IMG/VR virus record: IMGVR_UViG_3300009285_001379 | Coordinates: 1-41,812 of that record | Source of the DNA: a virus | Strand: one strand, 5' to 3' | Length of the DNA stretch: 41,812 bases | Shown: positions 1-41,812 of the stretch, one piece after another | Layout of the letters: the number at the start of each line of letters is the position of its first letter | How positions within the stretch are numbered: position 1 is the first letter of the stretch | Notes under the pieces: generated by a model | What the model saw: the letters and a program-made list of their open reading frames with translations, nothing else | What the model was told of the DNA's origin: nothing | Databases searched by the model: none | Program-made: the position numbers and the translations under genes

Positions 1-2
1 GC

Positions 3-1514
3 GATTTCTGCGGCGGCTCAAAACGCGGTCCACAGTGGCGCGCGTCCGCCTCGGGCGTCTATAGGCTACTTTACGGCGGAGCGGCCTTCGGCGGTAAGTC
101 CGCCTGGCTTGTAGCCGAGGCCCTCCGGTCCGCCAACCTGGCCCCGTACCGTGCCCTAATCCTTCGCGAGTCGCTCCAGGACGCTCGCGACCTGATCGAC
201 AAGGCACGGGAGCTTTACCGGCAATTACCGCAACTCTACAGCGAGCGGGGTGGGTGGAACGGCACGCGCTCCGAGTTCACATTCCGGAGCGGCGCAAAAG
301 TCCGGTTCGGTTACCTCCGCAACCCGGCCGATATTCACCACTACGACGGGCCGGGCTTCGACGACCTGTTTCTTGACGAACTCGTCCACTTTCAGGAGCA
401 GTGCGTTCGCGAACTCCTGGCCAGGGCCCGTCCAAACGTTCCCGGAAGGCGGGTCCGGATCCGATGCACATCGAATCCTCCGCGCCCGTCCGAGGGAAAG
501 TGGGTCCGGGACTGGTGGGCACCGTGGCTCCAGCGGAAAACCTACCCATGGCCGGCGAAACCGGGCGAGATCCGATACTACCTGAACACGCACGACGCCG
601 ACGGCAACCCGGCGATTGCCTGGCTTCCTCCGGGCGCAGACTGGCGGCCGTTCGTCGCCGCGCATTGCAACGGCTCGGCAGATGCGCCGAAGCTCAGGAC
701 GGCAACCTTCATTCCTGCGACGGTCCTGGACAACCCGATTGGCGTCTCGAGCGGGTACGCAGAGGACCTGAAGGCGCAGAGCTACGTTCGCTACCTTCAA
801 CTCGCCCTCGGCGATTGGGAGGCGGAATACAGCGCGGGCAACGTGTTCCGCTCCGATTGGTGGGGCGCACCTCTCCAGGTGTCCGGCTGGCTGTCGCCGG
901 CGCTCGTGCGGTGCCGGGTTCGGTACTGGGATCGGGCTGGCACCGAGCCAAACCCGGCGAATCCCGATCCCGACTGGACGGCGGGCGTACTGCTGGCGCT
1001 CACGACCTCCGATCAGCTGGTGGTAGAGGACGTGATCCACGCGCGCTTCCACGGTGGCCTCGTCGACGACTTGATCGGCGGGGTCGCAGGGGATCCGGAA
1101 GCGCGGACCCGGCTCGAGACAGAACTCCGTCGTCGGCGGCTCCCGGTCCCGGCCATCGACCCACCGGGCACGCTCTGTGCAGTCGAAGAGGATCCCGGGC
1201 AGGCGGGGAAAGCTCAGGCCGAGGCCTTCCTCGCGCGGATGCGCGGTTTTCGGGTTGCGGCGCGGGCGGTTCCTGCTCGAAGTCGGGGCGGAAAGCTGGA
1301 CAGGGCGGACGCGGCATCGGCCTCCGTCTATCACCAGCGGGTGCGGACCGTGGCGGCCGAATGGAGACAGGGCTTTTTGGCTGAACTGGCCGCGTTTCCA
1401 CCGCTGAAAGACGGGCAGGTCCACGATGACCAGGTTGACGCTTTCACCGGGGCGCACGATTTGCTCGAGGATTACAGGCGAAATCGACGGTTTACGCTCG
1501 GGCGCGATCGGTAG
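3..1514 (+). CDS. terL: Terminase large subunit, 5'-truncated
   Basis: ATP-driven motor and nuclease that cuts concatemeric phage DNA and pumps it into the prohead through the portal. The frame is open from base 3 with no start, so the N-terminus lies outside the window; 503 residues are visible. Counting from base 3, the Walker A loop GGAAFGGKS is at residues 25-33, Walker B DLFLDE at 121-126, and a coupling-type CTSNPP motif follows. The C-terminal RNase H-like nuclease has acidic candidates at D310 (RYWDRAG) and in HDDQVDAF at 474-481. Portal follows after 53 bases. A small subunit would be expected to the left. The family call is firm; the exact subfamily is not determined. Confidence 0.93.
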   Translation, partial: DFCGGSKRGPQWRASASGVYRLLYGGAAFGGKSAWLVAEALRSANLAPYRALILRESLQDARDLIDKARELYRQLPQLYSERGGWNGTRSEFTFRSGAKVRFGYLRNPADIHHYDGPGFDDLFLDELVHFQEQCVRELLARARPNVPGRRVRIRCTSNPPRPSEGKWVRDWWAPWLQRKTYPWPAKPGEIRYYLNTHDADGNPAIAWLPPGADWRPFVAAHCNGSADAPKLRTATFIPATVLDNPIGVSSGYAEDLKAQSYVRYLQLALGDWEAEYSAGNVFRSDWWGAPLQVSGWLSPALVRCRVRYWDRAGTEPNPANPDPDWTAGVLLALTTSDQLVVEDVIHARFHGGLVDDLIGGVAGDPEARTRLETELRRRRLPVPAIDPPGTLCAVEEDPGQAGKAQAEAFLARMRGFRVAARAVPARSRGGKLDRADAASASVYHQRVRTVAAEWRQGFLAELAAFPPLKDGQVHDDQVDAFTGAHDLLEDYRRNRRFTLGRDR

Positions 1515-1567
1515 CCTGTTGACCGGGCTACGTTTCCGGGCCACAATGGCCAGAGGAGGCAACGACG

Positions 1568-3820
1568 ATGATCCAAAATACTCTGAGCGGCATCGGGATG
1601 ACGGGGCGCGACCAGGCCATCGAGGACGATTTTGGCTGGGTCGACCAGGTTTTCCTGCAGGACGCCTATGTGATGCTCCGGTATCCACTGGCTCGGCGGG
1701 TGGTGACAGACTCTGCCGACAATATCACAGAGGCCGGCATCCATGTCTCCGCCTCCGGGGTGTCGGGCGACAAGATCGACGATCTCGAGAAGTACATCGA
1801 GAGTCACACGAAGATCAACTCTCTCCACGAATCACTGACGAACGCGATGGCCTTTGGGTTGGGTGCCGAGATCCTGGTGGTCGATGATGGGCGGAAGCCG
1901 TGGGAACCCGTCGACGAGGCGAACATTCGCGATGTGATCGCGGTCGTTCCGTCGCACCGATGGGAGCTCACACCGTGGGCATGGGGCGGCTCAATGGTGG
2001 TCCGTGGTCCCGATGGCCGGCCGACGGTAAACCAGCAGTATCAGCGCGAGCAGGTCTACAGCTATACGCCCTGGATGTATGGCTCGGACATGTCCGGCCG
2101 GGGCGGTGACTGGCTCGAAGGTCCGGGCGGCGATCCATGGACGATGCCCAGCGCGAACATGATCCAGAACGGTACCCGGATCCATGCCTCCCGAATCTGT
2201 GCGTATCCGGGAATTCCCCTGCCTCAAATTCTCCAGCGCGACAACGGCGGCTATCCCGATCCCATTCTCCGCCAGTGCCGCCGCCCGATCCTGGCCTGGT
2301 ACGGCCACGTCCATCACGCAGGCGATGCGGGGCGTCACCTCTCAGAGCTCGTCTATACCGGCGATCGTCTCACTCAGGCGATCGATATGCCGATGTCTGG
2401 CGTCCGGACTCCCGAGCAGGCGCAGGCGTATCTGGCGAACATGATTTCGAATCAACAGATAACCTCGAGCTATAAGGGGGTTCGCCTCCTTCAAGACGGA
2501 GAGACACTCGAGTATCTGGCAAAACCTCTGAGCGGGTTCGAGCAGTTGACGCAGGTGATCATGATTGATTGCGCCCTCTCGGCAGGTATTCCCCTCGAGA
2601 ACCTGTTCATGGTCTCGCCTCCTGGCGGTATTGGGGCGGCGGGCGCCGGGCGCTTTATCTGGGATAATTACGCGGCTACCACCCGTCGGAGATTCGACGG
2701 CTACGTCTCGCCTGCCAGGGCGAAGATCTACCGATACGCGGCGCTCGCGAAAAACGGCCCGATAGCGGCGACCGTCCCGATGCGTCTCGAACTGGGGTCG
2801 CTGACCTCCGAAACGCAGCTCGAGCGCGCTCAGCGAAAGCTGGCCGAATACCAGGCTCTCGAGGTGGCTCAGCTCAATAGCTGGGTCGACTCCAGAGAGG
2901 TCCGGGCGCGGGAGAAACAGACTCGAGACGACTTTATCACGCTCGAGGACCAATACGATGCAGACCTTCAAAAGCCAGGGGCTCTCGACCTGTCGGGAAT
3001 GGCGGGAGGGTTGGGGGGCGGAGAAGCGCCTGCCGGGGAAGCGCGCACGGATGCCGCGTGGAAGGAAGATGCGCATCCACGCGCGGAAGACGGGAAGTTT
3101 GGGGAGGGCGATGGATGTGGGGGCGAGGGATTGGATGTGTCTGGAAACGTCGAGGATGTGGCGTGGCGCTTCGCGGAACAATCGGGCGGGAAGTTCGGGG
3201 ATATCGCGGATATCCTTGAATCGAAAAAGACCAGCGGGGAGAAGGTGACTGCGTTGAAAGATCTTCTTGGCGAGTCATTCGGAAAATTAAGTGCTGTGCC
3301 AAAATCCAAGGACACAACCCCCGATGCGGTACCCGATACAAGCACGTCGTCGTCGGCCCCGAAGCCGGCCCAAGATGTTTACAAAAAATCGCCAGAGTTG
3401 GCGGAACTGATGGAACACGTGAGGTATCACATCGGACTCGATCAATATGACTCGCTCGGGGTTCGGCGTGTAAACAAGACTCCGAGGGCGAAAAATCCAC
3501 CCAAGGTGAAGCCGGGGCAGGAATTACCCGAGTCGCACCGGTGGGCGGACGACAAGGCGACGCAGGAAAAGTTGGGAGGCACGTCGACGACGGGGATAAA
3601 AATCAACGACGGCCCCGACGATGCGACACTTGAGGCGCGAGTAAAAAGCGCCCTCGAGTTGAATCTAAAAAATTATGGTCCTCCGGGACATTTTGTTTTA
3701 GTTGGCGGGGAAGGAGCTTACGATGGTCAGGACCCCGGCGAGTCCGTGATAAGCCGTGCGAAAGTTCTTGCTCGCTGGGATGCCGATGAAATAATGGTGC
3801 CGGACTTGAAGGGGGATTGA
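1568..3820 (+). CDS. Portal protein (DUF1073-type) with a long C-terminal extension
   Basis: Forms the dodecameric ring at the capsid vertex through which DNA passes. The ATG follows a GGAGG Shine-Dalgarno 8 bases upstream. Roughly residues 1-480 match the DUF1073 portal type (for example DAYVMLRYPLARRVVTDSAD near the N-terminus and a GIPLENLFMVSPPGG stretch). The protein is 750 aa; the core usually ends near 450-500. After residue ~480 comes a Gly/Ala linker, the motif HPRAEDGKFGEG (~502-513), and a Lys/Asn-rich region of about 240 residues with visibly lower GC codons that I do not recognise. The extension may be an internal virion domain or effector. Its stop TGA overlaps the next ATG by one base. 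Confidence 0.88.
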   Translation: MIQNTLSGIGMTGRDQAIEDDFGWVDQVFLQDAYVMLRYPLARRVVTDSADNITEAGIHVSASGVSGDKIDDLEKYIESHTKINSLHESLTNAMAFGLGAEILVVDDGRKPWEPVDEANIRDVIAVVPSHRWELTPWAWGGSMVVRGPDGRPTVNQQYQREQVYSYTPWMYGSDMSGRGGDWLEGPGGDPWTMPSANMIQNGTRIHASRICAYPGIPLPQILQRDNGGYPDPILRQCRRPILAWYGHVHHAGDAGRHLSELVYTGDRLTQAIDMPMSGVRTPEQAQAYLANMISNQQITSSYKGVRLLQDGETLEYLAKPLSGFEQLTQVIMIDCALSAGIPLENLFMVSPPGGIGAAGAGRFIWDNYAATTRRRFDGYVSPARAKIYRYAALAKNGPIAATVPMRLELGSLTSETQLERAQRKLAEYQALEVAQLNSWVDSREVRAREKQTRDDFITLEDQYDADLQKPGALDLSGMAGGLGGGEAPAGEARTDAAWKEDAHPRAEDGKFGEGDGCGGEGLDVSGNVEDVAWRFAEQSGGKFGDIADILESKKTSGEKVTALKDLLGESFGKLSAVPKSKDTTPDAVPDTSTSSSAPKPAQDVYKKSPELAELMEHVRYHIGLDQYDSLGVRRVNKTPRAKNPPKVKPGQELPESHRWADDKATQEKLGGTSTTGIKINDGPDDATLEARVKSALELNLKNYGPPGHFVLVGGEGAYDGQDPGESVISRAKVLARWDADEIMVPDLKGD

Positions 3821-4701
3821 TGCAACTCCATCCGCCCCGCTCGACCGATGCCCTCGAAACGGAGTTCGAGGCCGCGATCACGGGCTATCTATCCGCGCTC
3901 CGTCTCGCCATTGCCCGGCAGGTGTTGCCCCGGGTCGGGGAGTTGCTCGAGCGGTACGCGGCGCCGAGGTTTGACGACGCGGATGCCGGCAGGGTCCAGA
4001 TCGCGGGGCTCAACCTGGAGTTTCTCGAGATTTCGCGCACAGAGCTCGAGCAGTCCCTGCTGGACTTCGGCGCGCGGGTCGTCGACTTCGGCAATGAGTC
4101 GGCTCGGCGGCAGCTCGAGGCGGAGGTCCCGAAAGAAAAGCGGCGGCGGCTGATGGCTCTCGGGCTCGACACGCTCGAGCCATGGATGCTGAAGCGGGCG
4201 CGGGAGTGGGCCGCGCTCAACGCCGACTTGATCGTGAGCTTGCCTCAAGACCTGGCGCAACAGGTCGATAATCAGATCATGGCCGCGGTGCGAGACGGAA
4301 AACGACCTGAAACGCTGGCGGGAGAGCTCGAGCAGTGGCTGAGTGTTCCGCCGTCGCGGGCGCAACTGCTTGCGCGTGACCAGGTGGGGAAGCTCCAATC
4401 GGACATCATTGCGGGTCGACAGCAGGAACTCGGGATCGAGTCGTATTACTGGATGACTGCGAACGATCGTCGCGTTGTCGGCAGGCCTGGCGGGCTTTAC
4501 CCGAAAGGATCGCTGCGGCATCAGGACCACTACATCCGACGCGGGCGGCTGTTCGTTGCGAATGAAGGCCCACCGCTGGTGGAATTGGTCGATGGAAAGC
4601 GCGTCGTGCATGAGGATTGGACGGACGGGCACCCGGGGGATGGAATACAGTGCCGCTGCTGGAGGCGGCCGAACATTGACGGACTATTGAGGAGGCTTTG
4701 A
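3820..4701 (+). CDS. Phage Mu F-like minor head protein
   Basis: Minor capsid protein of the MuF/SPP1 gp7 family, thought to sit inside the prohead at the portal and aid morphogenesis. The C-terminal half carries the family signature: ARDQVGKLQSDI followed by Y-W-x5-DRRV, paired histidines, and a GIQCRCW motif close to the C-terminus. The ATG at 3820 is preferred over the TTG one codon earlier because it overlaps the portal stop (TGATG). The N-terminal half is helical and charged. Its stop overlaps the start of the endolysin gene, so the two are probably translationally coupled. Confidence 0.88.
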   Translation: MQLHPPRSTDALETEFEAAITGYLSALRLAIARQVLPRVGELLERYAAPRFDDADAGRVQIAGLNLEFLEISRTELEQSLLDFGARVVDFGNESARRQLEAEVPKEKRRRLMALGLDTLEPWMLKRAREWAALNADLIVSLPQDLAQQVDNQIMAAVRDGKRPETLAGELEQWLSVPPSRAQLLARDQVGKLQSDIIAGRQQELGIESYYWMTANDRRVVGRPGGLYPKGSLRHQDHYIRRGRLFVANEGPPLVELVDGKRVVHEDWTDGHPGDGIQCRCWRRPNIDGLLRRL

Positions 4702-5219
4702 TGTCGGAAGTTCTGGAAGTTGCGTTTACCCAGCTCGGCACGCTCGAGCAGGGCAAGAACAAGACCCTTTTCGGCGCGTGGTACGGCGAGCACGCGGGGC
4801 AAAATTGGAACGGGCAACCCTGGTGTGCGATGTTCGTCTCATGGTGCTACTGGAAGTCCGGCTTTGCCCTCCCCGAAATGCAGGCTCCGGGCTTCAGCGG
4901 GTTTGCCTCCGTCGCCATCGGTCTCGAGGCATGCTATCAGCGCGGCTGGTGGGTCGATGCCCCGGAACCGGGGGATCTGGTTTTCCTCGCGCTCGGGACG
5001 CAGGGCAAGCCGTCGCACGTCGGGCTGGTGGTCCTCGCGAGTGAGGAGCAGGACATCATCGTCACGATCGAGGGAAACACTTCGCCCGCAGACCTGCCGG
5101 ACGGGGTGTACCTGATGGTTCGGGGGTTCGCGGACGTGGCGGCTTTTGCGCGCCCGATCTTCGACCCGAACAAAACCTGTCACGGGCCGTGCTGGGTGTG
5201 CGGGGTGTGTCCTGTATGA
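4701..5219 (+). CDS. CHAP-domain endolysin / peptidoglycan hydrolase
   Basis: A cysteine-dependent amidase or peptidase expected to cleave peptidoglycan at lysis or entry. The 172-residue protein is essentially one CHAP domain: catalytic Cys42 in PWCAMFVSW, His106 in PSHVGLVV, and an acidic/polar partner in IEGNTS (E124/N126). No signal peptide is seen, so export would need a holin, and two small membrane proteins follow directly. The ATG has a perfect GGAGG 5 bases upstream and overlaps the MuF stop. The C-terminal tail is Cys-rich (CHGPCWVCGVC), which is unusual and could bind metal. A virion-associated role cannot be excluded given its place in the head module. Confidence 0.85.
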   Translation: MSEVLEVAFTQLGTLEQGKNKTLFGAWYGEHAGQNWNGQPWCAMFVSWCYWKSGFALPEMQAPGFSGFASVAIGLEACYQRGWWVDAPEPGDLVFLALGTQGKPSHVGLVVLASEEQDIIVTIEGNTSPADLPDGVYLMVRGFADVAAFARPIFDPNKTCHGPCWVCGVCPV

Positions 5220-5279
5220 TTTGTGTCGCGATTCACTCGCGGACTCGATAGGATAGGAGGGATAAATGGGAGGCGTCAA

Positions 5280-5591
5280 GTGGACGAAAAAATGCTCGAG
5301 TTGGCTAAAACATATGGTCCTTGGGCTACTATCTTGGTGGTGGTCGTTCTGGGCCGGCTCAACGCCATCTCGAGCGTGCTCGGGCGAATTGCTGACGCAT
5401 GGATTGATGGCATCCGAGTCCGAACCGACGCGGTTCGCGCGCGAACAGAACGCGATCGAGCCGAAACGCTGCTTAACCAGGCAGTCCTGCGTCAGTCGCA
5501 CAGGGAGAGGGCGAGCATTGAGGGCGTACCTAGATCCGGAGAGCGGCCAGACGTGGGACGACGTTCTGCCAGTTCTGGCGGCAAGCGCTGA
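5280..5591 (+). CDS. Small membrane protein, holin-like
   Basis: A 103-residue protein with one hydrophobic segment near the N-terminus (residues ~14-35, PWATILVVVVLGRL), then an Arg/Glu-rich amphipathic or coiled-coil region. The GTG at 5280 is chosen because GGGAGG lies 6 bases upstream; an ATG five codons in is the alternative. An ATG at 5266 in the +1 frame has its own upstream GGAGG, but its translation is not protein-like at first. Placement right after the CHAP endolysin suggests a holin or antiholin. No family was recognised, so this rests on topology and context. Its last 74 bases overlap the next gene. Confidence 0.5.
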   Translation: MDEKMLELAKTYGPWATILVVVVLGRLNAISSVLGRIADAWIDGIRVRTDAVRARTERDRAETLLNQAVLRQSHRERASIEGVPRSGERPDVGRRSASSGGKR

Positions 5592-5745
5592 TGATGCGCG
5601 TCGAAGGGCAAGCCGTGGCTACGCGATCCTGATCGCACTTCTGGCCGGCGCGATCCTCCTCAGTTGCCTCGTGTTCTGGCCGGTGCCAGATACGCGAGTC
5701 GAGGTCCCTGGGATCGCCAGATCTGCTATTGCTGGGCCGTGGTAG
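5518..5745 (+). CDS. Small single-pass membrane protein in the lysis cluster
   Basis: Encodes 75 residues: a soluble N-terminus (YLDPESGQTWDDVLPVL), then one strong transmembrane segment (~35-56, GYAILIALLAGAILLSCLVF) and a short tail. The TTG start is inferred from GGGAGAGG just upstream and from where protein-like sequence begins. It overlaps the preceding holin-like gene in a different frame, which resembles nested lysis genes in other phages, although no lipobox or spanin signature is present. It could be a second holin, an antiholin or an unrelated membrane protein. Confidence 0.45.
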   Translation: MRAYLDPESGQTWDDVLPVLAASADDARRRASRGYAILIALLAGAILLSCLVFWPVPDTRVEVPGIARSAIAGPW

Positions 5746-6037
5746 GCGCAGGGGTACGCATCGCGAAGCGGATCACGTCTCGCGCGCATTTCTCGAAGAC
5801 TCGAGCCGGACAGGTAACCCGGCCCGTGAAGCGCCCGTTTCTGTGCACGTCAAGCGCGGCGGCTGTGTGAATGATGAGGCCCTCCTCGGGCGGCATGTTC
5901 TCCGGCAGGCGCAACTCACCGTCCACCAGATGCGCCGAGTAGTCCACGTCATACACGTCACTGGCGCTGCGCTCGCGCTCAACCTGGCGCCAGTCGAACC
6001 CCTTGGTTTTCCACCATCGTTTTTCCGAATTCGTCAT
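5726..6037 (-). CDS. Hypothetical protein, 3' end of the reverse-strand modification cassette
   Basis: A 103-residue soluble protein, not recognised. It begins MTNSEKRWWKTKGFDW and has an acidic middle and a C-terminus rich in Arg/Val (GRFTGRVTCPARVFEKCARD). AGGAGA lies upstream of the ATG and the gene starts 4 bases after the Dam-like methylase stop, so it belongs to the same leftward operon. Its 3' end overlaps the convergent lysis gene by 20 bases. The reading frame has normal codon bias and the length is clean. Any link to DNA modification comes only from its position. Confidence 0.6.
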   Translation of the reverse strand: MTNSEKRWWKTKGFDWRQVERERSASDVYDVDYSAHLVDGELRLPENMPPEEGLIIHTAAALDVHRNGRFTGRVTCPARVFEKCARDVIRFAMRTPAPTTAQQ

Positions 6038-6040
6038 GAT

Positions 6041-7033
6041 CTATTCTCCTGAAAATAGGCCTCCCTGAACAACTCGTCCGACCCGCAGACAATGCGGATT
6101 GAACCACAACACCTCTCGAGCCGCATTCTCCCTGCCGCGACCTTCCCCCTGAGAGCCGAATCCACCGCGAGCTTTCCACGGCAAAGCAGTCCATCCGGGC
6201 ATCTCGTGTTCGCCCTCGTAGCCTGCCAGGCAGATCCGATACAGTCGGTCATTGCCTCGCTCGAGAGCCCATCGACGAACGTCGTGAGCGACGGACAGAT
6301 CCTCAGTCGAGTACAACGCCCTATCCCGGTTGGCCTCTGCGGAATACGGCGGGTCGAGAAACACAGCAGTCAACCCGTGTTTCGTAGTCACCGAATCCCC
6401 ACAAACCCGGGACCAGTCGCCAGAGCACACCCGGACGCCACGCAAACGCTCGGAAAGCGCGCGGAACCAATCGCGGATGAAGTCGCCCCTCCCCGCGTTG
6501 CCCAGGTGCGGGCGTTGGCGATTGATGCCCATCCCAGCGTTGCCGAGGTGTGGGAGTTGGCGATTCACCCCAGCACCGTCACGCTTTGCCCACGCTTCCC
6601 CAGTCCACTGCCACGGGCCTTTGCCTGCACACCAGCCGGAGCCGATCCATGAGCAGATACCCCAGCACCACCAGCCAGCAATCTGTGCGTCGAATCCGAG
6701 GGGGTCACCAAGGATGGACTCGAGCCGCTTGGTGCCATCAGTGATCAGCCAGTAGTGCCGGGATTCCAAGTCCGTCTCGTTTACAGGCCAGTCGCACCAC
6801 GCTGTCACGGCGTCAGAATCGAAATGGACCGCGCGCCAGAAATTGGCCACAAAGCGGTCTTTGTCGTTGATCGTTTCGACGCCTTCAAACGGAGTCGGAC
6901 GGGCCAACAGCACTGCGCCAGATCCAAAGAACGGCTCGATATAATTCCGCACGTAGCCGAAGCGCAGCCAGATCTCAGTGGCTACTGTGGATTTGCCACC
7001 GAACCAGGGAAATGGAGCCTGAAGCTCTACCAC
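6041..7033 (-). CDS. Dam-like N6-adenine DNA methyltransferase (D12 class)
   Basis: Transfers methyl from SAM to adenine N6 in a specific DNA site. The protein starts in APFPWFGGKS (residues 6-15), has the SAM-binding motif EPFFGSGAVLL (~33-43) and the catalytic DPPYS at 227-231. The GTG at 7033 is preferred: it overlaps the upstream methylase stop, has AGGG nearby, and puts the family's usual N-terminus at residue 1; an ATG at 7087 is possible. The target-recognition region holds a tandem duplication of a 14-residue unit (NRQxPHLGNAGxG). It is the downstream member of a four-methylase leftward operon. Specificity cannot be read from sequence. Confidence 0.88.
   Translation of the reverse strand: MVELQAPFPWFGGKSTVATEIWLRFGYVRNYIEPFFGSGAVLLARPTPFEGVETINDKDRFVANFWRAVHFDSDAVTAWCDWPVNETDLESRHYWLITDGTKRLESILGDPLGFDAQIAGWWCWGICSWIGSGWCAGKGPWQWTGEAWAKRDGAGVNRQLPHLGNAGMGINRQRPHLGNAGRGDFIRDWFRALSERLRGVRVCSGDWSRVCGDSVTTKHGLTAVFLDPPYSAEANRDRALYSTEDLSVAHDVRRWALERGNDRLYRICLAGYEGEHEMPGWTALPWKARGGFGSQGEGRGRENAAREVLWFNPHCLRVGRVVQGGLFSGE
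6495..6578 (-). repeat. 42-nt tandem duplication inside the Dam-like gene
   Basis: Two in-frame, diverged copies of a 42-base unit encode NRQLPHLGNAGMGI and NRQRPHLGNAGRGD. The GNAG-containing loop lies between the SAM-binding and catalytic motifs, where D12 enzymes hold their DNA-recognition region. Confidence 0.7.
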
Positions 7034-8646
7034 AACACACCCTGCATAGCCAGCAGCCTGCCCGCCGGCCTCGAGACTGTCACCCATTCCGACTGTTTCG
7101 CCCCGTCCCCGTCGTCGCCGGCCCAGAACCCGCTTTTCCGTTTCACCATGGCCCCGACGTCGTACCCGTGCCACCGCTGCCCCGTCGCCGCTTCCAGCTC
7201 TGCAGACAGGTTGCAGGACTCGGAAACGCCGACCACGACCTCGATGCCGTCTCGTTTCCCTGCCTCGAGCCAGCGCCGGCACAGCTCGAGCAGCGCCTGC
7301 CGGGTGAACGTGTCACCGTAGCCGGTCGATGTCGTTTTGCCCCCGTCGCCGTCCCGTCCGAGATACGGCGGGTCGATGTACACCACGCACCGGTACGGCC
7401 TCCCCGTCCACGGAAGCGCCGGGGGTAACGGAACATCCTCCTCTGGCACAAGCGACGCGTCGACAGGGAACAGGGATCCGGTTGGGAGGGATGAGAGGCG
7501 GGAAGCTATAGTGCTAGTAGCTATCGGCGAGCCGGCGTCGTAGTGGATGTTTGTCGGCGCGAATTCTTCGGGGATGGTTTCCGAGCGTCGGCCATCGCCG
7601 CGCAGTGCGTTCCATCCGCCGCGCATGTCTGGCACAACCGGCTTATTACCCCACTGATTCGCCTGCAAATACATCCACGTCGCCAGCACCTCAGGCACCA
7701 CGAGCCCCGCGTCAAGCCTCGTGACCAGCGCAGGCACGTCTGACCCCGGCAGGCTCGAGGCGAGTGTCCAGCGGGGATTCTGCCAGCCTCGAGCGTGCGT
7801 CCCGTCGTGTCCGCCGGTCGGGTCGAACTCATATCGAAACCCGTGGTCATGCCACCCGCCCTTGCCAGGCGTGACGGGTTTTCCGGCCGGCGCTTGAGAC
7901 TGCATCAGCATCCACGCCGCCAGCGTCGATGCAAGCCTCTCGGGAGTCACCAGGCCCGCGTCTATCCGGGTCACGATCGCCGGGGCGGACTTCGGTAGGG
8001 AGGCGAACTTCGCAGCCTCTGCCCAGCGGGGATTAAACCAACCTGCAAATTGCCCCGATGTATTGCCCATCGCTTGTTCCGGGCAAAAAGTGATCGTGCT
8101 CACCCGTGATTCGCGCATCATACCCCACGGATGTTGCCCGTCTGGCCACGGCACAACTGAACATCTTGAGAATGCCCGCGCCTGCAGGAAACCCCAGACC
8201 GCCGCCGCATCCTGCACTTCGGCCGGTATCGGCGCCTTGCGCAGTTCCTCCCAGAGCTGGCGAGCGTCCCGAGCCCCCGACCCGCCGCAGACAGGACACC
8301 CTACCACAAGACCCGTCTGAGTTGCGCACATCGCCGGATCGGGCTTCACCTCTCCAGCTCGAGCACGCGTGACCATGCCGGGGAGGCACGAAGGGCACGG
8401 GACCCACGCCGAGATAATCCGGGACACCTCTCGAGCGAGTTCAGGACAGGCACGGCAGAGTGCGTACAACCAGCAGCCCAAGTCCGAGTCGTTATTCCAC
8501 TCGAGCGCCACGTCTCGCGGGTGGTAGCCAAGGATGCCCTGGAGTGGCGCAGCGAAGCGCGTCTTGGCCCCGGTTCGAGACAGCGCCGGCTTATGCGCGA
8601 GGCCGTTGATGCCAACGAAGGGTTGGATGAGGATTGTGGAGATCAA
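7027..8646 (-). CDS. Large atypical DPPY DNA methyltransferase with inserted cysteine pairs and repeats
   Basis: Probable SAM-dependent adenine methyltransferase of 539 aa. The N-terminus reads MISTILIQPFVGING and leads to an ND motif (WNNDSD, 50-55) like the D12 class; the catalytic-type YIDPPYLG is far downstream (D425). Between them are two Cys pairs (C84/C87 and C117/C120, a likely zinc ribbon) and a ~55-residue repeat (about 202-260 and 287-339: GWxNPRW, VTRxDAGLVxPE, GKPVxP). The TTG start overlaps the preceding stop and has AGGGAG 6 bases upstream; the longer open frame before it is a shadow of the next gene. It could alternatively be a nucleotide- or base-modifying enzyme with a methylase-like core. 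Confidence 0.7.
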   Translation of the reverse strand: MISTILIQPFVGINGLAHKPALSRTGAKTRFAAPLQGILGYHPRDVALEWNNDSDLGCWLYALCRACPELAREVSRIISAWVPCPSCLPGMVTRARAGEVKPDPAMCATQTGLVVGCPVCGGSGARDARQLWEELRKAPIPAEVQDAAAVWGFLQARAFSRCSVVPWPDGQHPWGMMRESRVSTITFCPEQAMGNTSGQFAGWFNPRWAEAAKFASLPKSAPAIVTRIDAGLVTPERLASTLAAWMLMQSQAPAGKPVTPGKGGWHDHGFRYEFDPTGGHDGTHARGWQNPRWTLASSLPGSDVPALVTRLDAGLVVPEVLATWMYLQANQWGNKPVVPDMRGGWNALRGDGRRSETIPEEFAPTNIHYDAGSPIATSTIASRLSSLPTGSLFPVDASLVPEEDVPLPPALPWTGRPYRCVVYIDPPYLGRDGDGGKTTSTGYGDTFTRQALLELCRRWLEAGKRDGIEVVVGVSESCNLSAELEAATGQRWHGYDVGAMVKRKSGFWAGDDGDGAKQSEWVTVSRPAGRLLAMQGVLW

Positions 8647-9329
8647 AACAGACTCCCTTGTTTCGGGCTTATGGGTTTTATGACGAGTTCCACCGCGCCA
8701 TCGTGACCCCGTCGATACACCGCCCAACCATGATCTACCCCTGCAACCGAGAGCCGATAGCCGGTCAGCGTGGAAGCGTCGCGGACCACAACTATCGGTG
8801 TCTTTTGCCCCACACTCGAGGCCAGGATCAGTTTGCCGCCCACATCCACGACGTCTTCCGGGAGCACCTCGAAGGCAAACCGTTTCGGCGGCTGGATCCA
8901 TCGTTCGAGCCACACAGCCCGCGCGCCATTCTCGGCGCAGATGAATCCAAACCTCACCAGCACGACGACCTCGATCACTCCCGGCTGGGACCATGCCCAG
9001 CACATGAAATCGCCGCTGGTAAGCTGGTCATACGGCGGATTTGTGACGACCGTTGCCGGCTGGGTAATCCGCACGTCGCGGAAGTCCGCCATGGTGACCA
9101 TATCGTGCATCGGTCTGATATCCGAGCATTCGAACGTGCGCCCGTGACGACCAGCTACTGCCTGACCGATGGTCCATCCGTTGTAGCCGCAGGCACACGG
9201 ATCCACGATCAGCTGCCCGGCAGGTGTCCAGTGATTGAGCAGGTAGTCCACGCCCCACCGAGGCGTGAGGTACGTATCCCCCTCTATCGTGTCCGCCGAG
9301 CGTTTATTGAGACCCTGCAATCCTGCCAT
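8643..9329 (-). CDS. SAM-dependent DNA methyltransferase with NPPY motif
   Basis: A compact 228-aa amino-methyltransferase (N6-adenine or N4-cytosine). SAM-binding motif I is IVDPCACGYNGW (41-52) and the catalytic NPPY is at 97-100 in TVVTNPPYDQ. There is no clear separate recognition domain, so it may need a partner, use a short specificity loop, or be of the phage type that methylates broadly. The ATG at 9329 follows a GTGAGGG ribosome site; the longer frame is a shadow of the C5 methylase. It overlaps its neighbours at both ends by a few to tens of bases, consistent with a coupled operon. Confidence 0.8.
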   Translation of the reverse strand: MAGLQGLNKRSADTIEGDTYLTPRWGVDYLLNHWTPAGQLIVDPCACGYNGWTIGQAVAGRHGRTFECSDIRPMHDMVTMADFRDVRITQPATVVTNPPYDQLTSGDFMCWAWSQPGVIEVVVLVRFGFICAENGARAVWLERWIQPPKRFAFEVLPEDVVDVGGKLILASSVGQKTPIVVVRDASTLTGYRLSVAGVDHGWAVYRRGHDGAVELVIKPISPKQGSLF

Positions 9330-10762
9330 AAATTTGCCCTCACCAACGCCTCTGCCACTGGCGGGCAGACAGCACCGCCTATCCGCGCGATCTGTTCGCC
9401 GCGCGGTCCCTCGAGCCGGTAGCTGTCGGGAAACCCCATCGTTCGAGCGAGCTCCCGTGGCTGCAACATCCGCATTCCGATGTCGTAAACGACCATTGCC
9501 TCTCCTCCAATGTCGACAGTCACGAGTCCGAACCGATCCACCGTCGTCACAGTCCGCAGCGGGTCGCTCAACGCCTGCCCGAGCCCCTGCCCGTAGTAGG
9601 AGGTCAGGAATGCATACACTTGACGAGTTCCATCTCGCACTGTGACGCTCAGCCTTGCCTCGCACAGTGTGAAGTGCTCCCGGCATGTCACGGTGTCCAT
9701 AGGTGACTCGAGCGACGTCCCCACCGAATCACCATTGTGTTTAGCCAGCCAGGCCGTCACAAGCCCCAGGTGCGCGCCACACGTCACGGTCGGCAGCGGC
9801 TGCGAGATGTCCGAGCCGCTCCCGGTGCCGTAAAACCTCGTGATGTGGGGGACGATGAGCCCGTGTTTACACCCGCCAGCTACTACCGTTCCGAGCGGCG
9901 CATCGATGTCCAGGATTCGCGGCGTCTGCCCTGGTCGCTCTCCATAGCCCGTCTGAATGAGGTATGGCCTCGGACTTTCGAGCACGAATCGCACCAGACC
10001 GGCAGCTATCCGACGCATCGTCGCGTCGGCAAGAGGCCTGTGGACGTGAGCGGCTCGAGCTTCCTCCGGAGAGAGAAAAATAGACGGGCAAGGGATCGAC
10101 CAGTCGATGCACTCTACCGCAGTCCGCCACGGTTGCGCGCGTCCCGGTCCGTGCGTCGGCTCAGGCCAGCGGATCGGCAGTCCATCCCGGCGGGCGATCA
10201 GGTAGAGGCGTTTCCGGCTGGTTGGCGCTCCGTAGTCGGCAGCGACCAGAGACCGCCATTCGACCGTGTACCCGTCCTCTCGAAGCCGTGAGACCCACGC
10301 GCGGAAATCTTCGCCCTTGCGATCCCTTATCGGCTGTCCGGCTTCGTCGACCGGGCCCCACCCCTCGAACTCGCAGACGTTCTCGAGCATGATCACTCGG
10401 GGCCGGACTGAGCCCGCCCGCGTCCACTCGAACACTACGTCGGCAGTCGAGCGCAGCCCGGCATCTCGAGGCTTTCCTCCTTTCGCTCGAGAATGGTGCG
10501 TGCAGTCGGGAGACAGCCATAGCAGATCGATCCGCCTGCCTCGAGACGCCCGGAACACATCCACGTCGAAAACGTCCTGGGGTATGTGTAGCGTCGTCGG
10601 GTGATTGAGTTTATGGAGCGCCAGCGCGTGCGGGTTGTGGTTTACCGCCACAAGCGGGCTTGCTCCCGTCGCTCTCCTGATGCCCTCGCATGAGCCACCG
10701 AGGCCGCAAAAAAGGACGGCGGAAGCGGGCTTGTCGAGCCGGCCAAATAGGGTTGGCGTCAC
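9284..10762 (-). CDS. C5-cytosine DNA methyltransferase
   Basis: Dcm-type enzyme of 492 aa that methylates cytosine C5 through a catalytic cysteine. Visible motifs in order: SAM-binding FCGLGGSCEG (18-27), catalytic SPDC with Cys87 (the phage-type variant of PPC), ENV at 127-129, SRKRLYLIA (variant of the QxRxR motif), then a long target-recognition region with repeated PLPTVT / PLRTVT blocks, and the C-terminal motifs RMLQPRELARTMGFP and GGAVCPPVAEAL. The GTG start has AGAGGAC upstream and overlaps the small HTH gene by 4 bases. The repeated PLxTVT blocks are common in phage Dcm proteins. Confidence 0.92.
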   Translation of the reverse strand: MTPTLFGRLDKPASAVLFCGLGGSCEGIRRATGASPLVAVNHNPHALALHKLNHPTTLHIPQDVFDVDVFRASRGRRIDLLWLSPDCTHHSRAKGGKPRDAGLRSTADVVFEWTRAGSVRPRVIMLENVCEFEGWGPVDEAGQPIRDRKGEDFRAWVSRLREDGYTVEWRSLVAADYGAPTSRKRLYLIARRDGLPIRWPEPTHGPGRAQPWRTAVECIDWSIPCPSIFLSPEEARAAHVHRPLADATMRRIAAGLVRFVLESPRPYLIQTGYGERPGQTPRILDIDAPLGTVVAGGCKHGLIVPHITRFYGTGSGSDISQPLPTVTCGAHLGLVTAWLAKHNGDSVGTSLESPMDTVTCREHFTLCEARLSVTVRDGTRQVYAFLTSYYGQGLGQALSDPLRTVTTVDRFGLVTVDIGGEAMVVYDIGMRMLQPRELARTMGFPDSYRLEGPRGEQIARIGGAVCPPVAEALVRANLWQDCRVSINARRTR

Positions 10763-10971
10763 TTGCTCGTCCTCTTGCGGCAGTGTTTCGAGATCTCCTC
10801 GAAGGGGATCCGCCAGCGTCCGACAGCCCCGGCGAGGTCCGCCTCCTGGCCGAACTCTGCGCCAGAGATGGGATTACCTGCGAGTAGCCGACGACCTTGG
10901 AGGGTGGCTTTTACGGTCTCGAGTGCCCAGCCGGTCTGCAGGGCGAAATAGAGAGGGGTACACCAATGCAT
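10759..10971 (-). CDS. Small winged-HTH (excisionase/HTH_17-like) DNA-binding protein
   Basis: A 70-residue first gene of the modification operon. The pattern, ALQTGWALETVKATLQG followed after a linker by GRWRIPFEEISKH, resembles MerR/HTH_17 proteins, in which a helix-turn-helix is followed by a GxWRI wing. The ATG at 10971 is preferred over 11001 because GGAGAT lies just upstream. It could regulate its own operon through the inverted repeat at 11003-11020 that sits in front of it. The similarity is short, so an unrelated function is possible. Confidence 0.5.
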   Translation of the reverse strand: MHWCTPLYFALQTGWALETVKATLQGRRLLAGNPISGAEFGQEADLAGAVGRWRIPFEEISKHCRKRTSK

Positions 10972-11002
10972 GATTTGATCTCCATGGTCACAAGATAACA
11001 TG

Positions 11003-11020
11003 TGTATCTACTAGGATACA
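11003..11020. promoter_or_regulatory. Inverted repeat, candidate operator between divergent operons
   Basis: TGTATCTACTAGGATACA has perfect 6-bp arms TGTATC/GATACA around a 6-base spacer. It lies in the short gap between the leftward modification operon and the rightward protease gene, the only divergent gap in the left 34 kb. Symmetry, size and place fit a dimeric repressor site. No convincing -10/-35 pair was seen on either strand. Confidence 0.4.
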
Positions 11021-11046
11021 ACAGAAATCAGTAGTACCGTTGGATC

Positions 11047-12210
11047 ATGCCGCGTTTTGTCACCCAGGATCGCGTACCTCTCAGTTGTGTTGACCTCCCG
11101 GACGGGTCGATTATGGCTACTGGTACGCTCGCCTCTGTCGGGGTGATGCGTTATCCCTGGGGTCTCGAGGCCGTCGGGGAGGATTGCCTGGCCGATCCCG
11201 AGTGGCTCCGAACGGCTCACGCGCCGATCGTGCTCGAGCACCCACCGGGAGAGGGCAGCGAGCGGTTTTTGACTCCGGAGAACGTGACCCGCTACTCTGA
11301 CCCGGCCTATCAGGAAGAGGGGAAGATCGTTCCTGGCGCGGTCCGGGTCTGGTGGGACGCCGAACAAAAGGCGAACAAGATCGAGGTCCGCCCGTTTGAC
11401 CGCGACGTCTCCGAGGGAATTCGCCGGGGCATGTATGAGCTCAGCCCGGGCTACCTGACACCGGAGATCGATAAAACTCCGGGTACTCTGGCGGGCCAGC
11501 ATTACGATACCCGCCAGCGAAGGCGGGTGGGAAATCACATCGCTCTTATCCTCGCAAAGGATTTTGGCGGCCGTGGGGGCCGTGGCGAGGATGCACGTTT
11601 CGACGCCGGGGAATCCGGCACTACTGGAGGAACTATGACCCCGGAACAGATCGAGCAGATCAAGGCCCTTATCGCCGAGGCGCTCAAGGCGTTCGCAGCC
11701 GAAGACGAGGCCAAGGACACCGAGATCGCCAAGCGCGTCTACGCGGAAATGCAGGGCGCGGGCAACGGCGACCTGGATGCCCGGATGGCAAAGATGGACG
11801 AGGCCTGCGCGCGGATGGACGCCTTCACGGCAGCGCAGAAGCCGGCCGAGAAGCCTGCGGAAAAGCCGGCCGAGAAGCCTGCGGAGCCTGACAAAAAGGC
11901 TGAGGACGAGGCCCGGATGGACGCGGCCGACGAGGCGAATGTGACGAGCCTGGCAGGCGCGCGCGGTCTCGACAGCGCGATGCCGGTCGCAAAGCTCCGG
12001 GCGCTCCTTCTCGAGGGCACGGGCTACGGCGAGAAGCCGCGGCAGCTTCAGCGGGTCTACGTCGAACAGCTCGCCAAACTGACCGGACGGGCGGACGCGG
12101 CGGATCAGTTCGGCTTTGGCCCGATGCCGGTCCTGGCTCAGGGCGGAAAACCTGTGGTCCTCATCGACCGGGCAACGCTGCTCTCGGATCGCTACACGAA
12201 TCGGAAGTAA
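11047..12210 (+). CDS. Prohead protease / scaffold fusion (DUF2213-type)
   Basis: Head maturation protein of 387 aa. The N-terminal ~180 residues match the DUF2213 protease type, with the motif ELSPGYLTPEID and a conserved block around GQHYDTRQRRRVGNHIAL. The C-terminal half (from ~197) is an acidic, Ala/Lys/Glu-rich helical scaffold-like region with a KPAE repeat run at ~265-281. It precedes the capsid genes, as in other phages whose protease cuts the scaffold after assembly. An in-frame internal start (11635) would make the scaffold alone. The ATG at 11047 follows the divergent gap and has no strong Shine-Dalgarno sequence. Confidence 0.82.
   Translation: MPRFVTQDRVPLSCVDLPDGSIMATGTLASVGVMRYPWGLEAVGEDCLADPEWLRTAHAPIVLEHPPGEGSERFLTPENVTRYSDPAYQEEGKIVPGAVRVWWDAEQKANKIEVRPFDRDVSEGIRRGMYELSPGYLTPEIDKTPGTLAGQHYDTRQRRRVGNHIALILAKDFGGRGGRGEDARFDAGESGTTGGTMTPEQIEQIKALIAEALKAFAAEDEAKDTEIAKRVYAEMQGAGNGDLDARMAKMDEACARMDAFTAAQKPAEKPAEKPAEKPAEPDKKAEDEARMDAADEANVTSLAGARGLDSAMPVAKLRALLLEGTGYGEKPRQLQRVYVEQLAKLTGRADAADQFGFGPMPVLAQGGKPVVLIDRATLLSDRYTNRK
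11635..12210 (+). CDS. Nested scaffold protein by internal in-frame start
   Basis: Within the protease gene, GGAGG at 11626-11630 stands 4 bases before an in-frame ATG at 11635. This is a stronger ribosome site than that of the full-length gene. The product would be the 191-aa C-terminal scaffold (MTPEQIEQIKALIAEALKAF...). Lambda C/Nu3 uses the same arrangement, where the nested product is the main scaffold. Initiation here is inferred from sequence only. Confidence 0.6.
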   Translation: MTPEQIEQIKALIAEALKAFAAEDEAKDTEIAKRVYAEMQGAGNGDLDARMAKMDEACARMDAFTAAQKPAEKPAEKPAEKPAEPDKKAEDEARMDAADEANVTSLAGARGLDSAMPVAKLRALLLEGTGYGEKPRQLQRVYVEQLAKLTGRADAADQFGFGPMPVLAQGGKPVVLIDRATLLSDRYTNRK

Positions 12211-12214
12211 ACTC

Positions 12215-12229
12215 GGCGCTGGCGGCGCC
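12215..12229 (+). terminator. GC hairpin after the protease/scaffold gene
   Basis: GGCGC-TGGCG-GCGCC forms a 5-bp stem five bases after the stop codon. There is no strong T-run, so it may act as a partial terminator or an mRNA 3' stabiliser rather than a full stop. Confidence 0.3.
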
Positions 12230-12274
12230 CGGGTGGCTGGCTTTGAGTTGGCCCCCGTTTGGGAGGACTGAAAC

Positions 12275-13411
12275 ATGACTTATCCACTCGGCGCGCCGCT
12301 GATGGGCGCAACCTCTCCCGCGTTTGTGCGGGGATGTCTCGCGGGCATGGTGTCGGATGCCTTTCCGCGAATCCGGAAGCTGCTCAACGCGTCGCGCGTC
12401 GCGGACGTCTGGACGTTCACGATTGACTCGGTCGCGAACTTGACGGACTACTTGATCCGGGTCGCAGGAATCACCCTAACGATCACCTCGGACGCCGCAG
12501 CGGTCGACACCGAGATCAGGGACGCTCTGATCGATGCGGTGAACGAGTCCCCGCTGTCGGGGGTCTGCACGGCGGTTTCGACCGGCGCGACGACCTTCAC
12601 CTTGACCGCGAATCAGGCCGGCGAAGATCTCGACGTCGTCGACATCGACTCGAGATTGAGCCTGGTCCACACGACCAGCGCATCGAACAACTCTGCTCTC
12701 CCGGCCGGTCGAATGGTGTCTCGCTCGAGCGATGGGCTCGGCTGTGCGCCTCCGTCCATTGTCGCGGCGGTGGCGGCGATCAAGACTCTGACGATCACCC
12801 CGGCGGCTTCGGCAAAGCAAAGTGTGGGCATCGTGTTCGGCGGTGTGGTCTACGGGCCGTGGGATGTCACCTCGGCCAACCCGGCTGTTGTGAAAGACGA
12901 CGTCGAAGCCCTGGCCGCGCTGATGAACTCCGACCTTCCGGCGAATACGGTGGCAATCACTGAGGACGACACGAAGCTGATCGGAACGTCTGAAGTGCCC
13001 GGGACTGACTTCTACTTCACCTATTCGGCCAACGCGACCGGTGTGGCATTCGCAACGGCCACGAGCCAGGCCAACGTCGCAGCGTCGTTTACGTATCCCC
13101 TGGTGGGTGCGGTCCAGTATCCGCCACAGAAGGCCTCGGCCGAAGTGCTGCCGGATGAGACGGCGCAGGTGGTCGTAGGCGCTGAAGAGATGTTCCTCGG
13201 TGCGGAGGACGCCCCCTCGAGCCTGACGGCGGCGATCTACGTGCGTGGCACGGCGGGGAGCCTGAGCACGCAGGTTCCGGGCACGATCCGGTTCACCGAC
13301 TCGGACTCGGGAAAGTGCCTCGCGGTGTCGGGTCTGGAGCTCAATCGGTTGACGGCCGAGCCGGGCTCGCGGGCGTACTCGTTCCGGCTCGACAACCCCA
13401 CCGGTCCCTGA
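12275..13411 (+). CDS. Head structural protein with repeated beta-domains (decoration/cement-like)
   Basis: A 378-aa Thr/Ala/Val-rich protein between scaffold and major capsid, where many related phages place a capsid cement or decoration protein. GGGAGG lies upstream of the ATG. Two copies of a beta-rich module are visible (about residues 45-125 and 165-265): each has a TxT strand, an amphipathic helix such as VDTEIRDALIDAVNE or VKDDVEALAALMN, then an FTLTANQAGEDL-type strand. Similar modules occur in the sheath and in a tail protein of this window. No named family was recognised; the decoration role is inferred from position. Confidence 0.6.
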   Translation: MTYPLGAPLMGATSPAFVRGCLAGMVSDAFPRIRKLLNASRVADVWTFTIDSVANLTDYLIRVAGITLTITSDAAAVDTEIRDALIDAVNESPLSGVCTAVSTGATTFTLTANQAGEDLDVVDIDSRLSLVHTTSASNNSALPAGRMVSRSSDGLGCAPPSIVAAVAAIKTLTITPAASAKQSVGIVFGGVVYGPWDVTSANPAVVKDDVEALAALMNSDLPANTVAITEDDTKLIGTSEVPGTDFYFTYSANATGVAFATATSQANVAASFTYPLVGAVQYPPQKASAEVLPDETAQVVVGAEEMFLGAEDAPSSLTAAIYVRGTAGSLSTQVPGTIRFTDSDSGKCLAVSGLELNRLTAEPGSRAYSFRLDNPTGP

Positions 13412-13448
13412 TGGCGGTTTTTCTGGCGTTTTGAGCTGATCACTTTTC

Positions 13449-13463
13449 GCCGGAAAATCCGGC
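13449..13463 (+). promoter_or_regulatory. mRNA hairpin just 5' of the major capsid ribosome site
   Basis: GCCGGA-AAA-TCCGGC is a perfect 6-bp stem with a 3-base loop ending 3 bases before the Shine-Dalgarno GGAGGG. It lacks a T-run. A 5' hairpin at this spot could stabilise or mark a processed capsid mRNA. Confidence 0.4.
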
Positions 13464-13475
13464 ATGGAGGGCAAT

Positions 13476-14693
13476 ATGCCACCGACAATCCACACGCAGT
13501 GGGCCGACCGGGTCGCGAAGGGCGATCGGCGTGGCGCGCTGGCAGTTCTGAGCAGCTTCGGCCTCGCCGACAACGGGGCCACGGATTTCTTTCTGAACGA
13601 CCTCCGGACGGCAGGCGAGGCACGGCGGGCGATGAAACAGCCCGACTTCTCGAGCCTGTGCCGCTTCGACTCCGCCGATCCGGTGACTTCGGTTGCCGGG
13701 TGGGGCGTGGCCGAGAATTACTTCATTCTCGCCAAAAACGTCTCGGTGATGCCCTTCGTCGGCACGCCCTTGCTTGATAACCTCAAGGTCGTGGGGCCGG
13801 AGGAATACCCGCCGATGGCCGATCGGTACATCGCGCAGATCGCCCAGACCGGCCTCGGGACGCCTGGCGATATCACCGGGTACGATGCCGACTTCCCAAC
13901 CTTTGAGTCGGTGACCACGGCGTTCGAGTTCAAGACCCGCCTCCGCGGCGGTAAGGTGGTCGTTTCGTGGGCGCAGAAGGAACGGCAGAACCTCCCTGGT
14001 GCGGTCAACCTGGACAAGGCGGCCACGGATCTGAAGGGGTTGCAAAAGGTCGTGGGCGAGCTCGACCCGGAACAGTCGGCACACGAGGGCGCGCCATCCA
14101 AGGGCGTGTACGGGCTCGTCAATCACCCCGGGATCATGATCGTGACTCCGAGCGCGCTCACGTATGGGACCACGAACATGCGCGAATGGGGCGTGACTGA
14201 GGCGGCGATCCGGGACATCGCAAACACGATCGTCTCGTATCTTCAGAGCATGGCGGACCGGGCCAGCGGGATCGAGGGGTACATGCCGGACACGGTGATC
14301 GTGCCCAATTGGCTCGATATCCTCAGCGGGCGGATGGTCTATGGCCTCGCGGTCGGCGGGAGCACGTACCCGATCCAGCCGATGAAACAGTACATCCTCG
14401 CACAGTGCCCGTGGATCAAGAGCTGGATCGGCGATCCGTGGCTCAACGCGGTCAACAACACCACGAATCGCCTCGCGGTCGGCGCTCAGGGCGTACCGGA
14501 TTCGAGCGTGCTCTCGTCCCGGTTGGCATGTATCCGGAACGAAAAGGACGCGATCCACTTTGCGCAGCCGATCGGCTGGCAGCAGTTCCCTCCGTGGATG
14601 GCGTCGGCGACATCGTTTCATACGGTCGGCGTCCATCAGGATGGCGGCATCGTGGTGAAAATCCAGGCTCCCAACTCGAGCCTGATCTGCTGA
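13476..14693 (+). CDS. Major capsid protein (DUF2184-type)
   Basis: Builds the icosahedral shell. The protein resembles the DUF2184 capsid family, likely with an HK97-type fold. The N-terminal region carries GVAENYFILAKNVSVMPFVG, and the C-terminal part has HFAQPIGWQQFPPWM. The ATG at 13476 is preferred over 13464 because GGAGGG ends 4 bases before it and overlaps the earlier ATG. The gene is 405 codons, normal for a capsid protein. A hairpin sits in front and a strong terminator-like hairpin behind, so the gene may be boosted as a separate transcript segment. Confidence 0.85.
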   Translation: MPPTIHTQWADRVAKGDRRGALAVLSSFGLADNGATDFFLNDLRTAGEARRAMKQPDFSSLCRFDSADPVTSVAGWGVAENYFILAKNVSVMPFVGTPLLDNLKVVGPEEYPPMADRYIAQIAQTGLGTPGDITGYDADFPTFESVTTAFEFKTRLRGGKVVVSWAQKERQNLPGAVNLDKAATDLKGLQKVVGELDPEQSAHEGAPSKGVYGLVNHPGIMIVTPSALTYGTTNMREWGVTEAAIRDIANTIVSYLQSMADRASGIEGYMPDTVIVPNWLDILSGRMVYGLAVGGSTYPIQPMKQYILAQCPWIKSWIGDPWLNAVNNTTNRLAVGAQGVPDSSVLSSRLACIRNEKDAIHFAQPIGWQQFPPWMASATSFHTVGVHQDGGIVVKIQAPNSSLIC

Positions 14694-14710
14694 GACGAGA
14701 TCGAGAACCT

Positions 14711-14745
14711 GCCGGGTAGCTGGAAGGCCAGGCCCGGCGGCTTTT
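14711..14745 (+). terminator. Rho-independent terminator-like hairpin after the major capsid gene
   Basis: A two-part stem: outer GCCGGG (14711-14716) with CCCGGC (14733-14738), inner CTGG with CCAG around an AAGG loop, followed by GGCTTTTG. The stem plus four Ts suggests partial termination, which would give more capsid mRNA than tail mRNA. Confidence 0.6.
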
Positions 14746-14757
14746 GACGAGGGCTTG

Positions 14758-15375
14758 ATGGACACGGAAACGATCGACTATACTCGAGACGTGGCTCACG
14801 CGGTCACAGCCTGGCAGATGCCGCAACACCTGATCACCGGGCGGGAGGCTCCCGAACTCCGGCCGGGCGAGTCGTTGCCGCTGGGGATCTATCGCTTTGA
14901 CGCGACGGCGGGCGAAGTCGGGCATGTGCCGGTTGCTGTGCTGAAGCATCTCCTGATGCCTTATGGCGCGGGGAAGCCGGGGAATGAGCATTTTGTGGGA
15001 TGCCTGGCCGCGGGGAAGTTGCGATTTCGCCGCAGCGATTTGAAGCGGCTCGAATACGTCGGTCCTCTGGCGGGCAGCATCGATCCGCTCCTGGGAGAGG
15101 ACGAATCCAGCGCGGAACGGCAGGCGCGGCTTGATCGTGAGCGGGCTCTGGCCGAGGCGAAGTCGAAGGGCGAGATCTTGGACAAGGAGCTTGAGCTCGA
15201 GCGGCTTCGGTGCGCGCGGGCGGCGGACGAGGCGCGGAAGGCCGAGGCGGATGTGCGGCGGGCAGAGTCTGAAGCCAAAAAGGCTCAGTCGCAGGCTGAC
15301 AAGGCGACGGCTGATGCACTGAAGGCCGAGGCTCAGGCGTCACGGAGCAAGGGCAAGAAGATCGAGGCTGAATAA
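14758..15375 (+). CDS. Head-neck protein with C-terminal coiled coil, unknown
   Basis: A 205-aa protein, not recognised. Residues ~1-115 look globular (GRFDATAGEVG-type strands, a GNEHFVGCLAAGKLRFRRSD segment). Residues ~118-205 are a long Glu/Lys/Ala helix rich in heptads (ELELERLRCARAADEARKAE). The ATG at 14758 has GAGGG 4 bases upstream; a TTG one codon earlier is less likely. It lies between capsid and the DUF4054 neck gene, with a TAATG overlap to the latter. A capsid-associated or neck role is inferred from position. Confidence 0.55.
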   Translation: MDTETIDYTRDVAHAVTAWQMPQHLITGREAPELRPGESLPLGIYRFDATAGEVGHVPVAVLKHLLMPYGAGKPGNEHFVGCLAAGKLRFRRSDLKRLEYVGPLAGSIDPLLGEDESSAERQARLDRERALAEAKSKGEILDKELELERLRCARAADEARKAEADVRRAESEAKKAQSQADKATADALKAEAQASRSKGKKIEAE

Positions 15376-15722
15376 TGGCTTACGCTCATGCCGATCTGCC
15401 GGCACAGTTCACAGCGCTCGCGGCGCTCACCTCCGGCCAGTATACCGACCTGGCGGCGGGCGTCGGAACGTTTGTGGGCGCTCAGGTCGGCGATTGGGCC
15501 TTTGCGTGTGCCTGCTCGCACGTGCTCGAGCTGAGCCTCAAGGCGGGTTTCGGCGGCGGTGTCGGGCCGGTCGCGAGCATCTCCGGGCTTGACACCTCCG
15601 TCTCGTGGTCGTCACCTCCTCAGGACGGTACAAGAGGCTGGTGGCAGGCCACAGAGTGGGGCCGGCTTTACCTGGCCTCGCGAGCGACGGCGCCCTACCA
15701 GATCTTGATGGTGGCGCCATGA
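15375..15722 (+). CDS. DUF4054-type head-tail connector
   Basis: A 115-aa protein with the pattern of DUF4054 neck proteins: a short helical N-terminus (FTALAALTSGQYTDLAAGV), an ACSHVLEL helix, a Gly-rich turn, a block ISGLDTSVSWSS, and a C-terminal WQATEWGRLYLASR segment. Such proteins probably attach to the portal during head completion. The ATG overlaps the previous stop by one base and the following gene by four. The family call comes from pattern only. Confidence 0.65.
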   Translation: MAYAHADLPAQFTALAALTSGQYTDLAAGVGTFVGAQVGDWAFACACSHVLELSLKAGFGGGVGPVASISGLDTSVSWSSPPQDGTRGWWQATEWGRLYLASRATAPYQILMVAP

Positions 15723-16360
15723 CCGGCGGCGGGCTCACGGACACCGGCCGGGATGGCTGGGAAAAGGCCATTGCGGCGGTCAAAGAGCTTGAGAGGATGC
15801 GCGGGTCGCTCGTCGAAGTCGGCATTCTCGAGGGCAAAGGAGCCGACGAACAGCACGAGGGAACCGATCTAACAGTGGTGGCCATCGCGAGCGTGCACGA
15901 GTTCGGCGCGACGATCACAATCCCGGCACACGAGCAAGAGATCTTGCGGAAGATCTCGGCCAGCGGCGCGCTCATGAACGGCGGCCGGTTCGTGAAGCGC
16001 TCAAGGTCGAACTATGCGACGTCGCACCAGGTCGAAGCTTACGAGATCACGATTCCGGCGCGGTCGTTTATCCGGGCCACGGTCGATGAGCAGATGGCCG
16101 CGATCATGGAGATGGGCACGAAGCTCCTTAAGAAGGTGGCCGAGGGCGCCATGAAGGCGGGCCAGGCGATGCGGCTATGGGGCGAGGATATCGTGGCGCG
16201 AATCCGGGAGAAGATCGAATCCGGTATTGCGCCCCCATTGGCGGCGTCGACTGTGAAGGGGCGCGCGGGCGGGGGCAAAGGCGAGGGCGGCGACACTCCG
16301 CTCGATGACACTGGGCACATGCTCCGGTCTATCACGTACCGGGTCAAGGAGTCCGCGTGA
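15719..16360 (+). CDS. Virion morphogenesis / tail-completion protein (HK97 gp10 or Mu gpG-like)
   Basis: A 213-aa neck protein. The diagnostic stretch is VVAIASVHEFGATITIPA followed by IPARSFIRATVDEQ, shared by phage proteins that complete the head-tail joint. The helical C-terminus ends in an LDDTGHMLRSITYRV motif, typical of the family. The ATG overlaps the preceding stop (ATGA), which rules out the longer upstream frame. It belongs to the neck cluster 15375-17336. Confidence 0.72.
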   Translation: MTGGGLTDTGRDGWEKAIAAVKELERMRGSLVEVGILEGKGADEQHEGTDLTVVAIASVHEFGATITIPAHEQEILRKISASGALMNGGRFVKRSRSNYATSHQVEAYEITIPARSFIRATVDEQMAAIMEMGTKLLKKVAEGAMKAGQAMRLWGEDIVARIREKIESGIAPPLAASTVKGRAGGGKGEGGDTPLDDTGHMLRSITYRVKESA

Positions 16361-16764
16361 ATCCGGCAATCGCCTTTCTGACGGGCTCACAGCGCGCGGG
16401 CACAACGCCTCCGCTCACGGTGTATCGTCGGTCCGCCTTGTACGACGCGACGAAACACAACAAGCTAATCGTGACCGAGACCAGCTTTACCCTGATCGGC
16501 CACGTCGGCAGGGATACCCGGCGGACAGTGATCGCGCCTGATGGCTCCCGGCAGGCGGGGCAACTGAAGCTTCAGGCCGACGACACGCAGGTGGTGCTGG
16601 TGACGATGAAGGAAGCGGCGGCGGGCGAATCGGGGAAGCTGCCGGACGTGATCGTCTGGATGGGCGATCGATATGTCGCTTCAGATGTGGACGATTTGAC
16701 CGGGCATCAGGTGGCGATGCTCCGGACCAGAACCTATAGCCTCGTGCGGGAGAATCCGGCATGA
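16357..16764 (+). CDS. Neck-region protein, unknown
   Basis: A 135-aa, beta-rich protein (KLIVTETSFTLIGHVG, RQAGQLKLQADDTQVVLVTM). The GTG start overlaps the previous stop (GTGA) and its own stop overlaps the next ATG, so it is an ordinary member of the coupled neck operon. Between a tail-completion protein and a terminator-like protein, a head-tail joining role is likely. No family was recognised. Confidence 0.55.
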   Translation: MNPAIAFLTGSQRAGTTPPLTVYRRSALYDATKHNKLIVTETSFTLIGHVGRDTRRTVIAPDGSRQAGQLKLQADDTQVVLVTMKEAAAGESGKLPDVIVWMGDRYVASDVDDLTGHQVAMLRTRTYSLVRENPA

Positions 16765-17336
16765 CGCTCGAGCAGGCCTTCGAGGCGACGCAGGAGTTGT
16801 GGACCGCGATGGCCATCACCGCGTTGATCGGCTCGACTGCGACGGCGTGCAAGGCTTACCCGGACGCGCGGCTTGACTACCTGCTCCCGGGCTCGCCGGG
16901 ATTCAGGCCGACCAGGCCCTACGCCACGGTATTTGTTTCGAGTCCGTCTCCTCTCGGCGGGTATGCCCTCCGGGAAAACGACGACGGGGACATCGAGCGC
17001 AACGGCGCGGTGTGGTGGCGAGTCGAGCTGAATACCTACGGAGCTCCCGGGGCGCTGGCGATGTTTCGCCGACAGGTGGACGGGCGGCAGTCAGAGATCG
17101 GGCGGGCGCTGCTCGAGGCACGGGGGATCGGCGTCGGGCGCTTCCTTTCCGAGCCGAAACCGGTGGCTGTCGCGCTCGAGAGTCGGTTTGAGCACCGGGA
17201 AATGCTCGAGCTCGAGCTGAACAAGGGCGAGGCCTTTGAAGAGAATTTGACGATTTGCACGCGGGCTGAGGGGTCCGGCACAGTGACCGGCGCGCCCGGA
17301 ACGATCACAATTGATTTTGCGGGAGGCACGACATGA
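16761..17336 (+). CDS. Tail/neck terminator-like protein
   Basis: A 191-aa protein immediately before the sheath gene, the usual place for the tail terminator that caps tube and sheath. A segment WWRVELNTYGAPGALAMFRRQVDG resembles neck-terminator proteins, in which a strand is followed by YGxxA and a helix. The C-terminus has a strand-rich ELNKGEAFEENLTICTR. Overlaps of 4 bases exist on both sides. The function is inferred from position and a short motif. Confidence 0.55.
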   Translation: MTLEQAFEATQELWTAMAITALIGSTATACKAYPDARLDYLLPGSPGFRPTRPYATVFVSSPSPLGGYALRENDDGDIERNGAVWWRVELNTYGAPGALAMFRRQVDGRQSEIGRALLEARGIGVGRFLSEPKPVAVALESRFEHREMLELELNKGEAFEENLTICTRAEGSGTVTGAPGTITIDFAGGTT

Positions 17337-19006
17337 GCCTTTATCCGGGCTTTTGGATGCAGATCAATATCGCCCTCGTCCCGGGCGTGACGAGCGTCGA
17401 GAACTTCAGCACGCCGCTTTTCTTTACGCCGGACGCGCAAGCCCCGGCCTCGGTCACCTTTTACGGCTCGCTGTCGGAACTCCCGGCGGGCGTCGGCGCG
17501 ACACTGACGGGGGCCGTAACGGCGGCGTTGGCGCAGCGGAACCTCGGACCGGCGCTGAATCAGTTTGCCGTGGCTCGGCGACTGGCGGACGTGGCACAGA
17601 TCGACCTGTACACGACTCCGGCGGCGCCTGGGACTGGCAGCTACTCGATTACGCTCACGACTGCGACGGGCACGGCGACTTACACGAGCACGCCAGCGGC
17701 TCAGGCTCAGGTGGACACGATCGTCACTCCCGCGGTGCCCGGTATCGGCACCTATACCTACACGCAGGCCGCGATCACGATCGAGGTCGACTCCGACCCA
17801 GCACTGACTCAAGCTCAGTTGCGCGATGCCTTCGTCGCACAGATCAACGGCGACGTCACGCTGGCGGCGCTCATCACGGCGGCGCCCTCCGGAGACAACG
17901 TCACGATCACGGCGGATGTGCCCGGAACAGCGTTTACCGCGGTGCTGGGTGGCACGGCGGCTCCCGTGTGCACGATTTCGACGACGACCCCGAACATTAC
18001 GAAGCAGCAGGATCTGCGTGATGACCTCGTGGCAGCCATCCAGGGCGGCGCGCTGGCAGTGGACGTGACAGCGGCGGTGTCGGGGCTGAACCTGACGATC
18101 ACCTCGGACAACGCAGGGGTAGGGTTTACCTCGGTCGCGGGCGGGACGGCAACACCGGCGGCAACGGTTGCGACGACCACGCCGAACCGGAACATGGGCA
18201 CACAGATCGCCGGGCTGGCGGTGACTCCCGGCTGGTATGCGTTCTGTCCTCTCGGGGCGGCGACGTACGCTATCAGCGACAAGGAGATCGCGGATTCTCG
18301 GCTCGCGATTCAGTCCTTGACCCGGAAAATCGGGCTCTACCAGACGGCCTCGGCGGACAGTTTGACCTCGGGCGTTTTGACCGACCCGGCCTCGGTCGCA
18401 AAGGCGGCGGATGATGATCTGTCGTGGGTGCAGCACGAGTCGACCGACAAGGCGACGGTGGCGGGCCTTGCGGGTCGGTGGCTGCCGTATCCGTTTGACA
18501 CGGCGCTCGCTTCGCCGCAGAGAATGAAGATCTACGGCAACGCCCCGGACACCAGCTACAGCGAAGCGAACGTGACGACCTATTGCGGGTCGGGCTCCTC
18601 CGAGGGGAAGGGGGGCAACCTCTACGTGGACGTATACGGCGCCGGCGGGGCCATTGCTCACGGGCGGATGAGCTCCGGGGTCTTTGCGCGGATCATTCGA
18701 GGGGTTCATTGGCTCGACAACAAGCTCGAGGTCGACCTGTTCACGCTTTTCTACAAGCGCGCGAACATGGGCCGGCCGATCGTCAACGTCCAATCCGACC
18801 TGGAGGCGATCGGTGACGTCGTCAAGGCCGCTCTCCAGCAGGCGACCCGGATCGGGCTGTTCAACTCGATGCCGGAGGTCGGGGTGCCGAAGTCGGCGGA
18901 CCTTGATTCGGCCGAAGTTGCCGCGGGGCGACTGACCGGGTTTGCCTTCAACGGCCTCCGGGCGAATGAGTTTATCGACATGATCCTTTCCGGGTCGATC
19001 GAATAA
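17333..19006 (+). CDS. Contractile tail sheath protein (DUF3383-type)
   Basis: Outer contractile tail cylinder, 557 aa. The C-terminal half carries the sheath core, with LTRKIGLYQTASADSLTSG and GVHWLDNKLEVDLFTLFY, and a C-terminal helix region for subunit linking. Residues ~105-285 are an inserted surface region with two repeats of a beta module (TITADVPGTAFTAV and LTITSDNAGVGFTSV, each after an LRDxxVAxI helix). The presence of a sheath makes the phage a myovirus. The start overlaps the previous stop. Confidence 0.85.
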   Translation: MSLYPGFWMQINIALVPGVTSVENFSTPLFFTPDAQAPASVTFYGSLSELPAGVGATLTGAVTAALAQRNLGPALNQFAVARRLADVAQIDLYTTPAAPGTGSYSITLTTATGTATYTSTPAAQAQVDTIVTPAVPGIGTYTYTQAAITIEVDSDPALTQAQLRDAFVAQINGDVTLAALITAAPSGDNVTITADVPGTAFTAVLGGTAAPVCTISTTTPNITKQQDLRDDLVAAIQGGALAVDVTAAVSGLNLTITSDNAGVGFTSVAGGTATPAATVATTTPNRNMGTQIAGLAVTPGWYAFCPLGAATYAISDKEIADSRLAIQSLTRKIGLYQTASADSLTSGVLTDPASVAKAADDDLSWVQHESTDKATVAGLAGRWLPYPFDTALASPQRMKIYGNAPDTSYSEANVTTYCGSGSSEGKGGNLYVDVYGAGGAIAHGRMSSGVFARIIRGVHWLDNKLEVDLFTLFYKRANMGRPIVNVQSDLEAIGDVVKAALQQATRIGLFNSMPEVGVPKSADLDSAEVAAGRLTGFAFNGLRANEFIDMILSGSIE

Positions 19007-19033
19007 CACCCGGGTTTTTAAGGAGATCGAGCC

Positions 19034-19510
19034 ATGGCTCTTGCAGATTTCGCACTTCCGCAGATCACGCCGCTCGGCGCGGCGCGGGGCTTCAACATCG
19101 CCAACGTCTCGTTGACTCTTTTCGGGGTTCCGATCCGGGAGTTTGCGAAGGACTCCAAGATCGGCTTCGAGATGCCGGACGGGTCGGTCCAGTTTCTCGA
19201 GGACATGGTCGGCGGGTCGGGGATCTTTGCCGGCAACCCGAGCCAGCGGGGCGTGCTCAAGTTTCAACTCGCTGGGCAGGGGGACGATGTGACGATGCTC
19301 CGGGCGGCTTACGCTCAGTGGCTGTCGACACGCGTCCTCCCGGTGGGTCCGGTCGGGCTCACGATGGCCGGGGATACATGGTCTCTCACGGCGGAAAAAG
19401 CGGCGCTTACAAAGTTTCCGTCCATCGGGCTGGGCACGACTCCCGACCCGGTCGATGTGGAGCTGACCGGGGTGTTCCTCTTCACGCTCAAACCGGCATC
19501 GTCGGTGTGA
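19034..19510 (+). CDS. Tail tube protein
   Basis: Inner tail tube subunit, 158 aa, following the sheath as in most myoviruses. AAGGAG lies upstream of the ATG. Conserved-looking features include the N-terminal LFGVPIREFAKDSKIGFEM, a GSGIFAGNPSQRGVLKF strand pair and a QGDDVTMLRAAY helix, which resembles the family of structural proteins known as tail tubes in KPP10-like and related phages. Position and size support the call more than any single motif. Confidence 0.75.
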   Translation: MALADFALPQITPLGAARGFNIANVSLTLFGVPIREFAKDSKIGFEMPDGSVQFLEDMVGGSGIFAGNPSQRGVLKFQLAGQGDDVTMLRAAYAQWLSTRVLPVGPVGLTMAGDTWSLTAEKAALTKFPSIGLGTTPDPVDVELTGVFLFTLKPASSV

Positions 19511-19555
19511 TAAGAGGACTCGCTGGAGCATTCGGAAAACCAATAAAGGGGTTTT

Positions 19556-20254
19556 ATGGGTCGCGAGTTGAAACCGTTGGAATTACGGGATGCGTCGGGC
19601 AAGTTGCTCGGGCGGATCTTGGTGGCGCCGTTTCCGGTTGCCGGGTCGATGGAGCGGGCATATGACCTGTTTCGGATCATTTCCGGAGCGGGCGGGGAGG
19701 CAATCGCCACGGGTCTGAATGCCGGGTTTGCGGGCTGGTTTGCGATGCAAGGCGGGCTCCTCCATGACCCGCGTCTCGTCGACTCGGCTGCGATGTCCCG
19801 GGCGGTCGAAAGCCTGGGGAGGGCGTTTAAGGACGGTAAGGAGTTCGTGGCCTGGTGCCGGTCGTGGCTGTGCGCGCAGACGAGCGAGGGGTTGGTATCG
19901 AAGGTCCGGTTTGAGCCTGCCGGGAAGAACGCGTTTATCGAGTTGGGCGATCAGCAGACCTGGGACATGGCCGGCTTGCCGGGGACGCCGTATGAGGCGA
20001 TCGACCAGGGCGTGCTGCTCAGCGGGGTATTTAACTCCATCGCGGTGAACACGCGCCCTTTTTGGCATACCTGGGGGGCTCCGGAAATGGTGAAGGGAGC
20101 CGAGACGATCAAGGCGCTCTTCCGGGAGGTGAAAGGGCTGCTCGAGTTCGCCGATACGCTGCGCGAGCTCTTGATGCGGCTGCGAAGCGCGGCGGAATCA
20201 ACCTCTGGGCCTATCGAGTCGCCGGAGGGGACGCCCACAAGTACCGCGAAATAA
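19556..20254 (+). CDS. Tail assembly chaperone, first frame
   Basis: A 232-aa protein between tube and tape measure, where tail chaperones (lambda G/GT type) lie. It probably coats the tape measure while the tube grows. Its last ~15 residues (STSGPIESPEGTPTSTAK) are low-complexity, unlike the helical region before. A second frame, -1 relative to this one, is open from 20035 to 20379 and encodes protein-like sequence, so a longer fusion by frameshift is likely. GGGG lies upstream of the ATG. Confidence 0.7.
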   Translation: MGRELKPLELRDASGKLLGRILVAPFPVAGSMERAYDLFRIISGAGGEAIATGLNAGFAGWFAMQGGLLHDPRLVDSAAMSRAVESLGRAFKDGKEFVAWCRSWLCAQTSEGLVSKVRFEPAGKNAFIELGDQQTWDMAGLPGTPYEAIDQGVLLSGVFNSIAVNTRPFWHTWGAPEMVKGAETIKALFREVKGLLEFADTLRELLMRLRSAAESTSGPIESPEGTPTSTAK

Positions 20255-20379
20255 TGCAGGTCTGGGACATGGCCGACCTGGCCGATGCCCTCTGGATCTG
20301 TGACGTGGATTTTGCCCGGTCGATGGCCGAGGGTCGCGAGTACGACCGGGTGCAACGGGAGGCCGAGCGAAATGTCTGA
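20035..20379 (+). CDS. Tail assembly chaperone, second part in the -1 frame
   Basis: The frame is open from 20035 and overlaps the end of the first chaperone. The clearly protein-like part begins near 20200 (RGGINLWAYRVAGGD) and runs to EREAERNV-type residues ending at 20379. In frame with the first gene, C_CCT_TTT at 20056-20062 is a perfect X_XXY_YYZ slippery heptamer, which would join the two. However, the -1 frame looks poor for ~40 codons after that site, so the shift may occur later. A separate short gene from the ATG at 20254 (overlapping TAA) is the alternative. Confidence 0.5.
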   Translation, partial: LHRGEHAPFLAYLGGSGNGEGSRDDQGALPGGERAARVRRYAARALDAAAKRGGINLWAYRVAGGDAHKYREIMQVWDMADLADALWICDVDFARSMAEGREYDRVQREAERNV

Positions 20380-21988
20380 CACTACCTACCTACGACAGCT
20401 CGCGCTCTCCCTGAAAGTCGACGGCGACGTATCTGGGCTTCTGAAATTTGATCAGAAGCTCCAGATGTTCGTCTCCAACCTCCGAACCTCGATGCCGTGG
20501 AAGCTCGTCGAATCCATCGGGCGGGCGATGACGGATCTGTCTGTGACTGCGGCGCGCGATGCCGTCCAGCTTGACCTCCGCTCGAAAGCCCTCCGGGTCA
20601 CAACTCAAGAGTTACAGCGGCTCGAGTACATCGCAGGTTCGGCAGGCGTGGCGAACCCGCTCGAGAAGGTGACCGGACTCCTCCAGAAAATTAGAGGACT
20701 CGAAACGAGCGCGGGAACGACGGCGGGCGGCGGGTCTGCTGGCGGGCTGCTTGGCGCGCTCGGGATCCGCAAGGGGATGAACGCCGAAGAGAAGATCGCG
20801 GCCATCGCGAAAAACCTTCAAAAGCTTCCTCCCGCTCTTCAGAACCTGGCGAAAGGGCAGCTTGGGCTCGATGAGCTCATGCACTTGCTCGAGCAGGGCC
20901 CGGACGAAATGCGGCGGCTCGGAGTTGAGGCGGAAGCGCTCGGGCTGGTCTGGAGTAGCGACACGGTGAAAAGCGGGCGCCAGCTCGAAGGGCAGCTTTT
21001 CCAGCTTCGTGCGATGCAGACAGGATTGACGCGAGAACTTCAGGCGGGACTTGTCCCGATCGCCCTCCGGGTGGTTGGCGTCTTCAAGGCATGGGCTCCG
21101 GTGATCCTGGATTTGGCCGAGAAGGTCCTGGCCTCGTTCGGTGTTTCGACGGGCGATGTTGCGGTGGCACAGAAGGACCTCAAGAAGCGGCTCGAGGAGG
21201 CTCAGGATGCAGCCAAGAAGTTCGGCGAGAAGCTCGATGACGTGGCGGCGGTCGTGGCGGGGGTGATCTCCGCGCTCAAGATCCTGCTCGAGGCGCTTCT
21301 CATCCGGGCGGTGATTTCACGGGCGATCGCGTCGCTGGCACTGCTCAATGGAGCGTTGCTCGGGACCACGGCGAAGATGATCGCGATGAACGTCGCCTCG
21401 GGGGCTGTGACTGCGGGCATCGGGTTGATTCTGGTCGAGTTGCAGGGACTTTACGGCTTTATAAACGATAAGCCGAACATCTGGAGTGATATGCTCGAGG
21501 ATCCCGAAAATCTCGGCGGCAAATACCTCAAGTGGCTGGCGGACGTCCAGCAGGGGCTCGTGGACCTGTGGGACAAGTTCACGAAGGCCGCGAATGCGGC
21601 GGCGGGGTTTCTTGGGATGGTCAAGCCGTTCCAGGGCGATGACGAGGAAAAATTTTGGGAAATTGAGCGAAATTTGCGTGACGAAACCCTGACTCCCCAG
21701 CGGCGACGACAACTTGAGGGGCAGCGTGGGGTGCTGCTCGAACAAATCGAGGCGGAATCACAGGGGGCCATTGTGCCCGAACTGGAGTATGCGCGCGCGG
21801 AAGCGGCCCAGGGGTACCGACCGGGGGGACAAAACATCCGGATCGGCGACGTCAATCAGACCGTGACGGTGAACGGGGCACAGTCGCCGGGGGCTACAGC
21901 TCAGGAGATCATGGCCGCGCAAAAAGCGGCGCAAGACCAGCAGAACCGGGAGGCGGCGGCCAAAATGGCGCCGGTGTATCGGCAATGA
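20372..21988 (+). CDS. Tail tape measure protein
   Basis: A 538-aa protein that sets tail length and occupies the tube. The ATG at 20372 overlaps the chaperone stop region. It is mostly helical, with coiled-coil stretches (DLKKRLEEAQDAAKKFGEKL), a Gly/Thr loop near residue 110, and hydrophobic helices around 295-360 (ILLEALLIRAVISRAIASL, AGIGLILVELQGLYGF), typical of tape measures. At about 1.5 Angstrom per residue this predicts a tail near 80 nm, short for a myovirus. A possible DNA-ejection role follows from the hydrophobic helices. Confidence 0.82.
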   Translation: MSDTTYLRQLALSLKVDGDVSGLLKFDQKLQMFVSNLRTSMPWKLVESIGRAMTDLSVTAARDAVQLDLRSKALRVTTQELQRLEYIAGSAGVANPLEKVTGLLQKIRGLETSAGTTAGGGSAGGLLGALGIRKGMNAEEKIAAIAKNLQKLPPALQNLAKGQLGLDELMHLLEQGPDEMRRLGVEAEALGLVWSSDTVKSGRQLEGQLFQLRAMQTGLTRELQAGLVPIALRVVGVFKAWAPVILDLAEKVLASFGVSTGDVAVAQKDLKKRLEEAQDAAKKFGEKLDDVAAVVAGVISALKILLEALLIRAVISRAIASLALLNGALLGTTAKMIAMNVASGAVTAGIGLILVELQGLYGFINDKPNIWSDMLEDPENLGGKYLKWLADVQQGLVDLWDKFTKAANAAAGFLGMVKPFQGDDEEKFWEIERNLRDETLTPQRRRQLEGQRGVLLEQIEAESQGAIVPELEYARAEAAQGYRPGGQNIRIGDVNQTVTVNGAQSPGATAQEIMAAQKAAQDQQNREAAAKMAPVYRQ

Positions 21989-22563
21989 CGGCAACACTGA
22001 TCCTGGTGCCTGCCGTCGGGCAGGCTTACAGCTTTGAGGAGCCTGACAACCGAATCACGCAGATCGCGCGGGCTCGGTCGTGGCTGATCCCTGAGTTCCC
22101 GGTTGCGGGCGAAACTGCGCGGGCTGACGATATCATCCGGATGCCGCTCGGGCTCACGATCGAGGGGGACGTGTCGGCGGACGAGGCCCTCGCTGGGGGC
22201 ATGGAAAAGCTCGAGGCGTTGGGGGGTCAAATTTTGACCGTCCAGATTCGCACGGATCGCCTTCCGGAAGGTGTCCCAGATGTGCTGCCGCTGATGGCAA
22301 TGAAACAACTCAACGACACGCGGAGTATCTCGAGCGGGCCGGGCGCGAAGTGGACGATGCAACTGCAGAAGGTCTTGGTGTCGGCGGCAACGACGGTGTT
22401 TGTCACGCCGGTGCCGGGTCGCTCGAAAGTGGCAGGCGCGTCTGAGGCGGGGAAGGTCCCGACGGTGATACCGGAAGCGCAGACATCGGCGAATGTGCCG
22501 CAAACGGACGGGCAACGGGTCGTGGCTGGCGTGAAGGCGCTCGGCCGATTGACCGGGGGATGA
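21985..22563 (+). CDS. Baseplate protein, distal-tail-like
   Basis: A 192-aa protein right after the tape measure. The first 130 residues are beta-rich (MTATLILVPAVGQAYSF, IPEFPVAGE, LGLTIEGDVSADEALAGG). The tail from ~145 is a Pro/Ala/Thr linker, perhaps for attachment. In many myoviruses this position holds a hub-proximal or Dit-like protein that docks tube to baseplate. It overlaps the tape measure by ATGA. No domain could be confirmed. Confidence 0.55.
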   Translation: MTATLILVPAVGQAYSFEEPDNRITQIARARSWLIPEFPVAGETARADDIIRMPLGLTIEGDVSADEALAGGMEKLEALGGQILTVQIRTDRLPEGVPDVLPLMAMKQLNDTRSISSGPGAKWTMQLQKVLVSAATTVFVTPVPGRSKVAGASEAGKVPTVIPEAQTSANVPQTDGQRVVAGVKALGRLTGG

Positions 22564-22564
22564 C

Positions 22565-22900
22565 GTGGCACAGGTAGAGATCCAGATTGCCGATCCAAAG
22601 AAAGACTACCAGATACTCGAGGTGGACATGGGCGGGGCGTCGTACCGGCTCACGCTCCACCAGACCGCAGGGCCGCACACGGTCAGGTCGGGCTACTACC
22701 TAGATCTGCGGACGGTGTCGGGGGTTGATGTGGCGCTGAATCGGCGGGTAAAGCTGGGCGATCTACTTCAGGACCTTCGCGGGCTGCCGAATGTTCCGAA
22801 TGTGCGCTTGTTGGTGGTCGATACCAGCGGGCAAAATGCCGAGCCGGTGCGGTTGGATCTCGGGGATCGTGTCCGGTTGGTCGTGGATGACGAGGTGTGA
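22565..22900 (+). CDS. Baseplate plug-like small protein
   Basis: A 111-aa protein with the look of the baseplate plug family of small myoviruses such as the cyanophage Pam3 type: an initial QVEIQIADPKKDYQILEVDM, then SYRLTLHQ, SGYYLDLRT, and VRLLVVDTSG. The GTG start follows the preceding stop by one base. It is followed by the hub and spike, the expected order. The homology is suggested by pattern and position, not proven. Confidence 0.55.
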   Translation: MAQVEIQIADPKKDYQILEVDMGGASYRLTLHQTAGPHTVRSGYYLDLRTVSGVDVALNRRVKLGDLLQDLRGLPNVPNVRLLVVDTSGQNAEPVRLDLGDRVRLVVDDEV

Positions 22901-22901
22901 G

Positions 22902-23786
22902 TTGGGTGTCTCGGCACAAATCAGGCCGAACTGGGGGCGAGCGTGGAAGTTGCGATTTCTCCACGACGGGCTTGCGCTCGAGTTCAGCTCTGCCGAGGTC
23001 AACCCGCTTAAGCTCGAGTGGAATTATGCGCAAGGCATGGCCTTCGACCCTGCGACGTTCGAAGCGACGCTCTATGGGATCGGGCAGGAAGATCGCGCGA
23101 AGGCGGCCCGGAAAGGCGCAATCGTTGAGCTCTTCGCGGGCTACGAATCAACCGGGATGCCGCTCCACTATCGCGGGTCGATCTACTGGTCGATGCCGGT
23201 GGTCGCCGGGGCGGATTGGGGCGTGAAGGTGTACTCGGCCGGCGGGTGCTCATCCCGGGCGGTGATCAACGTGGCGGCGGGAACCTCTCACGATGCGGTG
23301 CTGACCGCGATTCTCGAGGCGTACAGTCAAACGACCGGCCTCGAGATCAAGCGCGGCGCGATCGAAGCGCCCTCCGGAAGTGTGCCGCAGCGGCGGGTGT
23401 TGCGTGGCTCGATTGACGACCTTTTACGGGCGTGGGCGCTCGAGCACGGGCTCGAGGTTGACGTCGTCAACGGAACGGCGCAAGCTGTCGCAGTGGGGGG
23501 CGACACGGGTGAAATGTACGTGCTTGTCTCGCCGGACACGGGGATCGAGGGCGGTCCTGAACAAATCATGGCCGGGTTTGGTGGAATGATCTTCACTCCG
23601 CGCGGGGTCCGGTTTCAGTGCCGGTTGAACCCGAATATCCGGATCGGTCGCAAGGTGAAGGTGCAACACAGGCTGATCCCGGGTGGGAGTGGGTTTTACA
23701 CTGTCCGGCGGGTGACGAGTCAGGGTGACACGCGCGGGCAGGCGTGGACGATGGGGATCGAGGCTACCGGGCCGGTGAGAGGGTAA
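22902..23786 (+). CDS. Baseplate hub protein
   Basis: A 294-aa beta-rich protein likely forming the tail hub under the spike (T4 gp27 / Mu gp44 role). The TTG at 22902 is chosen because GAGG lies 6 bases upstream and protein-like sequence (VSAQIRPNWGRAWKLRF) begins there; the earlier residues are shadow of the plug gene. A hub-like pattern includes DPATFEATLYGIG, a repeat-like RRVLRGSIDDLLRAW, and a C-terminal FQCRLNPNIRIGRKVKV strand region before SGFYTVRRVTSQGDTRG. The C-terminal half resembles late-control D-like hubs. Confidence 0.65.
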   Translation: MGVSAQIRPNWGRAWKLRFLHDGLALEFSSAEVNPLKLEWNYAQGMAFDPATFEATLYGIGQEDRAKAARKGAIVELFAGYESTGMPLHYRGSIYWSMPVVAGADWGVKVYSAGGCSSRAVINVAAGTSHDAVLTAILEAYSQTTGLEIKRGAIEAPSGSVPQRRVLRGSIDDLLRAWALEHGLEVDVVNGTAQAVAVGGDTGEMYVLVSPDTGIEGGPEQIMAGFGGMIFTPRGVRFQCRLNPNIRIGRKVKVQHRLIPGGSGFYTVRRVTSQGDTRGQAWTMGIEATGPVRG

Positions 23787-23787
23787 G

Positions 23788-24474
23788 ATGCCGGAAAGCT
23801 CGTTGAAACAGACTCCAAAGCTCGACACGTTGATCCGGCAGGGGATCGACCAGCGGCTTATCCTGGCCAATGGCGGGTTCTTGGCGCGGATCACGGCATG
23901 GAGTTCGAGCACGGGGCGCGCGACTGTCGATGCGCATTTTCAGCTTCAGCCGGCGGGTTCGGAAGATGAGCCGGACCCGGATCCGGAGACTGTGACGATT
24001 GAGGACGTGCCGATTCTGTTTCTGGCGGTGAACGGGTGGACGATTCGCGCGGCATCGGCGGTGGGCGATCTGGTCTGGTGCTCGGGCTCGAGCCGGTCGC
24101 TCGAGGAAATTGAGGCCTGGAAGTCGGGCGGCGCGGCGTATGTCCCGGCCTCGCCTCGGGTGATGAGCCTGGATGACGTTGTCGCCTTCCCGGTTTCGTG
24201 GGGCTCGGGCTCGACGGCGAACCTCGTGATCGAGGGGCATGGCGCGTCAATTGAACTGACAGCGGGGGGCAAGATCAGGCTCAATGGTGGCGGGCCGGCT
24301 TCGGCACGCGACGGCGACAGTGTGGAGATGGGGACGTTGGTTTTTTCTGCGCCGGCAACGATCGCGGGGACGTATACGCCTCCCGGTGGGGTGCCGCTGC
24401 CGTTCGTGGTAGGGGTAATGATCCCGCTTTCGGGGCGGATTAACTCAGGATCGGCGTCCGTGGAGGTGGGGTGA
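23788..24474 (+). CDS. Baseplate spike protein (Gp138 N-terminal-type)
   Basis: A 228-aa spike that caps the hub and pierces the outer membrane. The N-terminal ~105 residues fit the OB-fold of Gp138-like spikes (DQRLILANGGFLARITAW ... VEDVPILFL). The C-terminus, from ~145, is a repeat of short beta strands (HGASIELTAGGKIRLNG) typical of a trimeric beta-helix spike stem. The ATG follows the hub stop after one base, with GAGAGGG upstream. The order plug-hub-spike-gp25 supports the assignment. Confidence 0.72.
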   Translation: MPESSLKQTPKLDTLIRQGIDQRLILANGGFLARITAWSSSTGRATVDAHFQLQPAGSEDEPDPDPETVTIEDVPILFLAVNGWTIRAASAVGDLVWCSGSSRSLEEIEAWKSGGAAYVPASPRVMSLDDVVAFPVSWGSGSTANLVIEGHGASIELTAGGKIRLNGGGPASARDGDSVEMGTLVFSAPATIAGTYTPPGGVPLPFVVGVMIPLSGRINSGSASVEVG

Positions 24475-24866
24475 AAACGATAGGCATCAGCGTGGACGGG
24501 TTGACACTGCCTCTGGTGGGCGGGTCGCTGTTTGTCTCCGGGCTCGAGGCGGGGGCGGTGATCGTGCGCTCGAGGCTTCGGCTGCTGAAGGGCGAATGCG
24601 CAGAGGACCCGGGCCTCGGGCTGAACTTCCGCGAAACCGATCCAGCGCTGATGTCGGCGGGGGCGAAGTCGGTGATCGCGATGACGACGAACGGGAAGGG
24701 GGATCCGCTCGTAAAGTCGATGACGGTTGCCTCGAGCCAGGATGGGGCGCAGTTGCGGCTCGATGTGGTCATTGACATCGATGAGGATGCGGCGGGCCTT
24801 ATGACAGTCGACGTTGAGGATCCTGAGTGGGGATCAACGACGTGGGCGGGGAGTATGTGGATATGA
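24471..24866 (+). CDS. Baseplate wedge protein, gp25-like
   Basis: A 131-aa baseplate wedge component. The pattern SRLRLLKGECAEDPGLGLNF resembles the gp25/W family, in which a strand is followed by KGE and an Asp-Pro turn. The C-terminus is strand-rich (RLDVVIDIDEDAAGLMTVDV). The GTG start overlaps the spike stop (GTGA). The gp25 fold would initiate sheath assembly. The match is short, so DUF2634-type wedge proteins are an alternative. Confidence 0.6.
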   Translation: MKTIGISVDGLTLPLVGGSLFVSGLEAGAVIVRSRLRLLKGECAEDPGLGLNFRETDPALMSAGAKSVIAMTTNGKGDPLVKSMTVASSQDGAQLRLDVVIDIDEDAAGLMTVDVEDPEWGSTTWAGSMWI

Positions 24867-25405
24867 GTTCGACTTACACACCCTCCGGATCGGCTGCTCG
24901 CACGTCCACGTTTACCCTGCCCGGGGACCGGGAGTCGAACGCGGCCGAGACGATCAACGGTGTGCTCCGGAAGCTGGCGGACAATGAAGCGGGCACGTAC
25001 ACGGCAGGGAGCGCGGCGGCGATAGCCCTGGCGGCGGATATCGCGGCGCTCGCGGCTTCGACGGGGGTAAGCGTTGCGGCGCTGACTGCGGCGATAGCTG
25101 CGCTTGTGCCACCTGGTACGCTCAACGGACAGTCCCTGGCGGGTGCGCTGACACTCCAGGGCACGGCGGATCAGATCGCGGTGTCGACGGTGGGGCCGGT
25201 GCTTACGGCACGGCTGGCGACGATCCAGCCGGCTGGGAACTATGTCATGCACAGCGACGGGGCCGGGGGGGTCTCCTGGAGCCCTTTTGAGCCTGGCGGG
25301 GGGTTAGTTTCCCTCGCCGACATGTGGACGGTTTTTTTCTCGAATTTCGTCGAGCTGTTTTCGTCGATCGAGGCCATCACGGGGCCGGTGATAACAGCAT
25401 TTTGA
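24863..25405 (+). CDS. Baseplate or tail-fibre adaptor, unknown
   Basis: A 180-aa protein from the ATG at 24863, which overlaps the gp25-like stop. The N-terminus has STFTLPGDRESNAAETINGVLRKLADNE; the middle is an Ala-rich helix (AALAADIAALAASTGVSVAAL), suggestive of a trimeric fibre neck. It ends FFSNFVELFSSIEAI, hydrophobic. It is likely a virion protein linking baseplate and fibres. No family was recognised. Confidence 0.5.
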   Translation: MSSTYTPSGSAARTSTFTLPGDRESNAAETINGVLRKLADNEAGTYTAGSAAAIALAADIAALAASTGVSVAALTAAIAALVPPGTLNGQSLAGALTLQGTADQIAVSTVGPVLTARLATIQPAGNYVMHSDGAGGVSWSPFEPGGGLVSLADMWTVFFSNFVELFSSIEAITGPVITAF

Positions 25406-25412
25406 GGTGATT

Positions 25413-26345
25413 GTGGGCGCTACAACTCTCCACTACGGGACTCCGATCGTCGGCATTGTCGGCGGGGCGGGGACGTTCCTCGACTTTATGGACGCCCTCC
25501 ACACGGCTTGCGGCAGCCTGACGAAATGGACGATCGAGTCCACGGTCGGGGGCGCGGGGGCTCGAGAGGTGATCGAGCTGTCGGCGGACGGGGGGTCTCT
25601 GCCCGACCAGCGGATCGCCTTCGCGGGCAAAGCTGCCGGGGCGCCGCTAATGCAGGCACCGGATACGTTTCTCGCGAACGCGATTCATGTCGGGTGGACG
25701 CCGGTGCCTGGCTCTACGTTCGTCGGCGCGACGTGGGCGACGGCGACGCCGGCGTTGTGGGGCGCTTCTTTTACGATCCCGTTTTCGAGGTTCAGCGCGG
25801 CGGTCACGTTCGTCGAATTCGTCCTGACTGAAAGCGACGACGACATATGGCTCGTGATTAAGGGTTCGGTCCCTGGGTGGTACGGGGGCCGTGCTGGTGG
25901 GTGGCTCAGGACGCCGATCCTGTCGGAGGGGGAGGGTGCGACCTACGTGCTCGGCGGGTACCAGACCTCTGGTTCGACGGCGATATCCTCCACGTGGAGC
26001 ACGGCCAGCAACTCCTGGATGAATCATGGGACCACGAGCGGGCTGCCACACTCCTACGTGCTCCAACCTGGGACGGCGACTGTGTGGCCCGTCACGAGGT
26101 CTGTGATTGTACCCGCAGCTGGGGCGGGGAAGATCTACGACACGACGGCTGGGGGCAATAGGTTGTATCGACCGATATTTTACCAGCACTCGACGACCTT
26201 CGCGCCGATCGGGGAGGCTCGCGAGACCGTGGAGGTTTCTGGGCAGTATCGGACCTACGCGGGGACGATCGCGACTCCGCAAAAGTATATCGTGATGGCT
26301 CCTTCGACCGTCGCAAATGTGGATGGCGTCGGGCTTTTGGTATGA
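25413..26345 (+). CDS. Baseplate-associated virion protein, unknown
   Basis: A 310-aa beta-rich protein (FTIPFSRFSAAVTFVEFVLTES, WLVIKGSVPGWYGGRAGGWL). It starts at GTG 25413, where GAGGTGATT supplies a near-perfect anti-SD match; the same leader is repeated before the next gene. A GTG two codons earlier lies within the Shine-Dalgarno itself. It has Trp/Gly/Ser-rich loops typical of virion surface proteins and no recognisable domain. It sits just before the gpJ-like gene. Confidence 0.55.
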   Translation: MGATTLHYGTPIVGIVGGAGTFLDFMDALHTACGSLTKWTIESTVGGAGAREVIELSADGGSLPDQRIAFAGKAAGAPLMQAPDTFLANAIHVGWTPVPGSTFVGATWATATPALWGASFTIPFSRFSAAVTFVEFVLTESDDDIWLVIKGSVPGWYGGRAGGWLRTPILSEGEGATYVLGGYQTSGSTAISSTWSTASNSWMNHGTTSGLPHSYVLQPGTATVWPVTRSVIVPAAGAGKIYDTTAGGNRLYRPIFYQHSTTFAPIGEARETVEVSGQYRTYAGTIATPQKYIVMAPSTVANVDGVGLLV

Positions 26346-26356
26346 CGAGGTGATTT

Positions 26357-27523
26357 GTGGGCGTAACAGCTCAGGGCTACAGCTACACGGATTTGCCGAC
26401 GAAGCTGGCTGCGCTTCGACAGAAGCTCTTGCCGCCCGGGCTCACCTTTGCGCCGGGGACGCCGGAATCAGAGCTTACCTACCGGCTGGCGGAAGCGATT
26501 GACGACCAGGCGCTCGAGGTGCGCGATCTGGCTGCACTCCTGGCTCCGTCACAACGGGTTGGAATCTGGCTCGACGACGCGGCGGCGATGGTCGGTATTG
26601 CGAGGGGGACGGGCACACGCTCGAGCGTGGTACTGACCGTGACGGGAGCTCCGAGCACCTTTGTGCTGGCCGGGGCGATCGTCGTGACGAATGCGGACGG
26701 GATCGCCTTTACCTCGCAGAACGACGTCACGCTTTCTCTGGGGGGCGCGGGCTTCGTGACGGCGACGGCTGCGCAGGTCGGTCCGATTTCGGCGCCAGCA
26801 ACAACTCTGCTCAAGACGACCGGGCTGCCAGCCGGAGTGACGCAGGTCACGAACGCAAGCGATGCTGTCCTGGGGCTGGCGGCGGACACGGACTCGAGCC
26901 TGTGGACCGCAATGAGGGACCGGATAGCCTACGCGGGAGCAACGACCTATGACGCGCTCTGGCTGGCGCTGTACGGGTCCGGATCGCTGGCGGGCTGCTC
27001 GGACGTGCGGATCTTCTGGAACGATACCGGGGTGGCCGATGTGGACGGGAGGCCGGCCGGGTCGATCGAGGTCGTGACAATCGGGGGCAACGCGGACGTG
27101 ATCGCTCAGGCGATCTGGGCGCATAGCTGTGGACTCGAGCGGGTCTCGAACGGGCAGACGGCGACCACGACAGTTACTGACGCGGCGGGTGAAACTCATG
27201 ATATAATCCACTCGTATGCCTCAGAGGTCGTGATCTCCATCAATATCACCGTCTTGACCGGCTCCGGCTGGCCGAAAACGGCGGCGGTGGGGATCGCGGC
27301 GGTCAAAGCGGCCATCGTGGCGTACTTTCTCACGCTCCGGATCGGCGGGGTGATTCGCGACCTCTACGTCAAGCGGGAGGTCGCGGAAGTCGCGGGCGTG
27401 GTCGGCGTAACGGTGCTCACGATAGACGCAGACGGGGCCGGGTTCGTCCCGGGTGACTACACTCCGCGGTCGTGGCAGATCTGCCGGGTGATAGCCTCGA
27501 GGATCAACGTGACGGTGACTTGA
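26357..27523 (+). CDS. Baseplate J-like protein
   Basis: A 388-aa baseplate wedge protein of the gpJ/gp47/T4 gp6 type. Family-like features: an N-terminal helical region (TPESELTYRLAEAIDDQALEVRDL), an SQRVGIWLDDAAAMVGIARG segment, a beta domain, then the characteristic C-terminal region with helices around VGIAAVKAAIVAYFLTLRIGGVIRDLYV. GAGGTGAT lies upstream of the GTG start. It forms the iris ring of the baseplate. The next gene follows at a short distance. Confidence 0.8.
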   Translation: MGVTAQGYSYTDLPTKLAALRQKLLPPGLTFAPGTPESELTYRLAEAIDDQALEVRDLAALLAPSQRVGIWLDDAAAMVGIARGTGTRSSVVLTVTGAPSTFVLAGAIVVTNADGIAFTSQNDVTLSLGGAGFVTATAAQVGPISAPATTLLKTTGLPAGVTQVTNASDAVLGLAADTDSSLWTAMRDRIAYAGATTYDALWLALYGSGSLAGCSDVRIFWNDTGVADVDGRPAGSIEVVTIGGNADVIAQAIWAHSCGLERVSNGQTATTTVTDAAGETHDIIHSYASEVVISINITVLTGSGWPKTAAVGIAAVKAAIVAYFLTLRIGGVIRDLYVKREVAEVAGVVGVTVLTIDADGAGFVPGDYTPRSWQICRVIASRINVTVT

Positions 27524-27538
27524 CGGGGGTTGGCGGTG

Positions 27539-27811
27539 ATGATGGATACTCTGAGGATGTGCGCCTTCGGGGATGAGCTCAACGGGCTCCTGGCTGAGTT
27601 GCGGGCATTGCCTCCCGAGGCGGTGCTGAGCGACTCGGGGCGGCTGGTGCTGCTCGAGTGCCTGGCCATCGTCGAAGAGATAGCCGATGCCGTTCGCGCG
27701 CTGTCTCTGGCGGGTGTCCTGCCTGGTTGGGTTGGGCGAATCCTGGCGCCGCTCTTGGGGCTGGTGGCGGCGGCAATCCGGGAGAGGGTCGAAGATGGCG
27801 TTGGAAATTAA
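27539..27811 (+). CDS. Small helical protein, unknown
   Basis: A ~90-aa protein with a Leu/Ala-rich helical composition (LLECLAIVEEIADAVRALSL) and a hydrophobic C-terminal segment WVGRILAPLLGLVAAAIRE. The start is uncertain: ATG at 27539 is taken, ATG 27542 and GTG 27536 being close alternatives. It overlaps the start of the Mom-like gene by 17 bases, as Com overlaps Mom in phage Mu, but it has no cysteines and so is not Com. Its function is unknown. Confidence 0.5.
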   Translation: MMDTLRMCAFGDELNGLLAELRALPPEAVLSDSGRLVLLECLAIVEEIADAVRALSLAGVLPGWVGRILAPLLGLVAAAIRERVEDGVGN

Positions 27812-28278
27812 GGTCGCCAGCTATACCGCCTCCGTTCGTCGCTGGCTGGCGCGAACGGACCACTACTTGAAGAATGCCCCCCCCGGCTGTTTTTTTTGCC
27901 GTCGCGGTGTTGGATGGGTGGCAGTTGCGCGGTCTTTGCCTGGCGGGTCGACCGGTGGCTCGAATGCTGGCACAGGATGGCTCTGTCGGAGAGGTGACCA
28001 GGATGTTTCTCGAGCCGGGACTTCCGCACGGCACGGCAAGCGCGGTGCTTCGATTCGCAGCCGACGAGGCACGGCGGCGCGGAATGGAACGGATGATCGC
28101 CTATCACGACAGAACCCGGCACACCGGGTGCATTTACCGGAAGGCGGGCTTTCGGAAGGATGGTTTGGCCGGTCCGAAAGGCGGATCGTGGGGAACCCGT
28201 GAAGGGCGTGCGGAAACGCAGAACACGCCTAAAAGGCGATGGGTGTTGGACTTGATGGCGTTGAGGGATGTGTTGTAA
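27795..28278 (+). pseudogene. Mom-like DNA modification gene interrupted at a C8/T8 tract
   Basis: The gene begins at ATG 27795 (GAGAGGG upstream) with MALEIKVASYTASVRRWLARTDHYLK and is then cut by a frame change at AATG-C8-GGCTG-T8-GCC (27876-27897). Removing one base from either tract joins it to the +1 frame, which reads PPAVFFAVAVLDGWQL, GRPVARM, EVTRMFL and RHTGCIYRKAGFRKDG, ending 28278. This pattern matches Mom/XF1762-like GNAT-fold proteins; Mom changes adenine to N6-acetamido-adenine and blocks restriction. As written it yields a 135-aa frameshifted product, or an N-truncated protein from ATG 27874. It could be a sequence error, a decayed gene or a slippage switch. Confidence 0.6.
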
Positions 28279-28937
28279 TGGCCTATGAAACCGACATCGA
28301 CGCTCGAGCAATGGGGCTGCTGCCCTGGCAGTATCGGCAGGTGGCCGATCTGGCGTTGCTGTTCGTCGGGTGCTGGGCTCCGGAGTTGCAGGCGCTCGAA
28401 GACGATATCGATGCGTTGAAGTCGACGCAATGGCTTTGGACCACTGCAACCGGAGTGTGGCTCGACGCCTGGGGCGAGCTGGCGCAACTGCCGAGGCCGG
28501 ACGGGCCGGCGTATGAGGATGACGATGTCTACCGGCGGGCGATTGCGGCGCGATGGGCGTCTCGTCGTTCGTTGGGGGATGCGAATTCCCTGATCAAGAT
28601 CGGCGCGGCGCTGTTGGGTCTGGCGCCTGCCTCGAGCGGCATCCACGTCGGGGAGTGGGGCGCGTGGACGCTCTATCTCGATATGCCATCGACTCCGCAG
28701 GCGGAAGAGCGGGCGGTCATGGGCGAGGTGTTCGGCGGCGGGGCGCGGCTGGGGATCTCGCTCGTCGTGACGGTGCCGATCCTGGGGTCGGGGATGTTCG
28801 GCCAGCAGGTCACGCTGGCCCTTCGAGAGGCGGCGGCGCATGCCAGGCACGATGACGTATTTGAGATCGTGCCCGAGTGGCTTTTCATGGATCGACTTCG
28901 GGCCGGGCACTATACGGCCAACACGTTTGGAATCTGA
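28278..28937 (+). CDS. Baseplate wedge protein, gpI / DUF2612-like
   Basis: A 219-aa protein following gpJ as gpI does in P2-like phages. The N-terminus MAYETDIDARAMGLLPWQYR leads to a helical region with ALEDDIDALKSTQWLWTTATGVWLDAWGELAQLPR, a pattern found in DUF2612 tail proteins. It presumably links the wedge to the fibres. The ATG overlaps the Mom-like stop (TAATG). The start and stop agree with the neighbours; the function is inferred from order and composition. Confidence 0.62.
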   Translation: MAYETDIDARAMGLLPWQYRQVADLALLFVGCWAPELQALEDDIDALKSTQWLWTTATGVWLDAWGELAQLPRPDGPAYEDDDVYRRAIAARWASRRSLGDANSLIKIGAALLGLAPASSGIHVGEWGAWTLYLDMPSTPQAEERAVMGEVFGGGARLGISLVVTVPILGSGMFGQQVTLALREAAAHARHDDVFEIVPEWLFMDRLRAGHYTANTFGI

Positions 28938-28948
28938 AGGGAGCGACG

Positions 28949-30001
28949 ATGCCGAAAAGTGTCAACATCCAAGAGGTCGCAGAGCTCAGCGCGGCCATCA
29001 ACACCACGTGGCGCGAACAGGCGCAAGTCCTGACGGCGACGACCACAACTCCGCCTACAGCTGGCCGGCGGGTGACTGTCGTATTTCCGGTGCTGCCTGG
29101 CGTCGGGAATAGCATCAGTGTCGGGATCGATGGCTCCACGGTCACATGGACTTACGACGGTACGTTCAACGGCATCACTGACTTGATCCGGGCGCTGGCG
29201 GGCGTCTATGCCTGCGTCGTGCGGGCGGCGGCGACTTATGAAAGTTGGCGCTGCCAGGATCCCACGGGCACGATTCCAACTGCGGACCAGACCGGGGCGG
29301 GGTTCGAGATCGTCTTCGAGGAGGGGGCGGCGTCCATCGTCACGCTGGCGGTGGGCTCCATCCCGGCGGGCACAGTCCTGGCTGACACGACCGAGGGGAT
29401 CTCCGTCGCTTCGGCGCTCCGGGCGCTTGTCCACCTTCCGGTCGCAGATACGCAGGCAGAGATCGAGGTCAATACCGATCAGATCTTGCTGCGGGCCACT
29501 GGCGCCTACAGGGGGACGGCGGGTAACGCGCTTGATTTCGAGGTCGTCGTTGCGGGCGCGCTGACTCCGCTCTCGATCGTGGTCGTGGGCACGACGATCA
29601 CGATCAACTCGGAAACGGACGCGGGCGTCAACCCGGTCTCGACTGTCGAGGAGGTCCTGCTGGCCCTCCAGAGGTCGGAAGACGTGCTCTCGCTTTGTGA
29701 TGTTGAACAGGGTTCGGCTTATGTCGCGGTCCAGATTATCGCGGCTGAAATCATTACGAACCTCGCGGCAGGGGCGAACGGGTCAATCAACGGTGACCTA
29801 TGGGCCATGCTCGACGACGCGGACGGGGGCGGGGACGGCAACCACTGGGTCCTCGTGACGCCAACGGCTATCAGCGGGGCACTGGCAGAGGATACTGTGG
29901 AGCGGGTCGATTGCTCTGAGTACGCTTACCTCTATTGGCAGTCGACGGCGGTCACTGGGACGTATACGCCTCGAATCGGGCTCTGCGGAGGTGCGGTATG
30001 A
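28949..30001 (+). CDS. Tail fibre-proximal virion protein with beta modules
   Basis: A 350-aa Ala/Thr/Val-rich protein. GGGAG lies 8 bases before the ATG. It contains two or three beta-helix-beta units like those of the sheath insertion (GSTVTWTYDGTFNGITDLIRAL and VGTTITINSETDAGVNPVS with a following helix). It ends in a strand domain (EYAYLYWQSTAVTGTYTPRIG). CTCGAG is absent throughout this gene. Its likely role is a fibre or baseplate attachment protein; no named family was recognised. Confidence 0.55.
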   Translation: MPKSVNIQEVAELSAAINTTWREQAQVLTATTTTPPTAGRRVTVVFPVLPGVGNSISVGIDGSTVTWTYDGTFNGITDLIRALAGVYACVVRAAATYESWRCQDPTGTIPTADQTGAGFEIVFEEGAASIVTLAVGSIPAGTVLADTTEGISVASALRALVHLPVADTQAEIEVNTDQILLRATGAYRGTAGNALDFEVVVAGALTPLSIVVVGTTITINSETDAGVNPVSTVEEVLLALQRSEDVLSLCDVEQGSAYVAVQIIAAEIITNLAAGANGSINGDLWAMLDDADGGGDGNHWVLVTPTAISGALAEDTVERVDCSEYAYLYWQSTAVTGTYTPRIGLCGGAV

Positions 30002-31311
30002 GTTTCCCCTGGCCGGGCCTTCCTGCGGGTTGGGCGAATCAAAGTGTAGTCGGCGACGGGTCGATCCAGGCACTGTCGACGGCCGATCGAAACCGGGGCT
30101 TTCGGATCGATGGCGTGGCGACGCTCCCAAAGGTCAACGCGATCGTCCGCGAGCTCGCCAACCAGCTCGGGTTCCTCTTCCAGGGCTACGGCTCTGGGGG
30201 CGATTCTGCCGGGGCGATCATACACTGGCCAACACTCGGCGAAATGATCGATAACACCCCGGTGGGGCGGGTGGCCTCGTGCGCGGAGTTCACCGGGCTT
30301 GCCGCGCCTTTCGCACGAACGTCGGGGGTTATCGATGCCACCTACGTCTGGACAGACGGAAGCACGGCGCTCTGGTTCGCCTACGACGATGGCGGGGCGG
30401 GAGCGAGCCAATACGGCTCGGTGAGACGGCAGACGATGGCACAAGTGGCCGGGGTCGATTGGGATGTGACCCTGCCCCTGCTGGAAACTGCCGTCTCCAT
30501 AGTTGGGGTGAACGAGTATCTGTACGTCGCGATCGATTACACTGCGGCGTTGGCCCCTGGCGCCATCAGGAAAGTAAACAAGTTGACAGGTCAGACCGTC
30601 TCAAGCGTCATGACGGCGACGGCGGCGGCAGTAAGGAAAATCGTCAGTAATGGCAATATTCTGTGTGTAATTGCCTTCAGCGTGATCGAGGCGTACGATC
30701 TTGACCTCAACCTACTTTGGACATGGGATCGGGGATCGGCGATTGAGGACATCGCCATCACGGGTGACGCGGTTTATGCTGTTGGGGCTCAGGCTGTTGT
30801 GTTTGGGGTCCCAAACGTCAACATCAATCGGATCTCGATTGCGACCGGGCTGAAGACACACCAGAGTATAGATTTGGCTCAAGATCTGGAGCACGTCACC
30901 ACGGATGGGCGGGTGGTCATTGCGACGGCGGACGTTGCAGGGGCTGACAATGTGATCACAGTGACATGCGGGGCACTTCAGACCGTGGAGATGAGACAGG
31001 TTGGCACGGTTTGGCAGCCTCGCAACATTCTAATTGATCACGGATACATCTATTTGGCGATTTTTGATGCCGGGTTGGCGGGGACACTGTTCCAGATTTT
31101 CAGTAGATCTTGGATTCCGGTAGGACAGGTTCTGATTCTGGGACTGGGTCAGTTCGATACGGACGGCATGTCACTATATTTTCCCGGGTCGGTGCTGTCC
31201 GGGTGGAAAAATAGCCGGTTTGACCTTGGCTTTCCCGCTCGCCTTTTCCGCCGGAACGACCCGGAGGTTTCGATTTTCGGACTCTGGAACAAACTTGTAG
31301 TGCCGCTGTAA
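29998..31311 (+). CDS. Probable receptor-binding or tail-tip protein with propeller-like repeats
   Basis: A 437-aa protein (ATGA overlap with the previous stop). The N-terminus (MSFPWPGLPAGWANQSVVGDG, FRIDGVATLPKVNAIVRELANQ) looks like an attachment segment. From ~residue 175 it shows repeats of a strand-turn pattern (YLYVAIDYTAALAPGAIRKV, AYDLDLNLLWTWD, AIEDIAITGDAVYAVGA) suggesting a beta-propeller. This part uses visibly more A/T in third positions than its neighbours and has no CTCGAG, which hints at horizontal exchange of the binding domain. The call is an inference. Confidence 0.5.
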   Translation: MSFPWPGLPAGWANQSVVGDGSIQALSTADRNRGFRIDGVATLPKVNAIVRELANQLGFLFQGYGSGGDSAGAIIHWPTLGEMIDNTPVGRVASCAEFTGLAAPFARTSGVIDATYVWTDGSTALWFAYDDGGAGASQYGSVRRQTMAQVAGVDWDVTLPLLETAVSIVGVNEYLYVAIDYTAALAPGAIRKVNKLTGQTVSSVMTATAAAVRKIVSNGNILCVIAFSVIEAYDLDLNLLWTWDRGSAIEDIAITGDAVYAVGAQAVVFGVPNVNINRISIATGLKTHQSIDLAQDLEHVTTDGRVVIATADVAGADNVITVTCGALQTVEMRQVGTVWQPRNILIDHGYIYLAIFDAGLAGTLFQIFSRSWIPVGQVLILGLGQFDTDGMSLYFPGSVLSGWKNSRFDLGFPARLFRRNDPEVSIFGLWNKLVVPL

Positions 31312-31329
31312 GGGCGGTAGGAGGATCTC

Positions 31330-34185
31330 ATGCACAATCGGATCACAGATGCCGCCGTTTCGACGCGCGGACTCCCTTGCAGTTCCAACGGGCTCGCCTC
31401 CGGGCATGTCCAGCCGATCGCGGCGCTCACAGTGGCGGCGATGTCGGGCTTCGATGGCCTCGCCCTCAATACAGCGGCCTCGGGACGGGCGGTCACGCTG
31501 ACCGATCGGCTGAACGAGGAATACTACCAGTCAGGGCTGACTGAGGGGGCAGAGTATTTTGTCGGGCTCACTGGGCCGGTACTTCTCTCCAGCTTTGCTT
31601 ACGGCGAGGCGTCCCGATCGCTCGGGAAGGTCCTCGGGGGCAAACTCCAGATCGACGTGGGCGATGTGTTCGTTTACGGCGAGACTTCGGGTGACCCAGA
31701 GATGGGCGCGCTGTCGACCCTGACGACGACGGCGAAGACAACGGCAGTGGCCGCGATCAACGAAATCAACGCGCTGGCGGGTGCGGCGATCCCGAAGAGC
31801 GTCCTGGCGGGTGCGGACTACATCGTGACCAGCTCTGGCGCGTCAACGCCTACCGGGGTAGAGGTGCACGAGGCGACGCTTGTCGGGCGCAAGACTGGCG
31901 GGCACGTCGACGATTTGAACGCGGCGGACTCCGAGGCCATCATCCGAGCGGCGCTGGCGGTATCGACCGGAGCGGTGGGTGTGAATTCGCAGAAGGTCTC
32001 GAGTCTCGGGGCGGGGTCCGTGGGAACGGACGCGGCGCGGCTGCAAGACCTGTGGGATCGCGGGCTGCTCCGGTCGGCGCGAGTGGCGAGCACGGCCGAT
32101 ATCCCGGATCCGTTGCTGGCGGCGCCTGACCAGCTTGACGGGGTGAATCCTCTTGTGGTCGGCGATCTGGTCTGGCTCTGGCAGCAGGCTGCGCCTGAGA
32201 CCAACGGGCTTTACCGGGTCGACGTCCTCGGGACTGGCGCCAACGGGCAATGGTCGCGAGTGGTGGATGCGGACGCGGGCTCGGAACTTCGGAGCGGCGC
32301 GCTGGTGTATGTCCGGGCTGGAACGTTGCACGGACTGAGCTATTTTGGCATTACGACACTTGACCCGATCACGGTAGGCGTGACCGGGCTCACGATTGTG
32401 AAACTGCCGAGCCTGGCGGATCTCGCGAGTACTGTAGCAGGCAAGGGCGCGGCGCTGGTTGGTTCGAATGACGCGGGCGGCGTGTACACGGCAACGACGG
32501 TCGAGGGGCAGCTGCAGGAGCTTCGGACGGGGCTCATTGTCGACGCCAACCTCGATGCGGGCGCGGGCGTCGGAGAGGTGGCAGGGTTCGCAGCTCACGC
32601 GGGCGATGGGGCCGTGGCACTTCGGCATCTCAGGCTCACGTTGGATGGGCCGAACAACCGGGCTGAGTTGTCTCGGCAGAACGCGGCGGCCGAGGCTGGG
32701 TTCGTGCTCCACGTCGGAAAGTCGGGGGATGTGACGCCGAGTCAAGATTTCGGGATCACGCTGAACCCGGTGAGCGACGGGGGAGTTGCGAATCCCATGG
32801 CGATCCTGGCGCGCGGTCAGGAGGACGATATCCAGATCTCTGGGCCGGCGCTGATCGACGTGGGCGGCGCTCGGGTCGGAAATGCGGGGGCGGCGACGGT
32901 AGAGACGGATCTGGTCACGTTGGGCCAGATTCGGGCCGATATCCCGGTCAAGGGTGCCTGTCGGGTGGCTACTACGGCGGACATTGCCGACCTTGCGGCG
33001 GGCGCTCCTGATCAGCTTGACGGCGTCAACCCGCTTGTGGTGGGAGATCGCATCCTGGTGCCAGCGCAGACGGCCCCGGCACAGAACGGCATCTATGTGG
33101 TCGATGTCGTGGGGACAGGTGTCAACGGGCAGTGGTCGCGGGCGGTGGACTTCGACGAGACGGAGGAGGTTGACCTCGGGACGCGGGTCTGGGTTTCGCT
33201 GGGGACGCTCTACAACCAGACCGGCTGGTACGTGGCCACGGCGGGCGCAATCGGGGTTGACCCGATCACCTTCGCGCGGTCGCAGGTCGCTACGGACTTC
33301 ACCGCTGCGGATCAGATCCAGGTGTCGACGGCGGCAGATAGCTACGCATCCTTGACCGTGGCGGAAGGCGAGCTTGTGGGGCGGCAGGTGGGGCAGCATG
33401 TGGACGGACTGTCCGGTGCAACGCTCGAGGCCATCATCCGGGCAGGGATCGCGGCGCTGGCCGGGTCGCTGGCGGTGAACTCGCAGAAGGTCACGGGTCT
33501 TGCCCTTTCGACGGCCTCGGGCGAGGCGGTTTCTTACCTTCAGCTCGAGCAAGTGCTGAACGGTGTCATTCCGAACGCGATCCTCGACTTGCCGAATGCG
33601 GTCGTGGACGGAGACTATTTCGAGGTCGGTGCGGACCTCTACGAATGGGACAACGGCGGCGGCACCTTGCAGCCGGGGGCGATCACGGTCCTTTTGGGCG
33701 GCGGCATCGCCGATGCGCGGGCGAACGCGATCGTTGCGGTCAACACTCTCGGGACCGAGAACGTACTGGCGACGGCGACGGCGACGGGGCTGATGATCCA
33801 ACCGGCGACGGCTCCGGGTGGGACGGTCGTTGCGGCGAACCCGTCGATTGTGCTGGCAGAGACGATCGCAGACGCTGCGGATGTCTGGCTGTGCGGCGCG
33901 GTGAACGTGAACACGCTTGGGGGCGAGGCGTATGCGCTCAAGAAGCGATGCCGGGCAACGATCGCGATCACAGCGGCGATGGTGGCGGGGGCATTTTATC
34001 GGCTGTTCGATGCGCCCTTCACTCCGGCGCGGATCTCTGGCATCCTCGTGAAGACGGCGGCGGGGGCGGTTCGGTACGATGTGACGGATCAGTTTACTCT
34101 CGTAGGAAGTTCGTTCTTGTGGACCTCAGCGGGGGCGGTTCATCTGACGAACACGGACGTGCTTGAGGTCGACGTGAGTGAGTAG
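31330..34185 (+). CDS. Long tail fibre protein with duplicated segments
   Basis: A 951-aa protein, the last gene of the tail operon. GGAGG lies 7 bases before the ATG. The shaft contains two duplicated blocks: block A, ~100 aa with PDQLDGVNPLVVGD and NGQWSRxVD, occurs at residues ~251-350 and ~545-648; block B, ~46 aa with VGRxxGxHVD, EAIIRA and VNSQKV, occurs at ~181-226 and ~679-724. The order is B-A-A-B. The C-terminal ~200 residues are different and may form the tip. Fibres of this design trimerise and bind host surface receptors. Confidence 0.7.
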   Translation: MHNRITDAAVSTRGLPCSSNGLASGHVQPIAALTVAAMSGFDGLALNTAASGRAVTLTDRLNEEYYQSGLTEGAEYFVGLTGPVLLSSFAYGEASRSLGKVLGGKLQIDVGDVFVYGETSGDPEMGALSTLTTTAKTTAVAAINEINALAGAAIPKSVLAGADYIVTSSGASTPTGVEVHEATLVGRKTGGHVDDLNAADSEAIIRAALAVSTGAVGVNSQKVSSLGAGSVGTDAARLQDLWDRGLLRSARVASTADIPDPLLAAPDQLDGVNPLVVGDLVWLWQQAAPETNGLYRVDVLGTGANGQWSRVVDADAGSELRSGALVYVRAGTLHGLSYFGITTLDPITVGVTGLTIVKLPSLADLASTVAGKGAALVGSNDAGGVYTATTVEGQLQELRTGLIVDANLDAGAGVGEVAGFAAHAGDGAVALRHLRLTLDGPNNRAELSRQNAAAEAGFVLHVGKSGDVTPSQDFGITLNPVSDGGVANPMAILARGQEDDIQISGPALIDVGGARVGNAGAATVETDLVTLGQIRADIPVKGACRVATTADIADLAAGAPDQLDGVNPLVVGDRILVPAQTAPAQNGIYVVDVVGTGVNGQWSRAVDFDETEEVDLGTRVWVSLGTLYNQTGWYVATAGAIGVDPITFARSQVATDFTAADQIQVSTAADSYASLTVAEGELVGRQVGQHVDGLSGATLEAIIRAGIAALAGSLAVNSQKVTGLALSTASGEAVSYLQLEQVLNGVIPNAILDLPNAVVDGDYFEVGADLYEWDNGGGTLQPGAITVLLGGGIADARANAIVAVNTLGTENVLATATATGLMIQPATAPGGTVVAANPSIVLAETIADAADVWLCGAVNVNTLGGEAYALKKRCRATIAITAAMVAGAFYRLFDAPFTPARISGILVKTAAGAVRYDVTDQFTLVGSSFLWTSAGAVHLTNTDVLEVDVSE
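31870..32008 (+). repeat. Fibre repeat B, copy 1
   Basis: Encodes VGRKTGGHVDDLNAADSEAI followed by NSQKVSSL. The second copy lies at 33364-33501. Protein similarity is clear while the DNA has diverged. Confidence 0.6.
32080..32378 (+). repeat. Fibre repeat A, copy 1
   Basis: Encodes a ~100-residue unit with PDQLDGVNPLVVGD and NGQWSRVVD and ending in DPIT. The second copy lies at 32962-33270. Confidence 0.65.
32962..33270 (+). repeat. Fibre repeat A, copy 2
   Basis: Matches copy 1 at 32080-32378 almost throughout (PDQLDGVNPLVVGD, NGQWSRAVD, DPIT). The two copies are about 880 bases apart. Confidence 0.65.
33364..33501 (+). repeat. Fibre repeat B, copy 2
   Basis: Encodes VGRQVGQHVDGLSGATLEAI and NSQKVTGL, matching copy 1 at 31870-32008 and completing the B-A-A-B arrangement. 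Confidence 0.6.
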
Positions 34186-34236
34186 CCGCTACTAGGCGAT
34201 ATCCTCCCTCACCCGTGCCCATTCGGGCCATTTTGC

Positions 34237-34254
34237 CGGGTCGTGGCTGACCCG
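34237..34254. terminator. Hairpin in the convergent gap between fibre gene and ATPase gene
   Basis: CGGGTC-GTGGCT-GACCCG is a perfect 6-bp stem in the 104-base gap where the two transcription units meet head-on. There is no good T-run on either side, so it might act as a bidirectional pause. The gap otherwise has a short open frame on the reverse strand (34196-34288) that lacks a start. Confidence 0.35.
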
Positions 34255-34289
34255 TCCGTTGATGTCGAGCTGCTTGACGAAGATTCAAA

Positions 34290-35750
34290 TCAAATTGTGA
34301 TGCCCGCTTGCGAGTCGTCGGGCGCTTCGGTCAGGAGGATTACTTGGCCGTTGTAGCGGGCCAGATCCATCCTGACAACCCCCTGGGCGGTGCTGTCGAG
34401 GGCTCCCCAGAACGTCGGGGAGAGGACCAGGAAGACGGTCTCGTCACCTTCCGGGGTCAGATGTTCCGCCGAGACCAGGGCGGAGATCGCGTGATAGACG
34501 CGCTCGCCGAAGCTCAATCCCGCGAAAGGCACCCAACCTGTGCCTGTGTTGGCTACGACTTCGCCCTCTGCGTCGAGAGAGAGCGTCTCGAGGTTGGCGG
34601 CGCGGATCATATCGGCGATCTTGGCGGCGATACCGGTTGCGGTGCAACGGTAGGCGCCAGCTTGCGCGGCGGCGGTCTCGAGGCGGGTGGTCTGGATCGT
34701 GTGCTCGGTCTCCAGCTCGAGCCATCTGGCGTGATCCACTGCGGTCTTGAGCTCCGCCTCAAGCTTGGTGACTGCCTCCCAGGAGGCGGCGACTTCGGCC
34801 TCGGTGGCCCCCGTGATCGGGGCTGCGAGTTGGACCTGAGTCTGGCGATAGATCGCCGTCGCGCGCTCTGTCGCGGTCACGGCTGCGCCGAGGCGGGTGG
34901 TGAGCATTCCCGTTTCACGCCAGCCGGCATCGGTCACGGCGATCGGCGCGTCGGTTTGGAGTCGGGTCCGGAGGATCTCGAGGGGCTCGAGCAGTGCTTG
35001 CCAGGTTGGGGCGGGGAGGTCCGCCCGGAGTTTTGCGCGGGCTTGTTCCTGCTCGAGGCGAGCTTTGTGGCTGGCCTCGAGCTTATACTGCTCCCGGCGG
35101 GCGAGGTCGAGGGCAACGTTTACGGCTTCCGCCTGCCGGGGTGGGGGTTGTTTGGCTTCGGTTGGGATGGCGCTGCTGGCTCGGCGAAGTAGCGTTATTT
35201 GGCCGTCGGCGCGGTCGCGGTCGGCCTCGTGCTTGCGGGCTTCCGCCTCGAGCCGGCGCTTCAACTCCCCGACTACGGACATAAAGTCGGACGGGTCTTT
35301 CCACTCGGCGGCGGGGACCGGGGTGGAGCCGACTAGGCTCGAGATCGTTTCTGGCGTCGGGGTGAGAAATGCCAGCTTTGCGAGGGCTGCAACGCGATCC
35401 TTGCGGGCGGGGCTGCCCTTGCTCACGTCGTCATCGGGCGGGCCGATGAGGTCGGACAAAAGCCGGCCTTCATTCGCGGCGAGGCGGGCGGGGATCTTGC
35501 CGGTTGGGCTGAATTTCGCCGCGAAGGTCAGGCTGATTTTCTGGCCCCGGTGGGTCAGGCTGGCGGTTGCCTTGTCCACTCCCCGGGCCTTTTCCGGGGT
35601 TGTGGTCGTGTCGCCGAGCAGGCGGCGCATCACGCGCTGGATGGTCGATTTGCCGGCGCCATTCCGGCCGCGAAGGACGATCACGTTGTCCTCGGGCAGG
35701 GTTTCGTCAAAGTGCTCGAGGTTTCGAAAGCCGTCGATTTTGAGTTGCAT
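34290..35750 (-). CDS. SMC/RecF-like AAA ATPase with coiled coil
   Basis: A 486-aa ABC-type ATPase at the end of the leftward recombination operon. Walker A GRNGAGKST is at 28-36 in a RecF-like N-terminus (MQLKIDGFRNLEHFDETL); ABC signature LSFGER is at 412-417. A long coiled coil occupies ~160-380 with no zinc-hook CxxC. At the Walker B site the sequence is VLSPTFWGALD (442-452), where family members have LDEP...LD: the Asp-Glu pair is missing. It could still bind nucleotide without hydrolysing it. A role in DNA repair or recombination, or in end processing beside Exo/RecT, is likely. GGAG lies upstream of the ATG. Confidence 0.78.
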   Translation of the reverse strand: MQLKIDGFRNLEHFDETLPEDNVIVLRGRNGAGKSTIQRVMRRLLGDTTTTPEKARGVDKATASLTHRGQKISLTFAAKFSPTGKIPARLAANEGRLLSDLIGPPDDDVSKGSPARKDRVAALAKLAFLTPTPETISSLVGSTPVPAAEWKDPSDFMSVVGELKRRLEAEARKHEADRDRADGQITLLRRASSAIPTEAKQPPPRQAEAVNVALDLARREQYKLEASHKARLEQEQARAKLRADLPAPTWQALLEPLEILRTRLQTDAPIAVTDAGWRETGMLTTRLGAAVTATERATAIYRQTQVQLAAPITGATEAEVAASWEAVTKLEAELKTAVDHARWLELETEHTIQTTRLETAAAQAGAYRCTATGIAAKIADMIRAANLETLSLDAEGEVVANTGTGWVPFAGLSFGERVYHAISALVSAEHLTPEGDETVFLVLSPTFWGALDSTAQGVVRMDLARYNGQVILLTEAPDDSQAGITI

Positions 35751-35824
35751 TTGTTACTCCATCCGTAGCCATCCGGAGCCTACCCGGGTTAAGGCTGGGA
35801 CCCCGCAGAACCGCTGCAGGGTGG

Positions 35825-36394
35825 CTAAATTGCCCATCCCGCTGCACAGTCACGCCATCCGGGACGATTGATGTCGAGCCACATTGCTGCGATGTTTCGG
35901 GCAGCATCTGCGATGTCCCATGACTCGCGCCCTGTTGTATCAATGGGTTCAGACCGAAATATCACCGCCGAGCAGTCCTTGGCGATCCCGACGTTGCACG
36001 GATCGCAGCCATAATTCGCCTCCGCAGAGAAACGGTACTTCGCCTGCATAAAGGCACTTCGATCGTAAAACGCAGCCTTGTAAAAGATGGACACACGCTC
36101 CCGGCCCTCTTGATCGACAACCTTCGACCACATAGCGTGGTTGGTGTACTCCATCTTCCACCCGGCAGGGAGCACGGCTGAACGAAACATCGGATCGTCG
36201 GGGTTTGGTTGACCCAACTCGAAACCCCACGCTCGCAAAATCGCATCATCCGTGCAGTCCGTCGGCAAATCGCACGACGCCACGAGTTCCCTTTGGCCGC
36301 GTGCCTCTTGCGCCAGAATTGCAGCAGAGCCAAGGGCAAAGGCCTCAATGCTGCTTTGTGTCGCCTCGTTATCACCGGTCTTTGTTGTGGACAT
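35825..36394 (-). CDS. Hypothetical protein in the recombination operon
   Basis: A 189-aa protein, not recognised. The ATG at 36394 has GGAGG 4-5 bases upstream (AAGGAGGCTTTATG); the longer frame up to 36616 is Arg/Lys-rich with no ribosome site and is rejected. It has a Cys-containing block (NYGCDPCNVGIAKDCSAVIF) and a C-terminal DIADAARNIAAMWLDINRPGW. It lies between RecT and the ATPase on the same strand, with 74 bases to the ATPase. Its function may relate to recombination or DNA metabolism, on position alone. Confidence 0.5.
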   Translation of the reverse strand: MSTTKTGDNEATQSSIEAFALGSAAILAQEARGQRELVASCDLPTDCTDDAILRAWGFELGQPNPDDPMFRSAVLPAGWKMEYTNHAMWSKVVDQEGRERVSIFYKAAFYDRSAFMQAKYRFSAEANYGCDPCNVGIAKDCSAVIFRSEPIDTTGRESWDIADAARNIAAMWLDINRPGWRDCAAGWAI

Positions 36395-36663
36395 AAAGCC
36401 TCCTTCCCGCCGCCCCGGGTCTTGTTGTGGGCGGAACGTTTTGGTGACGCTAACGAAATGGTGCTCCCTTTTTCGGTACGGAGCAAACCGGCCACGCTCC
36501 CGGGCTTTCTGTCCGTTCGTTGCGCGGCTGCCGGGTTTAGACGGCGTGCGTGTCAAGCCCTCCATGGTGAGTCGATAAAAATGGACTATCCGCATCGCCT
36601 CGAGCGGGCCTTCCACCCGCTCGAGACTGTCTCCGGTCAGTCCTGGAAGTCGATTGCGTTGGC
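36395..36663. other. Intergenic stretch in the recombination operon
   Basis: About 270 bases between two leftward genes, with no credible gene. It contains the long hairpin at 36599-36625 and, reading leftward, a perfect TTGACA (36556-36561 region) without a convincing -10 at the usual distance. A secondary promoter is therefore possible but unproven. Confidence 0.35.
36599..36625. terminator. 10-bp perfect hairpin built on CTCGAG
   Basis: CTCGAGCGGG (36599-36608) pairs fully with CCCGCTCGAG (36616-36625) around a 7-base loop, about 40 bases past the RecT stop in its reading direction. The stem is very stable but no T-run follows directly. It may trim or attenuate the operon mRNA between RecT and the downstream genes. 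Confidence 0.5.
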
Positions 36664-37914
36664 CTACTTACCTCGGGCTGTCTTGAGCGCGGTCATGATG
36701 GCGCGCTTTTCTTCGGCGCTCATTCCGCGCAAGTTGTGCTGGAAGTCCAGCTCGGCGCGGCTGACCGCGGCGGTGTCGGAACCGGCGTCGGCGATGGCGG
36801 CCAGGATTTTCTCGGCGGGCGTCTTCGGCTTCGCCGGCTCGGGTTTCACGGGCTCGGCTGCCGCCGATGGGGCCTCGAAGGGGATATCGTCGTCTTCGTC
36901 GGCGACAACGGGCGCGGGCGCGGGCTGCTTGAGGCCGAGGGACTCGAGTAGCAAGGGTTGGTGGTCCACAAGCGCGATGTGCGGCGCCCATCCGGCGGCG
37001 TAGCGCTCGCGAGTGGCGGCGTATTTGGCCTCGGGTAAGCGCTGAAGCGCTGCCAGGGTACCTGTCAGCAGGGCCACGGCCGCTTCCCGGTCTTGCGCTT
37101 CGGCGCACTCGCGGAGCAGTGTCGGGATCTGGGCCGGCTTCGTGGTGCTGCAGCGCTCGAGGAGCGATGGCGGGCCGGGCTCGGACTCGGGAGTAGGTCC
37201 GGGGGCGGGCTCGGGGGCCGAAGTTAGGCCGATTGCCTGCTCGAGGCGGGATTGGGAGGCTTCGGCGCGGGCGAGAATGGATTCGGTTACGGGCGTATCG
37301 TCGACGTCGTTCATGTCGGCGATTTCCTCGGGAGTGTATACACCATTTACCAGGCCAGGGAGGATCATGCGAACCACTCCCGACGTGAGGCGGGCGCGAA
37401 GCATGGCCGGGGCATTCTCGCGGTAGTTTTTCTTCAGCACCTGGCGACTATCCTTCCATGTGCAGGCAACGCCGCGTTTCTCGAGGCTTTCCAGGGTGAT
37501 CTCCTCGATCGTCTCCACTGGGTGATGGATCGGGTGCCAGACCTTGACGGCGGCACGTATGCCGTCGTCTACGTGAGTCTGCCACTTGATCCGGCCTCCG
37601 GCAAGCTGGAAGCGAGCTTGCATGGCAGCGGCACGCATAGCGGGCCGAGGGTTGCCGTCCTGGTCGGGAATTAGATCGAACTGCATGATCGCGTCAATCT
37701 CGTGGATTCCACGCGCCTGAGCGATGAGCATCAGGACTTCGATTTCTTCCGGTTTTTTCGCTTTCGCGATACCGGATCGGTGAACCTTCCCGGCCGCGAT
37801 CTCAATTTGACCCATCGACCAATGGGCGCTCTGGTCGAGAATTTCATCTATGAGTGTTTTTGGCCTCATGGCGGCCTCAACGGTGTTGATGGTCTTTTCG
37901 TTCTGGGTTTCCAT
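36664..37914 (-). CDS. recT: RecT-family single-strand annealing protein
   Basis: A 416-aa annealing protein that works with the exonuclease encoded next to it to recombine phage DNA by strand annealing. The RecT core covers ~60-220: IEVLMLIAQARGIHEIDAIM, GNPRPAMRAAAMQARFQLAGG, and REN-APAMLRARLTSGVVRM. After ~230 an extended Pro/Ala/Glu-rich tail of ~190 residues follows, ending in a compact helical piece (SRAELDFQHNLRGMSAEEKRA). Typical RecT is ~270-300 aa, so the tail is extra and may bind partners. The ATG has AGGGAG upstream and overlaps the exonuclease end by 38 bases. Confidence 0.85.
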   Translation of the reverse strand: METQNEKTINTVEAAMRPKTLIDEILDQSAHWSMGQIEIAAGKVHRSGIAKAKKPEEIEVLMLIAQARGIHEIDAIMQFDLIPDQDGNPRPAMRAAAMQARFQLAGGRIKWQTHVDDGIRAAVKVWHPIHHPVETIEEITLESLEKRGVACTWKDSRQVLKKNYRENAPAMLRARLTSGVVRMILPGLVNGVYTPEEIADMNDVDDTPVTESILARAEASQSRLEQAIGLTSAPEPAPGPTPESEPGPPSLLERCSTTKPAQIPTLLRECAEAQDREAAVALLTGTLAALQRLPEAKYAATRERYAAGWAPHIALVDHQPLLLESLGLKQPAPAPVVADEDDDIPFEAPSAAAEPVKPEPAKPKTPAEKILAAIADAGSDTAAVSRAELDFQHNLRGMSAEEKRAIMTALKTARGK

Positions 37915-38998
37915 TTTTCTCCCTTGCTGCCCGCTTCAAAGCGGCGCGGCGGTGCTGGTTGTAGGTTTTGACGGCGTACCGGATGTGGCGGTTGCCGTAC
38001 TGGTCTGCTTTCAATGTTGCGATTACGTCGGCATCTGGTGCCGGGGCAATCGCCTCGTGGTCTGTGGTCTCGAGGAGAATCGCGGTGCGAAGCTCCTTCC
38101 GACGAGCCTCGATTATGGAGCTCGGCATCCACCCGCTCGGCAGGTGCGCGCCCTGCTCGACGTCGGTGAGGAGTGCATGTTCGTCGACGAGGGCGATCAA
38201 AACCGGGCCAGGGTTTTCCAGGACCTTGTCCGGCGTCGGGCGGGGCCAGAGGAGGCAGATATCCTCGTAGGTGACCGGCGGGGCGCCGGGTACGGGCTTG
38301 CCCTCGAACCAAGGCAAGACGTAGCGCTCCATCCATTCGGTGCACGTGCGGACGATCGCGTCCTCGATGCGTGAGGATACCGGCACCTCGAGGCAGTCAG
38401 GAACTGGGACGGCTCGAGTAAGCCACTCGTCGCACTCATCGTTTTTCTGCCGAAAGGCTTCGATACGCAGGACGGCCCCAATCGCTGTCTCTGATAGCGT
38501 CCATTCGTCGGTGGGGAGGACGATCGACGCTGCGCGGCAGACGGCGAGGTTGAAGGCGAGTTGTGTACGCAGTTCGTCTTTCGCTACTTCCGCGTCAAGG
38601 CTCGAGGAGTAGCGTTTTGCGTCGACGAGCCACGCTGCTTTGCAGGTCTGGCAGAGGAAAAAAGCATCTGGGTGACACTCCAGAGGGGCGGACGGATGTT
38701 CGAGCCGGAGGCCGCCAGCGGGATCCGTCGCCGTGCGAGGGGCGGTGGCGGCGGCGTGGAACAGATCGATCCTGTGGCCATGGCGGCGCTGCCACACCAT
38801 GCGGGCCATCTCGAGAATTGCGGGCTCGAGGATTTGGCCCTGAACCGCTGGGTGGGTTGGATCTGTTTCGTCAATCGGCTCCGGGGTGAAGGTCCCGAGT
38901 AGCCTCCGCTGCTCCTGGAGAGGCGTCCCGTAGCGGGCATCGCCTATGCCGAGGGCATATGCGGCGCGGGAGCCGGAAAGGCGGACTGGGTAGATCAC
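37877..38998 (-). CDS. YqaJ / lambda Exo-like 5'-3' exonuclease
   Basis: Degrades DNA ends to leave single strands for RecT. The 373-aa protein follows the PD-(D/E)xK viral-recombinase pattern: LSGSRAAYALGIGDARYG near the N-terminus, an acidic GQILEPAI (E58), HPDAFF (D111) and the catalytic VDAKRY (D126/K128). The GTG at 38998 overlaps the stop of the small gene in front (GTGA) with AAAGAGG upstream; the longer frame starting at 39037 is less likely. It adjoins RecT, as Exo and annealing proteins usually do. The C-terminal ~150 residues contain DNA-binding-like basic helices. Confidence 0.85.
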   Translation of the reverse strand: MIYPVRLSGSRAAYALGIGDARYGTPLQEQRRLLGTFTPEPIDETDPTHPAVQGQILEPAILEMARMVWQRRHGHRIDLFHAAATAPRTATDPAGGLRLEHPSAPLECHPDAFFLCQTCKAAWLVDAKRYSSSLDAEVAKDELRTQLAFNLAVCRAASIVLPTDEWTLSETAIGAVLRIEAFRQKNDECDEWLTRAVPVPDCLEVPVSSRIEDAIVRTCTEWMERYVLPWFEGKPVPGAPPVTYEDICLLWPRPTPDKVLENPGPVLIALVDEHALLTDVEQGAHLPSGWMPSSIIEARRKELRTAILLETTDHEAIAPAPDADVIATLKADQYGNRHIRYAVKTYNQHRRAALKRAAREKNGNPERKDHQHR

Positions 38999-39225
38999 AG
39001 CGAGACCTCTTTGAGCCACCGGATCGCGTCGGTCCAACGGGCGGCGCGGTCGGGGCCGGAAAACGTGTTGCGGCGGTCAGCTGCAGCGGCGGTCGTACTG
39101 TGGCGGCCGTCGCGGAATTCGCCGATCGGGCGGGTCCCGATGAACACTCGCCAGAGTTTCGGATCAGAGCTCAACTTCAGCATGTGCAAAGCCGGAATGG
39201 CTCGTTTTGGGGTCCTTGTCTGCAT
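38995..39225 (-). CDS. Small basic protein at the head of the recombination operon, unknown
   Basis: A 76-aa protein, net basic, with AIPALHMLKLSSDPKLWRVFIG and a C-terminal ARWTDAIRWLKEVSL. The ATG at 39225 has GGAGG directly upstream; ATG 39255 is the alternative. It is the first gene after the promoter at 39254-39282. No family was recognised. A role as a small DNA-binding or Exo accessory protein is possible but unproven. Confidence 0.5.
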   Translation of the reverse strand: MQTRTPKRAIPALHMLKLSSDPKLWRVFIGTRPIGEFRDGRHSTTAAAADRRNTFSGPDRAARWTDAIRWLKEVSL

Positions 39226-39253
39226 GGCGCCTCCGCGTTTGGGTTCTGTGGTC

Positions 39254-39282
39254 ATTGTGAACGGGTAATATGCGGTAGTCAA
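39254..39282 (-). promoter_or_regulatory. Sigma70-like promoter for the leftward recombination operon
   Basis: On the reverse strand, TTGACT (39282-39277) is separated by exactly 17 bases from CACAAT (39259-39254), close to consensus. Transcription would begin near 39247 and reach the start at 39225 after a ~22-base leader. GGTA repeats lie inside the spacer. Confidence 0.65.
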
Positions 39283-39311
39283 GAAAAAAATGGTAATCAG
39301 TGGTAAATAGT
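39264..39311. repeat. Phased GGTA direct repeats, candidate RHH operator array
   Basis: GGTA occurs at 39264, 39274, 39292 and 39302: two pairs with 10-base spacing, the pairs 28 bases apart. Pair one overlaps the leftward promoter spacer; pair two lies just upstream of the rightward -35. Ten-base direct repeats are the kind of site bound by ribbon-helix-helix dimers, and such a protein is encoded next door at 39371. Confidence 0.5.
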
Positions 39312-39339
39312 TGCAATTGGCGTAAAAGTCAGATAGGTT
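39311..39339 (+). promoter_or_regulatory. Possible promoter for the RHH-primase operon
   Basis: TTGCAA (39311-39316), 17-base spacer, TAGGTT (39334-39339): a fair -35 and a weak -10. AAAGGAG at 39357-39363 then serves the GTG start at 39371. It is weaker than the leftward promoter opposite. Confidence 0.4.
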
Positions 39340-39370
39340 GATTTTGGAGGGGTAACAAAAGGAGCGCAAC

Positions 39371-39577
39371 GTGAAGTTCGAAATTCATTGCCTGCTCGGG
39401 GAGCAGGGCTACAAGATAGTTTCGGAATGGTCGGAGAAAACGGGGGTACCGCTGTCGGAAATGGTTCGGCGCGGACTGAAGGCGATCGGGGTGCCTCTGC
39501 CGGAAGTGCGGAAGCGCGGATATCCGCGCGGAAGTCGCAAGAAAACGACCGAGGTAGTAGATGCGCATGGAGAGTGA
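39371..39577 (+). CDS. Ribbon-helix-helix (Arc/CopG-like) regulator
   Basis: A 68-aa protein with a short strand (KFEIHCLL) then helix-turn-helix of the RHH type (YKIVSEWSEKTGVPLSEMVRRGLKAIG), followed by a basic tail. AAAGGAG lies upstream of the GTG. RHH proteins act as dimers on direct repeats; the phased GGTA array in the divergent gap beside it is a natural target, so it may repress both itself and the recombination operon. It overlaps the primase start by 17 bases. Confidence 0.65.
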   Translation: MKFEIHCLLGEQGYKIVSEWSEKTGVPLSEMVRRGLKAIGVPLPEVRKRGYPRGSRKKTTEVVDAHGE

Positions 39578-40772
39578 TCGCCGGGAACGGACACGGAGAT
39601 TGATCGAGGCTGCGCGGGCAGTCCCGATTGAGGGATTGCTCGAGCGTGCCGGGGTCACGCATCGTCGCGGAAGGGGGTGGCCCTGCCCCGTGTGTGGCAT
39701 CGCGCGGGCAGACAACGGCTGCGGTATCGTGAGGAGTTCACCCGGACGGTGGCATTGTTTCCAGTGCGGGCAAGGGGGGACCGCGCTGGATCTGTGGCTA
39801 CTGTGGAGTGGGCACAATCCGGAGAGGTTGGATCGGGCGGCGCTCGAGGCTGTCGAGGGTATGGTGGGGGATGTCGTGCCCTCGATTTCCAGCGTCGCGA
39901 TACCTGCTGAGGATGTGCGGCTACTTACGCCTGCGCAGGTCTCGGCCTATTGGGGCCAGTACGCGCGGCGCTGGCCCCTTACCGTGCCGTGGCTCGAGTC
40001 ACGGGGACTTTCCGCGCTTGGGGCCGAACTTGGGGCGTGTGACGATGCTGGGCTGATCCCGGCTGCGCGTGGAGATCTCCGGGTGGCTGTGCGTGATGGT
40101 GGGTCGGTGATTATGATGCCGCTGCGCTCGACGATACCCGAGATGTGCGGGCGTGTCTCGAACGTGGTGGTGAGAGGGGGACCGGTCAAGGCGCTCTGCC
40201 TCAACCGGGGCGCGGGAACGACCCGAGACGGTGGGTTGTGGCCGATGGTCTACGGGCATCCGGAGAGGGTCGCGGCGTCCGAGACAGTGATCGTTGTCGA
40301 GGGGGGCCCGGACTGGTTGACGGCACTTCATACGTGGGGCGGGCCTGGTGTCGAGGTCGTTGGGTCGTTTTGTGCCGATGATCTGTCAACTGTGTGGTCG
40401 CAGTGGCTGCGAGGTGTCCCGGGCCGGCTGGTGTTCGTACCGCATCTGGATGGGGTCCAGTGGCGATGCCTTGCCTGTCGGGGTGGGTGGCGAAAGCTGG
40501 CGCGCTTTGCGCTTCGCGAGGGCGGTTTGTGCCCGGACTGCGGCGGGGAAGTGGAGCGGCGGCGGGCGGGGATTGCGGCGATGCGGGCGTGTATGGAGCA
40601 GGTCGGGCGGGGCGAGTGGTTTCCGTGGCGGCGCGTGCTGGACGGGCTCGGGATTGGGCTCGGGGCCTTTCTGGCACGCGGCAGTACGGATCTGAATGAC
40701 CTCGTGCGCCCTGACGTGTGGGGCGTTGAGGTGGGACGCCTCACAAAAACCTGGTGTCTTCCCGGACGGTGA
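39561..40772 (+). CDS. Phage primase with zinc-finger and TOPRIM-like domains
   Basis: Makes RNA primers for phage DNA replication. A CHC2-type zinc site (C42, C45, C66, C69; CPVC...HCFQC) leads an N-terminal domain. A TOPRIM-like core follows with VIVVEGGPDWLTAL (E247, D251) and then an acidic FVPHLDG. Inserted after it is a second Cys4 site (C303/C306 and C324/C327; CLAC...CPDC), not usual inside TOPRIM. The ATG overlaps the RHH gene; ATG 39567 is also possible. It converges with the helicase gene with a 32-base overlap. Confidence 0.85.
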   Translation: MRMESDRRERTRRLIEAARAVPIEGLLERAGVTHRRGRGWPCPVCGIARADNGCGIVRSSPGRWHCFQCGQGGTALDLWLLWSGHNPERLDRAALEAVEGMVGDVVPSISSVAIPAEDVRLLTPAQVSAYWGQYARRWPLTVPWLESRGLSALGAELGACDDAGLIPAARGDLRVAVRDGGSVIMMPLRSTIPEMCGRVSNVVVRGGPVKALCLNRGAGTTRDGGLWPMVYGHPERVAASETVIVVEGGPDWLTALHTWGGPGVEVVGSFCADDLSTVWSQWLRGVPGRLVFVPHLDGVQWRCLACRGGWRKLARFALREGGLCPDCGGEVERRRAGIAAMRACMEQVGRGEWFPWRRVLDGLGIGLGAFLARGSTDLNDLVRPDVWGVEVGRLTKTWCLPGR

Positions 40773-41532
40773 TCCCAACCAGGCGGGTTGACGGGCCTTT
40801 TTTGCCTTGGCCGGGGCGGTGCTCGCGGACCGTCCCGGTGATGCGGACCCACTGTTTCGGCTCGACCTTGGGCCGGTCAATCGGGAGCTGGCCGCAGATT
40901 GAACGCCAACCACCGTCGGCCGGGTGGCGGATCGCGGCGAAAAAGAAGGGGCTTTCGGCCTCGCTCAGCCAGTGCAGCTTGACCGGCACATTCTCCAGCT
41001 TTGCCCCGATCGGGGCAACAAAATCACCTTCCGGGTATTCGAGCGCGAAGTCTCGCCCTTTGGCGATGAGGCGGCGCTCTCCGCATTGCTTGCACGCGTT
41101 TTGGCTGGCCGGGTTCTTATCGAAACCGCAGTGCCTGCATTTCCAGCCATCGACCAGGATGCCGTCCTCGTCGTAGTCTTCCGGCTTTGCGCCGGGCGGG
41201 AGGCCCTTGACGAGCCGGTACGGGGGATAGTCCCGGGCTCGGCCGTGATGGCGGACGCATTCACCTTGATCGAGCACGATGCAATCGACCTGGTCCTCGT
41301 AGAGCCGAAAACCTCGGCCGATTGCCTGGAACCAAAGGGCTCGAGACTTCGTCGGGCGGCTGAAAAGGATCGCGGAAACGATCGGCTTGTCCAGGCCTTT
41401 GAGCGCGATCGCACAGTTGCAGAGCACCTCGAGTCGGCCGGTCTCGAGTGCGTCCATGGCCTCGCGGCGCTCAGCTTGCGGGCTTTCGCCGTGCACGACT
41501 GCGGAGCGGACGCCGGCGGCGCGGATCGCGCG
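40741..41532 (-). CDS. SF2 DEAD/DEAH-type helicase, N-terminal half missing
   Basis: Only the C-terminal RecA-like domain is present: SAVVHGESPQAERREA (motif IV region), ALKGLDKPIV (motif V) and QAIGRGFRLY (motif VI). A Cys4 zinc knuckle (CRHCGF...CKQCG) and a C-terminal OB-like region (RITGTVREHRP) follow. Homology-like sequence reaches 41532 on the reverse strand and then hits a stop (41542-41544) where motifs I-III should be, so the gene is broken at the junction rather than simply starting at GTG 41496. Together with the primase it would serve replication. Confidence 0.7.
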   Translation of the reverse strand, partial: RAIRAAGVRSAVVHGESPQAERREAMDALETGRLEVLCNCAIALKGLDKPIVSAILFSRPTKSRALWFQAIGRGFRLYEDQVDCIVLDQGECVRHHGRARDYPPYRLVKGLPPGAKPEDYDEDGILVDGWKCRHCGFDKNPASQNACKQCGERRLIAKGRDFALEYPEGDFVAPIGAKLENVPVKLHWLSEAESPFFFAAIRHPADGGWRSICGQLPIDRPKVEPKQWVRITGTVREHRPGQGKKGPSTRLVGITVREDTRFL

Positions 41533-41812
41533 TCTGGATGCCTACTTCGCCCTGCCGGCACGTCCAGCGGAGCTGGATGCCACGGCCGCCGTGCTGGGCG
41601 CGATGTACGACGACACACGTACGGCCGGCTACCTGGATCGGTTCCTCGCGGCGGACGGTCTCCGCTACGGCGGTCTGGTGGATCAGCTCGCCACGGAGCT
41701 GGAAGATGCACCGCCGCTGGCCCAGGCCATCAAGGCCATCAACGGCCCGGTGGGCCTATTGATCGGCCCCGAAGGCGGATTTGAAGATGCCGAGCTTGAC
41801 GCCGTGTTAAAA
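41531..41812 (+). CDS. Foreign fragment ending in an RsmE-like motif, 3'-truncated
   Basis: From 41531 the forward frame reads RLDAYFALPARPAELDATAA, MYDDTRTAGYLDRFLAADG and then APPLAQAIKAINGPVGLLIG, PEGGFEDAEL. The last part matches the SAM-binding knot of RsmE, the bacterial 16S rRNA m3U1498 methyltransferase (IGPEGGF); the first ~75 residues do not fit RsmE and are unknown. The frame is open to the window end. The helicase stops making sense at the same place, so the window here joins two sources, by an attachment junction or an assembly chimera. Confidence 0.5.

Follow-up and report, generated by a model that had tools for sequence, protein, structure and literature searches.

A Mom/XF1762-family gene of a contractile-tailed phage with a one-base frame break in a homopolymer region and a possible leaky off-state

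Mom-family DNA-modification enzymes are a means by which phages hide their DNA from bacterial restriction. The family includes the Mom protein of phage Mu (PF25680), for which PDB entry 8bv8 describes an inactive mutant with alanine at S124; in Mu the mom gene is overlapped by com, and the product of the latter carries a zinc finger with four cysteines. For the XF1762 family (NF045478) no published function was found in the literature searched. Homopolymers within DNA-modification genes have been described in two further settings. In phasevarions, the frame set by such a run turns a DNA methyltransferase gene on or off. In Escherichia coli, RNA polymerase slips on runs from T7 upward, and deletes one U on T8 at a frequency of ~10% in reporters; in a DNA methyltransferase gene, rescue of a +1 mutant on T8 was observed as well (PMC6260861). 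The M2.MboII methyltransferase gene of that study resembles the one described here in that the surplus T of a T8 run puts a modification gene out of frame and a one-U deletion is needed, but it is a laboratory construct in E. coli.

The window that we analyzed comprises 41,812 bases and is a single record of an uncultivated virus (IMGVR_UViG_3300009285_001379). Its genes with family matches include those for terminase, portal, sheath, tape-measure, and baseplate proteins, which together indicate a contractile-tailed phage. The Mom-like gene lies on the plus strand between two baseplate genes of the same strand, a J-like wedge gene upstream (26357–27523; PHROG 6, 111.8 bits) and a second gene downstream (28278–28937) whose ATG overlaps the TAA of the Mom-like gene in the sequence TAATG. 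The first 17 nt of the Mom-like gene are shared with a plus-strand open reading frame (ORF) of 90 aa without a family match (27539–27811), an arrangement that recalls the com–mom overlap of Mu; this ORF, however, encodes just two cysteines. The locus differs from Mu in its position between baseplate genes and in having no Com-like ORF upstream. Homologues with recognized neighbors adjoin helicase, primase, RusA, or MazG genes and no baseplate genes, and the codon usage of the Mom-like gene is an outlier; these two observations suggest that the gene was relocated into the tail operon of this phage. Elsewhere in the window, an intact C5 cytosine methyltransferase gene (9284–10762; 44% identity to phage enzymes over 94%) is a second DNA-modification gene of the phage, and the ~4 kb between it and an endolysin gene (5223–9283) have no recognized gene and a weak codon-position signal. 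At the contig end (40741–41812), a minus-strand helicase is represented by its C-terminal part only and abuts a frame on the plus strand that encodes the RsmE-like motif LIGPEGGF (PF04452, 20.8 bits, under the cut-off); this end may be a host junction or chimeric.

In the window consensus the Mom-like gene does not form a single ORF, whereas all 11 full-length homologues that we recovered from viral contigs are uninterrupted. Its N-terminal part, MALEIKVASYTASVRRWLARTDHYLKNAPPGCFFC, was delimited by alignment with these homologues (27795–27899, frame 0) and covers β1, α1, the HY motif, and the PPG loop; a Shine–Dalgarno-like sequence, GGGAGAGGG (27780–27788), lies 6 nt 5′ of the ATG at 27795. 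The remainder (27898–28278, reading AVAVLDGW...MALRDVL, with its stop at 28276–28278) is offset by +1 from frame 0 and contains no further break, and the base composition by codon position changes to the +1 frame after the break. Unshifted translation yields a product of 135 aa (27795–28202), of which only the first 35 are genuine Mom. The initial annotation had described a Mom/XF1762-like gene whose two parts fall into different frames through one base in a homopolymer region, and this description agrees both with the two frames and with the family scores. Taken alone, the C-terminal part scored 49.5 bits against XF1762, 51.8 bits against the PHROG Mom-like family, and 17.3 bits against Pfam Mom, under both the XF1762 equivalog cut-off of 50 bits and the Pfam gathering score of 27.1 bits, and it had no phage match at 1e-5. 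The read-through protein passed both cut-offs, with 52.6 bits for XF1762 (NF045478) and 29.9 bits for Mom (PF25680), and its residues 1–149 aligned without interruption with Paenibacillus phage proteins that are encoded in a single frame, in keeping with the annotation's further claim that the remainder is well preserved and joins into one smooth protein.

Comparison with Mu Mom is consistent with this assignment. An AlphaFold model of the read-through protein (pLDDT 77) has the strand-helix order of a GNAT fold, and its best match in the PDB is Mu Mom (8bv8; E 1e-6, TM 0.57). The HY of Mu Mom (H58-Y59) corresponds to H23-Y24 in frame 0, whereas the equivalents of S124, D149, and Y159 are all kept in the +1 frame; S82, which aligns with S124, is invariant in the subfamily. 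The full residue set is found on neither half alone. An E-x-x-R motif is likewise shared, although the window protein is only ~18% identical to Mu Mom, much shorter, and out of frame here. By sequence, the window protein aligns weakly with Mu Mom (hhalign probability 1.6%), and the residue mapping thus rests on the conserved pattern together with the predicted fold. Judged from these similarities, the split gene is a single Mom/XF1762-family gene with a putative role in adenine modification.

We then asked where the frame breaks by omitting a single base at every position in turn and scoring the resulting protein against a profile of nine homologues. Two runs lie in this region, C8 (27877–27884), which in frame 0 encodes the PP of a conserved PPPG loop, and T8 (27890–27897). 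Joining at T8 gave 222.8 bits and at the CC at 27899–27900 gave 224.2 bits, compared with 216.0 bits at C8, 183.5 bits for the C-terminal part alone, and 36.8 bits for the frame-0 product; a join at T8 or directly after it therefore outscores C8 by ~7–8 bits, and the optimum is flat, with 27898–27905 within ~4 bits of the top. The conserved PPPG loop serves to locate the break more closely. The homologue consensus in this region is HYL(D)NPPPG(C/A)xx(A/C)xxV, and since all 11 homologues carry PPPG(C/A)-x-x-(A/C), the gene appears to be in frame 0 right through C8, with the break at or after T8. The frame-0 reading through C8 up to T8, HYLKNAPPGCFF, agrees with the conserved G and C. At the break the homologues read GC(L/F)(F/Y)A(V)xV, with DHYLNNAPPGCLFAVGV in homologue L029 and GCLYAVAV in L010, and the reading obtained by joining at T8, DHYLKNAPPGCFFAVAV, is close to both; GCFFAVAV fits. 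Given the homologue profile and readings, and given that T8 is a long run, the likeliest site is T8, a slip slightly 3′ of the run being the alternative. The proposal that removing one base from either C8 or T8 would join the halves is thus supported for T8 but not for C8: the C8 join (APPAVFFAV) conflicts with the frame-0 residues, G and C/A, that homologues keep after C8, and C8 is probably not where the shift occurred. A larger deletion that removed part of the loop following β2 and shifted the frame is possible but not needed; this loop is ~12 residues longer in most homologues, but it is similarly short in the Paenibacillus proteins.

Our favored explanation, to which we give roughly even credence, is that a Mom/XF1762-family gene acquired into the baseplate operon carries an accidental and recent T7-to-T8 insertion that leaves it off but leaky. 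An ancestral T7 would have gained one T, placing the gene out of frame; faithful transcripts would then give the dead 135-aa product, Mom-like for 35 residues only, while the full enzyme of 160 aa would come from a minority of transcripts in which RNA polymerase had omitted one U, and the same slippage during replication could revert the insertion. An accidental, recent mutation is the most likely origin of the insertion. If real, the T8 allele is probably leaky, provided that the polymerase of the host is similar to the E. coli enzyme, because exactly such a geometry has been measured (PMC6260861). Slippage at T8 is plausible on these published rates, but this holds just as much for an accidental insertion. 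No relative closer than ~65% was found in our scans of genome collections, viral sequences, plasmids, and phages, and the T7 state was not found in a close relative; nine of the 11 homologues are 53–64% identical where aligned. Pattern matches L019–L023 were rejected as unrelated. The initial annotation had also raised the possibility of a shorter product from an internal ATG at 27874. The corresponding ORF (134 aa, 27874–28278, plus strand) lacks β1, α1, and the HY that is shared with Mu Mom, and no Shine–Dalgarno-like sequence precedes it; it is unlikely to be the active form.

Among the main readings, we hold accidental insertion with leakage to be the likeliest, followed by an error in the consensus and then by an evolved switch. 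An assembly or consensus error, with a true sequence of T7 and an intact gene, is in our estimation unlikely, but far from negligible. The window is an uncultivated virus contig with a right end that is possibly chimeric, the break falls in a run of the kind in which length errors readily occur, the remainder of the gene looks maintained, as do the tight overlaps at its two ends with the neighboring genes, and all homologues are intact. Nevertheless, short-read platforms normally read eight-base runs correctly, and the terminase, portal, methyltransferase, sheath, tape measure, hub, and wedge genes are each open in one frame, indicating that indel errors are not common in the window.

Another scenario, which we regard as improbable, is an evolved switch in which slippage at T8, possibly with the involvement of C8, would gate Mom expression, either during replication (phase variation) or as programmed slippage in transcription. 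The 41.8 kb contain no homopolymers of at least 8 nt other than C8 and T8, which are separated by 5 nt at the break. As dinucleotide shuffles of the window predict 8.4 C8 runs and 0.11 T8 runs, C8 is unremarkable by itself and T8 is mildly unusual; T8 occurs once in ~370 kb of related records. The codon choices TGT TTT TTT and GCC CCC CCC are uncommon in the window (0.044 and 0.006), and the E. coli rate of deletion slippage on T8 noted above is also in line with a switch. In addition, the Mom-like gene of the close homologue L010 contains an in-frame G8 (4095–4102), the only G8 of this 45.5-kb record, 10–18 nt downstream of the position matching T8; from G8/C8 counts, we estimate the chance of such a match among 11 homologues at ~1%, although the coincidence was spotted and judged post hoc. 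Against a switch, the look-up of the tract in related phages that the initial annotation had proposed found C8/T8 in none of the 11 full-length homologues; those other than L010 have no run of 7 or more in their Mom-like genes, and all are in the on state. C8 lies within a frame that homologues conserve, eight bases fall short of the A/T run length of 10 that served as cut-off for phase variation in Campylobacter, and the downstream RNA has no unusual fold, being no more stable than shuffles (z = +1.0). In comparison with phasevarion methyltransferases, the run is short and not conserved, and it is known from one consensus sequence. A broader proposal, somewhat more doubtful still, is that Mom-family genes of such phages carry contingency tracts near β strand 2, where slippage in replication or transcription sets a low or mixed enzyme level and replaces the Com control of Mu; C8/T8 in the window would then possibly represent the off state and G8 in L010 the on state.

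It is very unlikely that the gene is a fully dead pseudogene, without functional output and heading for loss. It is out of frame, in a foreign context given that its homologues lie among replication genes, and an outlier in codon usage, yet it carries no other lesion, and the deviations A28 and A59 of the window protein recur in the intact homologues L029 and L033. We find programmed +1 ribosomal frameshifting barely credible: CCC-CCC-G and UUU-UGC would both shift to the required frame, but neither site is conserved in homologues, the A site holds no stop codon, and the downstream RNA shows the same z = +1.0 against shuffles; −1 frameshifting at T8 was rejected because it yields the third frame rather than +1.

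Should the extra base prove to be a sequencing error, a diverged and mostly uncharacterized Mom subfamily would still be gained from the finding. If the T8 state is real, this gene would be a natural case in which polymerase slippage possibly supplies a little of a DNA-modification enzyme.
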